From Sphingorhabdus sp. EL138 (GTDB lineage Bacteria; Pseudomonadota; Alphaproteobacteria; Sphingomonadales; Sphingomonadaceae): a DNA stretch of 64,000 nucleotides. The DNA is taken from assembly GCF_945882965.1 (NCBI RefSeq), contig NZ_CAMCWY010000002.1:1-64000 (forward strand). Direction: 5' to 3'. The notes under the pieces were generated by a model. That model had not been told where the DNA came from. It did not search any database and was given only the letters and a program-made list of their open reading frames with translations. Positions 1-64,000 of this stretch are shown here, piece after piece; within the stretch, counting starts at the first letter, position 1; each line of letters begins with the position of its first letter. Position numbers and translations under genes: made by a program.

Positions 1-252
1 CTTGAGACCAGCGCACTGACACCAGAGAAGGGCGAAATAATTCACTTCTACGCTGTCAATCGTTGGGATGAAGACGATGAGTTTGATGAGTGGGCTAAAC
101 CATCTGTAGCATTGTCAGCGGAAGCTGAAGCAATAATTGGCGTGACTAATGCTCAGCTTGCTCAATGCCGACCAACGGATGTGGTGCTGGGAGATTTTTT
201 AAAATTCATTGGGGATTACTATGACACGGAACAGAAACCGATATGGAAATAA
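1..252 (+). CDS. DnaQ-like (DEDD) 3'-5' exonuclease fragment, 5' end outside window
   Basis: Frame 1 is open from the first base to a TAA at 250-252. The peptide starts LETSALTPEKGEIIHFYAV and continues through SAEAEAIIGVTNAQL to DFLKFIGD. This matches the ExoI region (D-x-E-T-T-G-L-x-P) and the 'xEAExIHGITxxxL...FxxFIGD' segment of PolC/DnaQ-type exonuclease domains. In that family the chain continues after FIGD with a VAHNAxFD (ExoII) stretch, but here it ends 11 residues later in YYDTEQKPIWK. The domain therefore lacks ExoII and ExoIII, and the gene is probably a truncated, inactive remnant. The upstream part cannot be seen. The family call is good; inactivity is an inference. Confidence 0.55.
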   Translation, partial: LETSALTPEKGEIIHFYAVNRWDEDDEFDEWAKPSVALSAEAEAIIGVTNAQLAQCRPTDVVLGDFLKFIGDYYDTEQKPIWK

Positions 253-258
253 AATTGG

Positions 259-1128
259 CTAACTGCAAACGTCGTTGAAAGGTGAGCTGGGAGTGTGATC
301 AAATGGATACTCATTTGTCATGAGTGATTGGAGCCTTGAAAAAACAATATTATAATCAAGAATTTTATCTTGGTTCGCATAGCGCGCAAAAAAATCTAAC
401 TTTCTAATATCTCCTTTAAAATAATCTACAAGATTTACAAATTGGGTCTTCTTTTCACAGTTAACAACAACCCACCTTATATATGCATCAGCGTTCTTTG
501 TATAACCTCTTCTTTTATCGTAATTATAAAATGGTACTTGAAAAGAATTTGGACTGTTCCCAATATAAGCAAATGGAATCCATAATAGCTCTTCATCATA
601 GGGGCGAGCTTTTCCTATATAAACTGTGCCGTTCACTTCAGAATCTTGGAACCATTCATTATATATTTTGTATTCTCCCGAAGCCTCGGAATCACCAGGT
701 ATTATTAATGTTTTTTCTCCTTTGAATTCACGCAAAAATTCATGCCTGCCAATTTCATTTAGGATTGCAAAGTTCCAGTTTTGGCGCCTTTTCCTCTCAA
801 TTCGGCACGTGCCTTCGATTTTATGCCTGTCACAAAACGCTCCGTTTTCTAGATAAAATTCTCCGTCGTCTTTGATCAATTTTGAATTGTATTCAGAAAT
901 CAACTCTGATGACAACTCGGGTACTGCTGCGTCGTCATGAGTTTCGCTATCAAGCGCTTTATCATTTGGGTCGGGAGCACGGCCCGTCCGTTCAATTGTA
1001 TTTTGAGTAATTTCTTGTGCAGACGTCTGATCTCGATCTTTTGTGATCCAATCACATCCGCCAAGCAGCACCGCGTTTGCAACCATTAACAACCCCAGAA
1101 AGCTTCTCATTTTTAGCCCCAATCTCAT
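259..1128 (-). CDS. predicted lipoprotein of unknown function
   Basis: About 289 residues. The N-terminus is a type II signal peptide: basic MRLGLKMR, a hydrophobic stretch and lipobox LLGGC, so the mature protein should be lipid-anchored at Cys. I chose ATG at 1128; ATG at 1110 (MRSFLGLL) is equally plausible, and the longer reading to 1293 would put 55 extra residues before the signal. The mature part is hydrophilic and rich in aromatic and charged residues, with C-terminal motifs such as YIRWVVVNCEKKTQF. I do not recognise a domain. It is AT-rich compared with the catabolic genes further right, and is divergent from another lipoprotein gene at 1320. Confidence 0.6.
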   Translation of the reverse strand: MRLGLKMRSFLGLLMVANAVLLGGCDWITKDRDQTSAQEITQNTIERTGRAPDPNDKALDSETHDDAAVPELSSELISEYNSKLIKDDGEFYLENGAFCDRHKIEGTCRIERKRRQNWNFAILNEIGRHEFLREFKGEKTLIIPGDSEASGEYKIYNEWFQDSEVNGTVYIGKARPYDEELLWIPFAYIGNSPNSFQVPFYNYDKRRGYTKNADAYIRWVVVNCEKKTQFVNLVDYFKGDIRKLDFFARYANQDKILDYNIVFSRLQSLMTNEYPFDHTPSSPFNDVCS

Positions 1129-1319
1129 GCTTCTATTCAACATAGCTGGGACAATATTGAATGCGCAATCAGTTTTAGCCTGCAAGAAGTGGAGCGCAGC
1201 TTGGGCGTGAGGAACTGGACAAGGTTTGGGCGTTTCTTGAGGAGCAATGATTCTGAATTGACGGACGCGTTTTGGTGTGTAGCCTCGCCGCACATTTGAA
1301 ACTGACGGGGGTGAGCGAG

Positions 1320-1775
1320 ATGAAACTGCGGGGTTGGATGGCTGCGGCTGGCGCTGCGGCGTTGATGCTTAGCGGATGCGGCGAAGGCTCATTACTGTCA
1401 GGAGGGTCAAGGTTAACTGCAGGCGAATACACTAAAGGCTCAGTCACTAAGGATGAATGGCGGCAATTATGTCAACATGCATCTGGCGGCACTCAAGGGC
1501 TTGCCTCAAGTATGACGATAACTGCAAGACCAGAGGAGTCTCACTTCATCAACAATGGCGGGATTGATGAAATAAATTTTAGGTGGGTAGAAAGTTTACC
1601 TTTAAAAAGTGACAAAGGTCACGGATGCGTGGTGGCTTTTAAATTGAGCGGAACTTACGAGGGGCGGAGTTACAACGTTTCTTTAGATAGAGAGGTTGCT
1701 GAGTTCATAGTTAATGACGAAAACGAGATCTTGGCGTCTTCTTCATGGATGACGGATATGGAGGGGGCTACATGA
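1320..1775 (+). CDS. small predicted lipoprotein
   Basis: 151 residues starting MKLRGWMAAAGAAALMLSGC, a clear type II signal peptide with lipobox LSGC. ATG at 1320 follows a GGGGGTGAGCGAG stretch; the reading from 1272 would add 16 residues before the signal. No known domain is recognised in the mature part. The stop overlaps the start of the next gene (ATGA at 1772-1775), so the two are translationally coupled. The two signal peptides are very similar (MAAAGAAAL and IAAAGAVAL), which suggests a duplicated leader or paralogous origin. Confidence 0.65.
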   Translation: MKLRGWMAAAGAAALMLSGCGEGSLLSGGSRLTAGEYTKGSVTKDEWRQLCQHASGGTQGLASSMTITARPEESHFINNGGIDEINFRWVESLPLKSDKGHGCVVAFKLSGTYEGRSYNVSLDREVAEFIVNDENEILASSSWMTDMEGAT

Positions 1776-2839
1776 AAAAGCAGGCTTGGATAGCGGCAGC
1801 TGGCGCCGTCGCGTTGCTGGTGGCGAGTTGCGGATCTCCAGAAGCAACCAACCCATTACAAAAATATGCTGGAAATCCTGACTATGTTATTGGCAAGTCA
1901 GCGGTAAGATGCATTTACTTTTTCGATATGGTGCGGGCTGGAACAAAATATAGCTATGAAAATCATCAATTTTTAGCACCACAGATGATTACTGATGAAT
2001 ACTTAATGATAATGCAATCAACATACGAAAGGGAATATCGAAATCAGTTAGAGTCTCATCGAAAAGGAATGAACGACAAAACTTATTCCAATTTGTTTAA
2101 ATCAATTTCTAATTTTTATTTTCAAAAAATTGGCGCTTCGAAACCAGATATAAATCTTTATTTGGAAAACGTTGGCCCAAGCGAAAATTCTGATATGATC
2201 CGCATCATTACTGCTTTTGGGCGAGGCAATCTCAATTTTGAGGAATATAAAGACCTATATAAAGAAATAAATCAGATTGGTGAAAATATTGATTGCGCAC
2301 TTTTGCAAGACGGAACGTATAAAGAATTCCTAAGGAAGGCCACATCTACCTCAGGTGAAGTGGCAAATGACGTGGATATTGACAGTGCTTCTGAGCGGAC
2401 CGCCGAGCCTGGAATTACAGCGACTTCTTCAATGGCTGACGGGCGGGAGACTCAAATGCCACGTAGGCAGGGCTTTCCCGCTGAAGAAACTGAAGCCACC
2501 GCCCCATCGCCTTCGCCAAATCGCAACTCCGCCATTGCTTCTCAAGCAAGGGGACCAGAGCCAATAGGGCAGTCTCGTTGGGCTAGTCGGATTATCGGGA
2601 GCTATCCTAGTCGCGCATTACGAGATCAGATCGAGGGCGTGGTAACCGTAAGCTTGTCTGTCGGCGAGAGCGGAAGAGTAGTGTCTTGCGAGGTGAGCAG
2701 CTCCAGTGGCTCCGCAATACTTGATCAAGCTGCTTGCGAAGGTATGCAGCGCCTCGCTCGCTTTAAGCCAGCCCTTGACCGCAGCGGAAACTCAATCGTC
2801 TCCAGCTGGTCTACTCGCGTAGTTTTTAAGCTTAACTGA
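1772..2839 (+). CDS. lipoprotein with C-terminal TonB-family domain
   Basis: 355 residues. ATG at 1772 overlaps the previous stop and has a GGAGGGGG ribosome site; the reading from 1745 is too early. MKKQAWIAAAGAVALLVASC is a type II signal peptide. The middle, roughly residues 25-205, is AT-rich and unrecognised. A Ser/Pro/Glu-rich linker follows at about 205-265. The last 90 or so residues (RWASRIIGSYPSRAL, IEGVVTVSLSVGESGRV, LDQAACEGMQRLARFKPA) match the TonB C-terminal fold (YPxxAxxxxxxGxVxVxxxVxxxGxV, AAxxAxxxxRFxPA). Classical TonB is anchored by an inner-membrane helix and energised by ExbBD; here the anchor is a lipid and there is no exbBD nearby, so a TonB-like structural role is more likely than energy transduction. 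Confidence 0.65.
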   Translation: MKKQAWIAAAGAVALLVASCGSPEATNPLQKYAGNPDYVIGKSAVRCIYFFDMVRAGTKYSYENHQFLAPQMITDEYLMIMQSTYEREYRNQLESHRKGMNDKTYSNLFKSISNFYFQKIGASKPDINLYLENVGPSENSDMIRIITAFGRGNLNFEEYKDLYKEINQIGENIDCALLQDGTYKEFLRKATSTSGEVANDVDIDSASERTAEPGITATSSMADGRETQMPRRQGFPAEETEATAPSPSPNRNSAIASQARGPEPIGQSRWASRIIGSYPSRALRDQIEGVVTVSLSVGESGRVVSCEVSSSSGSAILDQAACEGMQRLARFKPALDRSGNSIVSSWSTRVVFKLN

Positions 2840-2863
2840 CGAACAAGCTGTCCACCGCTGGCA

Positions 2864-3001
2864 TCATGCTGGCGAAGCACCTTCAGAAATCAGCAGCTTC
2901 CCGTAAAGTGCCTTAGCCATTTGAATTGCCTCGTAAGCGTTCGTTGCGGTGACATACTGCTGCCCAAAGCCTGCAGCCAAACTAGGGTAATCACCCGTCA
3001 T
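2864..3001 (-). CDS. 45-aa hypothetical protein coupled to the resolvase gene
   Basis: A short frame starts with ATG at 3001, inside the last codons of the resolvase gene (11-bp overlap), and ends with TGA at 2864-2866. It encodes MTGDYPSLAAGFGQQYVTAT followed by NAYEAIQMAKALYGKLLISE and GASPA. The sequence has a plausible amphipathic helix (YEAIQMAKALYGKLL) and the overlap suggests coupled translation. No family is recognised. It could instead be the C-terminal scrap of a larger gene that happens to keep an in-frame ATG. Confidence 0.4.
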   Translation of the reverse strand: MTGDYPSLAAGFGQQYVTATNAYEAIQMAKALYGKLLISEGASPA

Positions 3002-3563
3002 TCGCCCCAATCACCATTCGGCTCTCGATCTTGACTCGCTGAACCGTAGATAGCGAGATGCCGAGTTCTCTCGCAGCATTTCGCATCGATGCGCCACCTT
3101 GCAGTAGGGTTACTATTGCGTCGCGGCTGACCGACTTCGGGCGACCTTTGTATTTCCCTTTCGCCTTGGCGATGGCGATCCCTTCTTTCTGACGTTCCAG
3201 CATGACCGTTCGCTCAAACTGATACACCGCGCCCAGCATCGCCAGCAGCAGCTGTGAGATCGCGTCGCTCTTGTCGTTGGTGAAGGTCAGGCTCTCTTTC
3301 TGAAACCGCAGCACGCATCCTTTGTGCGTAATCTGCCGAACCAGCCCGTGCAGGTCTTCAATGTTGCGGGCTAGGCGAGAAATGTCGTGAACGATCACCT
3401 CGTCACCCTCGCGGATGTAATCCAGCAGCTCAACTAGCTTGGGTCGGGACACGTTTCGCGCCGACGCTTTCTCCTCGAATACCTTGTCGAGCTGGATTCC
3501 GTCCAGCTGGCGCTCCGTATTCTGATCGACTGTTGATACCCGAACGTAACCCACCTTTGCCAT
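2991..3563 (-). CDS. serine recombinase (resolvase/invertase family)
   Basis: 190 residues, the usual size for a Tn3-resolvase or Pin-type DNA invertase. MAKVGYVRVSTVDQNTERQL carries the catalytic serine motif (YxRVSTxDQNxxRQ). Other family blocks visible are VHDISRLARN, the E helix (LLAMLGAVYQFERTVMLERQKEGIAIAK), GKYKGRP and a C-terminal helix-turn-helix (AARELGISLSTVQRV). It cuts and rejoins DNA through a phosphoserine link. Two inverted repeats lie just upstream (3582-3607 and 3631-3649) and could be its res/operator sites. It sits with a Rep-like gene and a ribbon-helix-helix gene in plasmid-like debris. Confidence 0.93.
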   Translation of the reverse strand: MAKVGYVRVSTVDQNTERQLDGIQLDKVFEEKASARNVSRPKLVELLDYIREGDEVIVHDISRLARNIEDLHGLVRQITHKGCVLRFQKESLTFTNDKSDAISQLLLAMLGAVYQFERTVMLERQKEGIAIAKAKGKYKGRPKSVSRDAIVTLLQGGASMRNAARELGISLSTVQRVKIESRMVIGANDG

Positions 3564-3581
3564 TATCGTATTCCTTTAAGT

Positions 3582-3607
3582 CTATGGTATCATTGGAGAT
3601 ACCGTAG
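3582..3607. promoter_or_regulatory. inverted repeat upstream of resolvase, candidate res subsite
   Basis: Arms CTATGGTATC and GATACCGTAG pair at 9 of 10 positions around a 6-base spacer, centred about 30 bp upstream of the resolvase start. Size and position fit a resolvase binding subsite that also acts as an autoregulatory operator. The function is inferred from position. Confidence 0.4.
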
Positions 3608-3630
3608 TCGGAATGCGCGACAACATAAAA

Positions 3631-3649
3631 GAATACGGGATTCGTATTC
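3631..3649. promoter_or_regulatory. second inverted repeat upstream of resolvase
   Basis: Perfect 7-bp arms GAATACG and CGTATTC with a 5-base spacer. The half-site CGTATTC also occurs next to the resolvase start codon at about 3567-3573. Together with 3582-3607 it could make a multi-subsite res region. Confidence 0.35.
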
Positions 3650-3700
3650 GGCGGGTCGTAGTCGTTAGGGCGTGGTCAAAAAGGTCGGGTTAGCGAGTGA

Positions 3701-4138
3701 TTAAGGGTGAACCATTCTATGGTATTCATTTATCGTCAGCACTTGCCCTTGCTCGCCCCAAAAATCTTGCGCGGCATCTTGAGTGATATTCGGGCAATAA
3801 CCGACAGCGTTGTGATCGTACCCAGCGATTTTGCGGGGAACTGCATCCAGGTTATCGGCATGGCAATATACGAAAAATGCCCGACCTTTCTTTATGGCGC
3901 GCTCAATATGCCACTTTCTCTCCTCGTACCCCCTGCTCGCAAGCGGATCCATAACCTCCCATTTTTTATGCAGCGTCAGGCGGCAGTAGGGCTTGCCATT
4001 AATCATTTCTATTTCGTCCAGCCACACGCGGAAAACTACATCTTGCGAATGGGTAGTGATGGCACCCCATGACCATGAGGGATTTCGCAGGGGCGCGTCC
4101 AACAGTAGGAAGAATTTTTTGATTGTTAACTTTGCCAT
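3701..4138 (-). CDS. hypothetical protein, 145 aa
   Basis: A single open frame with ATG at 4138 and no signal peptide or membrane segment. It begins MAKLTIKKFFLLLDAPLRNP and ends GQVLTINEYHRMVHP. It is rich in Trp, Tyr and His with several Cys, suggesting a compact soluble protein. The N-terminal 'MAKLTIKKFFxLLxAPLxNPxWSWGA' looks like a conserved family start, but I cannot name the family. It is followed on the same strand by the resolvase gene after a gap of roughly 140 bp that holds the inverted repeats. Confidence 0.5.
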   Translation of the reverse strand: MAKLTIKKFFLLLDAPLRNPSWSWGAITTHSQDVVFRVWLDEIEMINGKPYCRLTLHKKWEVMDPLASRGYEERKWHIERAIKKGRAFFVYCHADNLDAVPRKIAGYDHNAVGYCPNITQDAAQDFWGEQGQVLTINEYHRMVHP

Positions 4139-4220
4139 TTACCTACCCCTTCTCAGGGCAGGTTAGCGGTTCAATCGCTGATTGGAAGTCCTAGTTTAGC
4201 ATATTCCACGGAGGGCGGGC

Positions 4221-4763
4221 ATGAAGATAGAGAAAGCGAAGGTACGTGCATTGGAGCTGCTGAATGCGAATGGCTATCGGACATTTTTCGAGAAGCTGAC
4301 GGACGAGTGCGCATTTTGGGATCGGGATTGGGGTAAGGAGGACGATCCGTATTGGTCCGTTAAGCTAGTCAATCTGCATGACAGTCACGCCCGACAAGTT
4401 ACGGTCGTGAACGAACAGATTGAACTGCTCTGTCACCACATTCAGGTCGGTCCGACTGATTGCATCTTGGGAACAGGGATACGTCCATTAGGTCACAACG
4501 CGCATCTCATCATCACTCTATTCCTCAACGACCTTAACGTGCTGACGTTAGAATATAGTACCCGCAATTATGAGCTAATGAACGTAGAAAAAGAGGGCAG
4601 GGTCGAGGACATCCACGCCTACCATCACAAAACTCAGCTATATCGGCTACTGGATGATTATCGTGTTTTGGTAAGGGACCGAAGAAAGCGAGTTAAAGAG
4701 GCGAAGGAAAAGGAGCTTCAGAAGGTTTACAAGGGCTGCTTCTCTTTCGATGGGTTACACTAG
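4221..4763 (+). CDS. hypothetical protein, 180 aa
   Basis: ATG at 4221 is preceded by GGAGGGCGGGC, a strong ribosome site. The product is soluble and charged, with no signal peptide. The C-terminal third is a Lys/Glu/Arg-rich helix (DRRKRVKEAKEKELQKV) that could be a coiled coil or nucleic-acid-binding tail. No domain is recognised. The 3' end overlaps the convergent small gene at 4755-4922 by 9 bp, unusually tight packing typical of plasmid or phage modules. Confidence 0.55.
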   Translation: MKIEKAKVRALELLNANGYRTFFEKLTDECAFWDRDWGKEDDPYWSVKLVNLHDSHARQVTVVNEQIELLCHHIQVGPTDCILGTGIRPLGHNAHLIITLFLNDLNVLTLEYSTRNYELMNVEKEGRVEDIHAYHHKTQLYRLLDDYRVLVRDRRKRVKEAKEKELQKVYKGCFSFDGLH

Positions 4764-4922
4764 AACGATTACCGTCGCTTTCTTGCTTTCCAAAAGGTAG
4801 CGCGGCGGTAAGTCTTTCAGGGTTTCCGCCTCGAAGATTTCGACCTTGGTTTGAGTAGATAACCCCGCCAGCGCTTTGATGAGGTCGCGTAGGGTTTTGG
4901 GTGCAGAACGAGAACTAAGCAT
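4755..4922 (-). CDS. 55-aa hypothetical protein downstream of a ribbon-helix-helix gene
   Basis: The start ATG at 4922 lies inside the end of the upstream RHH gene (overlap ATGCTTAG, 8 bp) and the frame closes at TAA 4755-4757. The peptide starts MLSSRSAPKTLRDLIKALAG and ends ESKKATVIVLV; it is mixed helical and basic. The overlap with the RHH gene is good evidence of a translationally coupled pair. A partner role to the RHH protein (for example copy control or an antitoxin-like module) is only a guess. Confidence 0.5.
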   Translation of the reverse strand: MLSSRSAPKTLRDLIKALAGLSTQTKVEIFEAETLKDLPPRYLLESKKATVIVLV

Positions 4923-5085
4923 TCGCCGTTGTCCCCGAGCTGACGAGTTTGGCTAACTCGCGTCTGATGGTTTGGGAAACGGTGAGATCATTTTCTTCAC
5001 AGTAGCGGATGACCTCTGTCTTTAGCCATCCTGGCACTGCAGCAGTTAGGTAGATGGTCGAGCGATTGGGTTTCTTCGGGTTCAT
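4915..5085 (-). CDS. ribbon-helix-helix (CopG-like) DNA-binding protein, 56 aa
   Basis: ATG at 5085 is preceded on the coding strand by AAGGAGATTAT, a near-ideal ribosome site. The product MNPKKPNRSTIYLTAAVPGW continues LKTEVIRYCEENDLTVSQTI and RRELAKL. This has the RHH layout: a basic N-terminal beta strand (RSTIYL), helix A (WLKTEVIRYCEEN) and helix B (TVSQTIRRELAKL). Such proteins regulate plasmid copy number, partition or toxin-antitoxin operons. It is the first gene of a pair with 4755-4922 and lies downstream of a Rep-like gene on the same strand. Confidence 0.6.
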   Translation of the reverse strand: MNPKKPNRSTIYLTAAVPGWLKTEVIRYCEENDLTVSQTIRRELAKLVSSGTTANA

Positions 5086-5377
5086 ATAATCTCCTTGTTT
5101 TTATTTATTTAGGTTTGGTGGATCGGCTAGCAGTCGGCTGTTCAAGCTTGCATTCGCTCGCTTGTTCGCCCTCGCGTTGCTCGGACGAAGTCGGCAGATT
5201 TGATGATTGATGAAAACCTGAAGGGTCGTTTGGCGAGTTGTCGGGCTCTGTCCGAGCCTGTCAGGATTTTGGACGTATTAAGAGACGGGACGGCGATCAC
5301 ATTCGATCCACATCCCCTCTTAACCCAACGGTACGCACCAGCGCCGAACAGCGGACCCAGCACACAAATTCCGTGGT
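5086..5377. other. intergenic region between RHH gene and Rep-like gene
   Basis: The first 30 bp (5090-5115) are T-rich. I see no iterons, tRNA or convincing gene; the overlapping short frames on both strands lack ribosome sites. A double-strand or nick origin for the Rep-like protein could lie here, but no hairpin with a recognisable nick site was found. Confidence 0.3.
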
Positions 5378-5881
5378 TTATGTTTCGTTCAACCCAATGA
5401 TGAAGGCATCGGAGTTGCGAGCGCTCCAATCCTTCAGATTGTAGCGAACAGACGCTTCGACATTCTGACAGCGTTCAACCCGTAACAACGGCACATTGTC
5501 TAGCTCGTCACAGGGGACGTGACCCCATCCTTTGGTCTGGACCCAAGTAGGGTATGGACGGGCATTAGCATCCTTCCGAAGCCGCAATTTAGTCCATGGC
5601 AACAGAATATCGTTGATCCAGTCAATTCGCTCGACGGGGCAGTGAAGCAGAAGATGATAGTGGACGCCCTTGGAAAGGTTGTCGCCCTCTTTGACACACG
5701 CCGCCCAGAACTTTCGCTCGGGTGGAAAGTGCCCAAATTTGCGGACACCGAGGTACTTGCGGTTCAGCCCAAATAATATCGAGCGCATCGCTTGTGTAAG
5801 CGCATCCGCTGCAATTTCACCCTGAGGCTGAACGTCAATTCTATATTTGAAATCAGTCTGTTGTAATAACTCTACATACAC
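5378..5881 (-). CDS. small HUH-endonuclease-like (Rep/relaxase-type) protein
   Basis: 167 residues. Two motifs fit rolling-circle Rep nucleases: KGVHYHLLLHCP, where HYH is the metal-binding H-hydrophobic-H motif, and VRYNLKDW near the C-terminus, where YxxK matches the catalytic Tyr motif. Spacing and order (HUH about residue 93, Tyr about residue 146) are as in small Reps. It would nick single-stranded origin DNA. It is short compared with plasmid and phage Reps and lacks a helicase. The neighbours (RHH regulator, resolvase) support a plasmid or satellite-element origin. I know of no exact family and rate the assignment as moderate. Confidence 0.45.
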   Translation of the reverse strand: MYVELLQQTDFKYRIDVQPQGEIAADALTQAMRSILFGLNRKYLGVRKFGHFPPERKFWAACVKEGDNLSKGVHYHLLLHCPVERIDWINDILLPWTKLRLRKDANARPYPTWVQTKGWGHVPCDELDNVPLLRVERCQNVEASVRYNLKDWSARNSDAFIIGLNET

Positions 5882-6296
5882 TTCTCGTCGCCTCCCACCT
5901 AATCTATTTATAAACTATTGGACCCCGAATCCCCATAGTTTTTTGGCAGATTTTCGGATTTGAAGCCGATTTATTCCCGCCAGAACACTCGCTCGAGGGC
6001 AGCATTCAAGGCACCGTATTCAAGAACAGTATAACGGAGGGAAAGTCAGTGACTGAGATCGTCACAGCGCTACAGCATGGCGGTCAGGTTTACGTTAAGG
6101 AGGCCAGATTTCCAGCGTGTTTGATGGGAAGTGATAGTAAGCGCGAGAGTGCTGGGCACCGTCAAAGCAAAAAAGGCGCATTTTCATATATGGGAATAAA
6201 CTTGATAACGATAACGCAAAGGCTCACGCTCTTGGCAACATAAACGTCGATGATCCTAGCAGGTTGTCGGACATTCAGTCCTGAGGGGAACCTGAA
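5882..6296 (+). other. intergenic region with one doubtful short frame
   Basis: The best candidate inside is a 64-codon frame from GTG 6049 to TAA 6243, preceded by GGAGGGAAAGTCA. Its product (MTEIVTALQHGGQVYVKEAR...) matches nothing I know. It contains the 21-bp repeat that reappears at 7805, so it may be recombination debris rather than a gene. Confidence 0.25.
6103..6123. repeat. 21-bp direct repeat, copy 1 (left of FG-GAP gene)
   Basis: GCCAGATTTCCAGCGTGTTT plus G matches 7805-7825 at 19 of 21 positions. The two copies bracket the FG-GAP lipoprotein gene. Confidence 0.5.
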
Positions 6297-7709
6297 ATGA
6301 CAATCAACCGCTTTGTAGCGCTTACTGTATGTGCCACGCTTACTGCTTGTGGCGGCGGAGGCAGTACATCCTCCAGTTCTCCGATCGTGCAGATACCCAC
6401 CACCACGGCACCTCCAACTACGCCGACACCTCCGCCCCCGCCTCCAACCACCTATTTCAAATCAATTATGTCGCCTGCGAACGTTGGACTGCAGTTGCAA
6501 CTCAAAAGAGAAGCGTTTGCCGTGGAAGACGTGAACGGCGATGGCATCAAGGATCTGCTGCTTGCCAACTCAGGTGATGCAGGATCTGCCGTTAAAGATA
6601 CGGACCCAAGGATGGTGGTCTTTTTTGGCAAAGCAGACGGCACATATTCCAAAGTTGATACAAGCAATCTGAACCCACTCGGATGGGCGAACGATTTCAT
6701 TTTTCTCGATTCAGACAACGATGGCATTAAAGAAATCCTTGTGATTGATCATAATAGAGAAGTTACAGGACGACCGCTGGGTGTATCCAAAATCTTTGTA
6801 TATGAGTGGGATGGAAGCAAATTTCAGAACCTCACTTCTTCTATTCCTGATAATACCGAAGCATTCTGGCACAACGGGAGTGTCGGTGATTTGAACGGGG
6901 ACGGGTTGCTCGATTTTTCAGCGGTTACGATTTCTGGCGAGAGCAAGATTTTTTCGGGATCGAAGAGCAACCAATTTACACTCTCAAAATCATTTAGTCA
7001 GAATGAGGTTGGGTCCACGGGTGCAACCGTTGTCCTCGCAAAGGAGAAACTTGCCGTTTTCCTTCCATTTGACAGTTGGGACGGACCTATAGATTTTAAG
7101 AATATGGAAGTCGTCAGAGACGGCAAAATAATTCAAAAACAGGATGCACGTACAGGCGTGTTGCCACCAGAGTGGGGATACTCATTCGCGCTTACCAAGG
7201 ATTTGAATGGCGATGGTCGAACCGACTTCATTGCCATCGCCGAAGACCCAGGGACTGGCGCAACTGGGATCCGTATCTTTGTCACTTTTATGCAAAGGGC
7301 GGACGGGACGTTTGATATTTTTAACAGTTTCCCGAGCGAGAGTCAGTTAACCGATCCTAAACGAGCAGCAAAATTTGATTGGATTTGGTCCGACTATAAA
7401 TTTCAGTTGGCGGATATGGATGGTGATGGGAAAACGGATCTCTTTTGGGGGTCGTGGGATCACGCGACGCCGTCTGAATTGCCGAGCAGTCTATTTTTTG
7501 GCGACGGGACAGGGCGCTTTTTCCGCAATGCAGAGAAATCTAAAACGCTATTTAAAGATGTAGTCTGGACAGGTGATGCCAGGACCTTCGTTGATGATGT
7601 GAACGGCGATGGGTTGGGTGATCTCGTCGTCGTGACCAATGTCTTTACTTCGAACACCTCCCAAACCGTTACCCCAATGGTTTTCTTAAACCAAGGTACG
7701 TTTCGTTAA
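6297..7709 (+). CDS. FG-GAP/VCBS repeat lipoprotein
   Basis: 470 residues with lipoprotein signal MTINRFVALTVCATLTAC. A low-complexity Ser/Thr/Pro linker follows (PPTTPTPPPPPPTT), then a beta-propeller-like region. At least six Ca2+-loop motifs of the FG-GAP/VCBS type are visible: DVNGDGIKDLLL, DSDNDGIKEILV, DLNGDGLLDFS, DLNGDGRTDFIAI, DMDGDGKTDLFWG and DVNGDGLGDLVVV. It should sit on the cell surface or in the periplasm and bind calcium, in adhesion or substrate binding. ATG 6297 follows GAGGGGAACCTGAA, a usable ribosome site. It stands alone between two copies of a 21-bp repeat and just left of a tRNA-Gly scar. Confidence 0.8.
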   Translation: MTINRFVALTVCATLTACGGGGSTSSSSPIVQIPTTTAPPTTPTPPPPPPTTYFKSIMSPANVGLQLQLKREAFAVEDVNGDGIKDLLLANSGDAGSAVKDTDPRMVVFFGKADGTYSKVDTSNLNPLGWANDFIFLDSDNDGIKEILVIDHNREVTGRPLGVSKIFVYEWDGSKFQNLTSSIPDNTEAFWHNGSVGDLNGDGLLDFSAVTISGESKIFSGSKSNQFTLSKSFSQNEVGSTGATVVLAKEKLAVFLPFDSWDGPIDFKNMEVVRDGKIIQKQDARTGVLPPEWGYSFALTKDLNGDGRTDFIAIAEDPGTGATGIRIFVTFMQRADGTFDIFNSFPSESQLTDPKRAAKFDWIWSDYKFQLADMDGDGKTDLFWGSWDHATPSELPSSLFFGDGTGRFFRNAEKSKTLFKDVVWTGDARTFVDDVNGDGLGDLVVVTNVFTSNTSQTVTPMVFLNQGTFR

Positions 7710-7804
7710 CTACTAACCGATCGAACTTGTCTTACGCACCCTAAGCGCCACCCCAACCTTGCCTATAGGAAACTCGGCGAAACTGGATTTCGATGCTCGG
7801 GAAC

Positions 7805-7825
7805 GCTAGGTTTCCAGCGTGTTTG
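7805..7825. repeat. 21-bp direct repeat, copy 2 (right of FG-GAP gene)
   Basis: 19 of 21 bases identical to 6103-6123. Both copies can be read as ARFPACL in one frame, so they could be relics of the same coding sequence. Confidence 0.5.
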
Positions 7826-7867
7826 CGGGCCAATTTAAACCTCTTGCATCGCGCTAAAAATAAACGG

Positions 7868-7945
7868 ATTTGATAAACGTAACATAATCGGATTTAGAAA
7901 ACGTGTATATTAATTTGCTAAATCAATAATATGCTATCGATCCAT
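7868..7945. repeat. element right-end sequence, copy next to tRNA-Gly scar A
   Basis: TTTGATAAACGTAACATAA and the following CGGATTT recur at 10319-10345, each at a similar distance upstream of a tRNA-Gly 3' half. They look like matching end sequences of related integrated elements (possible integrase arm or core sites). Confidence 0.5.
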
Positions 7946-7994
7946 CACTTGCCAAGGTTGGGGTCGAGGGTTCGAATCCCTTCGCCCGCTCCAG
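7946..7994 (+). repeat. tRNA-Gly(GCC) 3'-half att scar A
   Basis: Bases from TTGCCAA (anticodon loop, GCC anticodon) through the GAGGG-TTCGAAT-CCCTT T arm, CGCCCGC acceptor strand, T73 and CCA. No 5' half (a GCGGGCG start) is present upstream, so it is not a functional tRNA but a 3' fragment of the kind left by tyrosine-recombinase integration. Identical 46-base cores occur at 10396 and 16556, and a diverged one at 57545. Confidence 0.85.
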
Positions 7995-8100
7995 TTTTCC
8001 TAGGAAAATCTAGGACTTATAAAATAGTCCTTTTCGAGATTCCCCCAAAAAACCTATAAACGGATCATAAACGGATTTAGTCGTTTTTGAGGGGGCGTTT

Positions 8101-8172
8101 ATGGACTCTGCTGGATTACCACCAAAAACTGGGAATCGGGCGACGCCAACGGTTCGTCCGAATAAGATCTAA
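8101..8172 (+). pseudogene. 23-codon frame beside att scar A, possible truncated integrase start
   Basis: ATG 8101 follows a GAGGGGGCGTTT ribosome site and reads MDSAGLPPKTGNRATPTVRP then NKI and a stop. Position and orientation, about 105 bp downstream of the tRNA scar, are where an island integrase normally begins. The rest is replaced by the convergent acr3 gene. The similarity to an integrase is positional only. Confidence 0.25.
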
Positions 8173-8183
8173 GAAGCATCAAA

Positions 8184-9245
8184 TCAGACCTTGCGAGACA
8201 TTGAGTTCGCGAAGTGGCGCCGACCTAATCTAATCGCTATCCCCACGAGTAGAACTAGCACAGGAACTTCAACCAATGGTCCGATCACCGCTGCAAACGC
8301 AATAGGCGAGGCAAGACCAAATGCGGAGATTGCAACAGCAATCGCGAGTTCGAAATTGTTGGATGCTGCGGTGAATGCCAGCGAGACCGTCCTCGGATAA
8401 TCCAAGTCAATCATCTTCCCCATGAAGAAACTGACAGTAAACATGATCAGGAAGTAGATCCCCAGCGGTACCGCGATGCGAAGTGCATCCAACGGCAATG
8501 CGAGCACGTCGCCACCCTTTAGACTGAACATGGCGACGATCGTGAACAACAAGGCAATAAGCGTAATCGGAGCGATTTTCGGCAGGAAATTTGTCACGAA
8601 CCAGTCCTCGCCACGCTGACGAATGAGAATTGCTCGCGTCAAAAATCCAGCAGCAAATGGAATGCCAAGGTAAATCAGCACTGCCTGAGCAATGGTCCAG
8701 AAACTTACGTCAACAACCTGCGCTTCCAGTCCAAATGCGGATGGCAGGAACGTAAGATAGAACCATGCAAAAGGGGCAAAGAATAGAATTTGGAAGACTG
8801 AGTTGAAGGCGACGAGACCTGCCACATACTGACTGCTACCGCCAGCAAGTTGGTTCCAGACGAGCACCATTGCGATGCACCGAGCAAGTCCAATCAGTAT
8901 CACGCCAGTCATATATTCTGGTTGATCGCGCAGGAAGATCACCGCCAGGGCAAACATCAATGCTGGTCCGATCAACCAGTTCTGAACCAACGAAAGCACG
9001 AGAACACGCTTATCCTGGAACACTTCACCCAGACGCTCATATTTCACCTTCGCGAGAGGGGGATACATCATCAGGATTAGACCTACCGCAATGGGTAGGT
9101 TGGTCCCATCAACGGACAGCGCATCCAGCGATTGCGGAAGCGCAGGAAATGCAGCGCCAAGTGCAACTCCCAGCGCCATTGCCGCAAAAATCCAGAAGGT
9201 CAGATATCGATCAAGGAACGACAGACGAGACGTCGTTCTGTTCAT
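8184..9245 (-). CDS. acr3: ACR3-family arsenite efflux transporter
   Basis: 353 residues with about ten hydrophobic segments. [48 protein letters not shown] and [20 protein letters not shown] are hallmark ACR3 (BASS-superfamily) blocks; Cys in ARCIAMV is the conserved thiolate implicated in As(III) translocation. It exports arsenite from the cytoplasm using the proton gradient. The start ATG 9245 overlaps the arsC stop (ATGA at 9242-9245). It is the last gene of arsR-arsC-acr3, induced by arsenite through ArsR. Confidence 0.95.
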
Positions 9246-9760
9246 GCTTCTTGCTCCGACGGATATTCGCGTGTGCCGATTTCCTTGAGTTGGTTTTTCA
9301 AACTCATTGAGTCGAGTGAGGACAAAGGAAGACTTGCAAAAAGCGAAATCCGATTAAGCATCATGCGATAGGCAGACTGAAATGCGGCGTATTGCTCTGC
9401 CCTGTTTCCTTCAACGGCAGCAGGGTCGGGTATACCCCAGTGTGCTGTCATAGGATGACCGACCCATACGGGGCAGGTCTCATTAGATGCATTATCGCAC
9501 ACGGTGAAAACGAAATCGAGTTGGGGAGTATTAGAACCCGAAAATTCATCCCAACTTTTTGACCTGAAATAGGACGTATCGTGTCCCAACGAGTCCAGCA
9601 GATCTAAAGCGACAGGGTGAACCCGTCCCATAGGAAAACTGCCAGCGCTGTATCCCTTAAAGCGACCATCAAACTCATGATTGAGGATGGATTCAGCAAG
9701 TATTGAACGTGCAGAATTTCCTGTGCAAAGAAACAGAACATTATAAATTCGTTCGGACAT
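9242..9760 (-). CDS. arsC: arsenate reductase, LMW-phosphatase (thioredoxin-type) family
   Basis: 172 residues from ATG 9760 ([19 protein letters not shown]), 13 bases after the arsR stop. A longer reading to 9829 would run inside arsR and is not favoured. The catalytic P-loop is CTGNSARS (CX5RS); [15 protein letters not shown] and HWGIPDPAA are typical of the ArsC and LMW-PTP fold, with Cys positions for disulfide cascade chemistry. It reduces arsenate to arsenite for export by the downstream ACR3. It is about 30 residues longer than minimal ArsC because of a C-terminal extension ([20 protein letters not shown]). Confidence 0.93.
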
Positions 9761-9773
9761 TATATCTCTCAAT

Positions 9774-10103
9774 TCAGCAGCAAGCGAGTTCGGCGACGAG
9801 TGGAGCGCAAAGAGTTTCGTGACTGCCACAGCAGTCTTTTGCGAGGAACAGCATCAGTTCTCGCAAGGTTGAAATTTGCGCACGGTAGATGATAGAACGA
9901 CCCTGTCTTTCGGAAACCACTAGGTTCGCGTTTTGCAGGATACTTAAGTGCGTTGAAACTGTATTCTGAGGCGCAACTAGCAATCTGGCAATTTCTCCTG
10001 CTGGTAGACCATCAGGTTCGTTTTGAACCAACAGGCGAAAAGCATCCAAGCGACTGGATTGAGCGAGTGCAGATAAAGCAGCGATTGCTTGATTTGATTC
10101 CAT
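9774..10103 (-). CDS. arsR: ArsR-family arsenic-responsive repressor
   Basis: 109 residues from ATG 10103 (MESNQAIAALSALAQSSRLD). The longer reading to 10166 adds 21 residues not seen in the family. The winged helix-turn-helix is clear: DGLPAGEIARLLVAPQNTVSTHLSILQNANLV. The usual N-terminal CVC metal site of classical ArsR is absent, but the C-terminus carries DCCGSHETLC and ELACC, a Cys-rich As(III) site as in C-terminal-type ArsRs. It should repress its own operon. The upstream bases hold a short direct repeat (ATCTGTAAATCTG) that could be part of the operator. Confidence 0.92.
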   Translation of the reverse strand: MESNQAIAALSALAQSSRLDAFRLLVQNEPDGLPAGEIARLLVAPQNTVSTHLSILQNANLVVSERQGRSIIYRAQISTLRELMLFLAKDCCGSHETLCAPLVAELACC

Positions 10104-10315
10104 GTATCCAGATTTACAGATATATAAGAAATGAGCAATCCTCAAATCGCGTAAGCGCAACCTCAAAAACGGGTCCCATATTCACCTTGCTTAAAACGGG
10201 GTTTAGCGGGGACTTGTTTTCATTAAGATCGCCGAGGAAACTCTGAAAAGTTTCCAACCAAAATCCGTCAAAAATTCTGCGCTGCAAAATTGGAATTTGC
10301 TAGGGTTGCAACATC

Positions 10316-10395
10316 AAATTTGATAAACGTAACATAAACGGATTTGCAGAAGTCCATAATTATTGTTTAATATCAGAATATTGCTGTCGACCGGT
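10316..10395. repeat. element right-end sequence, copy next to tRNA-Gly scar B
   Basis: Matches 7868-7945 in the TTTGATAAACGTAACATAA block and spacing to the tRNA half. With scars A and B it defines the arsenic genes as a discrete insert. Confidence 0.5.
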
Positions 10396-10444
10396 CACTT
10401 GCCAAGGTTGGGGTCGAGGGTTCGAATCCCTTCGCCCGCTCCAG
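10396..10444 (+). repeat. tRNA-Gly(GCC) 3'-half att scar B
   Basis: Same 3' tRNA half as 7946-7994 over its full length, including CACTTGCC at the left edge and CCAG at the right. The downstream bases (TGATTTCAATG) are shared with scars C and D, suggesting the original chromosomal flank of the tRNA gene. Confidence 0.85.
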
Positions 10445-10880
10445 TGATTTCAATGACTTAGGTGATACCGCCTTTGCTGCTCAAAGCGGGCTTGCAGCCT
10501 GCGTTTTAATCAGCGTTCTGATTGGAACGCCCGCGTAAAAATCTTGGAAATTCAGCGTTTAAGTCGGCCTGGGATGCGGCATGGCCGGTATACGCAATTG
10601 GTATTGCGTCAATCATTGTGTTCAGCTCGTTCCTAAAAACGGATGAGCGAACTCATCCGTAACGCTTTGGGACCGGTCCGCGCAATCCCAAACCCCACAA
10701 AAGCCAAATTTATCCGGGAATAGCCGTTGGCGTCCAACACCGTTCGCCAGCGTTCCAATGGGAACAGTTTGCCCTGACGGAAAGCTTAAGCGGCCATCGT
10801 GCTTGATCGGTTATCATGGCAGCTTCTGGGCCGGGAGCGGACTGTCGGCTTTGCGGTTTGGAGCTAGGCAATGCAGAAGT
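10445..10880. repeat. long dispersed repeat, copy 1 (tRNA-Gly downstream flank)
   Basis: About 400 bp that closely match 16602-17001, and in part 47160-47480. It holds a palindrome AATCAGCGTTCTGATT (10508-10523), a perfect 8-bp hairpin CGGATGAG/CTCATCCG with a CGAA loop (10640-10659), GGACCGGTCC, and a terminal GGGCCGGGAGCGGACTGTC motif (10828) found elsewhere in the window. A short frame in it reads FKSAWDAAWPVYAIGIASII and is conserved in the other copies. No convincing gene lies between its end and the terminator at 11065. Confidence 0.7.
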
Positions 10881-11064
10881 CAGTCCGACACACGATACGG
10901 TGGTAACGGATACTTCCTATGTCCGCACCCTCATTTCTGAAGCCTCATGCAAAGACTTCGCCCCACATTACGCGAGGCTAGTGATACTTTTCGATATCGA
11001 TATGGGGGTGGTCTTGGCAGGCGTGGTGCTCATCACACATTGCCCGCAAGCATATGTAAAGGCC

Positions 11065-11096
11065 GCCGGCCGCTGAACGGGGGTAAAGCGACCGGC
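11065..11096 (-). terminator. hairpin downstream of fasciclin gene
   Basis: Arms GCCGGCCGCT and AGCGACCGGC pair at 9 of 10 positions (one G-U) around a 12-base loop, just after the fasciclin stop. On the minus strand it is followed by only a short T run, so it is a weak intrinsic terminator candidate. Confidence 0.45.
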
Positions 11097-11110
11097 ACCG
11101 AAGCTACCAA

Positions 11111-11650
11111 TTAAGGCAGCAATACCGAATCAATGACGTGGACAACGCCGTTTGACTGCATAAGGTCAACGGCGGTGACGGTAGACTGTCCGCCCTTGCC
11201 ATCGGTGATGACGACGCTGTTACCCGACAAACGCGCGGCCAGCTTTTCGCCTGCGACTGTTGTAAGCATAGCGTTGCCTTCGCCCGCCTTGATGGCAGCG
11301 ACGATGTCAGTAGAAGTCAATTTACCAGCAACTACATGATAGGTCAGGATCTTGGTCAAGGTTGCCTTGTTCTCTGGCTTCACGAGCGTACCAACTGTAC
11401 CTTCAGGAAGTTTTTCAAAGGCGGCGTTGGTTGGCGCAAACACTGTAAATGGACCTGGGCTTGCGAGCGTGTCGATAAGGCCAGCGGCCGTCACAGCGGC
11501 GACCAATGTGCTCAGATCTGGCACGGCTGACGCGGTTTCAACGATATTTTTCATTGCGACCATTTTGTGGTTGTCAGCCATTACTGCTGTGCCGGCGAGG
11601 GATGAAGTTGCCAATGCGATGGCGGTGATTAAACGGCTAGTAAGCTTCAT
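11111..11650 (-). CDS. secreted fasciclin (FAS1) domain protein
   Basis: 179 residues from ATG 11650 with a GGAACAC ribosome site. MKLTSRLITAIALATSSLAG...AVMA is a Sec signal peptide. One FAS1 domain fills the rest: NIVETASAVPDLSTLVAAV, GPFTVFAPTNAAFEKLPEGT (the H1 motif), LTYHVVAGKL and GVVHVIDSVLLP (the H2 motif). These proteins act in adhesion or envelope stress outside the cytoplasm. The gene stands alone with its own hairpin terminator. An inverted repeat GCGCTTT/AAAGCGC (11673-11698) lies just upstream and could be a control site. Confidence 0.9.
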   Translation of the reverse strand: MKLTSRLITAIALATSSLAGTAVMADNHKMVAMKNIVETASAVPDLSTLVAAVTAAGLIDTLASPGPFTVFAPTNAAFEKLPEGTVGTLVKPENKATLTKILTYHVVAGKLTSTDIVAAIKAGEGNAMLTTVAGEKLAARLSGNSVVITDGKGGQSTVTAVDLMQSNGVVHVIDSVLLP

Positions 11651-11671
11651 GATTGAGTGTTCCTGTTCCAA

Positions 11672-12120
11672 GGCGCTTTACCCTATAGTTAAAAGCGCTC
11701 TTAGATGGTAGTTCTGCGAAAAGACTTAATCAATGCGGAAATATTCCACATTTCGGGAGGCTTTCCTTATTTGGGCGTAAACCGACATGGTAAAGGATTC
11801 GAGCAACAACTCTGAATGGTCACAAGATCTGCTTCAAAACACCAGTTGTGCCGGCTTGTCGATGTCCATTTCGACAAACACCTATCGCTCGATCAGCCGG
11901 TTCACTAACCGTTTGCGCGTCAGTGTGTGGGTGTAACTCGACAGCCCGTGCAGTTGCGTCAAAGCCTTATTGACCTCTGTATATCGGACACTCTCGCTGT
12001 GAGTTGTAAGGCACGTTCCAACCCTTCACAGGGGTCAGCGATACCGACGGGGATACCGTTGGCAAATCGTCATAAAAGGTGCATAATACTTCAGCATCTC
12101 GGTGGCTGAGGGAGAGACAA
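11672..12120. other. intergenic region
   Basis: No gene is supported. It contains the inverted repeat at 11673-11698. The stretch around 12012-12035 (ACGTTCCAACCCTTCACAGG) resembles 47090-47110, so it is part of the dispersed-repeat background. Confidence 0.3.
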
Positions 12121-12417
12121 ATGAAAAAATTAGTTGTTCATGCTTGGAATTTCATATTTAACAGCGATGTTAGTCCGCTCAGGCACATTCCGGACATCTC
12201 AACGCGGCACTATGTACTGCAAGCGTTAGGCGCCATGTGGGTTCTAGCATTTAGCCTTGCAATCGGAAGCTATACATTCTTTGCTTTCAATCTGATCGGG
12301 CATGTCGTTTTGATCGGTGCGGCAGCGATTACGATTGCGACTTACACAACCGCAACTATCAGGCCAAGCGTCTTTGGCAAAGGATCGGGACGCAGGGCCG
12401 ATGGGGAACACGAGTAG
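12121..12417 (+). CDS. small inner-membrane protein, 98 aa
   Basis: ATG 12121 with GAGGGAGAGACAA upstream; the reading from 12079 adds 14 unlikely residues. The product starts MKKLVVHAWNFIFNSDVSPL, then RHIPDISTRHYVLQALGAMW, and has two hydrophobic helices (about residues 36-60 and 64-82) linked by a tight turn. The C-terminal tail is basic. It resembles small conserved alphaproteobacterial membrane proteins but I cannot assign a function. It precedes the RiPP-like genes by about 370 bp, so a link is possible but not shown. Confidence 0.55.
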   Translation: MKKLVVHAWNFIFNSDVSPLRHIPDISTRHYVLQALGAMWVLAFSLAIGSYTFFAFNLIGHVVLIGAAAITIATYTTATIRPSVFGKGSGRRADGEHE

Positions 12418-12791
12418 ATCTGGGCGCAAAGCGGAAGGTCATTAATTGGGCCGGAAACGGACTGTCAGGTTTAAGCCCTAAACGCTTCAATAAGCCCAGC
12501 CTGCCAAACCATTGCAGCAGCGGGTTCTGGAAATCACATAGCAATAACGTTGCAAATCTATCCATCAGCCCGCGTGTACAGAGAAATATCTGCGTTAGCG
12601 TATCGCCGACTGGAACAGGGCGATCCAGATTTGGGATCGGCTTGAGGCGTTGCGTGCCCGCGGGAGCCCAACATTTATACATCGACGCAGTTAAGCAAGA
12701 GTGCAGCAAAGCTTCAAAAAATGTTTTGGAAAAAATGTTGTAAAACGGAAGTGACTAGTATACCACAAACATAGACTAGGAGCACAAAATA
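12418..12791. other. intergenic region upstream of the candidate precursor gene
   Basis: Contains a degenerate copy of the GGGCCGG-x-CGGACTGTC motif (12448) and an AT-rich stretch at 12710-12765 that probably holds the promoter of the downstream gene. No -35/-10 pair with standard spacing is convincing. AGGAG at 12778-12782 is the ribosome site for the ATG at 12792. Confidence 0.35.
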
Positions 12792-13013
12792 ATGAAGATC
12801 CACAATCTTGATAAATCCAAACTTCTCGGGTTCAACCTAGTCGGGGATCCTCTTTTTGACGTCGTGACCCACACAAATAAGTCACAGCAATCGCACGACG
12901 TGGCCACAGGTAAAGCTGTGGGCGGTGGTGGCAAGCCTGTTGGAACCAGCAAGGTTATTGGAGCCAGCAAGGTTATTGGAATCAGCAAGGCTGAAGGCAG
13001 CTTCAAGGTCTAG
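12792..13013 (+). CDS. candidate RiPP precursor peptide with repeated core
   Basis: 73 residues with a strong AGGAG ribosome site 9 bases before the ATG. The N-terminal half (MKIHNLDKSKLLGFNLVGDP LFDVV) is leader-like with alternating hydrophobic and charged residues. A Gly-rich hinge (GGGG) follows, and the C-terminus consists of four 6-residue units, KPVGTS, KVIGAS, KVIGIS and KAEGSF, plus a terminal KV. Small size, a repetitive Ser/Lys core and direct adjacency to an HExxH peptide-hydroxylase-like gene (22-bp gap) argue for a ribosomally made, modified peptide. The leader matches no class I can name. No protease or dedicated exporter is adjacent. The precursor role is an inference. Confidence 0.55.
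   Translation: MKIHNLDKSKLLGFNLVGDPLFDVVTHTNKSQQSHDVATGKAVGGGGKPVGTSKVIGASKVIGISKAEGSFKV
12933..13004 (+). repeat. four in-frame 18-bp repeats in the precursor gene
   Basis: Four consecutive 18-bp units begin at 12933, 12951, 12969 and 12987, each starting AAG. Units 2 and 3 differ by only two bases (AAGGTTATTGGAGCCAGC and AAGGTTATTGGAATCAGC). They encode the K-x-x-G-x-S/F repeats, so the core has grown by tandem duplication. Confidence 0.85.
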
Positions 13014-13035
13014 TCCACCCCCTGAGCGAAGATAA

Positions 13036-14121
13036 TTGCCGTCCCTTCCCGAGTTTGGCAGCAGAACTGCAATGATCACAGCCGGTTCGACAGCTGTCTG
13101 TAGGCCCGTTGAACAAACGTTAGAGGCTCCGCGTGAGCCATTCCCCATTAATATTCGAATGGCACAAAGTTTGCGAGAACTCGAACGGGTCATCCCCAAG
13201 TGTGAGACGCATCAAAGCTTCGTTCCCGTTGCCGAACATCTCGAAGCAAGTGGCACCGTGGAACCCGAGGCGTTCGCGGCCTACTTTTCGATTATACGGT
13301 CTCTGCTTGGCAACCGCAATGTCGATTTAGCGCCATTGTGTTCTCTTATTTACCGAGGGAGAAGGCCGATCACAGCGCAAATTGCAGTGAGAGTTCTAAA
13401 TTCCCGAGAATTTGGTAACTCAGGAATTCATAGTGTGCGAAAGAATTTTGCCTCAACATCACTGACAGCAAGGCAAATGGCGCTGATCTCGAAGGTTGCA
13501 GAGCCAGAGATTAAGCGAAAGATTTCAGCTGCGCTGTGCTTGATCCAGGTAAAAGCTCCCCACGCATCTTCTGCGCTATTTCCCATTACCGCCGAGATTG
13601 TTGCAACGGTAGGGGTACCACGCAATGGCATGGACTTCGACGGCTGCAGCAGTATCGAACGTTATGGTTCGATCCTTCTTAACATGCGCCGCAAGCGTAC
13701 ACGGCTCGTGCTGGCTGAAACCATAATCCACGAGAGCGCTCATTCGTTGCTCTTCGCACTTAGTTGCAATGATCACCGAGTCCTCAACTCAGCGTCGGAG
13801 ACCTACAGGAGTCCGCTAAGGATTGATCCACGGCCTCTAGACGGCATCTACCATGCGGTGTTCGTGATCGCGCGTATGTATAGCTTTCTTGCTGAAATAG
13901 CTTTAAATCCAGCAACAAGTTCACGAATGCGGGCCGAGGCCTGCAAACTTCTGCCAGTACGCCACCGCAATTTTCAAGACGGCTTATCGGTGTTGGTCGC
14001 GCATGCGCGCTTGACGCCAATTGGACGTGAACTGCTCGATGACGCTGTAGAACGGGTCGAACGTGCGGCTGATCAAGTGTGTGCGGTCTTCCCAGAGTTC
14101 AAACCCCGCCAAGTAGTCTAA
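13036..14121 (+). CDS. HExxH-type peptide beta-hydroxylase-like RiPP enzyme
   Basis: 361 residues from TTG 13036 (GAGCGAAG upstream); ATG 13072 is an alternative that removes 12 residues. Residues 228-240 read AETIIHESAHSLL, the HExxH metal motif, followed by YRSPLRIDPRPLDGIYHAVF at 257-276, which supplies a third His and the 'SPxRxDPRPLxGxxHAxFV' block typical of HExxH peptide-modification proteins (TIGR04267 type). Characterised members of that group use iron and 2-oxoglutarate to hydroxylate side chains of RiPP precursors rather than acting as proteases. The N-terminal 200 residues are probably helical and may bind the leader. It follows the precursor-like gene by 22 bp and overlaps the convergent ATP-grasp gene by 23 bp. 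Confidence 0.7.
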   Translation: MPSLPEFGSRTAMITAGSTAVCRPVEQTLEAPREPFPINIRMAQSLRELERVIPKCETHQSFVPVAEHLEASGTVEPEAFAAYFSIIRSLLGNRNVDLAPLCSLIYRGRRPITAQIAVRVLNSREFGNSGIHSVRKNFASTSLTARQMALISKVAEPEIKRKISAALCLIQVKAPHASSALFPITAEIVATVGVPRNGMDFDGCSSIERYGSILLNMRRKRTRLVLAETIIHESAHSLLFALSCNDHRVLNSASETYRSPLRIDPRPLDGIYHAVFVIARMYSFLAEIALNPATSSRMRAEACKLLPVRHRNFQDGLSVLVAHARLTPIGRELLDDAVERVERAADQVCAVFPEFKPRQVV

Positions 14122-15931
14122 TCATTTTTGACAAGACCATTGGTGGCAGTACTTCCTTCAGATTTCTATGGTTGCGCAAGACTGAACCGACCCGAAATAT
14201 CTGGGCGCTAGCCTTAAAGGGCAAGCCTGTTATCAAAAATTCGTCTGTCTGAACCACCACGATAAGCACCTCGATATCGGTATCGCGGAGCAAAGCGGTA
14301 CATCGCTGCGTAAGTGTTGCCATCTCAGCAAAACGATATTCGGTGCCACAGTGACCAAGCGACAGAGCGTGGGTGGTTAGCGCTGCCCTAGTTCCGGCAT
14401 TGGTAAGTTCATTCAGTCTTCGACGTGCCGCTTGCAAGGCCTGGGCGCCACCCACGAAACACTCGACAGGAATGCACCCGCTCGTTTCATTGGGAAACAT
14501 CGCATCAATATTCGCTCTGGCTGTATTCTCACCAATCTGTGGTTCGAAGTTAATCTCGCTAATAGCCGCACCATTCTCATACCAAGGCTTTGTTGGGTCT
14601 GGCGAGACAAGGTCAGCACCTAAGCTTTCCAAGCGAAAAAGTCTGGATAGCCGTTCGACAAGCGCGATGTTTTCCGGATGAACTTTATCCGTTATTACTT
14701 CGTTATGGCCGGCATATTCTTTCAGGTTCGCGGCCCGAAGAAAAGCCAGTTGGTCAACTGCTAAGACATCATCAGGTGTGAACCCCTGTGAGGACAAGCA
14801 ATCTAGCGCTTCGTCGTCGAAGGGAAGAGGTGCGGTCTGCAAATGCTTGGCCTTACAGTTATGCGCATTGTTAAACGCGTTCAACAAATCGCGAATGGAT
14901 TTGAAGCCGTCACCCTTCACGGCTGACGGTAAACGCGAATACGCGAAAACAAACCGCCCGCCAAAAGTCACTAGGCGGTGGCAGTGTCCGGGAATACGGC
15001 TTTGAACCATAATACGTGGAGACAGTTTTCGGGCCGCCTCGAAGGCAGATTGAACCGCCATATCTGACCTCAGATCCAAGAAGACCCCTTCACTGCGTTC
15101 CAAATTTGCAGGCTTCAATACGACAGGAAACCCGATCTTGTTTGCAGCTTCCACGGCCGCGTTGCTGTCTTGAACCTTGATACTCTGAGGGACCGGCGCG
15201 CCCACGCCTTTGAAAAATACTTCGGATAAATCTTTTCTGTTAGAGATATTTGCGCCCAATACAGAGTCGCGGTCAGTTGAGCTTTTCCTGATCAGTCGTG
15301 CGTGTTTGCCTGTGCCAAGCTGAAATACGCCTGATCCAAGATGGGATATTTGAATGCCGCGTTTATGGGCTTCCCTCAGCACCGGTATGGTCGACACCCC
15401 GCGCATCAGCACCTGTTGCATGGAAATCAAAAATTTGCCGAGTAAGGCATCCGCCGCCTCTTTGAATGCAGCTTGATCTGGGTTTGCAAGCAATTTGAGG
15501 AGGATTACACTGTAGCCATAAGCTCGGGCAATTTGCTTTTCATCGTAATTCTCAATCGCAGGGACATTTGCTTTGATAGAGTAAGTATTTTTAGTAGCAT
15601 CGGCAACCTGAATGCTTTGAACAAATTCGGTGGAAAAGGAGGGACAGCCTCCATCTCGCAAAATGCTGCGTGCTAACGCAAACGCGCATTGTATATATTG
15701 CTCGACATGCAAAGGTATACCGAAAGATTTTGGAATTTGGAGCGCGTTGACTTCCTCCAGGTTCATTAGGAAGATGTTGGACAACACCGTTGTTGCAGTA
15801 TCAATAACAAATTCAGTTGGAGCAGTGAAAGTCATCACGATAGAGACCGATTGCTGCTCTATTCCAAACCCGTAACCCAACAGCTGGGCCGAAGCGTTAA
15901 CCTTCAAATTCTTATCAGATATTTGATCCAT
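14099..15931 (-). CDS. cyanophycin-synthetase-like ATP-grasp ligase
   Basis: 610 residues. Residues 1-195 form an N-terminal domain. LGSGVFQLGTGKHARLIRKS at about 197-216, then STDRDSVLGANISNRKDLSE, IGFPVVLKPANLERSEGV (about 266-283, with the ATP-binding Lys) and ISEINFEPQIGENTARANID follow the order seen in the central ATP-grasp of cyanophycin synthetases. The MurE-like ligase half of CphA is missing; the remaining C-terminal 120 residues are unrecognised. ATP-grasp ligases join a carboxylate to an amine, thiol or alcohol. Next to a Lys/Ser-rich precursor this suggests adding an amino acid or forming an isopeptide or ester link. It is convergent with the HExxH gene and needs its own promoter. 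Confidence 0.65.
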   Translation of the reverse strand: MDQISDKNLKVNASAQLLGYGFGIEQQSVSIVMTFTAPTEFVIDTATTVLSNIFLMNLEEVNALQIPKSFGIPLHVEQYIQCAFALARSILRDGGCPSFSTEFVQSIQVADATKNTYSIKANVPAIENYDEKQIARAYGYSVILLKLLANPDQAAFKEAADALLGKFLISMQQVLMRGVSTIPVLREAHKRGIQISHLGSGVFQLGTGKHARLIRKSSTDRDSVLGANISNRKDLSEVFFKGVGAPVPQSIKVQDSNAAVEAANKIGFPVVLKPANLERSEGVFLDLRSDMAVQSAFEAARKLSPRIMVQSRIPGHCHRLVTFGGRFVFAYSRLPSAVKGDGFKSIRDLLNAFNNAHNCKAKHLQTAPLPFDDEALDCLSSQGFTPDDVLAVDQLAFLRAANLKEYAGHNEVITDKVHPENIALVERLSRLFRLESLGADLVSPDPTKPWYENGAAISEINFEPQIGENTARANIDAMFPNETSGCIPVECFVGGAQALQAARRRLNELTNAGTRAALTTHALSLGHCGTEYRFAEMATLTQRCTALLRDTDIEVLIVVVQTDEFLITGLPFKASAQIFRVGSVLRNHRNLKEVLPPMVLSKMIRLLGGV

Positions 15932-16399
15932 AAAACGCCAGCATGTCTTCCTGATGTGTCTGAAATTGTGTTAATGCATTTTCATTCTGCAAACAGCCCT
16001 AAAGATTAGATAGGGACGCAACCGCCGGACGTGGCATCATAAACCCGCAGCAGGAGCCCGAGCGGTTATGCACCTCCTAAGAACGAGCGCTTTCAGTCGA
16101 AAGAGAGATACTGCTAAATCGAGTTACAATGCCAGCTGGTTTCTGACAAGGCCAGCCCGTCGAAGATTGCATATCGGACCAGACATTGCTCTACTCCCAA
16201 CGATTTGCTCCGTGGTCGGGTTTAGGTCGCGTTGACAAAAGGGATACCCGCGGCATTCGCACTTTAGAACTCTGCAAATGGCAGCTTACCCTATGCGCTG
16301 CGCCATAAACTGCCGTTCCGAATCGTCCAACAAGCTAGCCGTATCAACGTTGCTGATGCAATGTCCGCTAATGATGAAACCATCTGGCGTCTATAATGA
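15932..16399. other. intergenic region upstream of the ATP-grasp gene
   Basis: About 470 bp with no supported gene on either strand. It should hold the ATP-grasp promoter. Confidence 0.3.
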
Positions 16400-16555
16400 C
16401 TGCATTTGGGCGCAAAGCTGCCGCTCTGCATTTGTCTGGAAACCTGAACACAAAGCCTTCTGAGAAAATGCCGCTGAAAATGTTCGGATCGTGTTCGGAT
16501 TTTGCACGGTCATTATAAAAATCTGATTTATAATGGAATTTTCATCGAACTGAAT
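16400..16555. repeat. element end sequence upstream of scar C, matching that at scar D
   Basis: This block (AAGCTGCCGCTCTGCATTTG, CTGAACACAAAGC, ATGTTCGGATCGTGTTCGGA, TCTGATTTATAA) recurs at 57398-57544 at the same distance from a tRNA-Gly half. Its first 55 bp also occur at 43276-43333. The C and D pair therefore looks like the two ends of the 41-kb organophosphorus island. Confidence 0.7.
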
Positions 16556-16601
16556 CTTGCCAAGGTTGGGGTCGAGGGTTCGAATCCCTTCGCCCGCTCC
16601 A
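16556..16601 (+). repeat. tRNA-Gly(GCC) 3'-half att scar C
   Basis: 46-base 3' tRNA half identical in core to A and B, followed by ATGATTTCAATG. No 5' tRNA half precedes it. Confidence 0.85.
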
Positions 16602-17001
16602 ATGATTTCAATGCTTTAGGCTAGAGAGTCTTGGCTGCAAAAAGCAGTGTTATAGACTGCGTTTTTATCAGCGTTCTGATTAGAACGCCCGCGTAAAAAT
16701 CTTGTAAATTCAGCGTTTAAGTCGGCCTCGGATGCGGCATGGCCGGTATACGCAATTGTTATTGCACCAATCATTGTGTTCAGCTTGCCCCTAAAAACGG
16801 ATGAGCAAGCTCATCCGTAATGCTTTGGGACCGGTCCGCGCAATTCCAAAAGCCACAAAAGTCACATCTGCCCGGGAAGAGCCGTTGGCGTCCAACACCG
16901 TTCGCCAGCGTTCCAATTGGAATAGTCTATTTTGACGGGAAGCCTAATGGCTCTCGTCCTTGAGCTGTTGTGATAGCAGCATTTGGGCCGAGAGCGGACT
17001 G
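16602..17001. repeat. long dispersed repeat, copy 2
   Basis: Matches 10445-10880 nearly throughout. Its hairpin has changed sequence but still pairs perfectly: ACGGATGAGC/GCTCATCCGT with a 2-base loop at 16797-16818. The conserved short frame reads FKSASDAAWPVYAIVIAPII. It ends at the GGGCCGAGAGCGGACTGTC motif (16985). Confidence 0.7.
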
Positions 17002-17123
17002 TCCGCATTTAAAAAGGCAAACGATGATGCAGACATTCGACCGGAGCGGCTTGATTATGGGTTTTGCTGATATTCCGGACATTGAGATGGAGTATTGGCG
17101 AAACGCCTATCTAGCTCCCCCAA

Positions 17124-17801
17124 TCATCCGCCAATACGCTGCATGCCCGCCGAAACTTGCGTTAATATATGATCCTCGAACGGTTTCCTTAAGCAGAGCC
17201 GTCCATAATAGCTTCGTACATTGGTCGGGATGCCGAGTTCGAGCTCTTCTGGGCACCGCATCAGTCGGTGGAGCCAGCCGCCCAGCGCGAAGTCGGCGAT
17301 GCCCAAATTTTGTCCGCCAAGGAAGTTTTTATCGCCCAATAAAAGCTCTAGCATGCCAAGTTGTGGTTTTAGCAAAGAGATAGCTACCGAACAGCTTTCC
17401 AACGTGGCGTCAGAATTCTTATAGGCGGCTCGAACCGCACTGACGGCGCGGGCAAAGGCCGGGCCCCAATCCATAATCGCTTCAGCCTGAGCGCGTTCAA
17501 AAGGGTCCAAGGGAATCATATCGCCTTTGGCGTATACCGCGCATAGATAGCGAACGATGGCTTGCGATTCCCAAAGAGTCCGGCCATCGGGCAACTCTAC
17601 CGCCGGGATGGTGCCAGCCGGATTGCGCGCGCGGTGTGCCGGATCGTCGTTGCCCCCAAAGGCTCCGCCCCAGTCGACTCTTCGATAAGGCAAATTGAGC
17701 TCGCCGATGGTCCACATCACCCGTGAAACAGCTGAACTGTCGGGCCGTCCCCAGACAATGATGGGCGAGCTATCGTTCAAGTCTGCTTGTGGGTCAGGCA
17801 C
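17124..17801 (-). CDS. glutathione S-transferase-like protein
   Basis: 225 residues from GTG 17801, which overlaps the ABC-transporter stop by 8 bp. The N-terminal thioredoxin-like domain is recognisable (WGRPDSSAVSRVMWTIGELN, NPAGTIPAVELPDGRTLWES QAIVRYL, with the cis-Pro and ES glutathione contacts), followed by the all-helical domain (FLGGQNLGIADFALGGWL with the N-capping Asp). It conjugates or peroxidatively uses glutathione in the cytoplasm. It is the last gene of an operon headed by phnF and phnM, so it may detoxify a product of phosphonate breakdown. That role is inferred from position. Confidence 0.85.
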   Translation of the reverse strand: MPDPQADLNDSSPIIVWGRPDSSAVSRVMWTIGELNLPYRRVDWGGAFGGNDDPAHRARNPAGTIPAVELPDGRTLWESQAIVRYLCAVYAKGDMIPLDPFERAQAEAIMDWGPAFARAVSAVRAAYKNSDATLESCSVAISLLKPQLGMLELLLGDKNFLGGQNLGIADFALGGWLHRLMRCPEELELGIPTNVRSYYGRLCLRKPFEDHILTQVSAGMQRIGG

Positions 17802-19611
17802 AGATCAACGCGTCCGGGCGGTGGCTGGCGATCTCGAAAAGCTGGCGATAGCGGCCATTTCGGCGTTGCATGAGCAGCTTGTGGTTTCCTTCCTCAACAA
17901 TCGCACCGTCGTCGAAAACCAATATGCGATCAACCTGTTCAACCGTCGATAGCCGGTGCGCGATAACGATCGTTGTTCGTCCATAAGCAAGCTCACGGAC
18001 GGCCTCCTGCACCAACCGTTCGGTTTCTGTGTCTAGGCTAGACGTCGCCTCGTCAAGGAGCAGGATGGGACGATCTGCCAATATCGCCCGGGCGATGGCA
18101 ATACGTTGCCTTTCTCCGCCAGACAATTTTGCCCCGCGTTCGCCTACGACCATGTCATAGCCTTTTTCAAGTCGAACGATAAAATCGTGCGCGCGTGCGC
18201 GCTTCGCGGCATCAATGATGTCCTCAAGACTCGCGTCAGGTCGCCCATAGGCAATGTTTTCAGCTAGGCTGCGGTGAAAGAGCACAGGTTCTTGGGGGAC
18301 AACCGATGTAATGCTCCGCAATTGTTCAAGCCGCATGGAAGCGACATCATTGCCGTCGATCAGGATTTTACCCTGCTGGGGTTCATAAAGTCGCTGAATC
18401 ATTTTGACGATCGTCGACTTTCCCGAACCCGATGGACCGACCAGTGCCACCTGCTCGCCGGCATCAATCGTGAAGCTCAGACTGCGATACACAGCGCCGC
18501 CATTGGGATATGCAAAACTAACTTGTTCGAAACGGATTGCACCGTCCACCGCTATTTTGGCGGGTTCACCGCTCGGCGCCAATTCTACTGGATCGGACAA
18601 TAGAAACTCTGCCGCATCCTCCAGCTCAGCATAAGCACGTTGAAAAACTCTGATGTCTTGTCCCAATGTCCGCAACTGGCCCGAGAGCATGAGCAGCGCA
18701 GAAATGGCAAAGGCCAGTTCTGCCGTGCCTGCCTTTTGCAGCGTCGCCTGCCACGCAATGGCTCCAAGAACGCTCATTTGAGTGATGGTCCATAAAAGCA
18801 TCTGGATGGCGTTTGTGTCGGTGGCTCGGTTGAACGAGGGCGCCGCTGCGGCGAGCCATTCGTTCGAAACGGCCTGCAGTCTTTTGTCTTCGCGCGCTTC
18901 GGCGGCAAAGGCCTTAACCGTTGCATTATTTGTGACCGCGTCGGCCAAAGCCCCTGTCAACCGACTGTCACGCGATGCTGAGATTACACCGAGCGGTCTC
19001 ACCCATTTTGCAGACAAGAACCAGCTCACCGTCAGATAGAAACCAGTGCAGATAAAGAATGCAATACCCGCATAGGGCACAGCAACATACATCATTCCGC
19101 CAAGCACGAGCATGAGAAGCAGCGGCTGCAGCAGCCGAAGTATTATGATATTGCTGATCATGTCCAGCGCCCATCGGGCGCGTGAGATGCGGTGGACCGT
19201 GGCGCCGGAAAATGCGTTGCTGTGCCAATCGGCCGACATTCGCTGCACGCGGGCAAAGAGGTCCATCTGCAGGCGTTGCATCGACCGAGCCGTGAGCCCG
19301 TTCCATAACCTGTCCAATAGCTGCTTCAATATGATGGCAACGGTCATGGCTCCGCCTGCAAATGCGAAATGGTGCCATAGTTCATTTGCCGGGTCGGCGC
19401 GGCCAGGGTTACTGACCGCATCGACCAATCGGCCAAGCGCAACCGGGGTAAGCGACTCTGCCCCGATCATCGCAAAAAGCAAGACGAAAACGAGCACAAT
19501 AGTCCCACGTTCAATCAGCCAATAGCGTGCAAAGGCAGCCAACGTCTGCCGCCAGTCTAGTGTTGTCGTTCGCCGCGGAACATAGCCCGGATTTCCACCG
19601 CCGCCACTCAT
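17794..19611 (-). CDS. ABC transporter, fused permease-ATPase (exporter type)
   Basis: 605 residues. The N-terminal 330 residues are a six-helix type-1 exporter membrane domain (FARYWLIERGTIVLVFVLLF and so on). The ATPase has Walker A GPSGSGKST, signature LSGGERQR, Walker B ILLLDEATSSLD and the switch His in IAHRLST. It works as a dimer in the inner membrane. ATG 19611 overlaps the previous stop (ATGA). Its place in a phnF-led operon is odd because known Phn importers are PhnCDE; an exporter of a toxic intermediate or an adduct made by the downstream GST is a plausible inference. Confidence 0.9.
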   Translation of the reverse strand: MSGGGGNPGYVPRRTTTLDWRQTLAAFARYWLIERGTIVLVFVLLFAMIGAESLTPVALGRLVDAVSNPGRADPANELWHHFAFAGGAMTVAIILKQLLDRLWNGLTARSMQRLQMDLFARVQRMSADWHSNAFSGATVHRISRARWALDMISNIIILRLLQPLLLMLVLGGMMYVAVPYAGIAFFICTGFYLTVSWFLSAKWVRPLGVISASRDSRLTGALADAVTNNATVKAFAAEAREDKRLQAVSNEWLAAAAPSFNRATDTNAIQMLLWTITQMSVLGAIAWQATLQKAGTAELAFAISALLMLSGQLRTLGQDIRVFQRAYAELEDAAEFLLSDPVELAPSGEPAKIAVDGAIRFEQVSFAYPNGGAVYRSLSFTIDAGEQVALVGPSGSGKSTIVKMIQRLYEPQQGKILIDGNDVASMRLEQLRSITSVVPQEPVLFHRSLAENIAYGRPDASLEDIIDAAKRARAHDFIVRLEKGYDMVVGERGAKLSGGERQRIAIARAILADRPILLLDEATSSLDTETERLVQEAVRELAYGRTTIVIAHRLSTVEQVDRILVFDDGAIVEEGNHKLLMQRRNGRYRQLFEIASHRPDALICA

Positions 19612-20375
19612 GCCCGCACCAGATCGGCGAGGATGGCCGGATGATCGCTTGGTCCTGCATCGGGGTCATCATCATGGGGGGCGAGAACGACGTCCCGGCT
19701 GACCGTCCATTGCTCGTTGTAGGAGGAGTATAGAAGAATGTGATCGAGCGATCCATCGGCGGGAGAAATTGCACATTGTGCCTTTACGGCAAGTGCAGCG
19801 CTGACCGGATGTAGCCGACGGCGCGCCATAATCGGGTCTAAATCCACATCGCCCGCGCGGGCATTTAAATCCCCGAGCAATATGGTTGTTGAGGGCTGGC
19901 GACTGGACAACATATCGGCAAGGGCATTGGCCTGCGCCATGCGCGTCCGTTGCCCCGCCGCATCGCGCAAATGGGTGAGATGCGTGCAACCGATGTGGAG
20001 CAGCTCGTTTGCAAATGGAAGTGAGATGAGCAGCAGCGCCCGTTCGCCGTCTCTGCTATCAACGGGTAAATGGATGAGTTCGATTGTCTCAGGTGCAGCG
20101 CGGCTCAAGATCGCCATGTCTGATCGTGACAGCGTGTCTTGCTTATTGTGAACGCGCGTTTTTTCGCGAAGCTCACCCCGCGTTAGATGCAGCCCGCACG
20201 CGCGGGCGATAGACGCAGCGACATCGATCTTCAAATCGGGCGCAACAAAACATTCCTGCAGCGCGATGACATCTGCATCGATTTCGGGCAAAAGCTTAAG
20301 CAGCTTCTCCAGCCGTTCTTCGAAACGGCCCTCATTTTTCCAGAGATTAAACGACAGACATCGAAGGCGTTCCAT
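19608..20375 (-). CDS. endonuclease/exonuclease/phosphatase (EEP) family enzyme
   Basis: 255 residues with the EEP motifs in order: LSFNLWKNEG, VIALQECF (Mg-binding Glu), GCTHLTH, ILLGDLNARAGD and a C-terminal GPSDHPAILADL (catalytic Asp-His). Family members cleave phosphodiester or phosphomonoester bonds in nucleic acids, inositol phosphates or lipids. There is no signal peptide, so it acts in the cytoplasm. It follows phnM by 2 bp and overlaps the ABC gene by 4 bp. No phnP is visible in the window, so it is one candidate for the ribose cyclic-phosphate hydrolysis step of the C-P lyase pathway. Confidence 0.88.
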   Translation of the reverse strand: MERLRCLSFNLWKNEGRFEERLEKLLKLLPEIDADVIALQECFVAPDLKIDVAASIARACGLHLTRGELREKTRVHNKQDTLSRSDMAILSRAAPETIELIHLPVDSRDGERALLLISLPFANELLHIGCTHLTHLRDAAGQRTRMAQANALADMLSSRQPSTTILLGDLNARAGDVDLDPIMARRRLHPVSAALAVKAQCAISPADGSLDHILLYSSYNEQWTVSRDVVLAPHDDDPDAGPSDHPAILADLVRA

Positions 20376-20377
20376 GC

Positions 20378-21514
20378 TTAAGCTACACGCTGGCCGGCGA
20401 CCCAGACCGAACGAACAACAGGGAAGCTTGCATCTTTGCTGACGCGCAGAATATCCGCGCGCTGCCCTACTGCGATTTCGCCGCGGTCCTCAAGTCCAAC
20501 CGCGCGCGCAGGAACGCGAGTGACGGTTGCAACCGCGTCCGGCAAGGACCAGCCATGGGGTTCCTCGGGCAAACGAAAAGCACATTCGATAAGGCTGCGT
20601 GGAACATAGTCCGATGCAAATCCATCGAGCAGATTGTCGTTAGCTAAATCATGCGCACTGACGTTGCCTGAATAAGATCCACCCCGGATAAGGTTGGGGC
20701 CCCCCATGATGTTCAACATTCCCAATCGGCGCGCTTCCTCTGCGGCTTCTGCAGTAACAGGAAATTCAGAGATGACTGCGCCTGCGGCGTGCGCGGCTTG
20801 GACATGCTCCACCGTTTGGTCATCATGTGCAGCAAGGATCAGACCAAATTGCTTGGCCATCTCCGACATATAAGCGCGGTTGCTTTCCACATTGGCCGCC
20901 TGATCGTCGAGGCGCTGTGCAAGCCGCGATTGGACTTCGGCTTCGTTCATCTCTTTGCGCCATGTGCGATCTAGAAAGAAATCAAGATGCATATACTGGC
21001 GCTGCCCCGGCGTATGATCCATCAACGAGGCAAGTTTCGTCATGGGGTGCGGTACAAATTCGTCAAGCAAGCGCGGCAAAGAACTGATTGGCAATTCGCA
21101 CCGCCAGTGCATGAAATGGGTGGCACGCAAAGCGCCGCCGTTTTGCGCGGTCGATACGCCTTTGACGAGATGCCGAAGATTGTCGAGACCGCGCGCTTCA
21201 CCTCTGTCCCATGCGCCCAAGGCGAGGCTATCCAAAACTGTGGTAACGCCGCTGGCGATACAGACCCCGTCATGCGCGATTGCCGCTGAAACAGGATTCC
21301 AGTCAATATTAGGCCGCGGGAAGTAATGGCGCTCCAGATTGTCTGTGTGAATGTCAATAATCCCAGGGATTAAATAATCACCGCCAAAATCAATCGCATT
21401 ATTATTAGTGATGCCGTCGTCAATTTGCGTGATTACGTCATCTTCCATTATAAGCGTGCCATGAACGACCTTGTCGGCGAGAACTATCTGGGCATTTGAA
21501 ATTGTCGTTTGCAC
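20378..21514 (-). CDS. phnM: PhnM-type triphosphate diphosphatase, paralogue 1
   Basis: 378 residues from GTG 21514 (CAGGAATT upstream). It is an amidohydrolase-superfamily protein with DYLIPGIIDIHTDNLERHYF (metal-binding HTDN), AHDDQTVEHV, ISEFPVTAEAAEEA, GGPNLIRGGSYSGN and DFASDYVP-like blocks characteristic of PhnM. It removes diphosphate from alpha-D-ribose 1-methylphosphonate 5-triphosphate. A second PhnM lies at 27083 in the divergent C-P lyase operon; the two are clearly paralogous but diverged. This copy is the second gene of the phnF operon, 19 bp after phnF. Confidence 0.92.
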   Translation of the reverse strand: MQTTISNAQIVLADKVVHGTLIMEDDVITQIDDGITNNNAIDFGGDYLIPGIIDIHTDNLERHYFPRPNIDWNPVSAAIAHDGVCIASGVTTVLDSLALGAWDRGEARGLDNLRHLVKGVSTAQNGGALRATHFMHWRCELPISSLPRLLDEFVPHPMTKLASLMDHTPGQRQYMHLDFFLDRTWRKEMNEAEVQSRLAQRLDDQAANVESNRAYMSEMAKQFGLILAAHDDQTVEHVQAAHAAGAVISEFPVTAEAAEEARRLGMLNIMGGPNLIRGGSYSGNVSAHDLANDNLLDGFASDYVPRSLIECAFRLPEEPHGWSLPDAVATVTRVPARAVGLEDRGEIAVGQRADILRVSKDASFPVVRSVWVAGQRVA

Positions 21515-21533
21515 TGGTAATTCCTGATTTTGT

Positions 21534-22241
21534 TTAATGGGAAATTTCGTCGGGTGTAATCATCAGCTCGACCCGGTCAGACGCCATGCGCGCCTCTCCA
21601 TATTCAAGCACGATACCATCGGTGTCATGATTAACCGCTTGTGTAACAATCAACGGAACATGCCGGGGCATGTCCAGAAGTTCACAGTCTTCAGCGCTGG
21701 GCGGGCGGGCAGTGATACGCGTTTGCGCTCTGACATAATCATGCACGCCCTGCGCTTTCAGTGCGGCTGTTATCGATTCAACTTTCTCATATTCAACGAT
21801 AAAATTGGCGAAACGGCTCGCTAGAAAATAGTGTGTTCCAATTCCGGTGGGTTGCCCGTTGACGATGGATATCCGTTCGAGACAGATTACCGGTGTTGTC
21901 CGGTTGATGCCGAACGCGCGCGCGGCATCTGGCGGAATCGGAACGATCTCCAGTCGCCTTGTACGGTGAATGTGGCTGGCATGGGCCTGTTGAACCATTT
22001 CGCCAAAACGCGTGCGGCGCTGGATTTTGATTGGAAGTGTCGGGCGACGGACAAAGCTTCCGCGCCCCTGATGGCTATCTATCAAGCCTCGGTCTGCAAG
22101 ATGTTTCAGGGCATGTCGCACCATGTGCCGGGTCACGTAATATTTTTGTTCCAAGTCATGCTCGGTGGGTAACTTATCCCCCGGGCCAAGAATACGATCC
22201 TGAATGGAACGTTCCAGCTCGTCGGCGATAATTTTCCACAT
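21534..22241 (-). CDS. phnF: PhnF, GntR/HutC-family repressor of phosphonate genes
   Basis: 235 residues: an N-terminal winged helix (RIIGPGDKLPTEHDLEQKYYVTR-type, HMVRHALKHLADRGLIDSHQ GRGSFV) and a UTRA ligand-binding domain (VICLERISIVNGQPTGIGTHYF, PLIVTQAVNHDTDG). It is the first gene of a five-gene operon and is divergent from phnG, so it probably controls both directions from the shared 142-bp region. That region holds TGTCA-N6-TGACA (22286-22301). PhnF proteins are usually phosphonate or phosphate-starvation responsive repressors. Confidence 0.9.
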   Translation of the reverse strand: MWKIIADELERSIQDRILGPGDKLPTEHDLEQKYYVTRHMVRHALKHLADRGLIDSHQGRGSFVRRPTLPIKIQRRTRFGEMVQQAHASHIHRTRRLEIVPIPPDAARAFGINRTTPVICLERISIVNGQPTGIGTHYFLASRFANFIVEYEKVESITAALKAQGVHDYVRAQTRITARPPSAEDCELLDMPRHVPLIVTQAVNHDTDGIVLEYGEARMASDRVELMITPDEISH

Positions 22242-22285
22242 AAATACAGGCCTTCGAGCAACGAAACGTCCATCGCAGATAAAAA

Positions 22286-22301
22286 TGTCAATATAGTGAC
22301 A
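22286..22301. promoter_or_regulatory. inverted repeat between phnF and phnG, candidate PhnF operator
   Basis: TGTCAATATAGTGACA has perfect 5-bp arms and lies 45 bp upstream of phnF. A further GGTGACAGTATT half-site lies at 22315-22326 and a TCAAC/GTTGA pair at 22328-22345. GntR/HutC regulators bind such short dyads. Binding is not shown. Confidence 0.45.
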
Positions 22302-22434
22302 GAAGTTGATAGAAGGTGACAGTATTCAACAAGTTTTAGTTGATTAACATTATTGTAACAAATTTATATTTGCATTTTTCGGTATGGATAAAGTATTGTC
22401 ACAATATACAAATCTTCAATTTGTTGAGTATGCT

Positions 22435-22917
22435 ATGAAAAATGATGTTTCTGTTGAAGTTGAATCCAGCGCGATAGCAGTGCGCCAGCGAGCGCACGGG
22501 CTGATTGCCAAGTCGCCGCATGAAATGGTTCGGGACCTTTTTGACCGGATTGAAAATCTGCCGAACATCAAGCAAGTGCGTCCCACCGATACGGGACTCA
22601 TCATGGTGCGTGGCAAGGTTGGGGGCGATGGTGCGCGTTTCAACTTGGGTGAATTGCCCCTGACGAGAGCGGCGTTGCGTATAGACGGTGGGCAGGTTGG
22701 CATCGGCTATGTTGCCGGACGAAACAGCGATCATGCCGAACTAGCAGCGCTGGCGGATGCAATGGTCCAGAGCGAAACATGGGGCGGTGTTCTTGAAGAA
22801 AAGGTGTTGGTGCCGCTCGCCGATGCAGTTCGCGACAAGAAAACCGAAAACGGACGCAAAGCGGCCGCGACCAAAGTCGATTTTTTCACCATGGTTCGGA
22901 CAAGGAAAGAAAAATGA
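22435..22917 (+). CDS. phnG: PhnG, C-P lyase core subunit
   Basis: 160 residues from ATG 22435 (MKNDVSVEVESSAIAVRQRA); ATG 22384 would add 17 residues without a good ribosome site. Family blocks are IAVRQRAHGLIAKSP, TGLIMVRGKVGGDGARFNLG and IGYVAGRNSDHAELAALADA. With PhnH, PhnI and PhnJ it forms the core complex, and with PhnI it builds the ribosyl-triphosphate phosphonate. It is first in phnGHIJKLM and overlaps phnH by ATGA. Confidence 0.93.
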   Translation: MKNDVSVEVESSAIAVRQRAHGLIAKSPHEMVRDLFDRIENLPNIKQVRPTDTGLIMVRGKVGGDGARFNLGELPLTRAALRIDGGQVGIGYVAGRNSDHAELAALADAMVQSETWGGVLEEKVLVPLADAVRDKKTENGRKAAATKVDFFTMVRTRKEK

Positions 22918-23522
22918 CCGCTGCATTATCGCTTCAGGATATTCAGCCCGGATTTGCCGATCCGGTCTATGATGCCCAGCGGATTTTTAGGCGGCTGATG
23001 GACGCGATGGCGCGGCCGGGTCGGATAGTTGATATCGATGCTGACATTGTGCCGCCCGTTCCGGGGCTTGAAGGGTTAAGCGCCATTGCATTGACGCTGC
23101 TCGACTTTGAAACACCCGTTTATTTGCCGCGCGGTGAAATAGGCGAGGCTTTATCAGGATGGCTGCGTTTTCACTGCGGCTGCCCGGTCACAACTGACCC
23201 GCAAGAAGCGGTTTTCGCAATTTTATCGGTGACAGAGTTGCTGCCAATTTCGGCATTCAACTCGGGCGATCCAAAATATCCTGATCGCTCGACCACATTA
23301 TTACTGGCTTGCCCCGCGCTAGAAGGCGGCAAACATGTCAGCCTGACGGGTCCGGGCATCAAGGAAGCCGCGCATATTGCCCCGTCCGGTATACCCGATA
23401 GCTTTTGGAACGAAGTCATGGGTGATCGTTCGCAATTCCAACTGGGCGTCGACATCATCATGGGCACAAGCAACGCCGTCATCGGCCTACCACGGACCAC
23501 CCGCATCAACGAGGAGAGCTAG
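22914..23522 (+). CDS. phnH: PhnH, C-P lyase core subunit
   Basis: 202 residues. PGFADPVYDAQRIFRRLMDA MARPGRI is the conserved PhnH N-terminus; LTLLDFETPVYL and FWNEVMGDRSQFQLGVDIIM also match. It belongs to the PLP-transferase-like fold without PLP chemistry and is a structural subunit of the PhnGHIJ complex. It is coupled to phnG (4-bp overlap) and 2 bp upstream of phnI. Confidence 0.95.
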   Translation: MTAALSLQDIQPGFADPVYDAQRIFRRLMDAMARPGRIVDIDADIVPPVPGLEGLSAIALTLLDFETPVYLPRGEIGEALSGWLRFHCGCPVTTDPQEAVFAILSVTELLPISAFNSGDPKYPDRSTTLLLACPALEGGKHVSLTGPGIKEAAHIAPSGIPDSFWNEVMGDRSQFQLGVDIIMGTSNAVIGLPRTTRINEES

Positions 23523-23524
23523 AT

Positions 23525-24646
23525 ATGGCTTATGTTTCGGTCAAAGGCGGAGAACGCGCCATTAGTAATGCCCATGCTTGGCTTGATGAAGCCCGGCGCG
23601 GCGACACAAATGTGCCAGAACTTGGGGTCGCGCAGATCCGTGAACAATTGTCGCTGGCCGTCGACCGGGTGATGATGGAAGGAAGCTGCTACGATCCCGA
23701 TCTTGCCGCACTTGCGATCAAACAGGCGCGTGGCGACGTGACCGAAGCAATCTTTTTGTTGCGCGCCTATCGCACCACACTCTCACGTTTTGGTGCATCG
23801 GAACCAATCAATACGACAAAAATGTCCGTCGCACGCCGCGTTTCGGCAGCGTTTAAGGATATCCCCGGCGGGCAAATCCTGGGGCCAACCTTTGACTATA
23901 CGCATCGGCTGATCGACTTCGGCTTGAGCGATGACAAAACAGTACCCGCAGCCCCGCTTGGCGACACGCCGGTTGCCGAGCACATCCCGGCAATTGCGTC
24001 TGTGTTTGCCCATGAAGCGTTACTGGAACCTGCCCCGACCGATGCAGACGATGGCGCCGAGCCCTATGATTTAACGCGTCAGCCAATGGCATTTCCGGCT
24101 GGGCGCGACCAACGACTTCAAGCGCTCGCCCGTGGTGATGAAGGTTTCCTTCTAAGCCTCGCGTATGCCTCGCAACGCGGATGGGGTAATACACACCCTC
24201 TATGCGGAGAAATTCGCATGGGCGAAGTGGCAGTCGAATTTACGCCGGAGGAACTCGGGTTCCCAATCGAAGTTGGCGAAATAACGGTCACTGAATGTCA
24301 GATGATTTCAAATTTCGAAGGATCGGCAGAAAGCCCCCCGCAATTCACGCGCGGCTATGGTCTGACCTTTGGTCATAATGAACGCAAAGCGATGAGCATG
24401 GCGATCGTTGACCGCGCACTGCGCCATGCCGAAGTTGGCGAAGCGGGCGTGCATGCCGTTCAGGATGAAGAATTTGTGCTTTATCATAGCGACAATGTCG
24501 AAGCGTCGGGCTTCGTCCAGCATTTAAAGCTGCCGCACTATGTCGACTTTCAAGCCGAATTACAGTTCGTACGTCGGCTTAAAAAGGAATGGGAAGAAGC
24601 GCGTGCCAATTCCGATACCAGTGAATTTGCCGAGGCAGCGGAATGA
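23525..24646 (+). CDS. phnI: PhnI, C-P lyase core subunit (nucleosidase)
   Basis: 373 residues, the normal family length. MAYVSVKGGERAISNAHAWL, RRVSAAFKDIPGGQILGPTF DYTHRLIDF, LSLAYASQRGWGNTHPLCGE and FGHNERKAMSMAIVDRALRH are standard PhnI segments. With PhnG, H and L it displaces adenine from ATP by phosphonate. An AGCTAGAT stretch precedes the ATG; the stop overlaps phnJ (ATGA). Confidence 0.96.
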   Translation: MAYVSVKGGERAISNAHAWLDEARRGDTNVPELGVAQIREQLSLAVDRVMMEGSCYDPDLAALAIKQARGDVTEAIFLLRAYRTTLSRFGASEPINTTKMSVARRVSAAFKDIPGGQILGPTFDYTHRLIDFGLSDDKTVPAAPLGDTPVAEHIPAIASVFAHEALLEPAPTDADDGAEPYDLTRQPMAFPAGRDQRLQALARGDEGFLLSLAYASQRGWGNTHPLCGEIRMGEVAVEFTPEELGFPIEVGEITVTECQMISNFEGSAESPPQFTRGYGLTFGHNERKAMSMAIVDRALRHAEVGEAGVHAVQDEEFVLYHSDNVEASGFVQHLKLPHYVDFQAELQFVRRLKKEWEEARANSDTSEFAEAAE

Positions 24647-25560
24647 ACGCGCCATCAAACTTGCCTGCCAACAGGGTCTACAACTACGCCTATCTTGACG
24701 AGCAGACAAAGCGGATGATCCGCCGGTCGATACTGAAGGCCATCGCCATTCCGGGCTACCAAGTGCCATTCGGGTCACGTGAAATGCCGGTGCCTTATGG
24801 CTGGGGAACCGGGGGTATTCAGGTGACTGCATCCATTATCGGTCCGGACGATGTGTATAAATGCATCGACCAAGGCGCCGATGACACGACTAACGCTGTG
24901 TCCATCCGGCGTTTTTTCGCGCGCGTTGCCGATGTGGCGACGACCGAGCAAACCGAAGAGGCGACGATCATCCAGACGCGCCACCGAATCCCGGAAGCGC
25001 CGCTGCAGGAAGGCCAAATTATGGTCTACCAAGTGCCGCAGCCTGAGCCGTTACGCGGGCTGGAGCCACGTGAGACTGAAACCCGCGCGATGCATGCCTA
25101 TGAAGAATATGGGCTCCAATATCTGTCGCTTTACGAAAGTGTCGCTGCTTATGGCCGTATCGCTGGCGGCGCTGGCTATCCGGTGCTGGTGGACGAGCGG
25201 TATCTGATGTCGCCCTCGCCAATCCCAAAATTCGACAACCCGAAGCTGCACCAAAGCGAGGCGCTTCACCTGTTTGGCGCGGGACGCGAAAAGCGCATTT
25301 ATGCTGTGCCGCCGCATACCGATGTGCGCAGTCTGGATTTTGAGGATTACCCTTTCGAAATCCAAAGCTGGGACGAAGTATGCGCGCTGTGCAATTGCGA
25401 CAGCAGCTACAAGGACGAAGTGATCCTTGACGATGACGGCAACCGCATGTTCGTCTGTTCGGACAGTGCGTATTGCGGTGAGCGCCGAAAGCAAGGCCAT
25501 AGCGGCCCATTGGCTGGCCATGCGCTGGATCAGTTAGATCAGCCGGAGGACGCCGAATGA
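24643..25560 (+). CDS. phnJ: PhnJ, radical SAM C-P lyase
   Basis: 305 residues. It carries the unusual PhnJ cluster motif C-x2-C-x21-C-x5-C: Cys247, Cys250, Cys272 and Cys278 in VCALCNCDSS...FVCSDSAYCG. Cys272 aligns with the catalytic thiyl Cys of the family. Other blocks are AIPGYQVPFGSREMPVPYGW GTGG, and QDGADDTTNAVSIRR-like QGADDTTNAVSIRRF. It breaks the C-P bond of ribose 1-phosphonate 5-phosphate, releasing the alkane and a 1,2-cyclic phosphate. All expected residues are present, so the enzyme should be active. Confidence 0.97.
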   Translation: MNAPSNLPANRVYNYAYLDEQTKRMIRRSILKAIAIPGYQVPFGSREMPVPYGWGTGGIQVTASIIGPDDVYKCIDQGADDTTNAVSIRRFFARVADVATTEQTEEATIIQTRHRIPEAPLQEGQIMVYQVPQPEPLRGLEPRETETRAMHAYEEYGLQYLSLYESVAAYGRIAGGAGYPVLVDERYLMSPSPIPKFDNPKLHQSEALHLFGAGREKRIYAVPPHTDVRSLDFEDYPFEIQSWDEVCALCNCDSSYKDEVILDDDGNRMFVCSDSAYCGERRKQGHSGPLAGHALDQLDQPEDAE

Positions 25561-26354
25561 GCATGATCACACCTATCGAACGTGATGAACAGCTGCTTGT
25601 TGTCGAAGGCTTAGACAAATCCTTCGGTCCGATTGGCGCCTGCCGCGATGTCAGTTTTGAACTACGCCGGGGAGAGATTTTAGGCATTGTTGGAGAGAGC
25701 GGATCGGGCAAGACAACATTGTTGCGGTGCATTTCGGGTCAGCTTGAACCAACTGGAGGCCAAGTCCTATTCAACAGCCGCCGTCATGGAATGCACGACA
25801 TTTTCGCGCTGTCCGAACAGGACCGTCGCCGAATCGCACGTGAGGAATGGGGTTATGTCCACCAAAATCCGCGCGATGGTTTACGCATGCGCGTATCGGG
25901 GGGCGCAAATGTCGCTGAACCGCTCATGATGAACGGCCGCCGCCATTATGGCGAAATGCGCGAACAGTCCTTGAACTGGTTTGAGCGGGTGGAACTGGAT
26001 CTTGGCCGCATTGACAATAAGCCGCGCACCTTTTCGGGCGGTATGCAACAGCGTCTGCAAATCGCCCGCAATCTCATCCACAATCCAAGCCTGGTGTTCA
26101 TGGACGAGCCCACTGGCGGCCTTGACGTGTCGGTTCAGGCGCGGCTTCTTGATCTCATGCGCGTCTTGGTGCGTGAAATGGGTCTGGCTGCCATTATCGT
26201 GACCCATGACATTGGCGTCGCGAGACTGCTGGCCGACCGGCTGCTGGTCATGAAATCCGGCTTCGTGGTCGAACAAGGCCTGACTGATCAGGTGCTTGAC
26301 GATCCGCAGCATGGCTACACCCAGCTGCTCGTTTCCTCCGTACTTCAGATTTGA
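25557..26354 (+). CDS. phnK: PhnK, ABC-type ATPase of the C-P lyase complex
   Basis: 265 residues with Walker A GESGSGKTT, signature FSGGMQQRLQ and Walker B LVFMDEPTGGLD. WGYVHQNPRDGLRMRVSGGANVAE matches PhnK specifically. It binds the PhnGHIJ core and is not a transport ATPase. It overlaps phnJ by ATGA. Confidence 0.95.
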   Translation: MSMITPIERDEQLLVVEGLDKSFGPIGACRDVSFELRRGEILGIVGESGSGKTTLLRCISGQLEPTGGQVLFNSRRHGMHDIFALSEQDRRRIAREEWGYVHQNPRDGLRMRVSGGANVAEPLMMNGRRHYGEMREQSLNWFERVELDLGRIDNKPRTFSGGMQQRLQIARNLIHNPSLVFMDEPTGGLDVSVQARLLDLMRVLVREMGLAAIIVTHDIGVARLLADRLLVMKSGFVVEQGLTDQVLDDPQHGYTQLLVSSVLQI

Positions 26355-27079
26355 GCAAAGATATGACCATGATGGAAGATCAAGCTGCCGCCATCCGTAT
26401 TGAGGCTATTGCAAAGACATTCACGCTGCACAATCAGGGCAGTACATTGGTGCCGGTTTTTGCAAATGTTTCGCTTGAAGTTGCCGCTGGCGAATGCGTG
26501 GTGTTGAGCGGCGTATCAGGGGTAGGCAAATCGACGATGCTGCGCGCTATTTATGGCAATTATGTGCCAAGCGATGGCTCAGTGAAGTTATTTCATGACG
26601 GTGAATATGTGGATATCACTAATGCGCCACCACATGTCGTTCTCGACATTCGGCGGCGGACAATGGGCTATGTCAGCCAGTTCCTGCGGGTCATTCCACG
26701 GATACAGACACTGCAATTGGTGATGGAACCCTTGCTGGAAAACAGCGTCGATGCAGGGGAGGCGAAGGACCGGGCCGAAGCTATTCTTGCGATGCTTAAC
26801 CTTCCCAAGGCATTATGGGGTCTGCCACCTGCAACATTTTCGGGTGGTGAGCAGCAGCGCGTGAACATCGCGCGTGTGATGGTGCGTGAATATCCGGTGT
26901 TGCTGCTCGACGAGCCAACGGCATCGCTTGATGCGGCCAATAGGCAGACGGTCATCAAGCTAATGAATGCAGCACGTGATCGCGGCACCGCCATGGTAGG
27001 CATCTTTCACGATGAAGCCGTGCGCAACGCAGTTGCAACGCGCTTTTTCGATGTAACCGAATATCGACTGGCGGCCTGA
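26351..27079 (+). CDS. phnL: PhnL, ABC-type ATPase of the C-P lyase complex
   Basis: 242 residues from TTG 26351 (TTGA overlap with phnK), or more likely from ATG 26363 (GAGCAAAG upstream). Walker A GVSGVGKST, GYVSQFLRVIPRIQTLQLVMEP, signature FSGGEQQRVNIARV and Walker B LLLDEPTASLD match PhnL. It dimerises with PhnK on the core complex. phnM starts 3 bp downstream. Confidence 0.94.
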   Translation: MSKDMTMMEDQAAAIRIEAIAKTFTLHNQGSTLVPVFANVSLEVAAGECVVLSGVSGVGKSTMLRAIYGNYVPSDGSVKLFHDGEYVDITNAPPHVVLDIRRRTMGYVSQFLRVIPRIQTLQLVMEPLLENSVDAGEAKDRAEAILAMLNLPKALWGLPPATFSGGEQQRVNIARVMVREYPVLLLDEPTASLDAANRQTVIKLMNAARDRGTAMVGIFHDEAVRNAVATRFFDVTEYRLAA

Positions 27080-27082
27080 TTT

Positions 27083-28180
27083 ATGCGCGAAACACGTATC
27101 TTCAGCAATTATGTTGTAACATCCGACGCGGTCATATCGGCAGAAATTTTGGTCCGTGACGGTGTGATCGAAGCGATTGAACCACGCACGTCTGCGTCGG
27201 CTGGAGCAGACGACTGGGGCGACGATTACATCATTCCGGGCCTGGTCGATATCCATACAGACAATCTCGAAAAGCATTACCAGCCGCGTCCGGGTGCCAC
27301 ATGGGATTCTGTCGGCGCGGTTATGGCGCATGATGCCCAGTGCATATCGGCAGGGATTACGACCGTCTTTGACTCGCTGTGCCTGCACGGTGAGCGCAAC
27401 GGTCTTAACCGAGCCGAAGCCTTTCCGGTATTGATCGACGCGATCGAATCTGCCGCGAGCCAAGGTTTTTTGAAAGCAGAGCATATCCTGCACATCCGTT
27501 GCGAAGTTACAAATCCTGCCTTAATGGACGGGCTGGAACCGCAGCTTGATAATCCGCGGGTGAAAATGCTTTCGCTGATGGATCACAGGCCGGGTCAGCG
27601 GCAATTGAGAAGTAGGACCGTCAACGAAGCGGTTGATGCCGAAGCCGAGAGCCTCGCCGAATTATGCGCCAGCCATCGCGCGAAGATTGCCGGCATTTCT
27701 GCCCATTATGGCTTTACCCTCGCCGCGCATGATGACGCGACCGTCGAACAGGTGCGGGAAGCTAGTGCATTTGGATGCACCATGGCGGAATTTCCCGTGA
27801 CAATCGAGGCCGCGCAAGAGGCACGCGCGTCGGAAATGGTGATCGCGATGGGAGCGCCCAACTTGGTGCGCGGCGGATCGCACTCTGGCAATTTATCGGC
27901 AGGTGCGGCGGCAAAAGCGGATCTGCTGGACATTATTACGTCGGACTATATTCCCTTTTCAATGCTGCGAGCCGCTTTCCTGCTGACTGAGGAACCCTAT
28001 GGCTGGTCGTTACCGCGCGCAATCGCGACGGTGACTCACGCGCCCGCCAAGGCAACTGCGCTCACTGACCGTGGTAGAGTTGCTAAGGGGTTTAACGCGG
28101 ATCTCGTTCGCGTCGCCTGGCAAGCTGGCAAATGGCCGCGCCCGGTTTCAGTCTGGCGCGGCGGTGAACGGGTAGCCTGA
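27083..28180 (+). CDS. phnM: PhnM triphosphate diphosphatase, paralogue 2
   Basis: 365 residues, in the canonical phnGHIJKLM position. DYIIPGLVDIHTDNLEKHYQ PRP, LSLMDHRPGQRQ, AAHDDATVEQV, AEFPVTIEAAQEA, GAPNLVRGGSHSGNLS and TSDYIPFSMLRAAF are hallmark PhnM blocks with all metal ligands present. It removes diphosphate from ribose 1-methylphosphonate 5-triphosphate. It is clearly paralogous to the 20378 copy; this one is the likely pathway enzyme. Confidence 0.95.
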   Translation: MRETRIFSNYVVTSDAVISAEILVRDGVIEAIEPRTSASAGADDWGDDYIIPGLVDIHTDNLEKHYQPRPGATWDSVGAVMAHDAQCISAGITTVFDSLCLHGERNGLNRAEAFPVLIDAIESAASQGFLKAEHILHIRCEVTNPALMDGLEPQLDNPRVKMLSLMDHRPGQRQLRSRTVNEAVDAEAESLAELCASHRAKIAGISAHYGFTLAAHDDATVEQVREASAFGCTMAEFPVTIEAAQEARASEMVIAMGAPNLVRGGSHSGNLSAGAAAKADLLDIITSDYIPFSMLRAAFLLTEEPYGWSLPRAIATVTHAPAKATALTDRGRVAKGFNADLVRVAWQAGKWPRPVSVWRGGERVA

Positions 28181-28186
28181 CGAGAC

Positions 28187-28876
28187 ATGACAGGCCGCTA
28201 TGCCATTTATTACGCGCCCGACTCAGACAGTCCATTATGGCTGCGCGCATCCCAGTGGTTGGGTCGCGATGCCGCATCTAGACAGGATGTTCCACAATAT
28301 GTCCCTATAGGCTCTGATGCCGCAGCGTTTTCGGCGCTGACAGCGGACGCCCGTCATTATGGCTTCCACGCCACATTGAAAGCACCATTCGCGCTCGCCG
28401 ACGATGCTTGCGAAGAAGAACTCATTGCGGCGGTTGAGGAATTCGCAACCCAACGCGCCGCTTTTTCAGTGGAAATTGCGCCTCAGATACTTGGGCATTT
28501 CATCGCCTTTCGGTTAGCCGAAAAATCTGCGGAAATGCTGGCCTTGCATGAAGACTGCGTTTGCGAATTCGACAACTTCCGGGCGCTTCCGACCCATGCA
28601 GAATTGGAGCGAAGGCGCAAAGCGAAGCTGAGCGAACAACAGGACCGGCAGCTGGTGGAATGGGGTTACCCCTATATCTTTGACGATTTCAGGTTTCATA
28701 TGACGCTGTCGGGTCGAATCGAAGATGCCGCGATGCGCCAAGCATTTCTGGACGCAGCGATGGCATTTTTTGCCGACGATATCGGTGCGCATCGGTTCGG
28801 ATCTCTGTGCGTCTTCCATCAGCCAGACCGTGAAAGTAACTTTAATGTCAAAGCCCGCTTCCCGTTCTTGGGCTGA
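28187..28876 (+). CDS. DUF1045 2H-phosphoesterase-like phosphonate-operon protein
   Basis: 229 residues, the family linked to phn operons (TIGR03223 type). Two H-x-T-hydrophobic motifs, YGFHATLKAPF (about residue 65) and FRFHMTLSGRI (about residue 170), are the paired catalytic motifs of 2H phosphoesterases, which open cyclic phosphates. It follows phnM by 6 bp. phnP is not visible in the window, so this protein is a good candidate for opening the ribose 1,2-cyclic phosphate produced by PhnJ. That role is inferred. Confidence 0.88.
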   Translation: MTGRYAIYYAPDSDSPLWLRASQWLGRDAASRQDVPQYVPIGSDAAAFSALTADARHYGFHATLKAPFALADDACEEELIAAVEEFATQRAAFSVEIAPQILGHFIAFRLAEKSAEMLALHEDCVCEFDNFRALPTHAELERRRKAKLSEQQDRQLVEWGYPYIFDDFRFHMTLSGRIEDAAMRQAFLDAAMAFFADDIGAHRFGSLCVFHQPDRESNFNVKARFPFLG

Positions 28877-28900
28877 TGATTTTTAAGTTTTGCACGGCCG

Positions 28901-29434
28901 ATGTTCGATCCCTCGCATTTGTTTCACGCGTCGCATGAATCCGGTATCAAAGCGTTTTATCCAAGGATTCCGCCAGCTCCGGAAGTGGGACAGAACAACC
29001 CATGTGTCTGGACAACAAGCTATCCGTTTTTATCAAACTACCTTGCCCCACGTGATTGCCCCAGAATCATTTTTGGAAGAGGGCCGGCCACGACCAAAGC
29101 AGACGCCGACCGATTTATCGGCAAAAGCAAAGCGTCACGTATCGTTGTTATTGAAAAGGACTGGCGCAGCCGGATGGCGGAAATGCCCATGTGGATCTAT
29201 GCATTTGAGGCCGGACCGCACTGGAATTTATTTGACCCCAATAGTGGGGTTTATGTCAGTGAGATATCCGTGATGCCCCTGCAACGGCACAGAATTCAAA
29301 GCCCCGCCGAAGCGCTGGCCGAACATGGCGCGGAATTACGCGAAGTCGACAATCTCTGGCCGATGATTGAAGCCGTAAGTCGATCCACGCTTTCGTTTTC
29401 TATTATCCGTAAACGTAATGCGCAGTTGGGTTAG
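28901..29434 (+). CDS. DUF6886-like hypothetical protein
   Basis: 177 residues. LFHASHESGIKAFYPRIPP, CVWTTSYPFLSNYLAPRDCP RI and VVIEKDWRSRMAEMPMWIYAF resemble a conserved family of small bacterial proteins (FHVSEEPxIxxFxPR... NYLxPRDCPRV). The function is unknown; the start resembles ADP-ribosyltransferase-like folds but I would not claim activity. It is 24 bp downstream of the DUF1045 gene. Its last 17 codons are duplicated at 30079-30131 on the far side of the next gene. Confidence 0.6.
   Translation: MFDPSHLFHASHESGIKAFYPRIPPAPEVGQNNPCVWTTSYPFLSNYLAPRDCPRIIFGRGPATTKADADRFIGKSKASRIVVIEKDWRSRMAEMPMWIYAFEAGPHWNLFDPNSGVYVSEISVMPLQRHRIQSPAEALAEHGAELREVDNLWPMIEAVSRSTLSFSIIRKRNAQLG
29381..29434 (+). 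repeat. duplicated gene 3' end, copy 1
   Basis: Encodes RSTLSFSIIRKRNAQLG and the stop. It corresponds codon by codon to 30079-30131 (RSALLSSIIRKRTAQLV). Confidence 0.75.
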
Positions 29435-29533
29435 AGTTTTCATGCGCATCAGATTAGCGTCGGTCAGTGAGGGCCTGCCGCGCAACTTTCCACGATTATC
29501 GGTCGTTTTTCAACGGGCCCACTTTTACAAGGG

Positions 29534-30073
29534 ATGCGCTTCATGCGTGTGATGGTCGTCGGTATATCGGGAGCAGGTAAATCCACATTTGCGGCGCGGC
29601 TGGCCGAGGCGGCCGGACTGCGCGTGGTCGAACTTGATCTGCTGAACTGGGGGCCGGGCTGGTACAATCGAAGTGCGGAAGAACCAGAAGCTCTGATCAA
29701 TGCTATCGATGCGGCAACGCAGGGGGACAACTGGGTAGTTGCGGGTGGATATTCGCAGGTATGGCCGATTGTCTGGCCACGCATGAAGCATCTGGTATGG
29801 CTAGACCTGCCCCGCATGCAGGTGATGCGCCAGGTAATCCCTCGGTCGCTGGCGCGGGCGGCGTCGGGCACCGATGTGTTTCCTGGATGCCGCGAGGATT
29901 TCTTCCGGCTGTTCCGCGCCGAACACCCGATCCGTTGGGCTTGGAACAGGCATCATAGTCGCCGCGAAAGCATTGCCCGTGCATTAGCTGAACCCGCCTA
30001 TGCCCATCTTGAAGTTCATCGCTGCCATTCGCGCAAGGACGCCGATGCAGCGCTGGCGCGGCTGTCGACGTGA
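29534..30073 (+). CDS. P-loop kinase-like protein (FlaR/topology-modulation type)
   Basis: 179 residues. RVMVVGISGAGKSTFAARLA is a Walker A loop; VVELDLLNWGPGWYNRSAEE, WVVAGGYSQVWPIVWPRMKH and LVWLDLPRMQVM match the adenylate-kinase-like 'DNA topology modulation' family, small cytoplasmic nucleotide kinases of unclear substrate. ATG 29534 or 29543 (MRVMVVG) may be used. It is enclosed between two copies of the previous gene's 3' end, so it may be an insertion into the phn operon. A kinase that handles ribose phosphates is conceivable. Confidence 0.75.
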   Translation: MRFMRVMVVGISGAGKSTFAARLAEAAGLRVVELDLLNWGPGWYNRSAEEPEALINAIDAATQGDNWVVAGGYSQVWPIVWPRMKHLVWLDLPRMQVMRQVIPRSLARAASGTDVFPGCREDFFRLFRAEHPIRWAWNRHHSRRESIARALAEPAYAHLEVHRCHSRKDADAALARLST

Positions 30074-30078
30074 TAAAT

Positions 30079-30131
30079 CGATCCGCGCTCTTGTCTTCCA
30101 TTATCCGCAAACGCACTGCGCAACTGGTTAG
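30079..30131 (+). repeat. duplicated gene 3' end, copy 2
   Basis: Matches the 3' end of the DUF6886-like gene (29381-29434), but the stop codon has been lost. It lies just after the P-loop gene. Confidence 0.75.
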
Positions 30132-30198
30132 GCATTCGATAAATAACTGCGCAAGATCGCCTAGTTGCCGCGCCTACCCGCGCTGCACGCCTAAATTG

Positions 30199-30753
30199 TT
30201 ACATCGTTCCATTTTCGACCGCCAATAAAAAGGCCCTAATGGCTTCTTCAAGGCTGCCGTCATTGGTGACAATGACCACGTTATCGCCGTTCGGTTGAGC
30301 GATCCCTGCACGTGCCAAACGTCCTGCCACATCCGCGGCGCTTTCACGGCCGCGCGCCGCGATCCTATGTGCAAGGATATCAAGAGGTGCAGTGACGAAG
30401 ATGATCCGCAGATTTGAATATTTGCCGCGCGCGGTATCGAGGACGGTGCGTGAAACATTGACCACCACGGTTGCGCCGTTTTGGATCTGCTGATCGATCA
30501 CTGCGGGAACCCCGTAGCAAAGACCGTGCGCGTCCCATGAAAGGGCATAACCATCTGCGTTACGCGTTGCGTGAAAATCTTCGACGCTCACTTCTATATG
30601 ATCTTCGCCGCCGGCATCGCTCGGGCGGGTAATTTCACGTTTAGGGAAATGATAGCTGGCATCTGCTGAAAGCTTATCCGCTGCCGCCGAAATCAGGCTG
30701 TCCTTGCCCGCACCGGACGGGCCGACGACAAGAATCAGCCGGCCTTCAGCCAT
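30199..30753 (-). CDS. phnN: PhnN, ribose 1,5-bisphosphokinase
   Basis: 184 residues from ATG 30753, overlapping the acyltransferase stop by 8 bp; the reading to 30873 adds 40 residues not in the family. RLILVVGPSGAGKDSLISAA is the P-loop; SYHFPKREITRPSDAGGEDH and ALSWDAHGLCYGVP are guanylate-kinase-like PhnN blocks. It makes PRPP from ribose 1,5-bisphosphate, closing the C-P lyase pathway. It is the last gene of the phnDD2EEC operon. Confidence 0.92.
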   Translation of the reverse strand: MAEGRLILVVGPSGAGKDSLISAAADKLSADASYHFPKREITRPSDAGGEDHIEVSVEDFHATRNADGYALSWDAHGLCYGVPAVIDQQIQNGATVVVNVSRTVLDTARGKYSNLRIIFVTAPLDILAHRIAARGRESAADVAGRLARAGIAQPNGDNVVIVTNDGSLEEAIRAFLLAVENGTM

Positions 30754-31435
30754 GCTTCTCACAAAATTCTGCAGCGTCCAATTTACGAAATTCGTCCAGT
30801 GCGGAAGCAAGCCGGTCATGATCCCAGTCCCACCAGGCGATCTCGAGCAGCTTCTCCCGTGTCGCCGCATCAAACCGATTTTTGATTACCTCAGCCGCCA
30901 CTCCGACCACAACTGCAAAAGGTGGTACGTCCTTGGAAACCACCGCGCCAGCGCCAATGACGGCGCCGGTGCCAACGGTCACGCCGGCCAATATTGTTGC
31001 GCCATGTCCGACCCAGATGTCGTGCCCCATCTCAACTTTGTCGGCACGTCGCCATTCGAAGAATTCGGCATCGTCCGCATCACCCATCGCATAAGACACC
31101 GCACGATAGCTGAAATGATGCTGGGCTGCGCGCCATGTCGGATGATTACCCGGATTGATTCGCACATCGCGTGCGATTGAGCAGAATTTGCCGATTGCCG
31201 CGTAGGTCGCGCTCGAATCGCTGACGATATAGCTATAATCGTCAAACGAAACCTCATGCAGATGGGTCCGTGCACCCACTCGGGTCCAGCGGCCGAGCGC
31301 GCAATCGATTACCGCCGCTTCCGGATCAATCTCGGGTTCAGGTCCATGCGTTAAACTCTTTGCCCGCTGCGGAACTTCGCGCGCGACATATGTGAGGCCT
31401 TTGTCATTGGCGACGCTGACAAGCCGGCCGCTCAT
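30746..31435 (-). CDS. phosphonate-operon hexapeptide acyltransferase
   Basis: 229 residues forming a left-handed beta helix with hexapeptide repeats (IGKFCSIARDVRINPGNHPT, VEMGHDIWVGHGATILAGVT VGTGAVIGAGAVVSKDVPPF). HPTWRAAQHHFSYRA matches the xenobiotic/chloramphenicol acetyltransferase type and the phosphonate-operon subfamily (TIGR03308 type). It probably acetylates an aminoalkylphosphonate, a role played by PhnO elsewhere. It overlaps phnC and phnN by 4 and 8 bp. Confidence 0.88.
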   Translation of the reverse strand: MSGRLVSVANDKGLTYVAREVPQRAKSLTHGPEPEIDPEAAVIDCALGRWTRVGARTHLHEVSFDDYSYIVSDSSATYAAIGKFCSIARDVRINPGNHPTWRAAQHHFSYRAVSYAMGDADDAEFFEWRRADKVEMGHDIWVGHGATILAGVTVGTGAVIGAGAVVSKDVPPFAVVVGVAAEVIKNRFDAATREKLLEIAWWDWDHDRLASALDEFRKLDAAEFCEKHG

Positions 31436-32274
31436 GCTATGCTTTCAAGCTGGGGCTCGCCGCGTATTGTGGGTGGGACGGCTGCGGGCCGCGCAGTTTT
31501 AAGTTCTTTCTGAGGTGCGAGATCTGCCTGACAAGGTTGACTCGTTGCGCCGTAAATCCGATCCACTTCCTGGTCGGTCAGCTCCTCAACCGGGGCATCG
31601 AATACAATCTTACCGTTGTTCATGCCGATCACGCGGCTACAATAACGCCGCGCAAGATCGACCGAATGAAGGTTGATTAAGAGCGTGATGTTGCGTTCCC
31701 GGTTGAGCGCTGCGATGCTTTGCATCACGATTTCGCTGTTGATCGGATCAAGCGAGGCGACCGGTTCGTCTGCGAGCAGGATTTCTGGATCTTGCAGCAT
31801 CGCGCGCGCAATGGCGATCCGCTGTTGCTGCCCACCAGAAAGGTTTTGCGTCCGTTTGAAAGCGGTGTCCACCATGCCAAGCCGGTCCAGTTCCATGACT
31901 GCGCGCGCGCGCTGTTCTGCCGGGAAGGATTTGAAAAGTGAGGGGAGCAGTGGACGCGTTGCCAATGTACCCAAAAGAACATTGGTCAGAACGTCAAGGC
32001 GCGGGATCAGATTGAACTGCTGAAAGATGATTGCCGAGCGCCCGCGCCAATCACGCAGTTCCTTTCCCTTGAGTGCTGTGACCGATTGACCACGCCAGAA
32101 AATCTCGCCCTGCTGGGGCACGTAAAGGCGGTTGATCAGGCGCAGCAAACTGCTTTTACCCGACCCCGATCGACCGATAATTCCCACCATTTCCCCCGGC
32201 GCTATGCTGAGACTGGCGTTGTCCACTGCGACAACGTCGCCAAAGCAGCAACGCAGATTCTTCAACTCAAGCAT
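31432..32274 (-). CDS. phnC: PhnC, phosphonate ABC importer ATPase
   Basis: 280 residues with Walker A GRSGSGKSS, QQFNLIPRLDVLTNVLLGTL (a PhnC signature region), LSGGQQQRIAIARA and Walker B ILLADEPVASLD. It powers uptake through the two PhnE permeases just upstream. The C-terminal 35 residues (after YGATSQPCQADL) are a variable tail. It overlaps the acyltransferase by ATGA. Confidence 0.94.
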   Translation of the reverse strand: MLELKNLRCCFGDVVAVDNASLSIAPGEMVGIIGRSGSGKSSLLRLINRLYVPQQGEIFWRGQSVTALKGKELRDWRGRSAIIFQQFNLIPRLDVLTNVLLGTLATRPLLPSLFKSFPAEQRARAVMELDRLGMVDTAFKRTQNLSGGQQQRIAIARAMLQDPEILLADEPVASLDPINSEIVMQSIAALNRERNITLLINLHSVDLARRYCSRVIGMNNGKIVFDAPVEELTDQEVDRIYGATSQPCQADLAPQKELKTARPAAVPPTIRGEPQLESIA

Positions 32275-32286
32275 AGTCCAACCCCC

Positions 32287-33114
32287 TTATGTCAAATGCG
32301 CGCGCAGCCGCTCCGACCCGAAATCCACTATCCCCACAACAATGATGTACATCAAGGTGATGAAGGCAACTTCGTCGAAAGCGAAAATTCGTATCCGTTC
32401 TTCGAGTTCGAATCCAATCCCGCCAGCGCCAACAACACCGACCACAGCCGCCGCGCGGAAATTCTGTTCGAGATAGTAAAGACATTGGCTGAGCCAGACG
32501 GGCAGCAGCTGTGGGACAACACCAAATCGGAACACGCCCGATGTGCTCGATCCTGTAGCGCGCAGCGAATCCTGTTGCCGGGCATCAACATTTTCCAGCG
32601 CTTCGGCAAACAGCTTGCCAAGGCGCGGGATGTCCGAAAAGGCGATGGCAAGTATGCCCGGAATTGGCCCCAGACCCACCGCCGCCACCAAGATAAGTGC
32701 CCAGACAAGCACGGGAATGCCGCGAAACAGGTCCATGAACCGGCGAATGGCGAAATGAATGGCGGGGTTGGGCACGATGTTCCGCGCCGCCGCTAAACCC
32801 AGCGGGATTGCGACCAACGCGGCCAGCAATGTTCCCAAAACAGCAATGGCCAAGGTTTGCACAAGCGCTAGCAAAAGCCGGGGTAGTTCGCCTCCTGACG
32901 TCGGCGGCCACATTGCGCCAAGGATGGTGCCCATCTTCACTAGGCCGCCGCCCAAAACATCCCAACTGAGGCCAAGGTCATAGCAGCAGGCCACGAAAAC
33001 GATTAAGAATGCGGCGACGGCCAACGCCGTTTTGATCCGCCGTTCCAGCCTGATGATCACTGCACCGGGAAGTATGGCCTCGGCCCGGGCAATCAGGGCA
33101 GCCTCAGCGCTCAC
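32287..33114 (-). CDS. phnE: PhnE, phosphonate ABC permease 2
   Basis: 275 residues from GTG 33114 (GTGA overlap with the other phnE); the reading to 33177 lies inside the neighbour. It has about six membrane segments and the BPD permease loop region (IPRLGKLFAEALENVDARQQ DSLRATG). FRGIPVLVWALILVAAVGLG is typical of PhnE. It pairs with 33111-34019 to form the channel. Confidence 0.92.
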   Translation of the reverse strand: MSAEAALIARAEAILPGAVIIRLERRIKTALAVAAFLIVFVACCYDLGLSWDVLGGGLVKMGTILGAMWPPTSGGELPRLLLALVQTLAIAVLGTLLAALVAIPLGLAAARNIVPNPAIHFAIRRFMDLFRGIPVLVWALILVAAVGLGPIPGILAIAFSDIPRLGKLFAEALENVDARQQDSLRATGSSTSGVFRFGVVPQLLPVWLSQCLYYLEQNFRAAAVVGVVGAGGIGFELEERIRIFAFDEVAFITLMYIIVVGIVDFGSERLRAHLT

Positions 33115-34019
33115 TGCGTCAACCCAATTAGCCGGTGGCGCAGTTGTTCGGACACAAGGTCGATCACGAAAATACAAAACACAATCAAAATCAGGATCGC
33201 CAAATAGGTATCAAATTCAGTGAAGCTGATGGCACGTTCCAGCTCCATGCCAATCCCGCCTGCGCCAACAATGCCAAGTGCTGCGGCGACCGACAGATTA
33301 ATCTCCATCCGCAGCAACCAATATGAAAGGATTTGCGGTAGCAATTGCGGCAGGATCCCAAAGCGGAGCTGCAACAGACGGTTGCCGCCCACGCCCTCGA
33401 TCGCGTCCACTTGGTTCATTTCGGCATTTTCCATGCATTCACTGAACAGTTTACCGAGCGAACCCATCGTCGTGATGATGATGGTGAGCACGCCAGCAAC
33501 CGCACCCAGACTAAAGGCCGCGGCGAAAATCAGGGCGAGGATCACATCAGGGATCGTGCGCGCCGCATCAAAACCGCGCCGAACCGTATGGCGCAAAAAC
33601 GCATTCCGGTTGAGATTGGCCGCCGCCTGAAACGACAGCCCTAGTGCCATTAGCCCGCCAACCACAGTGCCAACAAAGGCCATGGCCACAGTTTCGCGCA
33701 TCGCCTCCAACCAGCGGGGCAGGTCGTAGAACCAGCTGGCGAGCGATCCATCAACCTGGCGACCGGCGAAAAGTGCATCGGCCCTTAGATCGGGGATCAG
33801 CCTATCGACAAAGCTTGCGATGCGGTCAATCCAGCCTGCGTCAACGCTGCTTTTCCCGACAGCGCTCAACTCAACCGAGCCTAGCAGGATGATTGAAACC
33901 AAAATCATCCAGGCGAAAGTCTGAAGGCGGCTTTTGCGGATGGTCTGGCGCCACTCGCTTTCTATGGCGGCCACGCGGTTGAGTGAGGAAGTTCCTGTCG
34001 ACGCAGCGCTGTCTTTCAC
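33111..34019 (-). CDS. phnE: PhnE, phosphonate ABC permease 1
   Basis: 302 residues with a hydrophobic anchor at about residue 35-50 and several later membrane segments. The cytoplasmic coupling loop is MGSLGKLFSECMENAEMNQV DAIEGVG; AARTIPDVILALIFAAAFSL is PhnE-like. It is a paralogue of the next gene; the two probably form a heterodimer. It overlaps the upstream binding-protein gene by ATGA. Confidence 0.92.
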   Translation of the reverse strand: MKDSAASTGTSSLNRVAAIESEWRQTIRKSRLQTFAWMILVSIILLGSVELSAVGKSSVDAGWIDRIASFVDRLIPDLRADALFAGRQVDGSLASWFYDLPRWLEAMRETVAMAFVGTVVGGLMALGLSFQAAANLNRNAFLRHTVRRGFDAARTIPDVILALIFAAAFSLGAVAGVLTIIITTMGSLGKLFSECMENAEMNQVDAIEGVGGNRLLQLRFGILPQLLPQILSYWLLRMEINLSVAAALGIVGAGGIGMELERAISFTEFDTYLAILILIVFCIFVIDLVSEQLRHRLIGLTQ

Positions 34020-34876
34020 GACGATGTCTGTTCCAGCGCGGTCTCTTCTGTCGGTTCAATCTCAGCTGCGTCAGGAACGAACCAGCGCGCGAGCTCCGGT
34101 TTTTCCTGCGGCAAAGCAATATGGATACCCAGCAGCCGCGCTCTGCTTTCTTTGGGGATATCGCGGCGCACGCTCCATGCGCTGGCTGCCGCCGGTCGGC
34201 CGCGCCAGACTTCCTTGAACCCCTCACACGGCTTGTCGCCCTTTTCCTCGCCGCGGCACAGCCGCATCCATTCGGCACCATATAAAGCGAGGACATCGGC
34301 CTTGCCCGCCTTGATAACTGCCAGTCCGTCGCTGGCGTTGGCCAAGGTCTGTGCGGCGGCGATGGCGCTGTCCGGAATATTGCGGGCAGCCAGCGTGCGC
34401 TTGACGCCGAGCAACATGGTTGCATTTGCGCCAGACAGTGCAAGCCTCGCCTCCGCTAGGTCCTTAGTTGGGCTATTTTCTGTGGTGACCAGCACGATCG
34501 CGACACGGCCGATATCTGCGGGAATGCGGCCCGTCATCATCGGCCTGACAGAGGCTTTAACCGGCGCAATGCTGGCGGCGTCAAGCAAAGCCATATCCAC
34601 TTTGTTATCAGCCAGCGCCCTTGCTGCCTCGGCCTTGCTTGCCACAGGGCACAGCAGCACAGGAATTTCCATGCGCGCGGAAATATGCTGCACATAAGCG
34701 CGCTGCACTGTAGTCCAGCTTTTGTCATCCGCGCTGCATTCGCCGGCGGCCTTGCCCTCAATGGCAACACGCAATTGTTTGATCTGGCTTTGGATCGTGC
34801 TGCCACTTTCTTTTTCCGCTCCACCGCAAGCGGAGAGGAACGTTAACGCCAATAGCGAGAGGGTTCCTAGTCTCAT
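34016..34876 (-). CDS. PhnD-like substrate-binding lipoprotein, second copy
   Basis: 286 residues with lipoprotein signal MRLGTLSLLALTFLSAC. The mature part is PhnD/SsuA-like but diverged (KVDMALLDAASIAPVKASVR, ALYGAEWMRLCRG). It is more compact than the neighbouring PhnD and contains extra Cys residues, so it may recognise a different phosphonate. It overlaps phnD upstream and phnE downstream by 4 bp each, so it is clearly part of the importer operon. Confidence 0.8.
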   Translation of the reverse strand: MRLGTLSLLALTFLSACGGAEKESGSTIQSQIKQLRVAIEGKAAGECSADDKSWTTVQRAYVQHISARMEIPVLLCPVASKAEAARALADNKVDMALLDAASIAPVKASVRPMMTGRIPADIGRVAIVLVTTENSPTKDLAEARLALSGANATMLLGVKRTLAARNIPDSAIAAAQTLANASDGLAVIKAGKADVLALYGAEWMRLCRGEEKGDKPCEGFKEVWRGRPAAASAWSVRRDIPKESRARLLGIHIALPQEKPELARWFVPDAAEIEPTEETALEQTSS

Positions 34877-35826
34877 TTGTTGTCTCCGCCTTTGCGCCGA
34901 GTTTTGATTTCGCTGTCGCGGATCGCGATGATGTCGGTGTAATTGTCACGACTGACCGCCGCAAAATCATTTCCAGGTGCTTGCCCCATATCATCCCACA
35001 CTTCAGGCTTTTCAAACGGCAGCATGGCAAAAGCACCGCGCATAATATCTTGAAATGCCTGCGGCCTGTCGGTGCGTATGACAAAAGGCGAGTTGGCCAT
35101 GGGACCTGCGGTCCAGATAATCCGGGTATCGCCCGCCTTGATGAGGCCACGGCGCCCCATCGTTATAGGGTTGCCCGCTGCAAATCCGGTTTCTGGCGTT
35201 CCCGCACTGACAGTGGTTAGCGCCGCATCAACCCTGCCATTGACCACAGCCAGCAGCGCCTGGCTCGCTCCGCCAGCCATGATCGATTTTGAAAAATGCT
35301 TTTCTGGGTCATAGCCTTGCTTGAGCAGCGTATTGCGCGGAAAAATATAGCCCGAGGTTGAGTTGAAATCGACATAGGCGATGGATTTACCCTTCAGGTC
35401 GTCAAGCGTTTTATAGGGTGAATCCGCTTTGACGATCAGCGCCGAATAATAGCCCAGCCCGCCCTCAGCCTGACGGATGGTCAGGAAGGGCAGCACTTTG
35501 CGACCCACCTGTGCGTCGACATTGGCGTAAGAGCCTCCACCCATGGTGGCGATATCGACCTGACCTGAAGATATCGCCTGAATGACCCCGTTATAGTCAC
35601 TTGCCTCAAACGTTTCGATATTGAGACCAGTGATATCCTTTAGATGCGCACGATAGCCAGTCCACCGAGCCACATTATCCGGATCAGCCTCATCATTCCG
35701 GACAGCAATACGGATTTTGCCCATCTCGGCCTGCCAGCTACCGGCGGGCGCGGTCGACTTCGTCTCACCGCATGCTGACAAGAGCATTGCAGCAAAAATT
35801 AACGACACTGGCCATTTTAATTTCAT
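34873..35826 (-). CDS. phnD: PhnD, phosphonate-binding lipoprotein
   Basis: 317 residues from ATG 35826 (MKLKWPVSLIFAAMLLSAC, lipobox); the reading to 35901 adds 25 residues before the signal. EASDYNGVIQAISSGQVDIA, KTLDDLKGKSIAYVDFNSTS GYIFPR and PLFKSIMAGG-like HFSKSIMAGGASQALLAVVN GRVDAA are PhnD blocks. It binds phosphonates in the periplasm, anchored by lipid. It is first in phnD-D2-E-E-C-acyltransferase-phnN. Confidence 0.93.
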   Translation of the reverse strand: MKLKWPVSLIFAAMLLSACGETKSTAPAGSWQAEMGKIRIAVRNDEADPDNVARWTGYRAHLKDITGLNIETFEASDYNGVIQAISSGQVDIATMGGGSYANVDAQVGRKVLPFLTIRQAEGGLGYYSALIVKADSPYKTLDDLKGKSIAYVDFNSTSGYIFPRNTLLKQGYDPEKHFSKSIMAGGASQALLAVVNGRVDAALTTVSAGTPETGFAAGNPITMGRRGLIKAGDTRIIWTAGPMANSPFVIRTDRPQAFQDIMRGAFAMLPFEKPEVWDDMGQAPGNDFAAVSRDNYTDIIAIRDSEIKTRRKGGDNK

Positions 35827-36417
35827 CTTGCACCCGAATCTTCTTGTCTTTTTCCTCACGCTCAATCTGCGGCACACATGTTTCAGCGATGTGACGGACA
35901 TGCGATTACCGCATAGCTTTCAGGGGTATGACCACCCATCAGCACCAAGCCGCAAGTTCAATGCCGAAGATCCGAGGCTTTTTGCACATGCTGGTCTCGC
36001 ACCATGTGGCGGTGTTGGCGCCTGTTGCGGGCAAATTTTTGTCAGTCAGCGGCGGCGTAAACAGGCTGTTACCCAAGCCGGCACTATTCTGGCGCGCTGC
36101 CTGCCAAGGCCGCAGCTTGACCAATGGCTTGTTGCTTGCCCTTGCAAAGCGAGGTGAGCCGGTGACCGCCTTGGTATTTGCTCCGTTACTAGGGTCAGGA
36201 CCTATTAAGTCGCAGGCGATAGGTTTTTTAAATTACGCATACCACCGCGCCGATTTGTTCATCCATAGGATTACGCTCCTATTCAGGAAGTGCCATTCAA
36301 CAACATTCGGCTGGTTCACAAAATTTAAATATAATTCACGCACGTATGTAACCGAAACAACATCACGATGCATCTTCTCAAACCTATTTGGCACCCGTGG
36401 TATCGGGGGCTGGGTCA
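35827..36417. other. divergent promoter region between phnD and the metallophosphoesterase gene
   Basis: About 590 bp. Overlapping plus-strand frames exist (35928-36494 and 35717-36157) but run into or out of neighbouring genes, lack ribosome sites and match nothing I know. I see no clear Pho box. AT-rich stretches near 36220-36370 may hold the promoter of the downstream operon. Confidence 0.35.
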
Positions 36418-37863
36418 ATGATTCGAAATATTGCGTTGTTTGGGGCAATGGCACTCGCTTTCGCAATAAGCGCGGTTCCTGCGGTTGCGCATGATGGAAA
36501 TCATACTGTCCCACCTTGGCAGGAAGCATCCGCGTGGCCTGACCGAGTTATTGCAACTTTTGAAGCTGATCCCGCAACGTCTTTAGCGGTGAATTGGCGC
36601 ACGATAGCATCGGTTTCGGCCTCTCGCGCTGAGATTGCCCTTGCAACGCCAGATGCCCGCTTTGACCTGACCGCACGCAGCGTTTCGGCGCAGACGGAAA
36701 TCGTCGATCTTGCAAAAACGATGTTTGGCGGCGCTGACATCGCTATTCCGTCGAATGACAAATTGCCTGCTGTGGCATATCACTCCGTACGCTTTGACGA
36801 TCTTCGCCCGGACACGCTTTATGCTTACCGAGTTATGGGCGCTGATGGGCTTTGGAGCGAATGGTTCCAGACCCGTACAGCTCCGCTGAGCGGTCCGGTC
36901 CGTTTCATCTATATGGGCGACGCCCAAAATGGTGTGTTGTCTTTATGGTCGCGCACTATTCGCGCAGCCTATCAGGCAGCGCCCGATGCAAGGTTCATGT
37001 TACACGCGGGTGATTTGGTTAACCGCGCCAGCCGCGATACAGAATGGGCCGAGTGGTTCAAGGCCGGCGGCTTCCTGCATGCTATGGTCCCCGCAATTCC
37101 GGTAACGGGAAATCACGAATATGATATGGCAGCGCCAGGCGAAACTGAGCGTGTTCGCTTACTCAGCCATTTGTGGCGGCCGCAATTCCGACTGCCGGTT
37201 GATGGCACGCTGCCGTCAGCCGTGCATGAAACGGCATATGCGGTGCGTTACTCGGCCGATCTTGATGTCTTTGTCCTTGATAGCAACCAACGCGATATGG
37301 CGCCGCAGGCTGCTTGGTTGGATGCCCAGTTAAAGGCTTCAAAGAAACGCTGGCGCGTCGTCACAATGCATCATCCAGTTTTCAGTTCCGGCAAGGATCG
37401 CGACAATAAGCCTAACCGCGACTTACTTCTGCCAATCCTGACCCGTCACAGCGTCGATCTGGTGCTGCAGGGTCATGATCATACGTATGCACGCGGACTT
37501 TTGGATGCCAGTGCCCAATTGCCGCGCCGCTCTGGGTTCAAAATAGGGGACACGCTGACCACGATGTTCGTCAACTCAGTTTCCGGCCCCAAACAATATG
37601 AGTTCCGCAAAGTCGGGTGGGACGATTATGCGCCGACTGGTGTTAAGCTTGAGCGGCAGGGAGAAAATGGTCAATTTTTCCAAGTCATTGGGATTGATGG
37701 CAACCGCCTGACCTACACCGCTTACACCGCGGATGGTGTGCAATATGACGCCGCCATTATCGAAAAGCGCGGAAATACCAAGCGCCTTATCAAAAACGAT
37801 AAGGACGCTCCACCTACACGGCGTTTTGACAACACGCTGCCTTACCAAAGTCCGAATTTCTAA
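36418..37863 (+). CDS. secreted purple-acid-phosphatase-like metallophosphoesterase
   Basis: 481 residues from ATG 36418 (GGGGGCTGGGTCA upstream). MIRNIALFGAMALAFAISAV ...AHDG is a Sec signal. An N-terminal fibronectin-like domain is followed by the metallophosphoesterase core: FIYMGDAQNG, LHAGDLVNR, VTGNHEYDM, TMHHPVFS and LQGHDHTYARG supply the two-metal site. It should hydrolyse phosphate mono- or diesters in the periplasm. It heads a unit with a TonB receptor 59 bp downstream and a PHP enzyme, so it probably processes the ligand of that receptor. Confidence 0.9.
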   Translation: MIRNIALFGAMALAFAISAVPAVAHDGNHTVPPWQEASAWPDRVIATFEADPATSLAVNWRTIASVSASRAEIALATPDARFDLTARSVSAQTEIVDLAKTMFGGADIAIPSNDKLPAVAYHSVRFDDLRPDTLYAYRVMGADGLWSEWFQTRTAPLSGPVRFIYMGDAQNGVLSLWSRTIRAAYQAAPDARFMLHAGDLVNRASRDTEWAEWFKAGGFLHAMVPAIPVTGNHEYDMAAPGETERVRLLSHLWRPQFRLPVDGTLPSAVHETAYAVRYSADLDVFVLDSNQRDMAPQAAWLDAQLKASKKRWRVVTMHHPVFSSGKDRDNKPNRDLLLPILTRHSVDLVLQGHDHTYARGLLDASAQLPRRSGFKIGDTLTTMFVNSVSGPKQYEFRKVGWDDYAPTGVKLERQGENGQFFQVIGIDGNRLTYTAYTADGVQYDAAIIEKRGNTKRLIKNDKDAPPTRRFDNTLPYQSPNF

Positions 37864-37922
37864 AACCCATGCCACTGCGCAATTGCACATTGGCATCAAC
37901 ATTAACGTACAAAGGATACAAC

Positions 37923-40895
37923 ATGACTTCGACACGCTCACTTCTGATGGCCAGTGTTGGCCTGAACCTTTTGTTTACGCTGCCCGTCGCCGCTCAGACG
38001 ACAGCCGCTGCACAAGCCACTTCCAACGAAGCCTCTGTTGGCTCAGGTCAAGTTAGCGGCATCGTGACCGATGCAAACGGTAACTACGTTTCGGGTGCAA
38101 CCGTTCGTATCGAAGGTTCTAAGGTCGTTGAAACTACCAATGCGCAGGGCCGCTTCACACTGCGCGGAGCGCCAGCCGGACAACAACAGATCAGCGTAAG
38201 CTATTTCGGTGAAAAAGACGTAAATCAAACGATCGTCGTAATAGCCGGGCAGGACACCGAAGTTCAGGTGTCGCTGGCTTCTGCGGCAGCCGTTGAAGGT
38301 GACATCGTTGTAAGTGCATCGCGCCCAATCGCGGAATCACAAGCAGCAGCTTTACAGGTTCAGCGCTCTTCACCTGCATTGGTTAGCGTGCTCTCAGCCG
38401 ACAGCGTCGGCCGGTTCCCTGACCAAAACCTCGCCGCCGCAATCGCTCGCCTTCCCGGCGTCGCCGTGCAGCGCGATCAGGGCCAGGATCGCTTCATCAG
38501 CTTGCGTGGCGCCCGCACCAGCTGGACCACGGTATCGTTCGACGGCATCAACGTGATCAGCCCCACAGGACGCGAAACGCGCTTCGACACCATCCCAGCA
38601 GCCATCGCCAGCCAAGTGGCTGTGCGCAAGGCGGTGACCCCCGATCTCACCGGCGAAGCCGTAGCCGGTCAGGTTGACGTCCGCACCCGCAGTGCCTTCG
38701 ATTATCCAGGCTTTAAGCTTGGCCTCGATCTCGGTGCTGGCTTCTCGGCATTGGGCGGCGGCCGCCAATACAACTTCTCCGGGAACATCTCGGATCGTTT
38801 CTTCGACAACACCATCGGCATCCTCTTGTCGGCCTCACGCTTTGAAGTCGACATGGTCACCGACAACTTTGAAGCCGATCCATGGGAAATTGCACCGGAA
38901 GATCGTCTGCCGGGCTTCTCCGATCGCGTATGGGCGCGTGAGTTTGAAAACAAACTGTATCGCCTGACACGTTCCAACACTGCGTTCAGCGGTAAGATCG
39001 ACTGGCGCCCAGACAACAACAACGAAGTCTTCCTGAGTTCGGTACTCACCGAATTCCGCGACGACGAATTGCGCAACCAGTATCTCTTCGATTTCGATCA
39101 AAATGCGGTCAGCACCGACAGCACTGCTGCTCAGTTGACAGCAAAACGCACTGGCTATGCCGATACCCGCACTGGCAATACGCCGCTGCAGGGCACGCTA
39201 TACGGCATTGAAATCGACAGCACGCTCAACAGCCTGTCGTCACGCCAGCGCATCTTCACCAACACGTTGGGCGGCAACCACATCTTTGGCGAATGGAAGG
39301 CCAACTGGCGGTTGAACTACACCCGCGCCCAAGAAGATGCCCGGCACCCGTTCACTTCGACCTGGGTCAGCCCGTCGGATCGCACACTGCGGCCAAGCAT
39401 CGTCTATGATTTCACCAATCCAAGCGATAACAAGGTAACGCTGTTCAATACGGTGGCAGATGCAAACCAGAATTATTCGCTGGGCGCCCGCCGCGATATC
39501 ATCGGCACCACAGAGCTAAATTTCGTTGACTTCCGACGCGCGAACGCGCGCAACCAGACCGACGCCTATACGGCGCGGCTTGATATTGACCGCAATATCA
39601 CGCTGTTCGGCCAGGACACCAAGATCCAGTTCGGCGGCCAATACAACCAGCGTACCAAGGAATCAAACCGCACGATCATCGAAGTGACCCCGGCCTTGCT
39701 GACCGCTAAGGGCATTGCACTGCCGCGTCAGGATGCGATCTCGACCAACGCACCACTCAAGGTCAACATTCCGATGGGCTACGGCTTCCGCTATCACGAC
39801 AGCAAGCTGGGCAGCGCCCTGCTGGACAGCTATATTGCTGCCGGAGCCTCACAGATTCGGACCGCCGACACCACGAGCAATTTCTACGAAGTCACCGAGG
39901 AAATCTTTGCTGGCTACATGATGGGCACGATGTTCTTCGACAACGGCAATATCGTCGCGGGTGTTCGCGCCGAGCGGGTGGACAATACCGGTCGGTCGAA
40001 CGGCACCGTCAACGGCGTGCTTCAGGAGCTGAATTCAAACTCTGGCAATACGTTGTTTTTCCCCAGCCTGCATCTGAACTATGATGCCACTGACGAGGTC
40101 AAGCTGCGCCTGTCGCTCAACACCGGTGCAGCACGGCCAGATTATTCGCTGCTGCGCCCCAACCTGACGATCAACGATACGCTTCAGACTATTTCGGGCG
40201 GCAACCCGTTTGCCGTGCCCGAAAAGGCTGTTGGCGTGGATGGCTATGTCGAATGGTATATGGGCAACGGAGGCTTTCTGTCGGCAGGCATTTATTATAA
40301 GAAAGTCCGCGACGTATTGTTCGGGTTTACCCAGACTTTCGGAAACACGGACTTCGATGCCCCCGGTCTCGAGCGTTCGAACTACAGTTTCAGCTCGACG
40401 GTCAATGGCGGTAGCGGCGAGATCAAGGGCATTGAAATCGCTTATTCGCAGCCCTTTACCGGCCTGATGCGCAGCTTCGGTGCACCAGAATGGCTTGAAG
40501 GCTTCGGTTTCCAAGGCAACATCACCCTCAATCGTTCCGAAGCCAAGACCCCGGACGGCCGCACGGTTAAGTTGCCCGATGCGTCCAATACCAACTACAA
40601 CGCTTCGCTGTATTACGAACAATATGGTCTGTCCCTGCGCGCCAGCTGGCAATATCGCAGCGATTATCTGTTCGGCATCGGCAGCGTTGAAGAAGGTGGC
40701 GATGGTTATTGGCGGAAAGTTGGCCGTCTCGACCTTTCGGGCCGCTATGCGATCAGCCCGCAGGTCGAAATGTTCGTCGATGCCACCAACCTGCTGGACG
40801 AACCTGGTCGTCGTTACGTAGGCATCCCGATCCGGGTTCTCGAATACGAAAAGTTCGGTGCCCGCTTCATGGGCGGCGTGCGCATCAACTTCTAA
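37923..40895 (+). CDS. TonB-dependent receptor with N-terminal carboxypeptidase-regulatory-like domain
   Basis: 990 residues from ATG 37923 (AAAGGA upstream). A Sec signal (LLMASVGLNLLFTLPVAAQ) is followed by a CarboxypepD-reg-like beta domain (SGIVTDANGNYVSGATVRIE ... GRFTLRGAPAGQQQISVSYF), then the plug (VGRFPDQNLAAAIARLPGVA VQRDQGQ) and a 22-strand barrel ending GARFMGGVRINF with terminal Phe. The type is the large Xanthomonas/Caulobacter family of TonB receptors for sugars or complex organics. Flanking phosphoesterase genes suggest an organophosphate or phosphonate-bearing polymer as ligand (inference). Confidence 0.93.
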   Translation: MTSTRSLLMASVGLNLLFTLPVAAQTTAAAQATSNEASVGSGQVSGIVTDANGNYVSGATVRIEGSKVVETTNAQGRFTLRGAPAGQQQISVSYFGEKDVNQTIVVIAGQDTEVQVSLASAAAVEGDIVVSASRPIAESQAAALQVQRSSPALVSVLSADSVGRFPDQNLAAAIARLPGVAVQRDQGQDRFISLRGARTSWTTVSFDGINVISPTGRETRFDTIPAAIASQVAVRKAVTPDLTGEAVAGQVDVRTRSAFDYPGFKLGLDLGAGFSALGGGRQYNFSGNISDRFFDNTIGILLSASRFEVDMVTDNFEADPWEIAPEDRLPGFSDRVWAREFENKLYRLTRSNTAFSGKIDWRPDNNNEVFLSSVLTEFRDDELRNQYLFDFDQNAVSTDSTAAQLTAKRTGYADTRTGNTPLQGTLYGIEIDSTLNSLSSRQRIFTNTLGGNHIFGEWKANWRLNYTRAQEDARHPFTSTWVSPSDRTLRPSIVYDFTNPSDNKVTLFNTVADANQNYSLGARRDIIGTTELNFVDFRRANARNQTDAYTARLDIDRNITLFGQDTKIQFGGQYNQRTKESNRTIIEVTPALLTAKGIALPRQDAISTNAPLKVNIPMGYGFRYHDSKLGSALLDSYIAAGASQIRTADTTSNFYEVTEEIFAGYMMGTMFFDNGNIVAGVRAERVDNTGRSNGTVNGVLQELNSNSGNTLFFPSLHLNYDATDEVKLRLSLNTGAARPDYSLLRPNLTINDTLQTISGGNPFAVPEKAVGVDGYVEWYMGNGGFLSAGIYYKKVRDVLFGFTQTFGNTDFDAPGLERSNYSFSSTVNGGSGEIKGIEIAYSQPFTGLMRSFGAPEWLEGFGFQGNITLNRSEAKTPDGRTVKLPDASNTNYNASLYYEQYGLSLRASWQYRSDYLFGIGSVEEGGDGYWRKVGRLDLSGRYAISPQVEMFVDATNLLDEPGRRYVGIPIRVLEYEKFGARFMGGVRINF

Positions 40896-40938
40896 TTAAC
40901 TAAGCATGGCAACAGTCCACAGTGCGAGAAAGAATTTC

Positions 40939-42459
40939 ATGAAACGAACCTCTTTAATTCTCGCACTGCTGGCTGTTGCCGTTAGCTCTTCGGTCTATGC
41001 CCATGACGGACATGGCGTCGTCACCGAAGCGCCAAAGACAGACGGCAAAGAAAAGGCCAACTCCAACGGCCGGAAGTGGCTTGCGGGCGATCACCATATT
41101 CACAGTGAATTCAGCGCAAGTTACCAAGTCGATCCCAATGCACCCAACGAGGCGCCCAAGCCGCTTTTGGGCAAAGATGGACGCTATTCAATTGCGCGCA
41201 ATGCGCAAATGGGTTCCAGCTTTGGTTTGAATTGGATGGTGTCCACCGATCACGGTGGTCCGCTGCATTCGCGGCTGAACTTCGAACAGGCATACCCCCA
41301 GTTGTTGGTTGCGCGCAAAGCGGTGCCAAACATTCTGATATTTTATGGTATGGAATTCGACACCCCTGCGGGTGATCACAGCAGCATGATCATCCCCTTC
41401 ACTAAGGCTGAGCGGTCGCAGTTGCAGGATATTGAATTGCGCTATTCAAAACGGGAGGCTTTCCCCGCTGATCCAGCACGCGATACCGAACCCAAGATGA
41501 TTGAAGCATTACGCTTCATGCGCGCGCAGCCAAACCAACCGGTTTTGATTGCTAACCATCCATCACGGTCAGCAAAAGAGTTGGGGGCATATGGTCAGTA
41601 TACCCCTACAGAGTTCCGCAACTGGAATGATATCGCGCCGACGATATCGGTTGGCATGGAAGGTGCGCCCGGTCATCAGGCGGCTGCGATAAGTGTAGAT
41701 GGCAGTATTGATGCAACCGGCGCGCGTGGCGGCTATCGTAATGCACCCACGCTGGGCGGATTTGACCAAATGACCGCACGACTTGGCGGCTTCTGGGACT
41801 CAATGCTTGGCGAAGGGCGACGGTGGTGGATCACCGCCACGTCAGATTCACATTCCCACTGGCGCGACGGCGGAAGCGATTTTTGGCCAGGCGAATATTC
41901 AAAAACCTACGTCCATGCCCGCAGGGATCATAGTGATGTGCTTGATGGCCTTCGCAATGGCCGTATGTTTGTCACCACTGGTGATCTTATCAGTGAATTG
42001 GATGTCACTGTTAAAGCCCTCGGCGGACGTAAGACGGCCAATATGGGTGGGGCGGTTTTGGCCAAGACCAGCGACGATGTTGAGGTTGTAGTGCGGTTGC
42101 GCGACCCGTCCGGCGCTAACCATGGTGGGTACATGCCTGAGGTGGCAAGGGTCGATCTCATCATAGGTGATGTAACTGGACCAGTTACCGATCGTTCGGC
42201 GGACCGCAATCCAAGTACGCGTGTGGAAAAGCGTTTTGCCTCTGGCGATTGGACGCGATCAGGCGAAGTGCTTACGATGCGCCACACGCTCCGTAATGTG
42301 CAGGCTCCATTTTATGTCAGAGTTCGCGGTACCAACACAACGCAGATCGAACCAACGGCAGATCCTAAAGGCGAAAATCCATGGGAAGATCTATGGTTTT
42401 ATAGCAACCCAGTATTTGTGAAATTAGACAAACGTAGCAAGAGCTTAAGTTTGCCCTAA
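40939..42459 (+). CDS. secreted PHP-family phosphoesterase/hydrolase
   Basis: 506 residues from ATG 40939 with a Sec signal (MKRTSLILALLAVAVSSSVY A). PHP-type metal motifs are visible: GDHHIHSEFS, MVSTDHGG, LIANHPSR and ITATSDSHSHW. The middle and C-terminal portion (DLISELDVTVKALGGRKTAN, VVVRLRDPSGANHGG) is an added beta-rich domain found in secreted PHP proteins. It probably hydrolyses phosphoesters in the periplasm. It lies 43 bp after the TonB receptor gene. Confidence 0.82.
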   Translation: MKRTSLILALLAVAVSSSVYAHDGHGVVTEAPKTDGKEKANSNGRKWLAGDHHIHSEFSASYQVDPNAPNEAPKPLLGKDGRYSIARNAQMGSSFGLNWMVSTDHGGPLHSRLNFEQAYPQLLVARKAVPNILIFYGMEFDTPAGDHSSMIIPFTKAERSQLQDIELRYSKREAFPADPARDTEPKMIEALRFMRAQPNQPVLIANHPSRSAKELGAYGQYTPTEFRNWNDIAPTISVGMEGAPGHQAAAISVDGSIDATGARGGYRNAPTLGGFDQMTARLGGFWDSMLGEGRRWWITATSDSHSHWRDGGSDFWPGEYSKTYVHARRDHSDVLDGLRNGRMFVTTGDLISELDVTVKALGGRKTANMGGAVLAKTSDDVEVVVRLRDPSGANHGGYMPEVARVDLIIGDVTGPVTDRSADRNPSTRVEKRFASGDWTRSGEVLTMRHTLRNVQAPFYVRVRGTNTTQIEPTADPKGENPWEDLWFYSNPVFVKLDKRSKSLSLP

Positions 42460-42466
42460 CTGCAGA

Positions 42467-43237
42467 TTGAAACTAAACGGAAGCAAAGTGCCATATCTTC
42501 CCTCCAAACCTGACTTCCTGCTTGAACAGACACTTGCGCAGGGTGCCACAAATAGGCTGATTGCGGACTCACTGATCGACGAGCTGGTTGCAATATCGAA
42601 TCCACCAAGTGACGAACTTAGAGATAACATCGCCGTGGAATTTGAGCGAGCCGCATTGGTTTTGCGTTCATGTCGGTCCGTTCGTGGCAGTCGTGTGGTA
42701 CGAAAAGCCTTTCAAGGCCAATTAAGCGAAGCGCAAAGATCTGCAAAAAGACTCAGCAACATTCTTACCAAATTGGATCCAGAGCTGAAAATTCGGTTCA
42801 ACAGTCAATTTGAGGCCGCACAAGATCTTAACTACAGTTCGGTCTCACTTTTTGAAGTCGAATATCTTCTCAATGTTTTCGAAGATGTTGATATACTGTA
42901 TCCTCCCAGCAAGAAATCCGAAGATATTTTGGTTTGGGTCATAGATGGCTTGATCCACGCAATCGAAACACGGCTCGTTCCCGCATTCGATTGTTATAGC
43001 CCGCCCAAAAGAGGAGGATGGTTTTCTACCGCCAGGCAGGCGAAATTGATTTTCGCATTTTTAAAAGCTGTGGAACCGGAGAAGTCCAAGCGTTACAATC
43101 TGGATTACATCAGTTATCGAATTAAGTGCACTAAACTAGGGATGATCTTACATGAAGACCGCAACGACCGGCTTCGTCCCGACCTAGCAATCAGCGCCAT
43201 ATCCAAGATCGGTATCACAAATAGCTGCCGGGATTGA
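42467..43237 (+). CDS. hypothetical protein, 256 aa
   Basis: A single open frame from TTG 42467, or GTG 42488 with GGAAG upstream. The product is soluble and largely helical and contains Arg-rich helices (ERAALVLRSCRSVRGSRVVR KAF, EAQRSAKRLSNILTKLDPEL). No signal peptide and no family recognised. Its base usage is more AT-rich than its neighbours, hinting at separate origin. It lies 7 bp after the PHP gene, so it is probably co-transcribed. Confidence 0.5.
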   Translation: MKLNGSKVPYLPSKPDFLLEQTLAQGATNRLIADSLIDELVAISNPPSDELRDNIAVEFERAALVLRSCRSVRGSRVVRKAFQGQLSEAQRSAKRLSNILTKLDPELKIRFNSQFEAAQDLNYSSVSLFEVEYLLNVFEDVDILYPPSKKSEDILVWVIDGLIHAIETRLVPAFDCYSPPKRGGWFSTARQAKLIFAFLKAVEPEKSKRYNLDYISYRIKCTKLGMILHEDRNDRLRPDLAISAISKIGITNSCRD

Positions 43238-43275
43238 CGCCCACTTTTGGTGATAGTTTCCAGCAGGCCAAATGT

Positions 43276-43333
43276 CTGCAATTGGGCGCAAAGCTGCCGC
43301 TTCGCATTTGTCTGGAAAACTGAACACAGGCAT
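43276..43333. repeat. short dispersed repeat also found at both ends of the island
   Basis: Matches 16400-16456 and, more loosely, 57398-57446 (GGGCGCAAAGCTGCCGC, CATTTGTCTGGAAA, CTGAACACA). The GAGTGGCGGGATTGTTT that follows (43339-43355) recurs at 47166-47182. Confidence 0.65.
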
Positions 43334-43374
43334 CCCGAGTGGCGGGATTGTTTGGAGAGTGCAATGGATTGGCG

Positions 43375-43395
43375 GTTGATAACCCTGTTATCAAC
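43375..43395. promoter_or_regulatory. perfect inverted repeat upstream of TonB receptor operon
   Basis: Arms GTTGATAAC and GTTATCAAC (9 of 9) with a 3-base spacer, 110 bp upstream of the receptor start. Size and symmetry fit a dimeric repressor or activator site. No regulator gene is adjacent. Confidence 0.45.
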
Positions 43396-43505
43396 TAAAC
43401 CTAATCGCTTGCGCGGTGTGAGGTAAAAGTCCTATGCGCATGGATGATTGCGAAACTGTCATAAAGCAACGTTATTCCGTTTAGAGTTAAAAAGTCTCGG
43501 GAGTG

Positions 43506-45887
43506 ATGGTTCAGATGGAAAGCAAAGTCACACTTGGATTGATCATGTTTTCCGTGGTTAGCCCAGTCCAGGCCCAAGAGGCTATCGGCACGGAATATGC
43601 TGTAGTTGCAGACATCGTCGTCACTGCCCAGAAGCGCACAGAAAACCTGCAAGACGTGCCAGTCAGCCTGAAGGTACTTGACGCCCAAGTGCTCGCCGAG
43701 CGGGGCATATCTCGGTTCGACGACTATGCCCAGTTCCTCCCCAGCCTGTCCTACACCAGCATCGGTCCTGGCCAAGCCGAAGTCTTCTTCCGCGGCCTCT
43801 CCAACGGTAACCGGCTGTCTACGGGCTCACTGCCGACCGTGGGCGTCTATCTCGACGAGCAACCCGTCACCACCATCGGCGCAGTGTTAGACGTCCACAT
43901 CTACGACATCGCCCGCATTGAGGCCCTTGCCGGGCCGCAAGGTACCCTGTTCGGCGCCAGTTCAGAGGCCGGAACACTCCGGATCATAACCAATAAGCCC
44001 CGCCAAGGTGTGTTCGAGGGCGGTTTTGATATTGAGGGTAACAGCGTATCGAAGGGCGGGTTTGGTCGCTCGGTCGAGGGCTTCGTCAATATGCCTATCA
44101 CCGACAACATCGCACTCCGCATCGTTGGTTTTGACATACGCGACGCCGGATACATCGACAACGTTGCCAACGAACCCGACTTGATATTCCCGACATCTGG
44201 CGTTGTCCGCGACAACGGCAGCTTTGTCGGCAAAGACCAAAACGAGGTCGACACCGCGGGCGGTCGCGTTGCGCTCGGTATCGACCTCGATGAAAACTGG
44301 ACGATCACCCCTAGCGTGATGGCCCAACGCCGCACCGCCGACGGCACCTTCGCCTTCCGTCCAGAAGTTGGCGATCTAGAAAATGTCCGCTACTCCCCTG
44401 ACACCATCCGTGACCGCTGGGCCCAAGCCGCGCTTTTAGTCGAAGGCAAGATTAGCCGCTTCGATGTCACCTATGCAGGCGCTTATCTTGACCGCACCGT
44501 TTCCTACACTGCCGACTATTCCGACTATGCCTTTTTCTATGATAGCTACTTCGCCGCGACACCTGACGATTTCGGGAACCAGTTTTTCAACAACGCAAAC
44601 GCGCTGATCGACCCGAGCCAGGTCACGACCCAGCTCGAGAAGTTCACAAAGCAGAGCCATGAACTGCGCATCGCCTCGCCCGCGTCGGATCCACTACGGA
44701 TCGTTGCTGGCCTCTTTTATCAGCGCCAGACCAACGACTGGACCAATCTCTATAAGGTGAAGGACCTTGCTGACAGCCAGTCGATTACCGGTCTGCCGGG
44801 CGTTAACTACGCTAACATTCAGTCCCGCGTTGACCGCGACTATGCCGCCTTCGCCGAGTTAAGCTATGACATCCTGCCTGCGCTCACAGCTACCGGCGGC
44901 GTTCGCCTGTACCGCTACAACAACGATGTAGTGGGCTTCTTTGGTTACAATGCAAACCGGTCGGAAGTTGGCGAAGCTGGCTGTCTGCCTGGTACCGTTG
45001 GCGTCTACGGAACCCAACGGCCGTGCGACAACATCAACGCAGGTGCGCGCGGATCGGGTTTTCGCCACAAGGTTAATGTCAGCTGGCGCCCTACCCAAGG
45101 CAAGCTGCTATACGCCACTTGGTCAACCGGTTTCCGACCGGGCGGGATCAACCGCCGCCCGGCCGCATCGCCCTATGATGCAGAAACGCTGACCAACTAT
45201 GAAATTGGCACAAAAACCAGCTGGGCTGGTGGGCGCCTGCGCCTGAACGGCACCCTGTTTTTTGAAAAGCTGAACAAGGCCCAGTTCGCCGTCACTTCGG
45301 ACCAAAATGGCATCACCGACATTATCAACGCGGGTAGGGCCGAATCCAAAGGTATCGAAGCCGATGCCACTTGGGTGCCGGTGGACGGCCTCAGTCTCCA
45401 GGCCTCGGCCACTTGGGTCGATGCCGCAATCACCGCCGACTTGTGCAAATTCGCTAACGCTACACTAGACTGTTCGCTGTCCAACGCCAACGGCGACCCA
45501 AATTCAACCACCGCCCCGGCGGGTTCAGCTTTTCCCAACTCGCCCCGCTTCAAGACGGCCGCGACTGGCCGTTACGAATTCGACCTCGGCCCCTTCGAAA
45601 CGAGCCTGCAGGCCTCGCTCCTTTACCAAAGCTCATCGCAACCCTCGCTCGACACCGCGGAGGCTGCGCTGCTGGGCACGCAGACTGCTTACACCACTGT
45701 CGATCTTTCGGCAGGCCTCAGTCGCGACCGCTGGTCGCTAATGCTTGCTGCGCAAAATCTCTTAGACGAGCGCGGCCAACAGGTTCGTACGGCGAGCTGC
45801 GCCATTTCGCTTTGCGGGCCTAGTGCCATACAGGTCTTCCCGATCCGCCCTCGCTTAGTTTCTCTCCGCCTCGCTTGGCGTTACTAG
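43506..45887 (+). CDS. TonB-dependent receptor
   Basis: 793 residues; starts at GTG 43503, ATG 43506 and ATG 43515 are all possible. A Sec signal ends VSPVQAQ. TonB box and plug: ADIVVTAQKRTENLQDVPVS, YAQFLPSLSYTS, IEALAGPQGTLFGASSEAGT LRIIT. The barrel ends LVSLRLAWRY. It is of the siderophore-like/catabolic 'QDVPVS' class common in sphingomonads. It is followed after 8 bp by an alkaline-phosphatase-superfamily gene. Codon third positions are visibly more C/G-rich than in the neighbouring genes, suggesting that the pair arrived together. Confidence 0.92.
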   Translation: MVQMESKVTLGLIMFSVVSPVQAQEAIGTEYAVVADIVVTAQKRTENLQDVPVSLKVLDAQVLAERGISRFDDYAQFLPSLSYTSIGPGQAEVFFRGLSNGNRLSTGSLPTVGVYLDEQPVTTIGAVLDVHIYDIARIEALAGPQGTLFGASSEAGTLRIITNKPRQGVFEGGFDIEGNSVSKGGFGRSVEGFVNMPITDNIALRIVGFDIRDAGYIDNVANEPDLIFPTSGVVRDNGSFVGKDQNEVDTAGGRVALGIDLDENWTITPSVMAQRRTADGTFAFRPEVGDLENVRYSPDTIRDRWAQAALLVEGKISRFDVTYAGAYLDRTVSYTADYSDYAFFYDSYFAATPDDFGNQFFNNANALIDPSQVTTQLEKFTKQSHELRIASPASDPLRIVAGLFYQRQTNDWTNLYKVKDLADSQSITGLPGVNYANIQSRVDRDYAAFAELSYDILPALTATGGVRLYRYNNDVVGFFGYNANRSEVGEAGCLPGTVGVYGTQRPCDNINAGARGSGFRHKVNVSWRPTQGKLLYATWSTGFRPGGINRRPAASPYDAETLTNYEIGTKTSWAGGRLRLNGTLFFEKLNKAQFAVTSDQNGITDIINAGRAESKGIEADATWVPVDGLSLQASATWVDAAITADLCKFANATLDCSLSNANGDPNSTTAPAGSAFPNSPRFKTAATGRYEFDLGPFETSLQASLLYQSSSQPSLDTAEAALLGTQTAYTTVDLSAGLSRDRWSLMLAAQNLLDERGQQVRTASCAISLCGPSAIQVFPIRPRLVSLRLAWRY

Positions 45888-45895
45888 GACTGCCA

Positions 45896-46987
45896 ATGAC
45901 CCTCTTTCTTCGGATTGTCCTCGCGCTTGCCCTTCTCGCGCAGTTTGCGGAGCCAGTTACCGCCGCCACTTCCAACCAGCGCCTGGTCCTCGTCACGCTC
46001 GATGGCGTTCGCTGGCAGGAACTGTTCCGAGGCCCTGATCCGGTGCTGACGGAAAACAGCCACTACACCCATGAGGATCTGAAGGAATCTGTGCAGAAGG
46101 CTTGGATTGAGGTTCCTGACCGCGGGGCGGCCCTAATGCCATTCCTGCACGAGATGGCGCGCACCGGCGGAACTCTTTACGGCAACCGCGACAAGGGCGA
46201 ATGCATGAAAGTCGTCAACGACATGTGGTTCTCCTACCCCGGTTACAACGAGATCTTGACCGGCAGGCCCGACAACCGCATCACCAGCAACGACAAAATA
46301 TATAACCCCAACGTTACCTTCTTGGAATGGTTGAACCGTCAACCCGGCTTTAAGGGCCAAGTCACCGCCTTCGGTACTTGGGATGTGTTTCCTTACATAA
46401 TCAATGACAAGCGCAGCGGCGTGCCAGTCAACGCCGGCCTCGGGAACCGTTTTCCAACCGATACCCTCACCGCGCGCCTAGCACTTCAAACGTTGCGCAA
46501 ATCGAAGCCGCGCGTGCTTTATATAGGCATGGGCGACACGGATGAGCTCGCCCATGTCGGCAACTACGAACAGTATTTAGCCGCCGCAAACCGCGCCGAC
46601 GATTTCATCCGGACGATCTGGGAAACCATTGAAGCGGATCCAGTCATGCGTGGCAAGACTACGCTCATTGTCACCACTGACCATGGCCGCGGTGAAGCTG
46701 CGGACGAAACCTGGACCGAGCATTCCAGCAAAACCTACCTGGAAATGTACCCAACCTATTTGCGCGACTATACCAAGACCGGCATCATCGGCTCCGATGC
46801 CATCTGGTTCGCGGCCATCGGTCCTGGCGTCAAGCTAGGTTCCCCGCTGGCTTCGACGAAAGCTGACGCTGTTGGCGCCTGCGCCACCCAGAGCCAGATA
46901 GCCGCCAGCGCCCTGACGGCACTTGGCATAGACTGGCGCCGCTTCAATCCCAACGCCGGTATGCCGCTGCCGCAATTCGGTCCCTAA
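45896..46987 (+). CDS. secreted alkaline-phosphatase-superfamily hydrolase
   Basis: 363 residues from ATG 45896, 8 bp after the receptor stop; the reading from 45875 overlaps it. MTLFLRIVLALALLAQFAEP ... is a Sec signal. LVLVTLDGVRWQELF (metal-binding Asp), MWFSYPGYNEILTGRPDNRI (nucleophile region), GMGDTDELAH and IVTTDHGRGEAADETWTEHS mark the nucleotide-pyrophosphatase/phosphodiesterase-like branch. It should hydrolyse phosphate esters, or possibly phosphonate esters, in the periplasm. Coupling to a TonB receptor implies a shared substrate. Confidence 0.88.
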   Translation: MTLFLRIVLALALLAQFAEPVTAATSNQRLVLVTLDGVRWQELFRGPDPVLTENSHYTHEDLKESVQKAWIEVPDRGAALMPFLHEMARTGGTLYGNRDKGECMKVVNDMWFSYPGYNEILTGRPDNRITSNDKIYNPNVTFLEWLNRQPGFKGQVTAFGTWDVFPYIINDKRSGVPVNAGLGNRFPTDTLTARLALQTLRKSKPRVLYIGMGDTDELAHVGNYEQYLAAANRADDFIRTIWETIEADPVMRGKTTLIVTTDHGRGEAADETWTEHSSKTYLEMYPTYLRDYTKTGIIGSDAIWFAAIGPGVKLGSPLASTKADAVGACATQSQIAASALTALGIDWRRFNPNAGMPLPQFGP

Positions 46988-47159
46988 TCGCGGCAGAGGG
47001 CGTGCGGGTACACGTTGACAGCGCTTTGAGCCGCGTCTGAGCCCTTCGATGGTGCGGTTACTGCGGTTCTTCGCCAGCCTTAGGGTACGTTCCAACCATC
47101 CACAAAGGCCGACACGCACTACGTCGAGACCGGCATAAGTGTATATTTCTGAACCCAGA

Positions 47160-47480
47160 GATCAGGAGTGGCGGGATTGTTTAAGTCGGCTTTGGATGGG
47201 GCATGGACGGTTTACACGATTGGCACTGCGCTCATCTTTGTGTTCATCTCGCGCCTAAAAACGGATGAGTCATCCGCAACGCTTTGGGACCGGTCCGCGC
47301 AATCCCAAACCCCACAAAAGCCACACTTGCCCTGGAAGAGCCGTTGGTGTCGAACACCGTTCGCCAGCGTTCCAATTGGAACAGTCTATTTTGGCGGAAA
47401 GCCTAATCGGCTATCGTCCTTGAGCAGTTGTGATAGCAGCATTTGGGCCGCTAGTGGACCGTCCGCTATTGTTTGTGCAG
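47160..47480. repeat. long dispersed repeat, copy 3 (without a tRNA scar)
   Basis: Matches the later part of copies 1 and 2 from TTTAAGTCGGC to the GGGCCGCTAGTGGACCGTC motif (47445). The hairpin is shortened to CGGATGAGTCATCCG (47262-47276) but is still palindromic. The short frame reads FKSALDGAWTVYTIGTALIF. No gene is supported in 46988-47500. Confidence 0.65.
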
Positions 47481-47500
47481 ACGAAGAAAGAGGACAATTT

Positions 47501-47698
47501 CTAGATCGGGCATGCTGAAGGCAGCAGGATCGTTGTCTCAACAGCCTTGACTCGCTTCACACCACAGATCGTTTCAATTCCAACATCGGAAGGTTCATTC
47601 AGTATGGCACCGCGGCTAGGTACGTGCACGATGGTGTTCGCAGTGCCGAAGTCCATTGCCCGATCGCATGAGGCAAACTTTCGGATCCTACTTAGCAC
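47501..47698 (-). pseudogene. mreB: mreB N-terminal fragment
   Basis: The minus frame reads MLSRIRKFASCDRAMDFGTA then NTIVHVPSRGAILNEPSDVG IETICGVKRVKAVE. This is the N-terminus of MreB (MxSRxxKFxSxDMAIDLGTA NTxVYVxGRGIVLNEPSVVA). Key changes (IDLGT to MDFGT, PSVVA to PSDVG) and loss of the remaining roughly 290 residues show a decayed fragment. It sits beside dispersed-repeat copy 3, so it was probably carried there by recombination. Confidence 0.75.
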
Positions 47699-47728
47699 TG
47701 CGAGTTAAAGCTCCTATTTTGTTACGAT

Positions 47729-49999
47729 TCAGAATTTTGCACTCATTTTTAATCCATAGAACCGTGGTTCACCGGGGATAAAGGTAGGGATGCCAAAGGC
47801 TCCCCCGGTGTTTCCGGCGTCGAGCAAGTAGCGACTGTTGAAAATGTTGCGCGCAAAGGCAGAGATTTCGTAGCGATTATCGGCGAACCGAACTCCACCG
47901 ACGATATTGACGAGCGTAACCGGTCCTTGGCTCCGCGCTTCAAGGTTGGGCGTTTCGAAGTACAGCTTACTGCGATACGTGATGCTTGGCGTTGCGAACA
48001 CATTAACGTTACCGAGCGGAGCATCAATGATCAAACCTGCCGATGCCTGATAGTCAGGCTGCAACCGGAATTTGGCGCCGCGGAAGTTTGCGGCAATATC
48101 TGCTCGGTTGTCGATGCCACCATCAATGTAAGCGCCGTTGGCGAACATTGTCAGCCATGATGTTGGCCGGACATTAACTTCTGCCTCAACGCCTTTGTTC
48201 GTCGCCGTGCCTGCGCTTTGCGTTACGCCGACAATGCTTGGTGGGATGATGATGCTCACCTGAAAATTATCATATGTCAGATAGTAAACACCGATTGATC
48301 CTGAAACGATACCCACAGTGCCCTTCACACCAAGTTCATAGTTCCAGAGAACTTCCTCAAGAACTGGCGATATATTGGCAACGGGGCCATCGGATGTAGA
48401 GCGCGCTGAGACATTGACGATTGCCGAGCGGCGTCCTTTTGATACGGTGGCGTAGGCATTGAAATTGTCCGACAACTTGTAAAGCAGGTTAAAGCGCGGA
48501 AGCACGTCGGCATAACTATCTTCAGACTGGAACGTCTGCCCCGCCGTATCGACTTGTCCGGGTATGACTGAAGCGCCCCCGGTCAATCCCGACCTGGGCA
48601 CACCAGCCCGGTATCCTGACAGTCGCTTTTCTATCTGCACGCGAACACCTGCCGTAATCTCAAGACTTGGCGTCGGGATCCAAGTGCCGTCGACAAACAT
48701 GGAGTAGCTGGTGTTACGGCCTTGATTTTCGAAGAATGACCGATAGTCGATGCGCGGTGCAGCGGCGGCAGGAACGCTCCCATCTGGAGCTACGCACTGC
48801 GCCCGCGTTGCGGCGGTTGCGGTGAGGCAAGCAAAAAACGTGTTTTCATTCGTTGAAAAGGGTACGTTTTGCACTCCGTTTTCGCGGAAGTAATTAAATC
48901 CGAACGACCCGCGGAATTTGTCGCTGTTGTAGGAGAGACGAGTTTCCTGATTGAACTGGTCACCTTGGGCAAGCTCAGCGAACTCAAGATATTCGGCAGC
49001 TGTCCCATCCGCATCAAACACTTCGAGCGAGTCAAACTTGCGGTAGCCGTTGACCATAGTGAGCACCCAATCATCTGCGATATCCCAGTTGACCGTCAGA
49101 TTGGCATCATAGACGTCGCGCTTGAGACCAAGTTTGCTAAGCCCGAGATCCCGGAGTGCGTTGGGTGTGCCGCCAAGGGCTGCATCGCCAAAAGCGTTGG
49201 GCGCGCCCGACGCGGTTGGATACGTAAGGGAGATAAAGGGTGTGCCTGAATTCCGCTGACGGTCATAGGTAAGGATCAAGTCGGCGGAAAACGCGTCAGT
49301 GGGTTTAAACCGCAGCGAACCGCGCGCGCCAAACTGGTCTTGAGCGTATAAGTCATCTTGGCCGGCAGCCAGATTGTTTACATAACCATCACGCTTTTTG
49401 TAGGCAAAGGCTATGCGTCCAGCTACCTTTTCCGAGCCTGCATTGATAAACCCGGTGGCTGTGTGTTGATTGAAGTTACCATATGTGCCGCCTAATTCAC
49501 CGCTAAAGCCATCTTCAGGCCGCGCGGAGATCAAGCTGATTGCGCCGACGGCAGAGGCGGTGCCAAAGAGCGTCGCTTGTGGTCCCTTCACCACCTCGAT
49601 ACGCTCCATATCGAATATGTCCTGATATGAACCGCGCGACCGAGAGATATCAACGCCGTTATAGTACAGCGTAACGCGCGCGCCTTGCTGGGCTGAGCCA
49701 GAGTCGGACGTAATACCTCGAATAACGATGCCGGGGTTGTTCGCACTCTGCTCCTGGATGTTGAGCCCAGGAACATAGTTTGAAAGCTCATCCAGATCAT
49801 TGACGCCAATTTCGCGTAAGCGTGTTCCCGTGACCGCGGTAATCGTTAACGGGACATCAATCTGACGTTCTTCGCGCTTTTGGGCCGTAACGATAATTTC
49901 GTCTTCTCTCGACACCTCATCTGCTGCCACGCCTTGGGCGAAGGCGGGGAGGCTTACGGTTGAGGACAAAAGAATGACAAGCAATGATAAACGGCGCAT
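47729..49999 (-). CDS. TonB-dependent receptor
   Basis: 756 residues, ATG 49999, with Sec signal MRRLSLLVILLSSTVSLPAF A. Plug: EDEIIVTAQKREERQIDVPL TITAVTGTRL, LSNYVPGLNIQEQS, ERIEVVKGPQATLFGTASAV GAISLISARP. The barrel ends PRFYGLKMSAKF. It is transcribed alone toward the mreB fragment, with no enzyme partner. The ligand is unknown; its location between organophosphorus modules suggests, but does not prove, a P compound. Confidence 0.93.
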   Translation of the reverse strand: MRRLSLLVILLSSTVSLPAFAQGVAADEVSREDEIIVTAQKREERQIDVPLTITAVTGTRLREIGVNDLDELSNYVPGLNIQEQSANNPGIVIRGITSDSGSAQQGARVTLYYNGVDISRSRGSYQDIFDMERIEVVKGPQATLFGTASAVGAISLISARPEDGFSGELGGTYGNFNQHTATGFINAGSEKVAGRIAFAYKKRDGYVNNLAAGQDDLYAQDQFGARGSLRFKPTDAFSADLILTYDRQRNSGTPFISLTYPTASGAPNAFGDAALGGTPNALRDLGLSKLGLKRDVYDANLTVNWDIADDWVLTMVNGYRKFDSLEVFDADGTAAEYLEFAELAQGDQFNQETRLSYNSDKFRGSFGFNYFRENGVQNVPFSTNENTFFACLTATAATRAQCVAPDGSVPAAAAPRIDYRSFFENQGRNTSYSMFVDGTWIPTPSLEITAGVRVQIEKRLSGYRAGVPRSGLTGGASVIPGQVDTAGQTFQSEDSYADVLPRFNLLYKLSDNFNAYATVSKGRRSAIVNVSARSTSDGPVANISPVLEEVLWNYELGVKGTVGIVSGSIGVYYLTYDNFQVSIIIPPSIVGVTQSAGTATNKGVEAEVNVRPTSWLTMFANGAYIDGGIDNRADIAANFRGAKFRLQPDYQASAGLIIDAPLGNVNVFATPSITYRSKLYFETPNLEARSQGPVTLVNIVGGVRFADNRYEISAFARNIFNSRYLLDAGNTGGAFGIPTFIPGEPRFYGLKMSAKF

Positions 50000-50372
50000 A
50001 AAAAAACTCCTGAAAACGATGTTGGAATCTCTAGCGCCAGCTAAAGTCAGCTTAAGGTCGCAATGAAGTCAAATTCATGTCACTGGGGTAGTATGTTTAT
50101 GAATACTCCGGTCGGCAGCAGGCGACGACGTAGCCGCGGTTTAAAGCACGAAACATTGAGAGGCTTGTCCGGATCAGAACATTTGACACTGCCGTAGGAA
50201 AATTTAAAAATGCTGCTAAAGCGCAGCCTTTCGCTGCCTTAGACCCAACTCACTGTCGACAAGGTGCGAGAATCGGCTGCAATTGGGCCGGGAGCGGACT
50301 GTCGGCATTGCGGTTTGGAACTAGGCAAAGCAGAAGTCCGTTCGACACATTACGCGGCAGTGAGCTGTTCGC
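50000..50372. other. intergenic region with dispersed repeat
   Basis: No gene. Bases 50285-50345 (GGGCCGGGAGCGGACTGTC, GGCATTGCGGTTTGGAACTA) repeat 10828-10885. The part near 50000-50110 should contain the promoter of the TonB receptor. Confidence 0.45.
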
Positions 50373-51257
50373 CTATGTTCTCGCCCGAATTTCTGCCGCA
50401 ACCTTCAGCGCTGCTTTCATAAGTGGCATACGCCGCCTTTCGCTGCGAATGGCCAGATAACCCTCAACCTTGACGGCTCCCGACCCAGTTTTGATCGGTA
50501 ATATGCGGATGCGGTTATCTGGCGGACACTCGCGTTCAAACATCAAACTGATGCCAAGGCCGTGCGCGACGCCTTCGCGGATCATTTCGCGCGTGTGTAA
50601 CTCCATTGTACGGCCTGTGGGAATCTCGGCTTCAGACAATAATCTTTTCGTAGCTGCCAAGGTTCGCGACGATGCCTCGCGGACTAGAAGGACATGGTCG
50701 GCAATTGATTCCAATAGAAATTCCGAGCGGCCCTCGTCGCTCGAGCGCGATGGGACAATCGCCACCAAGCGATCCTGATAGAGCGGTACATAACTATAGT
50801 CAGGGTCAACTTTCGGTTCGCAGATGATGGCAACGTCAACCTGAGCCTTCATCAGTAACTCATTGGTATGGAGTGCATTGGCGATTGTCACGCGAAAGCG
50901 GGTTTGCGGCACCTTTGCCAAAAATTCCGCCATGAATTCCGCCGCAACTGGCGGGGAATCCGTTCCCAGACGCAGTATCGAACCGCTTTCAGGGTCATCT
51001 TCACCCAGAAGTACGTTAATTTCTTCGGCGATCCCGAACAACGCCTGCGCGCGTTCATACAAAGCCTGGCCTGCGTTTGTTAACGTAAGCGGTGGCCTGA
51101 TACCTTCAATCAGCTTTACCTTGTAGCGCTCCTCAAGGGCTTTCAGCTGCTTCGACAATGTAGGCTGTGATATATTCAGCCGCCGCGCAGCGCGCGTCAC
51201 GCTGCGCTCACTGGCAACTGCGTAAAACGAGCGAAGATGGTTGAAGTTGACGCTCAT
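50373..51257 (-). CDS. LysR-family regulator of the phosphonoacetaldehyde operon
   Basis: 294 residues from ATG 51257 (GGAGCTCCA directly upstream); ATG 51290 is less likely. FNHLRSFYAVASERSVTRAA RRLNISQPTLSKQLKALEER is the LysR helix-turn-helix, followed by an effector-binding domain (GSILRLGTDSPPVAAEFMAE FLAKVP). It is divergent from the FAD oxidoreductase-phnX operon with a 132-bp gap containing ATGC-N7-GCAT (51302-51316), so it is probably the activator for 2-aminoethylphosphonate or a related compound. Confidence 0.9.
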   Translation of the reverse strand: MSVNFNHLRSFYAVASERSVTRAARRLNISQPTLSKQLKALEERYKVKLIEGIRPPLTLTNAGQALYERAQALFGIAEEINVLLGEDDPESGSILRLGTDSPPVAAEFMAEFLAKVPQTRFRVTIANALHTNELLMKAQVDVAIICEPKVDPDYSYVPLYQDRLVAIVPSRSSDEGRSEFLLESIADHVLLVREASSRTLAATKRLLSEAEIPTGRTMELHTREMIREGVAHGLGISLMFERECPPDNRIRILPIKTGSGAVKVEGYLAIRSERRRMPLMKAALKVAAEIRART

Positions 51258-51301
51258 TGGAGCTCCGGCAATGTCGGTATCGACCGCCATCTATCGTCAC
51301 C

Positions 51302-51316
51302 ATGCCTTAAATGCAT
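51302..51316. promoter_or_regulatory. candidate LysR-type regulator box
   Basis: ATGCCTTAAATGCAT shows ATGC-N7-GCAT dyad symmetry in the divergent region between the LysR gene and the operon it probably controls; T-N11-A spacing is met. Confidence 0.4.
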
Positions 51317-51389
51317 TTTGAAACTCCACTGCTTTACGTAATTGAACTAGACATCAAATGTTACAAATTTTGTCACGGACCGAATCAAG

Positions 51390-52529
51390 ATGAATAAGTC
51401 ATATGACGTAGCAGTAGTGGGCCGCGGGATTGTTGGCCTTGCCCACGCCCTTGCTGCTGCCAAAAATGGCTTGCGCGTCGTGGTGATCGATAGGACAGAG
51501 CGCGCAACGGGAGCCAGTATTCGCAATTTTGGTTTTGTGACCGTAACAGGTCAAGAGCGACATGAGATGTGGCCACTTGCACTTCGTGCGAAGCAAATCT
51601 GGACCGAAGTGACCTTGCGCGCCAAGATCGAAGTCCAACAGACGGGACTCGTTATGAGTGCACGTCGCCCTGCCGCGGCGGCGATACTTGAATCATTTAT
51701 GGCGACCGAAATGGGTGCGGGATGTGAGCTGCTCACACACACGCAACTCGCTGCTCGCCATCCAGCCGTGCCTTATCAGCCTTGTGCCGCGGCCCTCGTA
51801 AGTTCACATGAACTTAGGATCGAAGCACGTGAGGCGATCCCCGCAGTGGCCAACTGGATGCGTGCGGAGTTGGGGGTTCATTTTGCTGAGCCAGCCAGCG
51901 TCATTGGGTGCACGCAAGGCCGCGTTGTTACGAGCGCCGGAACGATCAAGGCGGACTCAATCTTCATCTGCCCCGGCGACGACCTTAATGCATTATATCC
52001 CGGAGTTATGGCTGCGCATGCAGTTACACGATGCAAGCTTCAAATGCTGCGCCTCGCTGCGCCAAGCTATCGCTTGCCGAGTCCGGTGATGAGCGATCTC
52101 GGCATCATGCGCTACGAAGGGTATTCAGCCCTAACTGGCGCGGCGTCATTAACGGCGCAACTGCGCGATGAACAGCCGAGTGCGGTCACCGCCGGTGTCC
52201 ACCTTATTGTTGCGCAGTCCGCCGACGGCTCGCTTGTCGTAGGGGACAGCCATGACTATGGCGATGCGCCGGACCCGTTTGTCCATGACGCGATTGATGA
52301 CCTAATCCTCAATGAATTTGACGCTGTTCTTGGAACACCGCCGCCAACCGTCGAACGCTGGATGGGGGTTTATGCGTCCTCAAGCAAACAAAACTGGTTC
52401 ACTGAACAGGTTGAGGCAGGCGTACACTTAACGGTCGTAACTTGTGGAGCGGGCATGTCGACTGCCTTCGCCATTGGGGAACGCGTTGTCGAGAAAGCGT
52501 TGAACCAGAAGATCAGGGAGCTTGCGTGA
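51390..52529 (+). CDS. FAD-dependent oxidoreductase of phosphonate clusters (TIGR03364-like)
   Basis: 379 residues. AVVGRGIVGLAHALAAAKNG LRVVVID is the FAD-binding GxGxxG fold; ATGASIRNFGFVTVTGQ is the DAO-type region specific for this group. Members co-occur with phosphonate genes, and some are reported to oxidise N-methylated 2-aminoethylphosphonate to phosphonoacetaldehyde. The next gene, phnX, consumes that product, and no phnW transaminase is visible. The stop overlaps the phnX start (TGATG). The exact substrate is inferred. Confidence 0.85.
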   Translation: MNKSYDVAVVGRGIVGLAHALAAAKNGLRVVVIDRTERATGASIRNFGFVTVTGQERHEMWPLALRAKQIWTEVTLRAKIEVQQTGLVMSARRPAAAAILESFMATEMGAGCELLTHTQLAARHPAVPYQPCAAALVSSHELRIEAREAIPAVANWMRAELGVHFAEPASVIGCTQGRVVTSAGTIKADSIFICPGDDLNALYPGVMAAHAVTRCKLQMLRLAAPSYRLPSPVMSDLGIMRYEGYSALTGAASLTAQLRDEQPSAVTAGVHLIVAQSADGSLVVGDSHDYGDAPDPFVHDAIDDLILNEFDAVLGTPPPTVERWMGVYASSSKQNWFTEQVEAGVHLTVVTCGAGMSTAFAIGERVVEKALNQKIRELA

Positions 52530-53371
52530 TGGCATCGATTGAAGCGATCCTTTTCGATTGGGCCGGAACAGTGATCGATTTCGGATCGCGCGCGCCGGTG
52601 GTTGCGATGGAAAACACATTTGCAGGCGAAGACATCAAGGTCGAAAAGGATGTCATTCGCCGATATATGGGCATGGCAAAGCGCGAGCATGTCATTGCTA
52701 TATTGTCCGAGCCAGCTGTCGGCGCACGTTGGCGCGCTGCCAAGAGTACTGATTGGACCGAGGCCGATGTTGATCGTGTGATGATTGCGCTTGAACCGGC
52801 GATGCAATCCGCTGCAACCGAGAACAGCCAACTTATTCCAGGTGCGGCAGCCGCAGTTTTGGCAGCGCGTGAAAAGGGAATCCGTATCGGTTCGACGACT
52901 GGCTACACGCGGGCAATGATGACGGGAATTCTCCCTGCCGCAGCAAGGCAGGGCTATGTCCCGGACGTAACGATATGCGCTGGGGAAACAGCGCAGGGCC
53001 GTCCGGCACCCTTGATGCTGTGGCAGGCAATGGCGCAGTTAAAGGCTTGGCCAGCTGGGCGCTGCGTGGCTGTCGACGATGCGCCCGTCGGTATAGAGGC
53101 CGGACGAAACGCGGGTTTGTGGACAATTGGCGTTGCCGCATCGGGCAACGGTGTCGGCATGGATGCAGATGCATGGGCTGCGCTTGATGCAGCCGAGCAG
53201 GCGGCGTGCCTAAAGCCCGTATTTGCATCATTTGATAAAGTTGGTGCAGATTTCGTCATTCAAAGTGTTGCGGATCTAGCACTGGCCCTTGATGCTATTG
53301 AGCAAGCGGTCGTTACCGGGTGCCATCCGGGTGGCGCGGCCACTGTCGCTTTGGGCTGCGAAGCGACATGA
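52529..53371 (+). CDS. phnX: phosphonoacetaldehyde hydrolase (phosphonatase)
   Basis: 280 residues from ATG 52529; the reading from 52442 lies inside the FAD gene. The HAD nucleophile motif is FDWAGTVIDFG (Asp10, Thr14), the family-specific Schiff-base Lys51 is in RRYMGMAKREHV, and IRIGSTTGYTRAMM and VAVDDAPVGIEAG complete the HAD core. It splits phosphonoacetaldehyde into acetaldehyde and phosphate. It overlaps the transporter gene (ATGA). Confidence 0.93.
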   Translation: MASIEAILFDWAGTVIDFGSRAPVVAMENTFAGEDIKVEKDVIRRYMGMAKREHVIAILSEPAVGARWRAAKSTDWTEADVDRVMIALEPAMQSAATENSQLIPGAAAAVLAAREKGIRIGSTTGYTRAMMTGILPAAARQGYVPDVTICAGETAQGRPAPLMLWQAMAQLKAWPAGRCVAVDDAPVGIEAGRNAGLWTIGVAASGNGVGMDADAWAALDAAEQAACLKPVFASFDKVGADFVIQSVADLALALDAIEQAVVTGCHPGGAATVALGCEAT

Positions 53372-54654
53372 TAACCCCGTCAGGCTTAGCCGCCCATGAC
53401 CATGAAGACGGCAAAGACAGCCTAGCGTTTATATTATTTGCAGGTGGCGCCGCGTTCAGTGCCTATTTTGCGATGTATGCGTTCCGCAAGCCTTTTACCG
53501 CAGCAACCTATACGGACTTTGCCGATTGGCAGTTCGCAATCGACTTCAAAATCGCGCTCGTGATTGCACAGCTGATTGGTTACGCGCTCTCAAAATTCAT
53601 CGGCGTCAAAGTGGTTTCCGAAATGTCTCCAGCGCGCCGTGCGCTTGCGATAATCAGTCTCATTGCAATATCGTGGGTTGCTCTCGTCCTGTTTGCGATT
53701 TTACCCGCCCAAGCAAAGCCAGTCGCTATGTTTTTCAACGGTTTGCCGCTTGGGATGATTTGGGGCTTGGTCTTTGCCTATCTGGAAGGACGCCGCTCGA
53801 GCGAAATTCTAGCATCGATCCTTTGCGCCAGTTTCATCCTTTCGTCGGGACTGGTAAAGTCGGTCGGTTCGTGGCTGATGGCCGAATGGCAAGTAACCGA
53901 GTTGTGGATGCCCGCGGCAACAGGTGTGCTTTTCATGCCAATACTTCTGGTATCGGTATACGGCCTTTCGCGCTTACCGCCGCCTAGCGCCCGTGATGTC
54001 GCTGAACGCGTTGCGCGCCCGCCTATTAACGCCGCAGGTCGTAGTGCATTCTTGGGGGAATATGGACCGGGTGTCGTTTTACTCGTGCTGGCTTATGTCC
54101 TGTTTACTGTGATCCGCGATTTTCGGGACAATTTTGCAGCGGAGATCTGGGAAGCACTTGGCTATGGTCAATCGCCGATTGTTTTTGCTGCCAGTGAAGC
54201 CCCCATCGCCGTTTTGACCCTCGTTATTCTGGCAAGCCTTGTTGCAGTCCGCGATAATTACCGTGCTTTGATAATTATGCATTTTATCATTCTGGCCGGT
54301 GCCATATTGGTTGGCGTTTCAACACTCGCATTTTCCGTCGGATGGTTGGATCCCGCCTTCTGGATGGTCGCATCGGGGCTTGGACTATATCTCGCTTATA
54401 CACCATTCAACGCGATGTTGTTCGACCGTTTAATTGCAGCGTCAGGTCGTGCGGGAACGGCTGCATTTCTGATCTATATTGCGGATGCATCGGGCTACGC
54501 TGGCAGCGTCGGTCTGCTTCTGCTTCGCAATCTGCCTGGCATGGCCATTGACTGGCTGCCTTTTTACACCGCGCTCGCATTATTTGGCGCTGCGTTCAGT
54601 TTTTTACTAATGATCGCTTCTTTGCGACATTTTAATTACAAATTAAAGAAATAA
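53368..54654 (+). CDS. DUF5690 (MFS-like) membrane transporter
   Basis: 428 residues from ATG 53368, coupled to phnX. About twelve hydrophobic helices; FAGGAAFSAYFAMYAFRKPF TAATY is the DUF5690 opening, and YALSKFIGVKVVSEM and GLYLAYTPFNAMLFDRLIAA match. It resembles hexose-phosphate-type MFS carriers. In a phnX operon it is a candidate importer of aminoethylphosphonate or an N-methyl derivative; this is inferred from location. Confidence 0.85.
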   Translation: MITPSGLAAHDHEDGKDSLAFILFAGGAAFSAYFAMYAFRKPFTAATYTDFADWQFAIDFKIALVIAQLIGYALSKFIGVKVVSEMSPARRALAIISLIAISWVALVLFAILPAQAKPVAMFFNGLPLGMIWGLVFAYLEGRRSSEILASILCASFILSSGLVKSVGSWLMAEWQVTELWMPAATGVLFMPILLVSVYGLSRLPPPSARDVAERVARPPINAAGRSAFLGEYGPGVVLLVLAYVLFTVIRDFRDNFAAEIWEALGYGQSPIVFAASEAPIAVLTLVILASLVAVRDNYRALIIMHFIILAGAILVGVSTLAFSVGWLDPAFWMVASGLGLYLAYTPFNAMLFDRLIAASGRAGTAAFLIYIADASGYAGSVGLLLLRNLPGMAIDWLPFYTALALFGAAFSFLLMIASLRHFNYKLKK

Positions 54655-54822
54655 ATTTTACTATTTACTGTAAAGAGCAATTTTTCGCGATTTTTTCTAA
54701 AGTATTTAAAGCGTCTATTGATACTATGCATGCAATGAATTGGCGATGGAGCCAGATCACGTGTCAACCGTGTTGCGAAACTAGAAAAAATATCAGTTCG
54801 ATTCGCGCGAAAAGGATAAACC

Positions 54823-57258
54823 ATGAAAACTTTCATTTATGCTGCATCGATCAGTGCGCTGGCGCTTGCCAGCGCAACGAGTGCAAAGGCCTACGACGAA
54901 GTTGAGGCCGCCACCGCAGAAGGCGAGACCATTATCGTCACCGCCGAACGGGTCGCGCGCGCCAACAATGTTGTCGAGAAAGCTTATATTGAAGCGCTTT
55001 CTGGCGGCGAAAATATCGTCAATGCCATTCGCACAGTACCTGGTGTGCAAATCCGCGGTTCGGATGCGTTCAATGCGGATCCTTGGAGCTACGGCATTAA
55101 CATTCGCGGTTTTGAAGTTAACCTGCGCAACTCAAAACTGGGCCAGACGCTTGATGGCTTGCCATTGTTCAACGCGTCTTATTATCTCGGCGGTGCACCG
55201 GCCACCAAGTTCCTAGCTTCCGAAAATGCAGATCGTGTTCAAGTAAACCAGGGAACAGCCGATGTTGGCTCGCCTTCGACGTCCGCACTCGGAGGGACAA
55301 TTGCCTATTTCTCGCGCGAACCAAAAGCAGAGTTCGGCGGACGGGTTAGTGCTACATTATCTAGCTTTGACAGTCGCCGCGTCTACGCCGACATAGATAC
55401 AGGTGAGATTTTCGGAAATACCCGCGCATATTTCGCAGTATCGGACCTTGATACCCACCTGTGGCCGCATGGCGGACGAACGCCAGCCGGTATCGAGCAA
55501 TTCCATGTCGAGGGCAAAAGCGTCTCTGATTTTGGCGACGTTAAGCTTACGCTGCGTGGATCATATAACTACAGCGACGATGATCCCATCATCGAAGCCA
55601 CCCGCGCTTTTATCGAGCAGACCGGCTACACGGTCGATGGTTCATCGGCGACTTTTAATCCCACCAGCGCTGCTCCAAATGAATATTGGGCGGACGAGTG
55701 GGCCGCGATACGTACCAACATCATGGGTTATGCCAAGCTAGACTGGAAACCGTCGGACACGATCTCGATTTCGTTTTCACCCTATTTCCATAGCAATGAA
55801 GGGGTTGGTGAATTCCTGCCACCATTTCAGGAACCCCGTTTCGTAAACACGGCTAATCCTGGCGCTTTGCAACAGGTGATCATTGCTGGTTCGCGCATTC
55901 GTACGACCTTTGCCGATAATCAGGGCCGGGCCGTTCTGCCGTACGCCAGTGGTGGCGTAGAACGCGTGTACACGGACCTCGCGGGCGCCATCGTGCGTTC
56001 GTCGACCTGCTTCAATGCAGACAATACCGCAAAGGCCGGCGCAGATTGCTCGTCAGCGCAAAGCTACCGGAACAGCACCTATTACTCGCAACGGTTCGGC
56101 GCAGTTTTCAACATCAACGCCGAGTTCGGCAATCACGATTTGCGCGCTGGTCTATGGTATGAAAAGCTTGATCGCGACTTTGGCCGTGAATGGTTTCCAT
56201 ATTTGGATATTCGTAAAGGCCCTATCGCCTCCAATACCGTCTACCGTGAAGATTTCCGCCAGAATTTCAAAACGGATGTGGTGAAACTCCACATTGCTGA
56301 TACCTGGAATATCACAGACTCGTTAACGATCGATGCCGGTCTGCAGCATTATTTCGTCAAGATTTCAGGTACCTCGGTTGAAGATCGGAATTTCAATTCG
56401 GCAGGCCAACAGATTTCGACAACGCGCTCGAAATTCAACAGCGATAGCAACATGCTGTTGCCATCAGTTGGCGTAGTCTTTGATGCTACCGAACGGTTCC
56501 AACTTTTTGCCGGTTACTCGCGCAATTTTGCTGCAATCGGTGATTGGGCCATCGAAAAAACCGGAACCGATTTTTCCAATCTCAACCCAGAAGTCGCAAC
56601 CAATTACGAAATCGGCACGCGGTATCGTGGTGCCGGTGTTCGCGGTGCGTTAACATTGTATCGCATCAAGTATAACGACCCGATTGTGTTTTTGACTGAC
56701 GATTTTGCAATCGGTACTGGCGGGATCAACTATTCTGCAGGCACCGGCGGCACCTATTTTAACATCGACGGTGGCGTGCGGTCACAGGGTGTTGAAGCCA
56801 GCCTTGATGCCGATTTAACCCGCAACTTTGGTGCCGGACTTGCCGTCACGATTAACGATGCGACATACACAAAGGGCTTCCGGGGCGCGAGTTACGGGGG
56901 TAACCGGGTAACGGTGCCTGCTGGTGCAAAGGTTTCCGGAACACCTGATTATATTGTTGCTGGAACTCTTAACTATCGCAGCGAACGCATTAATAGCCAA
57001 TTGACCGTTCGTCATATCGGTTCGGCTCCTGGAGATGCCGCGAATACGCCGGCGCTGGAAATCGATACCTACACGTTGGTCGACCTTTCGGTCGGTTACA
57101 AATTGCCGATCGGTGATCGCCAGAGCGTAGAAGCACGTCTTGGTGTGAACAACCTTTTTGACGAGCGCTATATTGGCGGTATTCTCGACGAGTTCACGCA
57201 GCGTTACACCGTGGGTTCACCCCGCACCGTTGCGCTGACGGCTACGATAAGCTTCTAA
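54823..57258 (+). CDS. TonB-dependent receptor of the phnX region
   Basis: 811 residues, ATG 54823 (AAAAGGATAAACC). Sec signal MKTFIYAASISALALASATS AKA. TonB box region ETIIVTAERVARANNVVEKA; plug NAIRTVPGVQIRGSD, ENADRVQVNQGTADVGSPST SALGGTIAYFSRE. The barrel ends RTVALTATISF. It is preceded by a 165-bp AT-rich promoter region and followed by a strong terminator, so it is a separate unit. Next to the FAD oxidoreductase, phnX and DUF5690 genes it is likely to import the matching phosphonate across the outer membrane. Confidence 0.92.
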   Translation: MKTFIYAASISALALASATSAKAYDEVEAATAEGETIIVTAERVARANNVVEKAYIEALSGGENIVNAIRTVPGVQIRGSDAFNADPWSYGINIRGFEVNLRNSKLGQTLDGLPLFNASYYLGGAPATKFLASENADRVQVNQGTADVGSPSTSALGGTIAYFSREPKAEFGGRVSATLSSFDSRRVYADIDTGEIFGNTRAYFAVSDLDTHLWPHGGRTPAGIEQFHVEGKSVSDFGDVKLTLRGSYNYSDDDPIIEATRAFIEQTGYTVDGSSATFNPTSAAPNEYWADEWAAIRTNIMGYAKLDWKPSDTISISFSPYFHSNEGVGEFLPPFQEPRFVNTANPGALQQVIIAGSRIRTTFADNQGRAVLPYASGGVERVYTDLAGAIVRSSTCFNADNTAKAGADCSSAQSYRNSTYYSQRFGAVFNINAEFGNHDLRAGLWYEKLDRDFGREWFPYLDIRKGPIASNTVYREDFRQNFKTDVVKLHIADTWNITDSLTIDAGLQHYFVKISGTSVEDRNFNSAGQQISTTRSKFNSDSNMLLPSVGVVFDATERFQLFAGYSRNFAAIGDWAIEKTGTDFSNLNPEVATNYEIGTRYRGAGVRGALTLYRIKYNDPIVFLTDDFAIGTGGINYSAGTGGTYFNIDGGVRSQGVEASLDADLTRNFGAGLAVTINDATYTKGFRGASYGGNRVTVPAGAKVSGTPDYIVAGTLNYRSERINSQLTVRHIGSAPGDAANTPALEIDTYTLVDLSVGYKLPIGDRQSVEARLGVNNLFDERYIGGILDEFTQRYTVGSPRTVALTATISF

Positions 57259-57289
57259 ACATAAGCGTTTGGAACCGAGGTATTGGAGG

Positions 57290-57325
57290 AAGGGGCGGCG
57301 CGATGCGTCGTCCCTTCGTTGTTTT
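57290..57325 (+). terminator. Rho-independent terminator after TonB receptor
   Basis: Arms AAGGGGCGGCG and CGTCGTCCCTT pair fully when two G-U pairs are allowed (5-base loop), followed by CGTTGTTTTA. Confidence 0.75.
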
Positions 57326-57397
57326 ATGCCGAATGATTTGCATTGATTTAATCGGCGACTTTTAGGTCCGACGTAATCATACATCTACACTCGTTTT

Positions 57398-57544
57398 CTG
57401 CCGCAAAACTGCCGCTCCCCACTTGTTTGAAACCTGAACACAAAGCTTGCTAGCAAATTGTGCTTGAAATGTTCGGATCGTGTTCGGATTTTTAAGGGCT
57501 TTACAAAAAATTTGATTTATAACGAAAATTTCATCGGCCCGAAT
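57398..57544. repeat. element end sequence upstream of scar D
   Basis: Homologous to 16400-16555: AACCTGAACACAAAGC, ATGTTCGGATCGTGTTCGGA and TTTGATTTATAA recur in the same order and spacing relative to the tRNA half. Confidence 0.7.
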
Positions 57545-57590
57545 CTTGCCAACGTTGGGTTCGAGGGTTCGAATCCCTTCGCCCGATCCA
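57545..57590 (+). repeat. tRNA-Gly(GCC) 3'-half att scar D (diverged)
   Basis: Same 46-base 3' half with three substitutions (CAACG for CAAGG, GGGT for GGGG, CGATCCA for CGCTCCA), followed by ATGATTTCAATG. The changed acceptor end would not pair properly, so this is an older scar. Confidence 0.8.
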
Positions 57591-57705
57591 ATGATTTCAA
57601 TGTCTTAGGCGGCACAGCCTTTGCTATCAAAACAGCGCGTCCTTCTCGGATCATTCCTGCGAACAATGCGCATAAACGCGCTGGAACAAATTAAAAACTA
57701 AACCT

Positions 57706-58926
57706 TTAGGCGAGCCACGCGCCTGTGGCATTCGATCTCCAACCGAGTGATTTATACACGGCATCTACCAGCGCTTGACCGCGTTTGTTAAGCAGTATGC
57801 CTGCGCCCATGCGGTTCATCGTATAGCCAAAACTAATGCCCGCAGACGGGTCTGCGAAGCCTATGCTGCCACCCATCCCCACATGCCCAAAGGCGGATTC
57901 CCCAAGGATAACGCTTTCTGCCCCCATAGCTCGATTATCCGTGCTGGCCATAAACCCCATAGCAAAACGCATAGGTTGCATTAGTACAGCATCTTCATGT
58001 GTGGCGGCACTCACCCGCCCCATCTGCGCAAGCGTCCTCGGCGAAACCAGCGTACCGCCTCCGTTGGCAAGCGGTGCATACATGCCGGCTAAACCACGGC
58101 CGTTAGTAATGCCATTTGCACTGCCCATTTCTGCGGCATGAACGACGCGGCTGTTAAAGTCTGAATTACCTTGGTTATTTAGAAACAAGTTGGGCAAACT
58201 GCCGGGCTGCTGCGTAGCCATTCGAAAGAATTTCGATGCAAAGTTTACCTCGGATGGCGCGGGAGGGATCATCGGCGCGACCCGCCGTTCTTCGGATTCG
58301 GGAAGACCAATATGAAAATCCAACTCAAGCGGGCCAGCAACCTGTTCAGCAAAGAGAGCACCAAGCGGCATCCCGGCGGCAAGCCGCACAAGGTTGCCTA
58401 CAGTCCAAGCATAGGTCAATCCGTGATAGCCTTGTCGCCTGCCTGGCTCCCAAAACGCGGGTTCTAAAGCAACGCGCTCTGTCATATACTCCCAATCTGT
58501 AAGTCCCCCAGTTTTGATCGGTTCGCGCAAATGTGGGACAGGTGACGTGTGTCCGAGCATCATAGCCACGGTCGTGTCAGTTTTGCCCCCCGCAGCAAAT
58601 TCCGGCCAAAGGTCTACGACCCGCGCATTGTAATCCAGTTTACCCTGATCAACGAGCATATGCGCACACAGCGCGGTTGCCCCTTTGGTACAGGAATAGA
58701 CAAGGGAGATTGTGTCCCTTTCCCACTCCGCGCCCGTGTCCGCGTCTCGTAGCCCGCCCCAAAGGTCAATCACAGGTTTGCCATGGTAGGTAAGGCAAAC
58801 GCTCGCGCCGACCTCATCATTGTGCTCGAAATTGTCGCGAAAGGCGAAAAGCACTTGCTCGAACCCGGGTTCGCACACGCCATGGATGCTTCGGCCATCG
58901 CGAAGCTGCTGCAATAGGATTGTCAC
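57706..58926 (-). CDS. serine hydrolase, beta-lactamase-fold esterase
   Basis: 406 residues. SLVYSCTKGATAL contains the SxxK motif (Ser78-Lys81); GFEQVLFAFRDNFEHNDEVG ASVCLTYHGKPVIDLWGG is the EstB/class-C-like N-terminus, and WEPGRRQGYHGLTYAWTVG holds the conserved Tyr region. Such enzymes hydrolyse carboxylic esters or lactones. It overlaps the flavin monooxygenase gene by ATGA; Baeyer-Villiger oxidation yields esters that this enzyme could open. No signal peptide, so it acts in the cytoplasm. Confidence 0.9.
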   Translation of the reverse strand: MTILLQQLRDGRSIHGVCEPGFEQVLFAFRDNFEHNDEVGASVCLTYHGKPVIDLWGGLRDADTGAEWERDTISLVYSCTKGATALCAHMLVDQGKLDYNARVVDLWPEFAAGGKTDTTVAMMLGHTSPVPHLREPIKTGGLTDWEYMTERVALEPAFWEPGRRQGYHGLTYAWTVGNLVRLAAGMPLGALFAEQVAGPLELDFHIGLPESEERRVAPMIPPAPSEVNFASKFFRMATQQPGSLPNLFLNNQGNSDFNSRVVHAAEMGSANGITNGRGLAGMYAPLANGGGTLVSPRTLAQMGRVSAATHEDAVLMQPMRFAMGFMASTDNRAMGAESVILGESAFGHVGMGGSIGFADPSAGISFGYTMNRMGAGILLNKRGQALVDAVYKSLGWRSNATGAWLA

Positions 58927-60848
58927 GATATGTTAAAATTATCAGGAAAAAACTCTTTGGTCATCTTCCAATAATCAACGAGCCGGTATGGTAACAATGC
59001 AAATACCCGCCCGTTAGCGTTGCGATACCAGTTGTTCAGCCCCTTGTGCGTCCAAACCATCTTGGCGTGCAATGCGTCTACCTCTGCGACATGTGCGTCG
59101 TGTATATCCCGCTTTACGTCAATTTCTCCCACCCCGCGTTCGAGAACTTCACGCAGGCAGGCAAGTATAAAGCGCGTCTGGCATTCCGTAATGAAGATAA
59201 CGTTACCGCCATGCGCCAGTCCGGTGTTTGGCCCCATCAGAGTAAAAAAGTTGGGGAAATCTGGGATCATAGTTCCTAGATATGCCTGTGCATCATCCTT
59301 GCCCCAAAAGTCGTGCAGGTCTCGGCCGCCTTTGCCTCTAATCGTCATAGGCGCCAGCATTTTGCTGGCCTGAAAACCAGTGGCATATACGATAGCATCA
59401 ACTTCAAACATTTGGCCGTCAGCAGTTTCAATTCCTGCTGGCGTTATCTTTGCTATCCCTTCCGTCACGAGCTCCACATTAGGCCGTACCAGCATTTTAA
59501 ACCAGTTATTGTCCACCAGGATACGTTTTCCATAAGGCGGATAACTGGGGGTCGCCTTCTCAACAAGGTCTGGACGATCGTTAAGTTGGGTTTGGAGGTA
59601 GCGCTCCATGAATGACCGATGCCGAGCATTGGTTTGGTTGATCGACTTCCCATCATCTTCCCATGACGGATCGACCATCAACGACGCATGAAGCCCATCT
59701 GCAAAAGCCCAGAAAAGCTGGAAGCGGTACCATCGTGCAAAAAACGGAATATGTGCGAGCGCCCATTTCATGCCGTCAGATACTTCTGCAAAGTAATTTG
59801 GGTTTGGCACCACCCAATGCGGGGAGCGCTGGAAAATCGTCAAACTTTTAACTTCCCCTACAATTGTGGGCCCCACCTGTTGGCCCGAAGCGCCTGTGCC
59901 AATCATGGCTACGCGTTTGTCGCGCCATTCGAAGTTCTTGTCCCATTGCGCTGTATGGAGTGCCACACCGGCGAATTCGGCGCGACCTGGAATGTCCGGA
60001 AGTTTCGGTCGGTTGAGTATACCAACTGCAGAGATAATCGCCTTCGCATTCAGCTCAGCAAGTGTCCCGTCGCGGCGGCGCAGCGTGAGTTTCCAATATG
60101 CATCCCCATCCTGATAAATGGCCGACACAACTTCGGTGTCGAACTGGATGCTAGAGCGAATATCGTATTTTTCTGCCGCACGTTCAAAATAGTCCCAAAG
60201 TTCGTCACGTTTGGCGAAGAAATGTGACCAGTCATGGTTTAAATCGAACGAGTATGAATAAAAATGATTGGGTGTATCGACGCCGCATCCAGGGTAAAAA
60301 TTTTCGAACCAACTGCCCCCAACCGCGGAATTTTTCTCCATTACTGTAAAGGGGACGCCAGCTTCTTTCAGCCTTACAGCGGCACAAATACCTGACATGC
60401 CGGCGCCAATGATCACCACTGGAAATGCATCAAGTCTGTCTTTGGCAGGTTTAGTGCGCCAGACTAGACCTCGTGGGTCAACTTCGGACGCTTCTAGGTC
60501 CTCTCGCATCATCGCGACATAGTCTTCGCTCACTTCCTCGCCCGCAGCGGCACTCAGCATCTCCCGAAGAAGGCCTCCTTCGGGAATGGGCGGAAGTGGC
60601 CTTCCGCTTCGGGCGTAGTCGATCAAAGCTTCGGTTAGCCGTTCGCGGATTTCGCCTCGCAACTCCTCCGGCATAGTTTCTTGGTAATTCATCGGGCCTG
60701 CAATATGCGGGCGCGCCCGAGCCAAAATGTGGGTATCTCCCGTTAATTGAACCAATACAAGGAGCAGAGTTGCCGCGTCAGCACCCTCAAGCTCCGCTCT
60801 TAAAAGCTCGGAATCGGACAGAAATTCAAATGTCTGCGTGTCACTCAT
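58923..60848 (-). CDS. Baeyer-Villiger-type flavin monooxygenase
   Basis: 641 residues. FAD fold FPVVIIGAGMSGICAAVRL, NADPH fold VAMIGTGASGQQVGPTIV, and between them the BVMO fingerprint FAGVALHTAQWD (FxGxxxHTxxW). The N-terminal 130-residue extension (SDSELLRAELEGADAATLLL ...) is typical of the long sphingomonad/actinobacterial 4-hydroxyacetophenone- and steroid-type monooxygenases. It inserts oxygen next to a ketone. It is the first gene of the BVMO-esterase operon and is divergent from a TonB receptor. Confidence 0.92.
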   Translation of the reverse strand: MSDTQTFEFLSDSELLRAELEGADAATLLLVLVQLTGDTHILARARPHIAGPMNYQETMPEELRGEIRERLTEALIDYARSGRPLPPIPEGGLLREMLSAAAGEEVSEDYVAMMREDLEASEVDPRGLVWRTKPAKDRLDAFPVVIIGAGMSGICAAVRLKEAGVPFTVMEKNSAVGGSWFENFYPGCGVDTPNHFYSYSFDLNHDWSHFFAKRDELWDYFERAAEKYDIRSSIQFDTEVVSAIYQDGDAYWKLTLRRRDGTLAELNAKAIISAVGILNRPKLPDIPGRAEFAGVALHTAQWDKNFEWRDKRVAMIGTGASGQQVGPTIVGEVKSLTIFQRSPHWVVPNPNYFAEVSDGMKWALAHIPFFARWYRFQLFWAFADGLHASLMVDPSWEDDGKSINQTNARHRSFMERYLQTQLNDRPDLVEKATPSYPPYGKRILVDNNWFKMLVRPNVELVTEGIAKITPAGIETADGQMFEVDAIVYATGFQASKMLAPMTIRGKGGRDLHDFWGKDDAQAYLGTMIPDFPNFFTLMGPNTGLAHGGNVIFITECQTRFILACLREVLERGVGEIDVKRDIHDAHVAEVDALHAKMVWTHKGLNNWYRNANGRVFALLPYRLVDYWKMTKEFFPDNFNIS

Positions 60849-60998
60849 AAAGCAGCTTTCAAGCTCGATATTATCGTCATAAATTACCTTGGAATAGCTA
60901 CATTTACATTCTCGCTTGCATTCTACTTAAAATAAAATACATCTACGTGATAGTATAAAAATATACGTTAGATAAGACGAATTAGGGGAGATGGTGAG

Positions 60999-63251
60999 AT
61001 GGCTCAGTCGAAGAAATTGGTAGCAGGCACAACTTTATCAGCGCGTAATCCGTTAAGAATGCTTCATATCTTAACGCTGCTCAGTACTGCCTCACTTGCA
61101 TCAATAGCAAACCCTGCATTTGCGCAATCTAAGGCGCAGGACGACACGGGGCTTGGTGATATAATTGTAACCGCAACGCGTAATTCAGAAGCCCTTTCAA
61201 AGGTCCCAGCTTCGATAACGGCTGTCGCAGGGGATGACCTTGGCGCAGGGGGAATTAAGGATGTTGCCTCACTTGCTTCAGCTATCCCCAACCTTTCGGT
61301 CGGTGACCAATTTGGTGTAAACCGAATTTTTATTCGTGGGATCGGCCTAACCAGCATCGATCTTGGTGCTGACGGAGGCGTGGCCTTTCTGCAAGATGGG
61401 GCGCAGATTGCAAGGCCGGCGGCCCAGTTATCTGGCTTTTACGATCTTGAGCGGGTCGAAGTGCTGCGCGGTCCGCAGGGAACACTTTACGGTCGTGGTG
61501 CCACAGCTGGGGCAATCAACCTAATCACAAAGCGCCCAACCGACGAACTCGATGGCTATGCGCAATTGACCTATGGAAATTATAACGCGCTCAGCGTCGA
61601 AGGCGCGGTGGGTGGACCAATTGCCGGCGAGAAGATCTTGGCTCGCGTATCAGGAAAGTATGATCGTCGCGATGGGTATGGCATTAATGAATTTACCGGC
61701 AAAGATATCGATGATCGCGACGCGTATGCTTTGCGCGGCGCCCTGCTTTTTAAGGCGGGTGAAACGGTAAACATCCTAGTATCCGGAGAAGTTTTTCATG
61801 AAAAGGATAGCAATTATGCGTTTCATTATTTTGGACCGACGGTTGCCCCGGAAAACCAACTCGGTGCCATTCTAGGCGGAAAATCTATTTTGTCGGTAGC
61901 GGCTGCTGCCGGCAAGACAGCAAACCTGCGCAATATCTATTCCGATCAGGAGCCGTTAAATGAACGTGATGGGCAAAGCGTAACTGGCACAATTGAATGG
62001 ACGCCTGGTGACTGGAATTTGAAATCTATTTCATCCTATCACAAGTTTAAGCGCTTCAATCGCGACGATCTCGATGCTTCGGATGCTAACCTGTTTGGCC
62101 AAAACAACTACGACGAAAACAGCAAAACTTTCAGCCAGGAATTTGTAGGTAGTTATTCGAGCGACAAGTTTGATGCGATTATCGGCGGAATGTATTTTAA
62201 TGAAAAGCTGTTCGGTAGTGTACGGGTACCGCTTACCAATTTAGGCGTTCTGTTCGGCGTGCCTGCAAACACTTTTGACGAGGCTAATTATCTTCAACAG
62301 GGCACCGTAACAATTGATGCCATCGGGCTCTATGCTCAAGGAAGCTACGCAGTAAGCGACAAGTTTAAAGTGACACTTGGCGGACGCTACAGCCACGAAA
62401 ATCGGGATGGTGTAGGTAGTTTCGACTTCTTAGGATCGGTTTCGACTGACAAGAAGAAGGGGTGGAGTGCCTTTACTCCAACGCTTACATTAAACTATCA
62501 GGCAACTGATAGCACGCTGCTTTATGGGTCGGTTACCCGAGGGTTCAAATCCGGTGTTATCAATGTTGGATCTCGCAATGATGTCATTAACCCCGAATTT
62601 GTTTGGAGCTATGAGCTAGGTGTAAAGACTTCAGCATTGGACAATCGCCTGCAAGCAAACGTAGCTGGCTTCTACATGGACTATTCCGATCTTCAGGTCG
62701 GATTTGTAGATGCCACCAGCGTCGTAACAACGGTAAATGCGGCATCTGCACGCAACTTTGGTCTCGAAGCCGAACTCCGCGCGAAGCCAGCGCCTGGCCT
62801 GACAATCGAATTGTTTGGTACGTATCTAAATGCGAAATATAAACAGTTCGACAGCGGCGATTATCGCCAAGACTTTCAGGTAGTGAGCCTTGCCGGTAAC
62901 CGTTTGTCTAATGCGCCGGAATGGTCTTTCCGGGCCGGTGCCGATTATGACATTCTGATAAATGGTTCGGGTAAATTAAACCTTCGCGCCGACATTAACT
63001 GGCAGGATCGAGTGTATTTCACGGAATTTAATAACGCTGATGCCACGCAAGCACCTTATGCCCTAATCAATGCTGGTGTAAAATACACACCTGATAACGG
63101 CATGTGGTCGATTGATTTATGGGGCCGAAATCTCTCAGACGAGCTGGTGGTTACCAATAACATTATAACAGCACCATTATTCAACAGCGTTCGAGTAGGT
63201 TCGGTAGCTCCGCCACAAACATATGGGGTAACGCTCGGCGTAAAATTCTAG
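60999..63251 (+). CDS. TonB-dependent receptor
   Basis: 750 residues; ATG 60999 follows GGGGAGATGGTGAG. The signal lies after a basic extension (LTLLSTASLASIANPAFAQ). Plug: LGDIIVTATRNSEALSKVPA SITAVAG, ERVEVLRGPQGTLYGRGATA GAINLITKRP. The barrel ends PPQTYGVTLGVKF. It is followed after 12 bp by a cytochrome P450 gene and is divergent from the BVMO operon, so the ligand is probably a hydrophobic compound such as a terpenoid, steroid or aromatic ketone. Confidence 0.93.
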   Translation: MAQSKKLVAGTTLSARNPLRMLHILTLLSTASLASIANPAFAQSKAQDDTGLGDIIVTATRNSEALSKVPASITAVAGDDLGAGGIKDVASLASAIPNLSVGDQFGVNRIFIRGIGLTSIDLGADGGVAFLQDGAQIARPAAQLSGFYDLERVEVLRGPQGTLYGRGATAGAINLITKRPTDELDGYAQLTYGNYNALSVEGAVGGPIAGEKILARVSGKYDRRDGYGINEFTGKDIDDRDAYALRGALLFKAGETVNILVSGEVFHEKDSNYAFHYFGPTVAPENQLGAILGGKSILSVAAAAGKTANLRNIYSDQEPLNERDGQSVTGTIEWTPGDWNLKSISSYHKFKRFNRDDLDASDANLFGQNNYDENSKTFSQEFVGSYSSDKFDAIIGGMYFNEKLFGSVRVPLTNLGVLFGVPANTFDEANYLQQGTVTIDAIGLYAQGSYAVSDKFKVTLGGRYSHENRDGVGSFDFLGSVSTDKKKGWSAFTPTLTLNYQATDSTLLYGSVTRGFKSGVINVGSRNDVINPEFVWSYELGVKTSALDNRLQANVAGFYMDYSDLQVGFVDATSVVTTVNAASARNFGLEAELRAKPAPGLTIELFGTYLNAKYKQFDSGDYRQDFQVVSLAGNRLSNAPEWSFRAGADYDILINGSGKLNLRADINWQDRVYFTEFNNADATQAPYALINAGVKYTPDNGMWSIDLWGRNLSDELVVTNNIITAPLFNSVRVGSVAPPQTYGVTLGVKF

Positions 63252-63263
63252 GGGCTAGCCTGA

Positions 63264-64000
63264 ATGGCAAACGATAGAGCCATATTTGATCCAACAGATC
63301 CTCAGCTTAAGCTGGATCCTTACCCGCTGTTTAAGGCTTTGCGTGAACAGGATCCGGTTCATTTTTCGGAGCTTGGGTTCTGGGTTGCCACAAGGTATGA
63401 TGATGTTCGCACGGTCCTGATGGACCGTGAGAATTTCGGGCAGGGTGATTTCATCCGCAATATCCAGCTCTTCTATGGGCCTGATTTTGATGTTCTGTCT
63501 CACTCCGCCTATCGCTGGTTATCCGAGATTTTTCTCTATCAGGATCCCCCAAGGCACACGCGCGTGCGCGGGCTTGTGACCCAAGCCCTGACGGCGCGGC
63601 GGGTGGCGGAAATGCGCCCCCGCGTGCAGGCAATTGCAGATCGCTTGCTTGACGCAGTGATCGGTAGTGGGGAGATGGAGGTGATTCACCAATTTGCCTA
63701 CCGCTTCCCCACACTCGTCATGTGTGACATGCTTGGTTTGTCCCCTCAGGAGGCTTCTGACGACGTCCTTGCCGCGCTTAATCAAGCGATCGCGGATTCT
63801 TTTATAGTTTTTGAAATGCGCGCTTTCGAACCTGACGTGCTGGCGCTGGCTAACAGCCAGATCGATTTCCTTGAAGAATTTTTTGGCAAGATTTTTGCAG
63901 CGCGCCGGATCGAACCCCGCGATGATCTGGCGACCGGACTGTGCAACGCCTGCGATGAGAATGGGCCGCTGACCGATCATGAGATGGCAACGGTCGCCAT
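63264..64000 (+). CDS. cytochrome P450, 3' end outside window
   Basis: 245 codons are visible from ATG 63264 (AGGGGCTAGCCTGA upstream). MANDRAIFDPTDPQLKLDPY PLFKALREQDPVHFSELGFW VATRYDDVRTVLMDRENFG is a bacterial class I P450 N-terminus; DPPRHTRVRGLVTQALTARR V is the C-helix region (HTRxR) that contacts the heme propionate. The I helix and heme Cys loop lie beyond the window. It hydroxylates a hydrophobic substrate using ferredoxin-supplied electrons. Confidence 0.9.
   Translation, partial: MANDRAIFDPTDPQLKLDPYPLFKALREQDPVHFSELGFWVATRYDDVRTVLMDRENFGQGDFIRNIQLFYGPDFDVLSHSAYRWLSEIFLYQDPPRHTRVRGLVTQALTARRVAEMRPRVQAIADRLLDAVIGSGEMEVIHQFAYRFPTLVMCDMLGLSPQEASDDVLAALNQAIADSFIVFEMRAFEPDVLALANSQIDFLEEFFGKIFAARRIEPRDDLATGLCNACDENGPLTDHEMATVA

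Follow-up and report, generated by a model that had tools for sequence, protein, structure and literature searches.

A gene for a short lysine-rich repeat peptide, a gene for an HExxH-type peptide hydroxylase and a convergent gene for a CphA-like ATP-grasp ligase form a well-supported gene unit in the 64,000-nucleotide stretch of Sphingorhabdus sp. EL138 DNA analyzed here (the window). The genes are linked, both enzymes are homologous to known families, the peptide has a leader-plus-repeat design and the trio recurs in many other bacteria; it therefore looks like an undescribed family of encoded, modified peptides. We give about even chances to the fuller reading that the trio is a new RiPP family, in which the HExxH enzyme would hydroxylate the core and the ATP-grasp enzyme would amidate it, most likely on its periodic lysines.

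The precursor gene (12792..13013, plus strand) encodes 73 amino acids from an ATG preceded by the ribosome-binding site AGGAG (12778..12782, plus strand). It is separated by 22 bp, for which fold prediction gave nothing, from the TTG of the HExxH open reading frame (13036..14121, plus strand; 361 amino acids). The start of this frame is uncertain, with homology from about residue 31 and an ATG at codon 13, and the true start is perhaps 13072. The ATP-grasp gene (14099..15931, minus strand; 610 amino acids) converges on the HExxH frame and overlaps it by 23 bp.

The trio sits among arrayed tRNA-Gly 3'-end repeats; repeat comparison placed att-like copies to its left (10398..10443, plus strand) and right (16556..16601, plus strand). 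As a search of 147 related genomes recovered the HExxH gene in none, the host probably acquired the trio. A junction in genome G025 was considered as an empty site and rejected, as it consists of repeat blocks in a different order, and no empty site is claimed. Viral contigs scanned with the HExxH profile gave no match, and plasmids held only distant HExxH relatives (5 and 4 records in two scans). For the ATP-grasp protein, 100 plasmid records matched; among the 20 matches listed, 19 were annotated as cyanophycin synthetase and one as CapA family.

Conservation was assessed in 18 loci that encode close HExxH relatives, the window included, with 9 loci carrying distant HExxH enzymes as contrast. 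A short peptide with a leader and a Lys-rich, mostly Lys/Gly-repeat sequence lay immediately 5' of the HExxH gene in 17 of 17 testable close loci, and an ATP-grasp gene was present in 16 of the 18 and in 0 of the 9 distant ones. The search expression for precursors, composed after the peptides had been seen, matched none of the 9 distant loci and, among random stretches, 5 out of at most 3,000. Loci found only later by the HExxH profile (n=11) had the peptide in 11 cases and the ATP-grasp gene in nine. These counts support the unclassified RiPP locus of peptide, HExxH enzyme and ATP-grasp proposed in a preliminary description of this DNA; the outcome named there as contrary to it, separate occurrence of the two enzymes with no repeat peptide, was not what the close loci gave. 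L049 and L059 have the peptide and no ATP-grasp gene within the 13 kb examined, which was counted against the main reading.

Seven close loci carry a CphA-like ATP-grasp and nine a divergent, less certain type, and none carries both. The second type has an ATP-grasp motif and a weak match to D-Ala ligase 5nrh (1.6e-4); it bears the ATP-grasp name on these two features only, since hhalign against the CphA-like set gave no match, and this weak basis was also weighed against the main reading. In the HExxH tree, L013 and the window group form a five-member clade (support 0.998), within which the four CphA-like loci stand apart from L013, which has the other ATP-grasp type (support 0.959), and both types accompany a GxxKxx core. 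That two ATP-grasp types with no detectable common profile interchange on this core argues, from sequence comparison, that a ligation step is needed and that the core is its target.

By comparison with the peptides of relatives, the 73-residue frame is a real gene: 21 further peptides of its design lie upstream of HExxH relatives, and the strong ribosome site first ascribed to it stands. By eye, GGAG precedes 10 of the 22 precursor ATGs (window included), another purine-rich stretch 10 more, and nothing clear the remaining two (L058b, L059). The leader motif LDKSKLLGF (12807..12833, plus strand) has the family form [L/I]DxSKLLGF, and comparison of leaders, as the preliminary description had suggested, recovered a like form in the 22 precursors, with a loose fit in L020 and L021. 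The core, KPVGTS-KVIGAS-KVIGIS-KAEGSF-KV (12933..13010, plus strand), has five lysines exactly 6 residues apart (K48, 54, 60, 66, 72), a run reached by 69 of 20,000 shuffles. Exactly spaced runs of 4 to 9 lysines occurred in the five precursors tested, with period 6 also in L010, L011 and L013 and period 4 in L022. A profile of five precursors had no other strong match among the loci then collected.

The K-x-x-G-x-S/F repeat originally described held for Lys and Gly, the constants of the repeat, and failed for Ser, which is absent from the GAVKPA units of L013 and occurs once in the L011 repeats. The weakest cases are L048, which has a single Gly beyond its leader motif, and L049, with few Lys; these cores were counted against the main reading. 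Across the 22 precursors, Lys is the reactive group that stays constant through the repeats and the C-terminus varies, with long non-repeat tails in some (L022, L047, L058d). L058 has five tandem paralogous precursors with similar leaders and varied cores, and tandem paralogues also occur in L057. The 22 precursors from 17 loci thus combine a conserved leader and a variable core beside modifying enzymes, as expected of RiPPs.

The hydroxylase-like protein reported 22 bp downstream of the peptide was confirmed, and by its sequence it is a member of the TIGR04267 family, which also holds ChlH, PflC/PosC, BpmH and PesO. Three of the 18 close proteins were scanned with this NCBIfam model (curated cut-off 40 bits): the window protein scored 99.1 bits, L022 87.8 and L013 105.4. 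Profile A1 matched ChlH (PDB 8s5f) at 3.9e-12, and in that alignment HExxH and the downstream SPxRxD...HA block are present as in ChlH. In the metal-binding motif HESAH (residues 232-236; 13729..13743, plus strand), both H and the E do not vary among 7 aligned proteins, and the family signature SPLRIDPRPLDGIYHAVF (residues 259-276; 13810..13863, plus strand) aligns with SPWREDLRPPSGLLHAIF of ChlH, both sharing SPxRxDxRPxxGxxHAxF. Single residues of the protein presumably have metal and alpha-ketoglutarate roles. The substrates of characterized HExxH enzymes given in the available part of PMC13060819 are His, Asp, Phe, Gln or Pro and so far exclude Lys, and this too was counted against the main reading.

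The first account of the ATP-grasp protein as CphA-like, convergent and 610 residues long proved correct, whereas its statement that the MurE-like half is missing did not, as a degenerate Mur-domain remnant is present. The protein scored 192.1 and 211.5 (PRK14016) bits against the NCBIfam cyanophycin synthetase models, below the cut-offs of 850 and 877, and its PDB matches were CphA1 (4.6e-60) and CphA2 entries (1.3e-52, 2.4e-52). Of two structure models (pLDDT 51.6, and 61.7 with 6 sequences), the second, of low confidence and used for fold search only, matched CphA1 at 1.3e-27 and CphA2 (7ta5) at 6e-26 over 578 columns in Foldseek, with the graspetide synthetase PsnB at rank 26 (1.2e-8). In the CphA alignment, the ATP-grasp (G) domain (14492..15331, minus strand, limits approximate) retains the ATP, Mg and acyl-phosphate residues, among them K233, K273, R319, D440 and E459, which are named in PMC9427784. 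Of the Mur-ligase-like M domain only a remnant is left (14216..14476, minus strand, limits approximate), with the P-loop GTNGKST turned into VGGAQAL. On this alignment the protein is CphA2-like, with the CphA N and G domains and an M remnant without P-loop, much as the M domain of CphA2 itself is truncated, with neither P-loop nor lid (PMC9427784). Assignment as a cyanophycin synthetase 1 was rejected on the cut-offs and the lost P-loop, and as a PsnB/MdnC-type graspetide synthetase on the ranking of matches. A CphA-like protein lacking an HExxH partner in G388 (L039), with neighbors that look sugar-related by eye, was counted against the main reading.

In the mechanism that we favor, the N-terminal [L/I]DxSKLLGF segment would recruit both enzymes. 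The HExxH protein, with Fe(II), O2 and alpha-ketoglutarate, would beta-hydroxylate the Lys/Gly core once per repeat, at Lys or its neighbors, and the ATP-grasp would turn a carboxylate into an acyl phosphate and join it to an amine, likeliest the epsilon-amines of the periodic lysines, yielding isopeptide-linked Lys, aminoacylated or acylated. General cell proteins may then remove the leader and transport the product, or it may act intracellularly. As first noted, a local protease or exporter is missing: neither family recurs beside the trio in the 18 close loci, and ABC exporter-like frames occur in only two, the window (17794-19611, 1.9 kb from the trio) and L057 (1393-3231, at a distance of about 1.1 kb to its ligase gene). 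A bolder version holds that the RiPP class is new and that a CphA-derived ligase loads amino acids or acyl groups on beta-hydroxylated lysines, set at even spacing, through their epsilon-amines to give a ribosomally templated, branched, cyanophycin-like polymer that the cell would produce and retain; it is speculative and in our estimate rather improbable.

The CphA G domain activates the peptide C-terminus as carboxylate and takes a free amino acid as amine (PMC9427784), an arrangement opposite to the proposed one and counted against it. The hydroxylated peptide might accordingly serve as a primer at whose C-terminus the ATP-grasp adds amino acids or dipeptides, or which it joins head to tail. 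We regard this as unlikely, though the best of the alternatives: it is exactly the CphA reaction, the window enzyme resembles CphA2 along most of its sequence and keeps as R333 and N402 the residues R323 and N394 that contact the incoming Asp in TeCphA1 (PMC9427784), and the cationic side chains recall Arg in cyanophycin. However, the final residues are unconserved in the 22 precursors, some ending in the long tails noted above; K404 and G467 take the place of the Asp-pocket residues S396 and R458, and R279 that of H267; and the many periodic lysines would be left without reason.

An intramolecular cross-link of graspetide type, in which the ATP-grasp would form lactams from Lys to Asp/Glu of one peptide with hydroxylation as in corallotide, appears doubtful. 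Corallotide does unite an ATP-grasp and a 2OG oxygenase with KxxxD repeats (PMC13097080), and 1 to 9 Asp/Glu follow the leader motif in each of 22 peptides, spacer included, which leaves an acidic partner possible for most and was set against the main reading. Graspetides pair a conserved acidic donor with a Ser/Thr/Lys acceptor; here Lys is conserved, but the GAVKPA repeats of L013 hold no acidic residue and the Asp/Glu position varies in other repeats, so that a side-chain link of this type lacks a conserved acidic partner in the repeat units. The Foldseek values also place the ligase far nearer CphA than PsnB.

Equally doubtful is that the HExxH enzyme cuts the backbone, oxidatively or hydrolytically, for leader removal, with hydroxylation secondary. 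PflC and PosC cut at ARMD besides hydroxylating Gln runs, and in PflC small residues (Ala, Gly) favor alpha-hydroxylation and cleavage (PMC12636437); the Gly-rich cores and the lack of a recurrent protease would suit this, but no conserved cleavage tetrapeptide was seen by eye in the 22 precursors. Least probable of all is that the small peptide is a partner or regulatory subunit, or a Lys-rich nucleic-acid binder, with the enzymes acting elsewhere: short basic peptides may bind nucleic acids and no exporter recurs, but its conserved leader, cores differing in repeat number and sequence, and tandem paralogues (L058, L057) are typical of precursors.

The literature searched held no description of such a trio, and the main text of a graspetide survey (PMC8939145) makes no mention of HEXXH, cyanophycin or CphA. 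Known aKG-HExxH systems share the RiPP setting and, as far as the sources available to us describe them, partner rSAM, MNIO or Asn-synthetase-like enzymes and act on His, Asp, Phe, Gln or Pro, whereas here the partner is an ATP-grasp and the putative substrate a Lys/Gly repeat. CphA1 and CphA2 share their catalytic ATP, Mg and Arg residues with the window enzyme, which in contrast scores far under their cut-offs, has an altered amino-acid pocket and neighbors a peptide gene and a hydroxylase gene; cyanophycinase was not among the families recurrent in at least three loci. Among graspetides, corallotide comes closest (PMC13097080), and the trio differs in its ATP-grasp family, its oxygenase family and the absence of an acidic partner at a set position of the repeat. 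The interchange of two ATP-grasp types on a single core, together with the five natural precursors of L058, would make the chemistry directly testable. If the favored reading is correct, the trio would represent a RiPP family defined by an aKG-HExxH hydroxylase and a CphA2-like ligase, a pairing absent from the literature searched; it would extend the substrate range known for both enzymes and show that a synthetase of storage polymers had been recruited for an encoded peptide.

All three genes of the set that the preliminary description had proposed as an unclassified RiPP locus are present in the window as described. These are a precursor peptide gene (12792-13013, plus strand, with AGGAG before its ATG), an HExxH hydroxylase-like gene (13036-14121, plus strand) and an ATP-grasp ligase gene (14099-15931, minus strand). 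That these genes form a unit of RiPP design is well supported, and we regard it as very likely. Against the unit, compared genome G388 carries a CphA-like protein (1.7e-101) without HExxH.

Relatives came from a scan of genome contigs (4 loci), a sample of the class, where 8 of 385 matched at 1e-5 (mostly distant), the order of genome G486 (4 of 10 at 1e-12, two distant), a phylum sample (6 of 398 at 1e-40) and the family of genome G1121 (8 of 198 at 1e-40). Among genomes related to the window's own the HExxH gene is rare, being found at 1e-5 in one of 148 relatives, namely its own genome, and at 1e-15 in 2/396 genomes of its order, the second one distant. Close relatives were defined as matches at 1e-40 or better to A1, an HExxH profile built from seven relatives. 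Once duplicates were removed, this gave 18 loci (the window, L010-L013, L020-L022, L045-L049 and L057-L061), examined as stretches of 7 to 20 kb. Seven of these built A1 and match it by construction; the remaining 11 (L022, L045-L049, L057-L061) were found purely by HExxH similarity.

A peptide with a common leader, [L/I]DxSKLLG[F/Y], was found directly upstream of the HExxH gene and on the same strand in 17/17 testable loci, with a loose fit in L020 and L021; L012 was untestable, as its stretch begins within the HExxH gene. The search expression was drafted after inspection of the peptides, so controls matter: it matched five times in a set of no more than 3,000 random stretches drawn from the same loci, and in 0/9 loci with distant HExxH enzymes. 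The peptides number 22, including two in L057 and five in L058, where the tandem genes (7033-8064) have similar leaders and varied GLKxGxKG-like cores and make up a natural library. None of five precursors tested matched an NCBIfam model, and none of three tested matched a Pfam model.

The window precursor ends in five Lys at an exact spacing of six. When the C-terminal part from residue 29 was shuffled and every spacing between 3 and 10 was allowed, 69 of 20,000 shuffles attained equal run length; across the five of 22 precursors included in this test, the other counts per 20,000 were 0 (L010), 191 (L011), 227 (L013) and 1 (L022). Cores of the window, L010, L011 and L013 consist of GxxKxx units and the others of KxGxKxG-like units, the poorest repeats being those of L048 and L049. 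After the leader motif, each peptide has 3-9 Lys, 1-15 Gly and 1-9 Asp/Glu.

The HExxH protein scored 99.1 bits against NCBIfam TIGR04267 (cut-off 40), and among solved structures A1 matched the aKG-HExxH hydroxylase ChlH (8s5f, 3.9e-12). In this alignment HESAH lies opposite HEHRH and SPLRIDPRPLDGIYHAVF opposite SPWREDLRPPSGLLHAIF, so the second motif noticed in the preliminary description is a family signature. Because the protein belongs to the aKG-HExxH family, it would be expected to beta-hydroxylate the peptide; characterised members act on His, Asp, Phe, Gln and Pro, according to the accessible text of PMC12636437 and PMC13060819.

Against cyanophycin synthetase models the ATP-grasp protein scored 211.5 of 877 and 192.1 of 850, far under the cut-offs. 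Among solved structures it comes closest to CphA1 (4.6e-60) and a pair of CphA2 entries (1.3e-52, 2.4e-52), and Foldseek with a low-confidence model (pLDDT 61.7) likewise returned CphA1 (1.3e-27) and CphA2 (6e-26). Alignment with Deinococcus ficus CphA showed the N and G domains plus ~90 residues of the M domain, in which the P-loop GTNGKST is replaced by VGGAQAL. The architecture is thus CphA2-like, since CphA2 also lacks the M P-loop, together with the lid, in the accessible text of PMC9427784. With TeCphA1 residues as named in that text, and numbering transferred by eye through the D. ficus alignment, K220, K261, R309, D431 and E450 are retained as K233, K273, R319, D440 and E459, and R323 and N394 as R333 and N402; H267, S396 and R458 are substituted by R279, K404 and G467. 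This pattern suggests that the enzyme should still form an acyl phosphate yet take a different amine. Further CphA-like ATP-grasp genes were seen as a tandem pair in L011 (89-1750 and 2011-3735, ~4 kb from its precursor), amid genes sugar-related by eye and without HExxH in L039, the locus of the G388 protein (8753-10579), and within a CapA family annotation on a Microvirga ossetica plasmid (L038, 3671-6685) adjoining type I secretion genes.

Judging from sequence comparison, the favoured role for the ATP-grasp enzyme would be amide formation on Lys side chains, because the one reactive group that all the repeats share is Lys. C-terminal extension of the peptide, although supported by the known CphA reaction, is unlikely given the variable precursor C-termini. 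Lys side-chain amide formation is also preferred to the less favoured graspetide-like cross-links because the L013 repeats contain no acidic residues and the position of such residues varies in the others.

An ATP-grasp gene lies near the HExxH gene in 16/18 close loci (9/11 of those found later). It is CphA-like in the window, L010, L011, L012, L021, L022 and L048, and of a second, divergent type in L013, L020, L045, L046, L047, L057, L058, L060 and L061, with two genes each in L058 and L020 (in the latter at 8126-9091 and 10309-11436, on either side of the peptide and HExxH genes). No locus of the 18 has both types, and by these profiles neither occurs in the nine distant HExxH loci L023-L031. 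Neither Pfam nor NCBIfam gave a match below 0.01 for the eleven second-type proteins, and their set had no hhalign match to the CphA-like set; their profile carries an ExN motif and matched D-Ala-D-Ala ligase in its C-terminal part (1.6e-4). No ATP-grasp gene was present in the L059 stretch or in the 12.8 kb fetched for L049, a possible ligase-free branch whose HExxH partner peptide (6997-7206) has two GRLFSKRG repeats.

Clustering of all ORFs of at least 80 aa across the 18 loci gave 12 clusters with members from at least three loci. They comprise the HExxH gene, both ligase types, one ABC-type set, six sets of frames antisense to HExxH, ligase or murA-like genes, and two genes (one murA-like by eye) that L045, L047 and L057 share close to one insertion site. 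No exporter or protease therefore forms a regular part of the set. The window ABC exporter-like ORF (17794-19611; ABC_tran 1.8e-35, ABC_membrane 1.7e-15), under every NCBIfam cut-off among the matches listed, is separated from the ligase gene by 1.9 kb and sits past the right tRNA repeat; a relative in L057 (1393-3231) lies ~1.1 kb from its ligase gene, and the L013 member is an ATPase ~6 kb away. The other 15 loci have no member, and an ABC exporter is possible in the window and L057. Leader removal could fall to general proteases or to the HExxH enzyme itself, in the manner of PflC, which can cut (accessible text of PMC12636437), or might not occur.

In the open literature, with subscription papers mostly outside the search, no paper was found in which an aKG-HExxH enzyme and a CphA-like ATP-grasp occur together. 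The open texts searched, as far as accessible, held no description of this precursor (including PMC8939145, PMC12636437, PMC13060819, PMC13097080, PMC9262961, PMC9427784, PMC10206079 and PMC12452194).

In the HExxH tree, which has low support on several other branches, L013 groups with the window, L010, L011 and L012 (0.998), and the four CphA-like loci group together inside this clade (0.959) with L013 separate. L013 has the second ligase type and the core type of the window, L010 and L011, which suggests that the core was retained when the ligase was exchanged. Perfect 46-bp direct repeats (7948-7993, 10398-10443 and 16556-16601) coincide in sequence with the 3'-terminal part of an intact tRNA-Gly(gcc) on contig C20 of the window's own genome, and a 38-bp part recurs there at C20:44318 and C2:78571. 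They partition the region into cargo blocks with arsenic-related genes (by eye), a fasciclin gene and the trio; a serine recombinase (2991-3563; Resolvase PF00239, 1.4e-32) lies nearby. A DNA search of 41 genus genomes including its own gave, among the matches listed, none to 12476-16307 outside the own genome, with pieces matched on both flanks of the trio; an empty site was not demonstrated. The region is a tRNA-linked accretion array, and the trio inside it was probably acquired by horizontal transfer.
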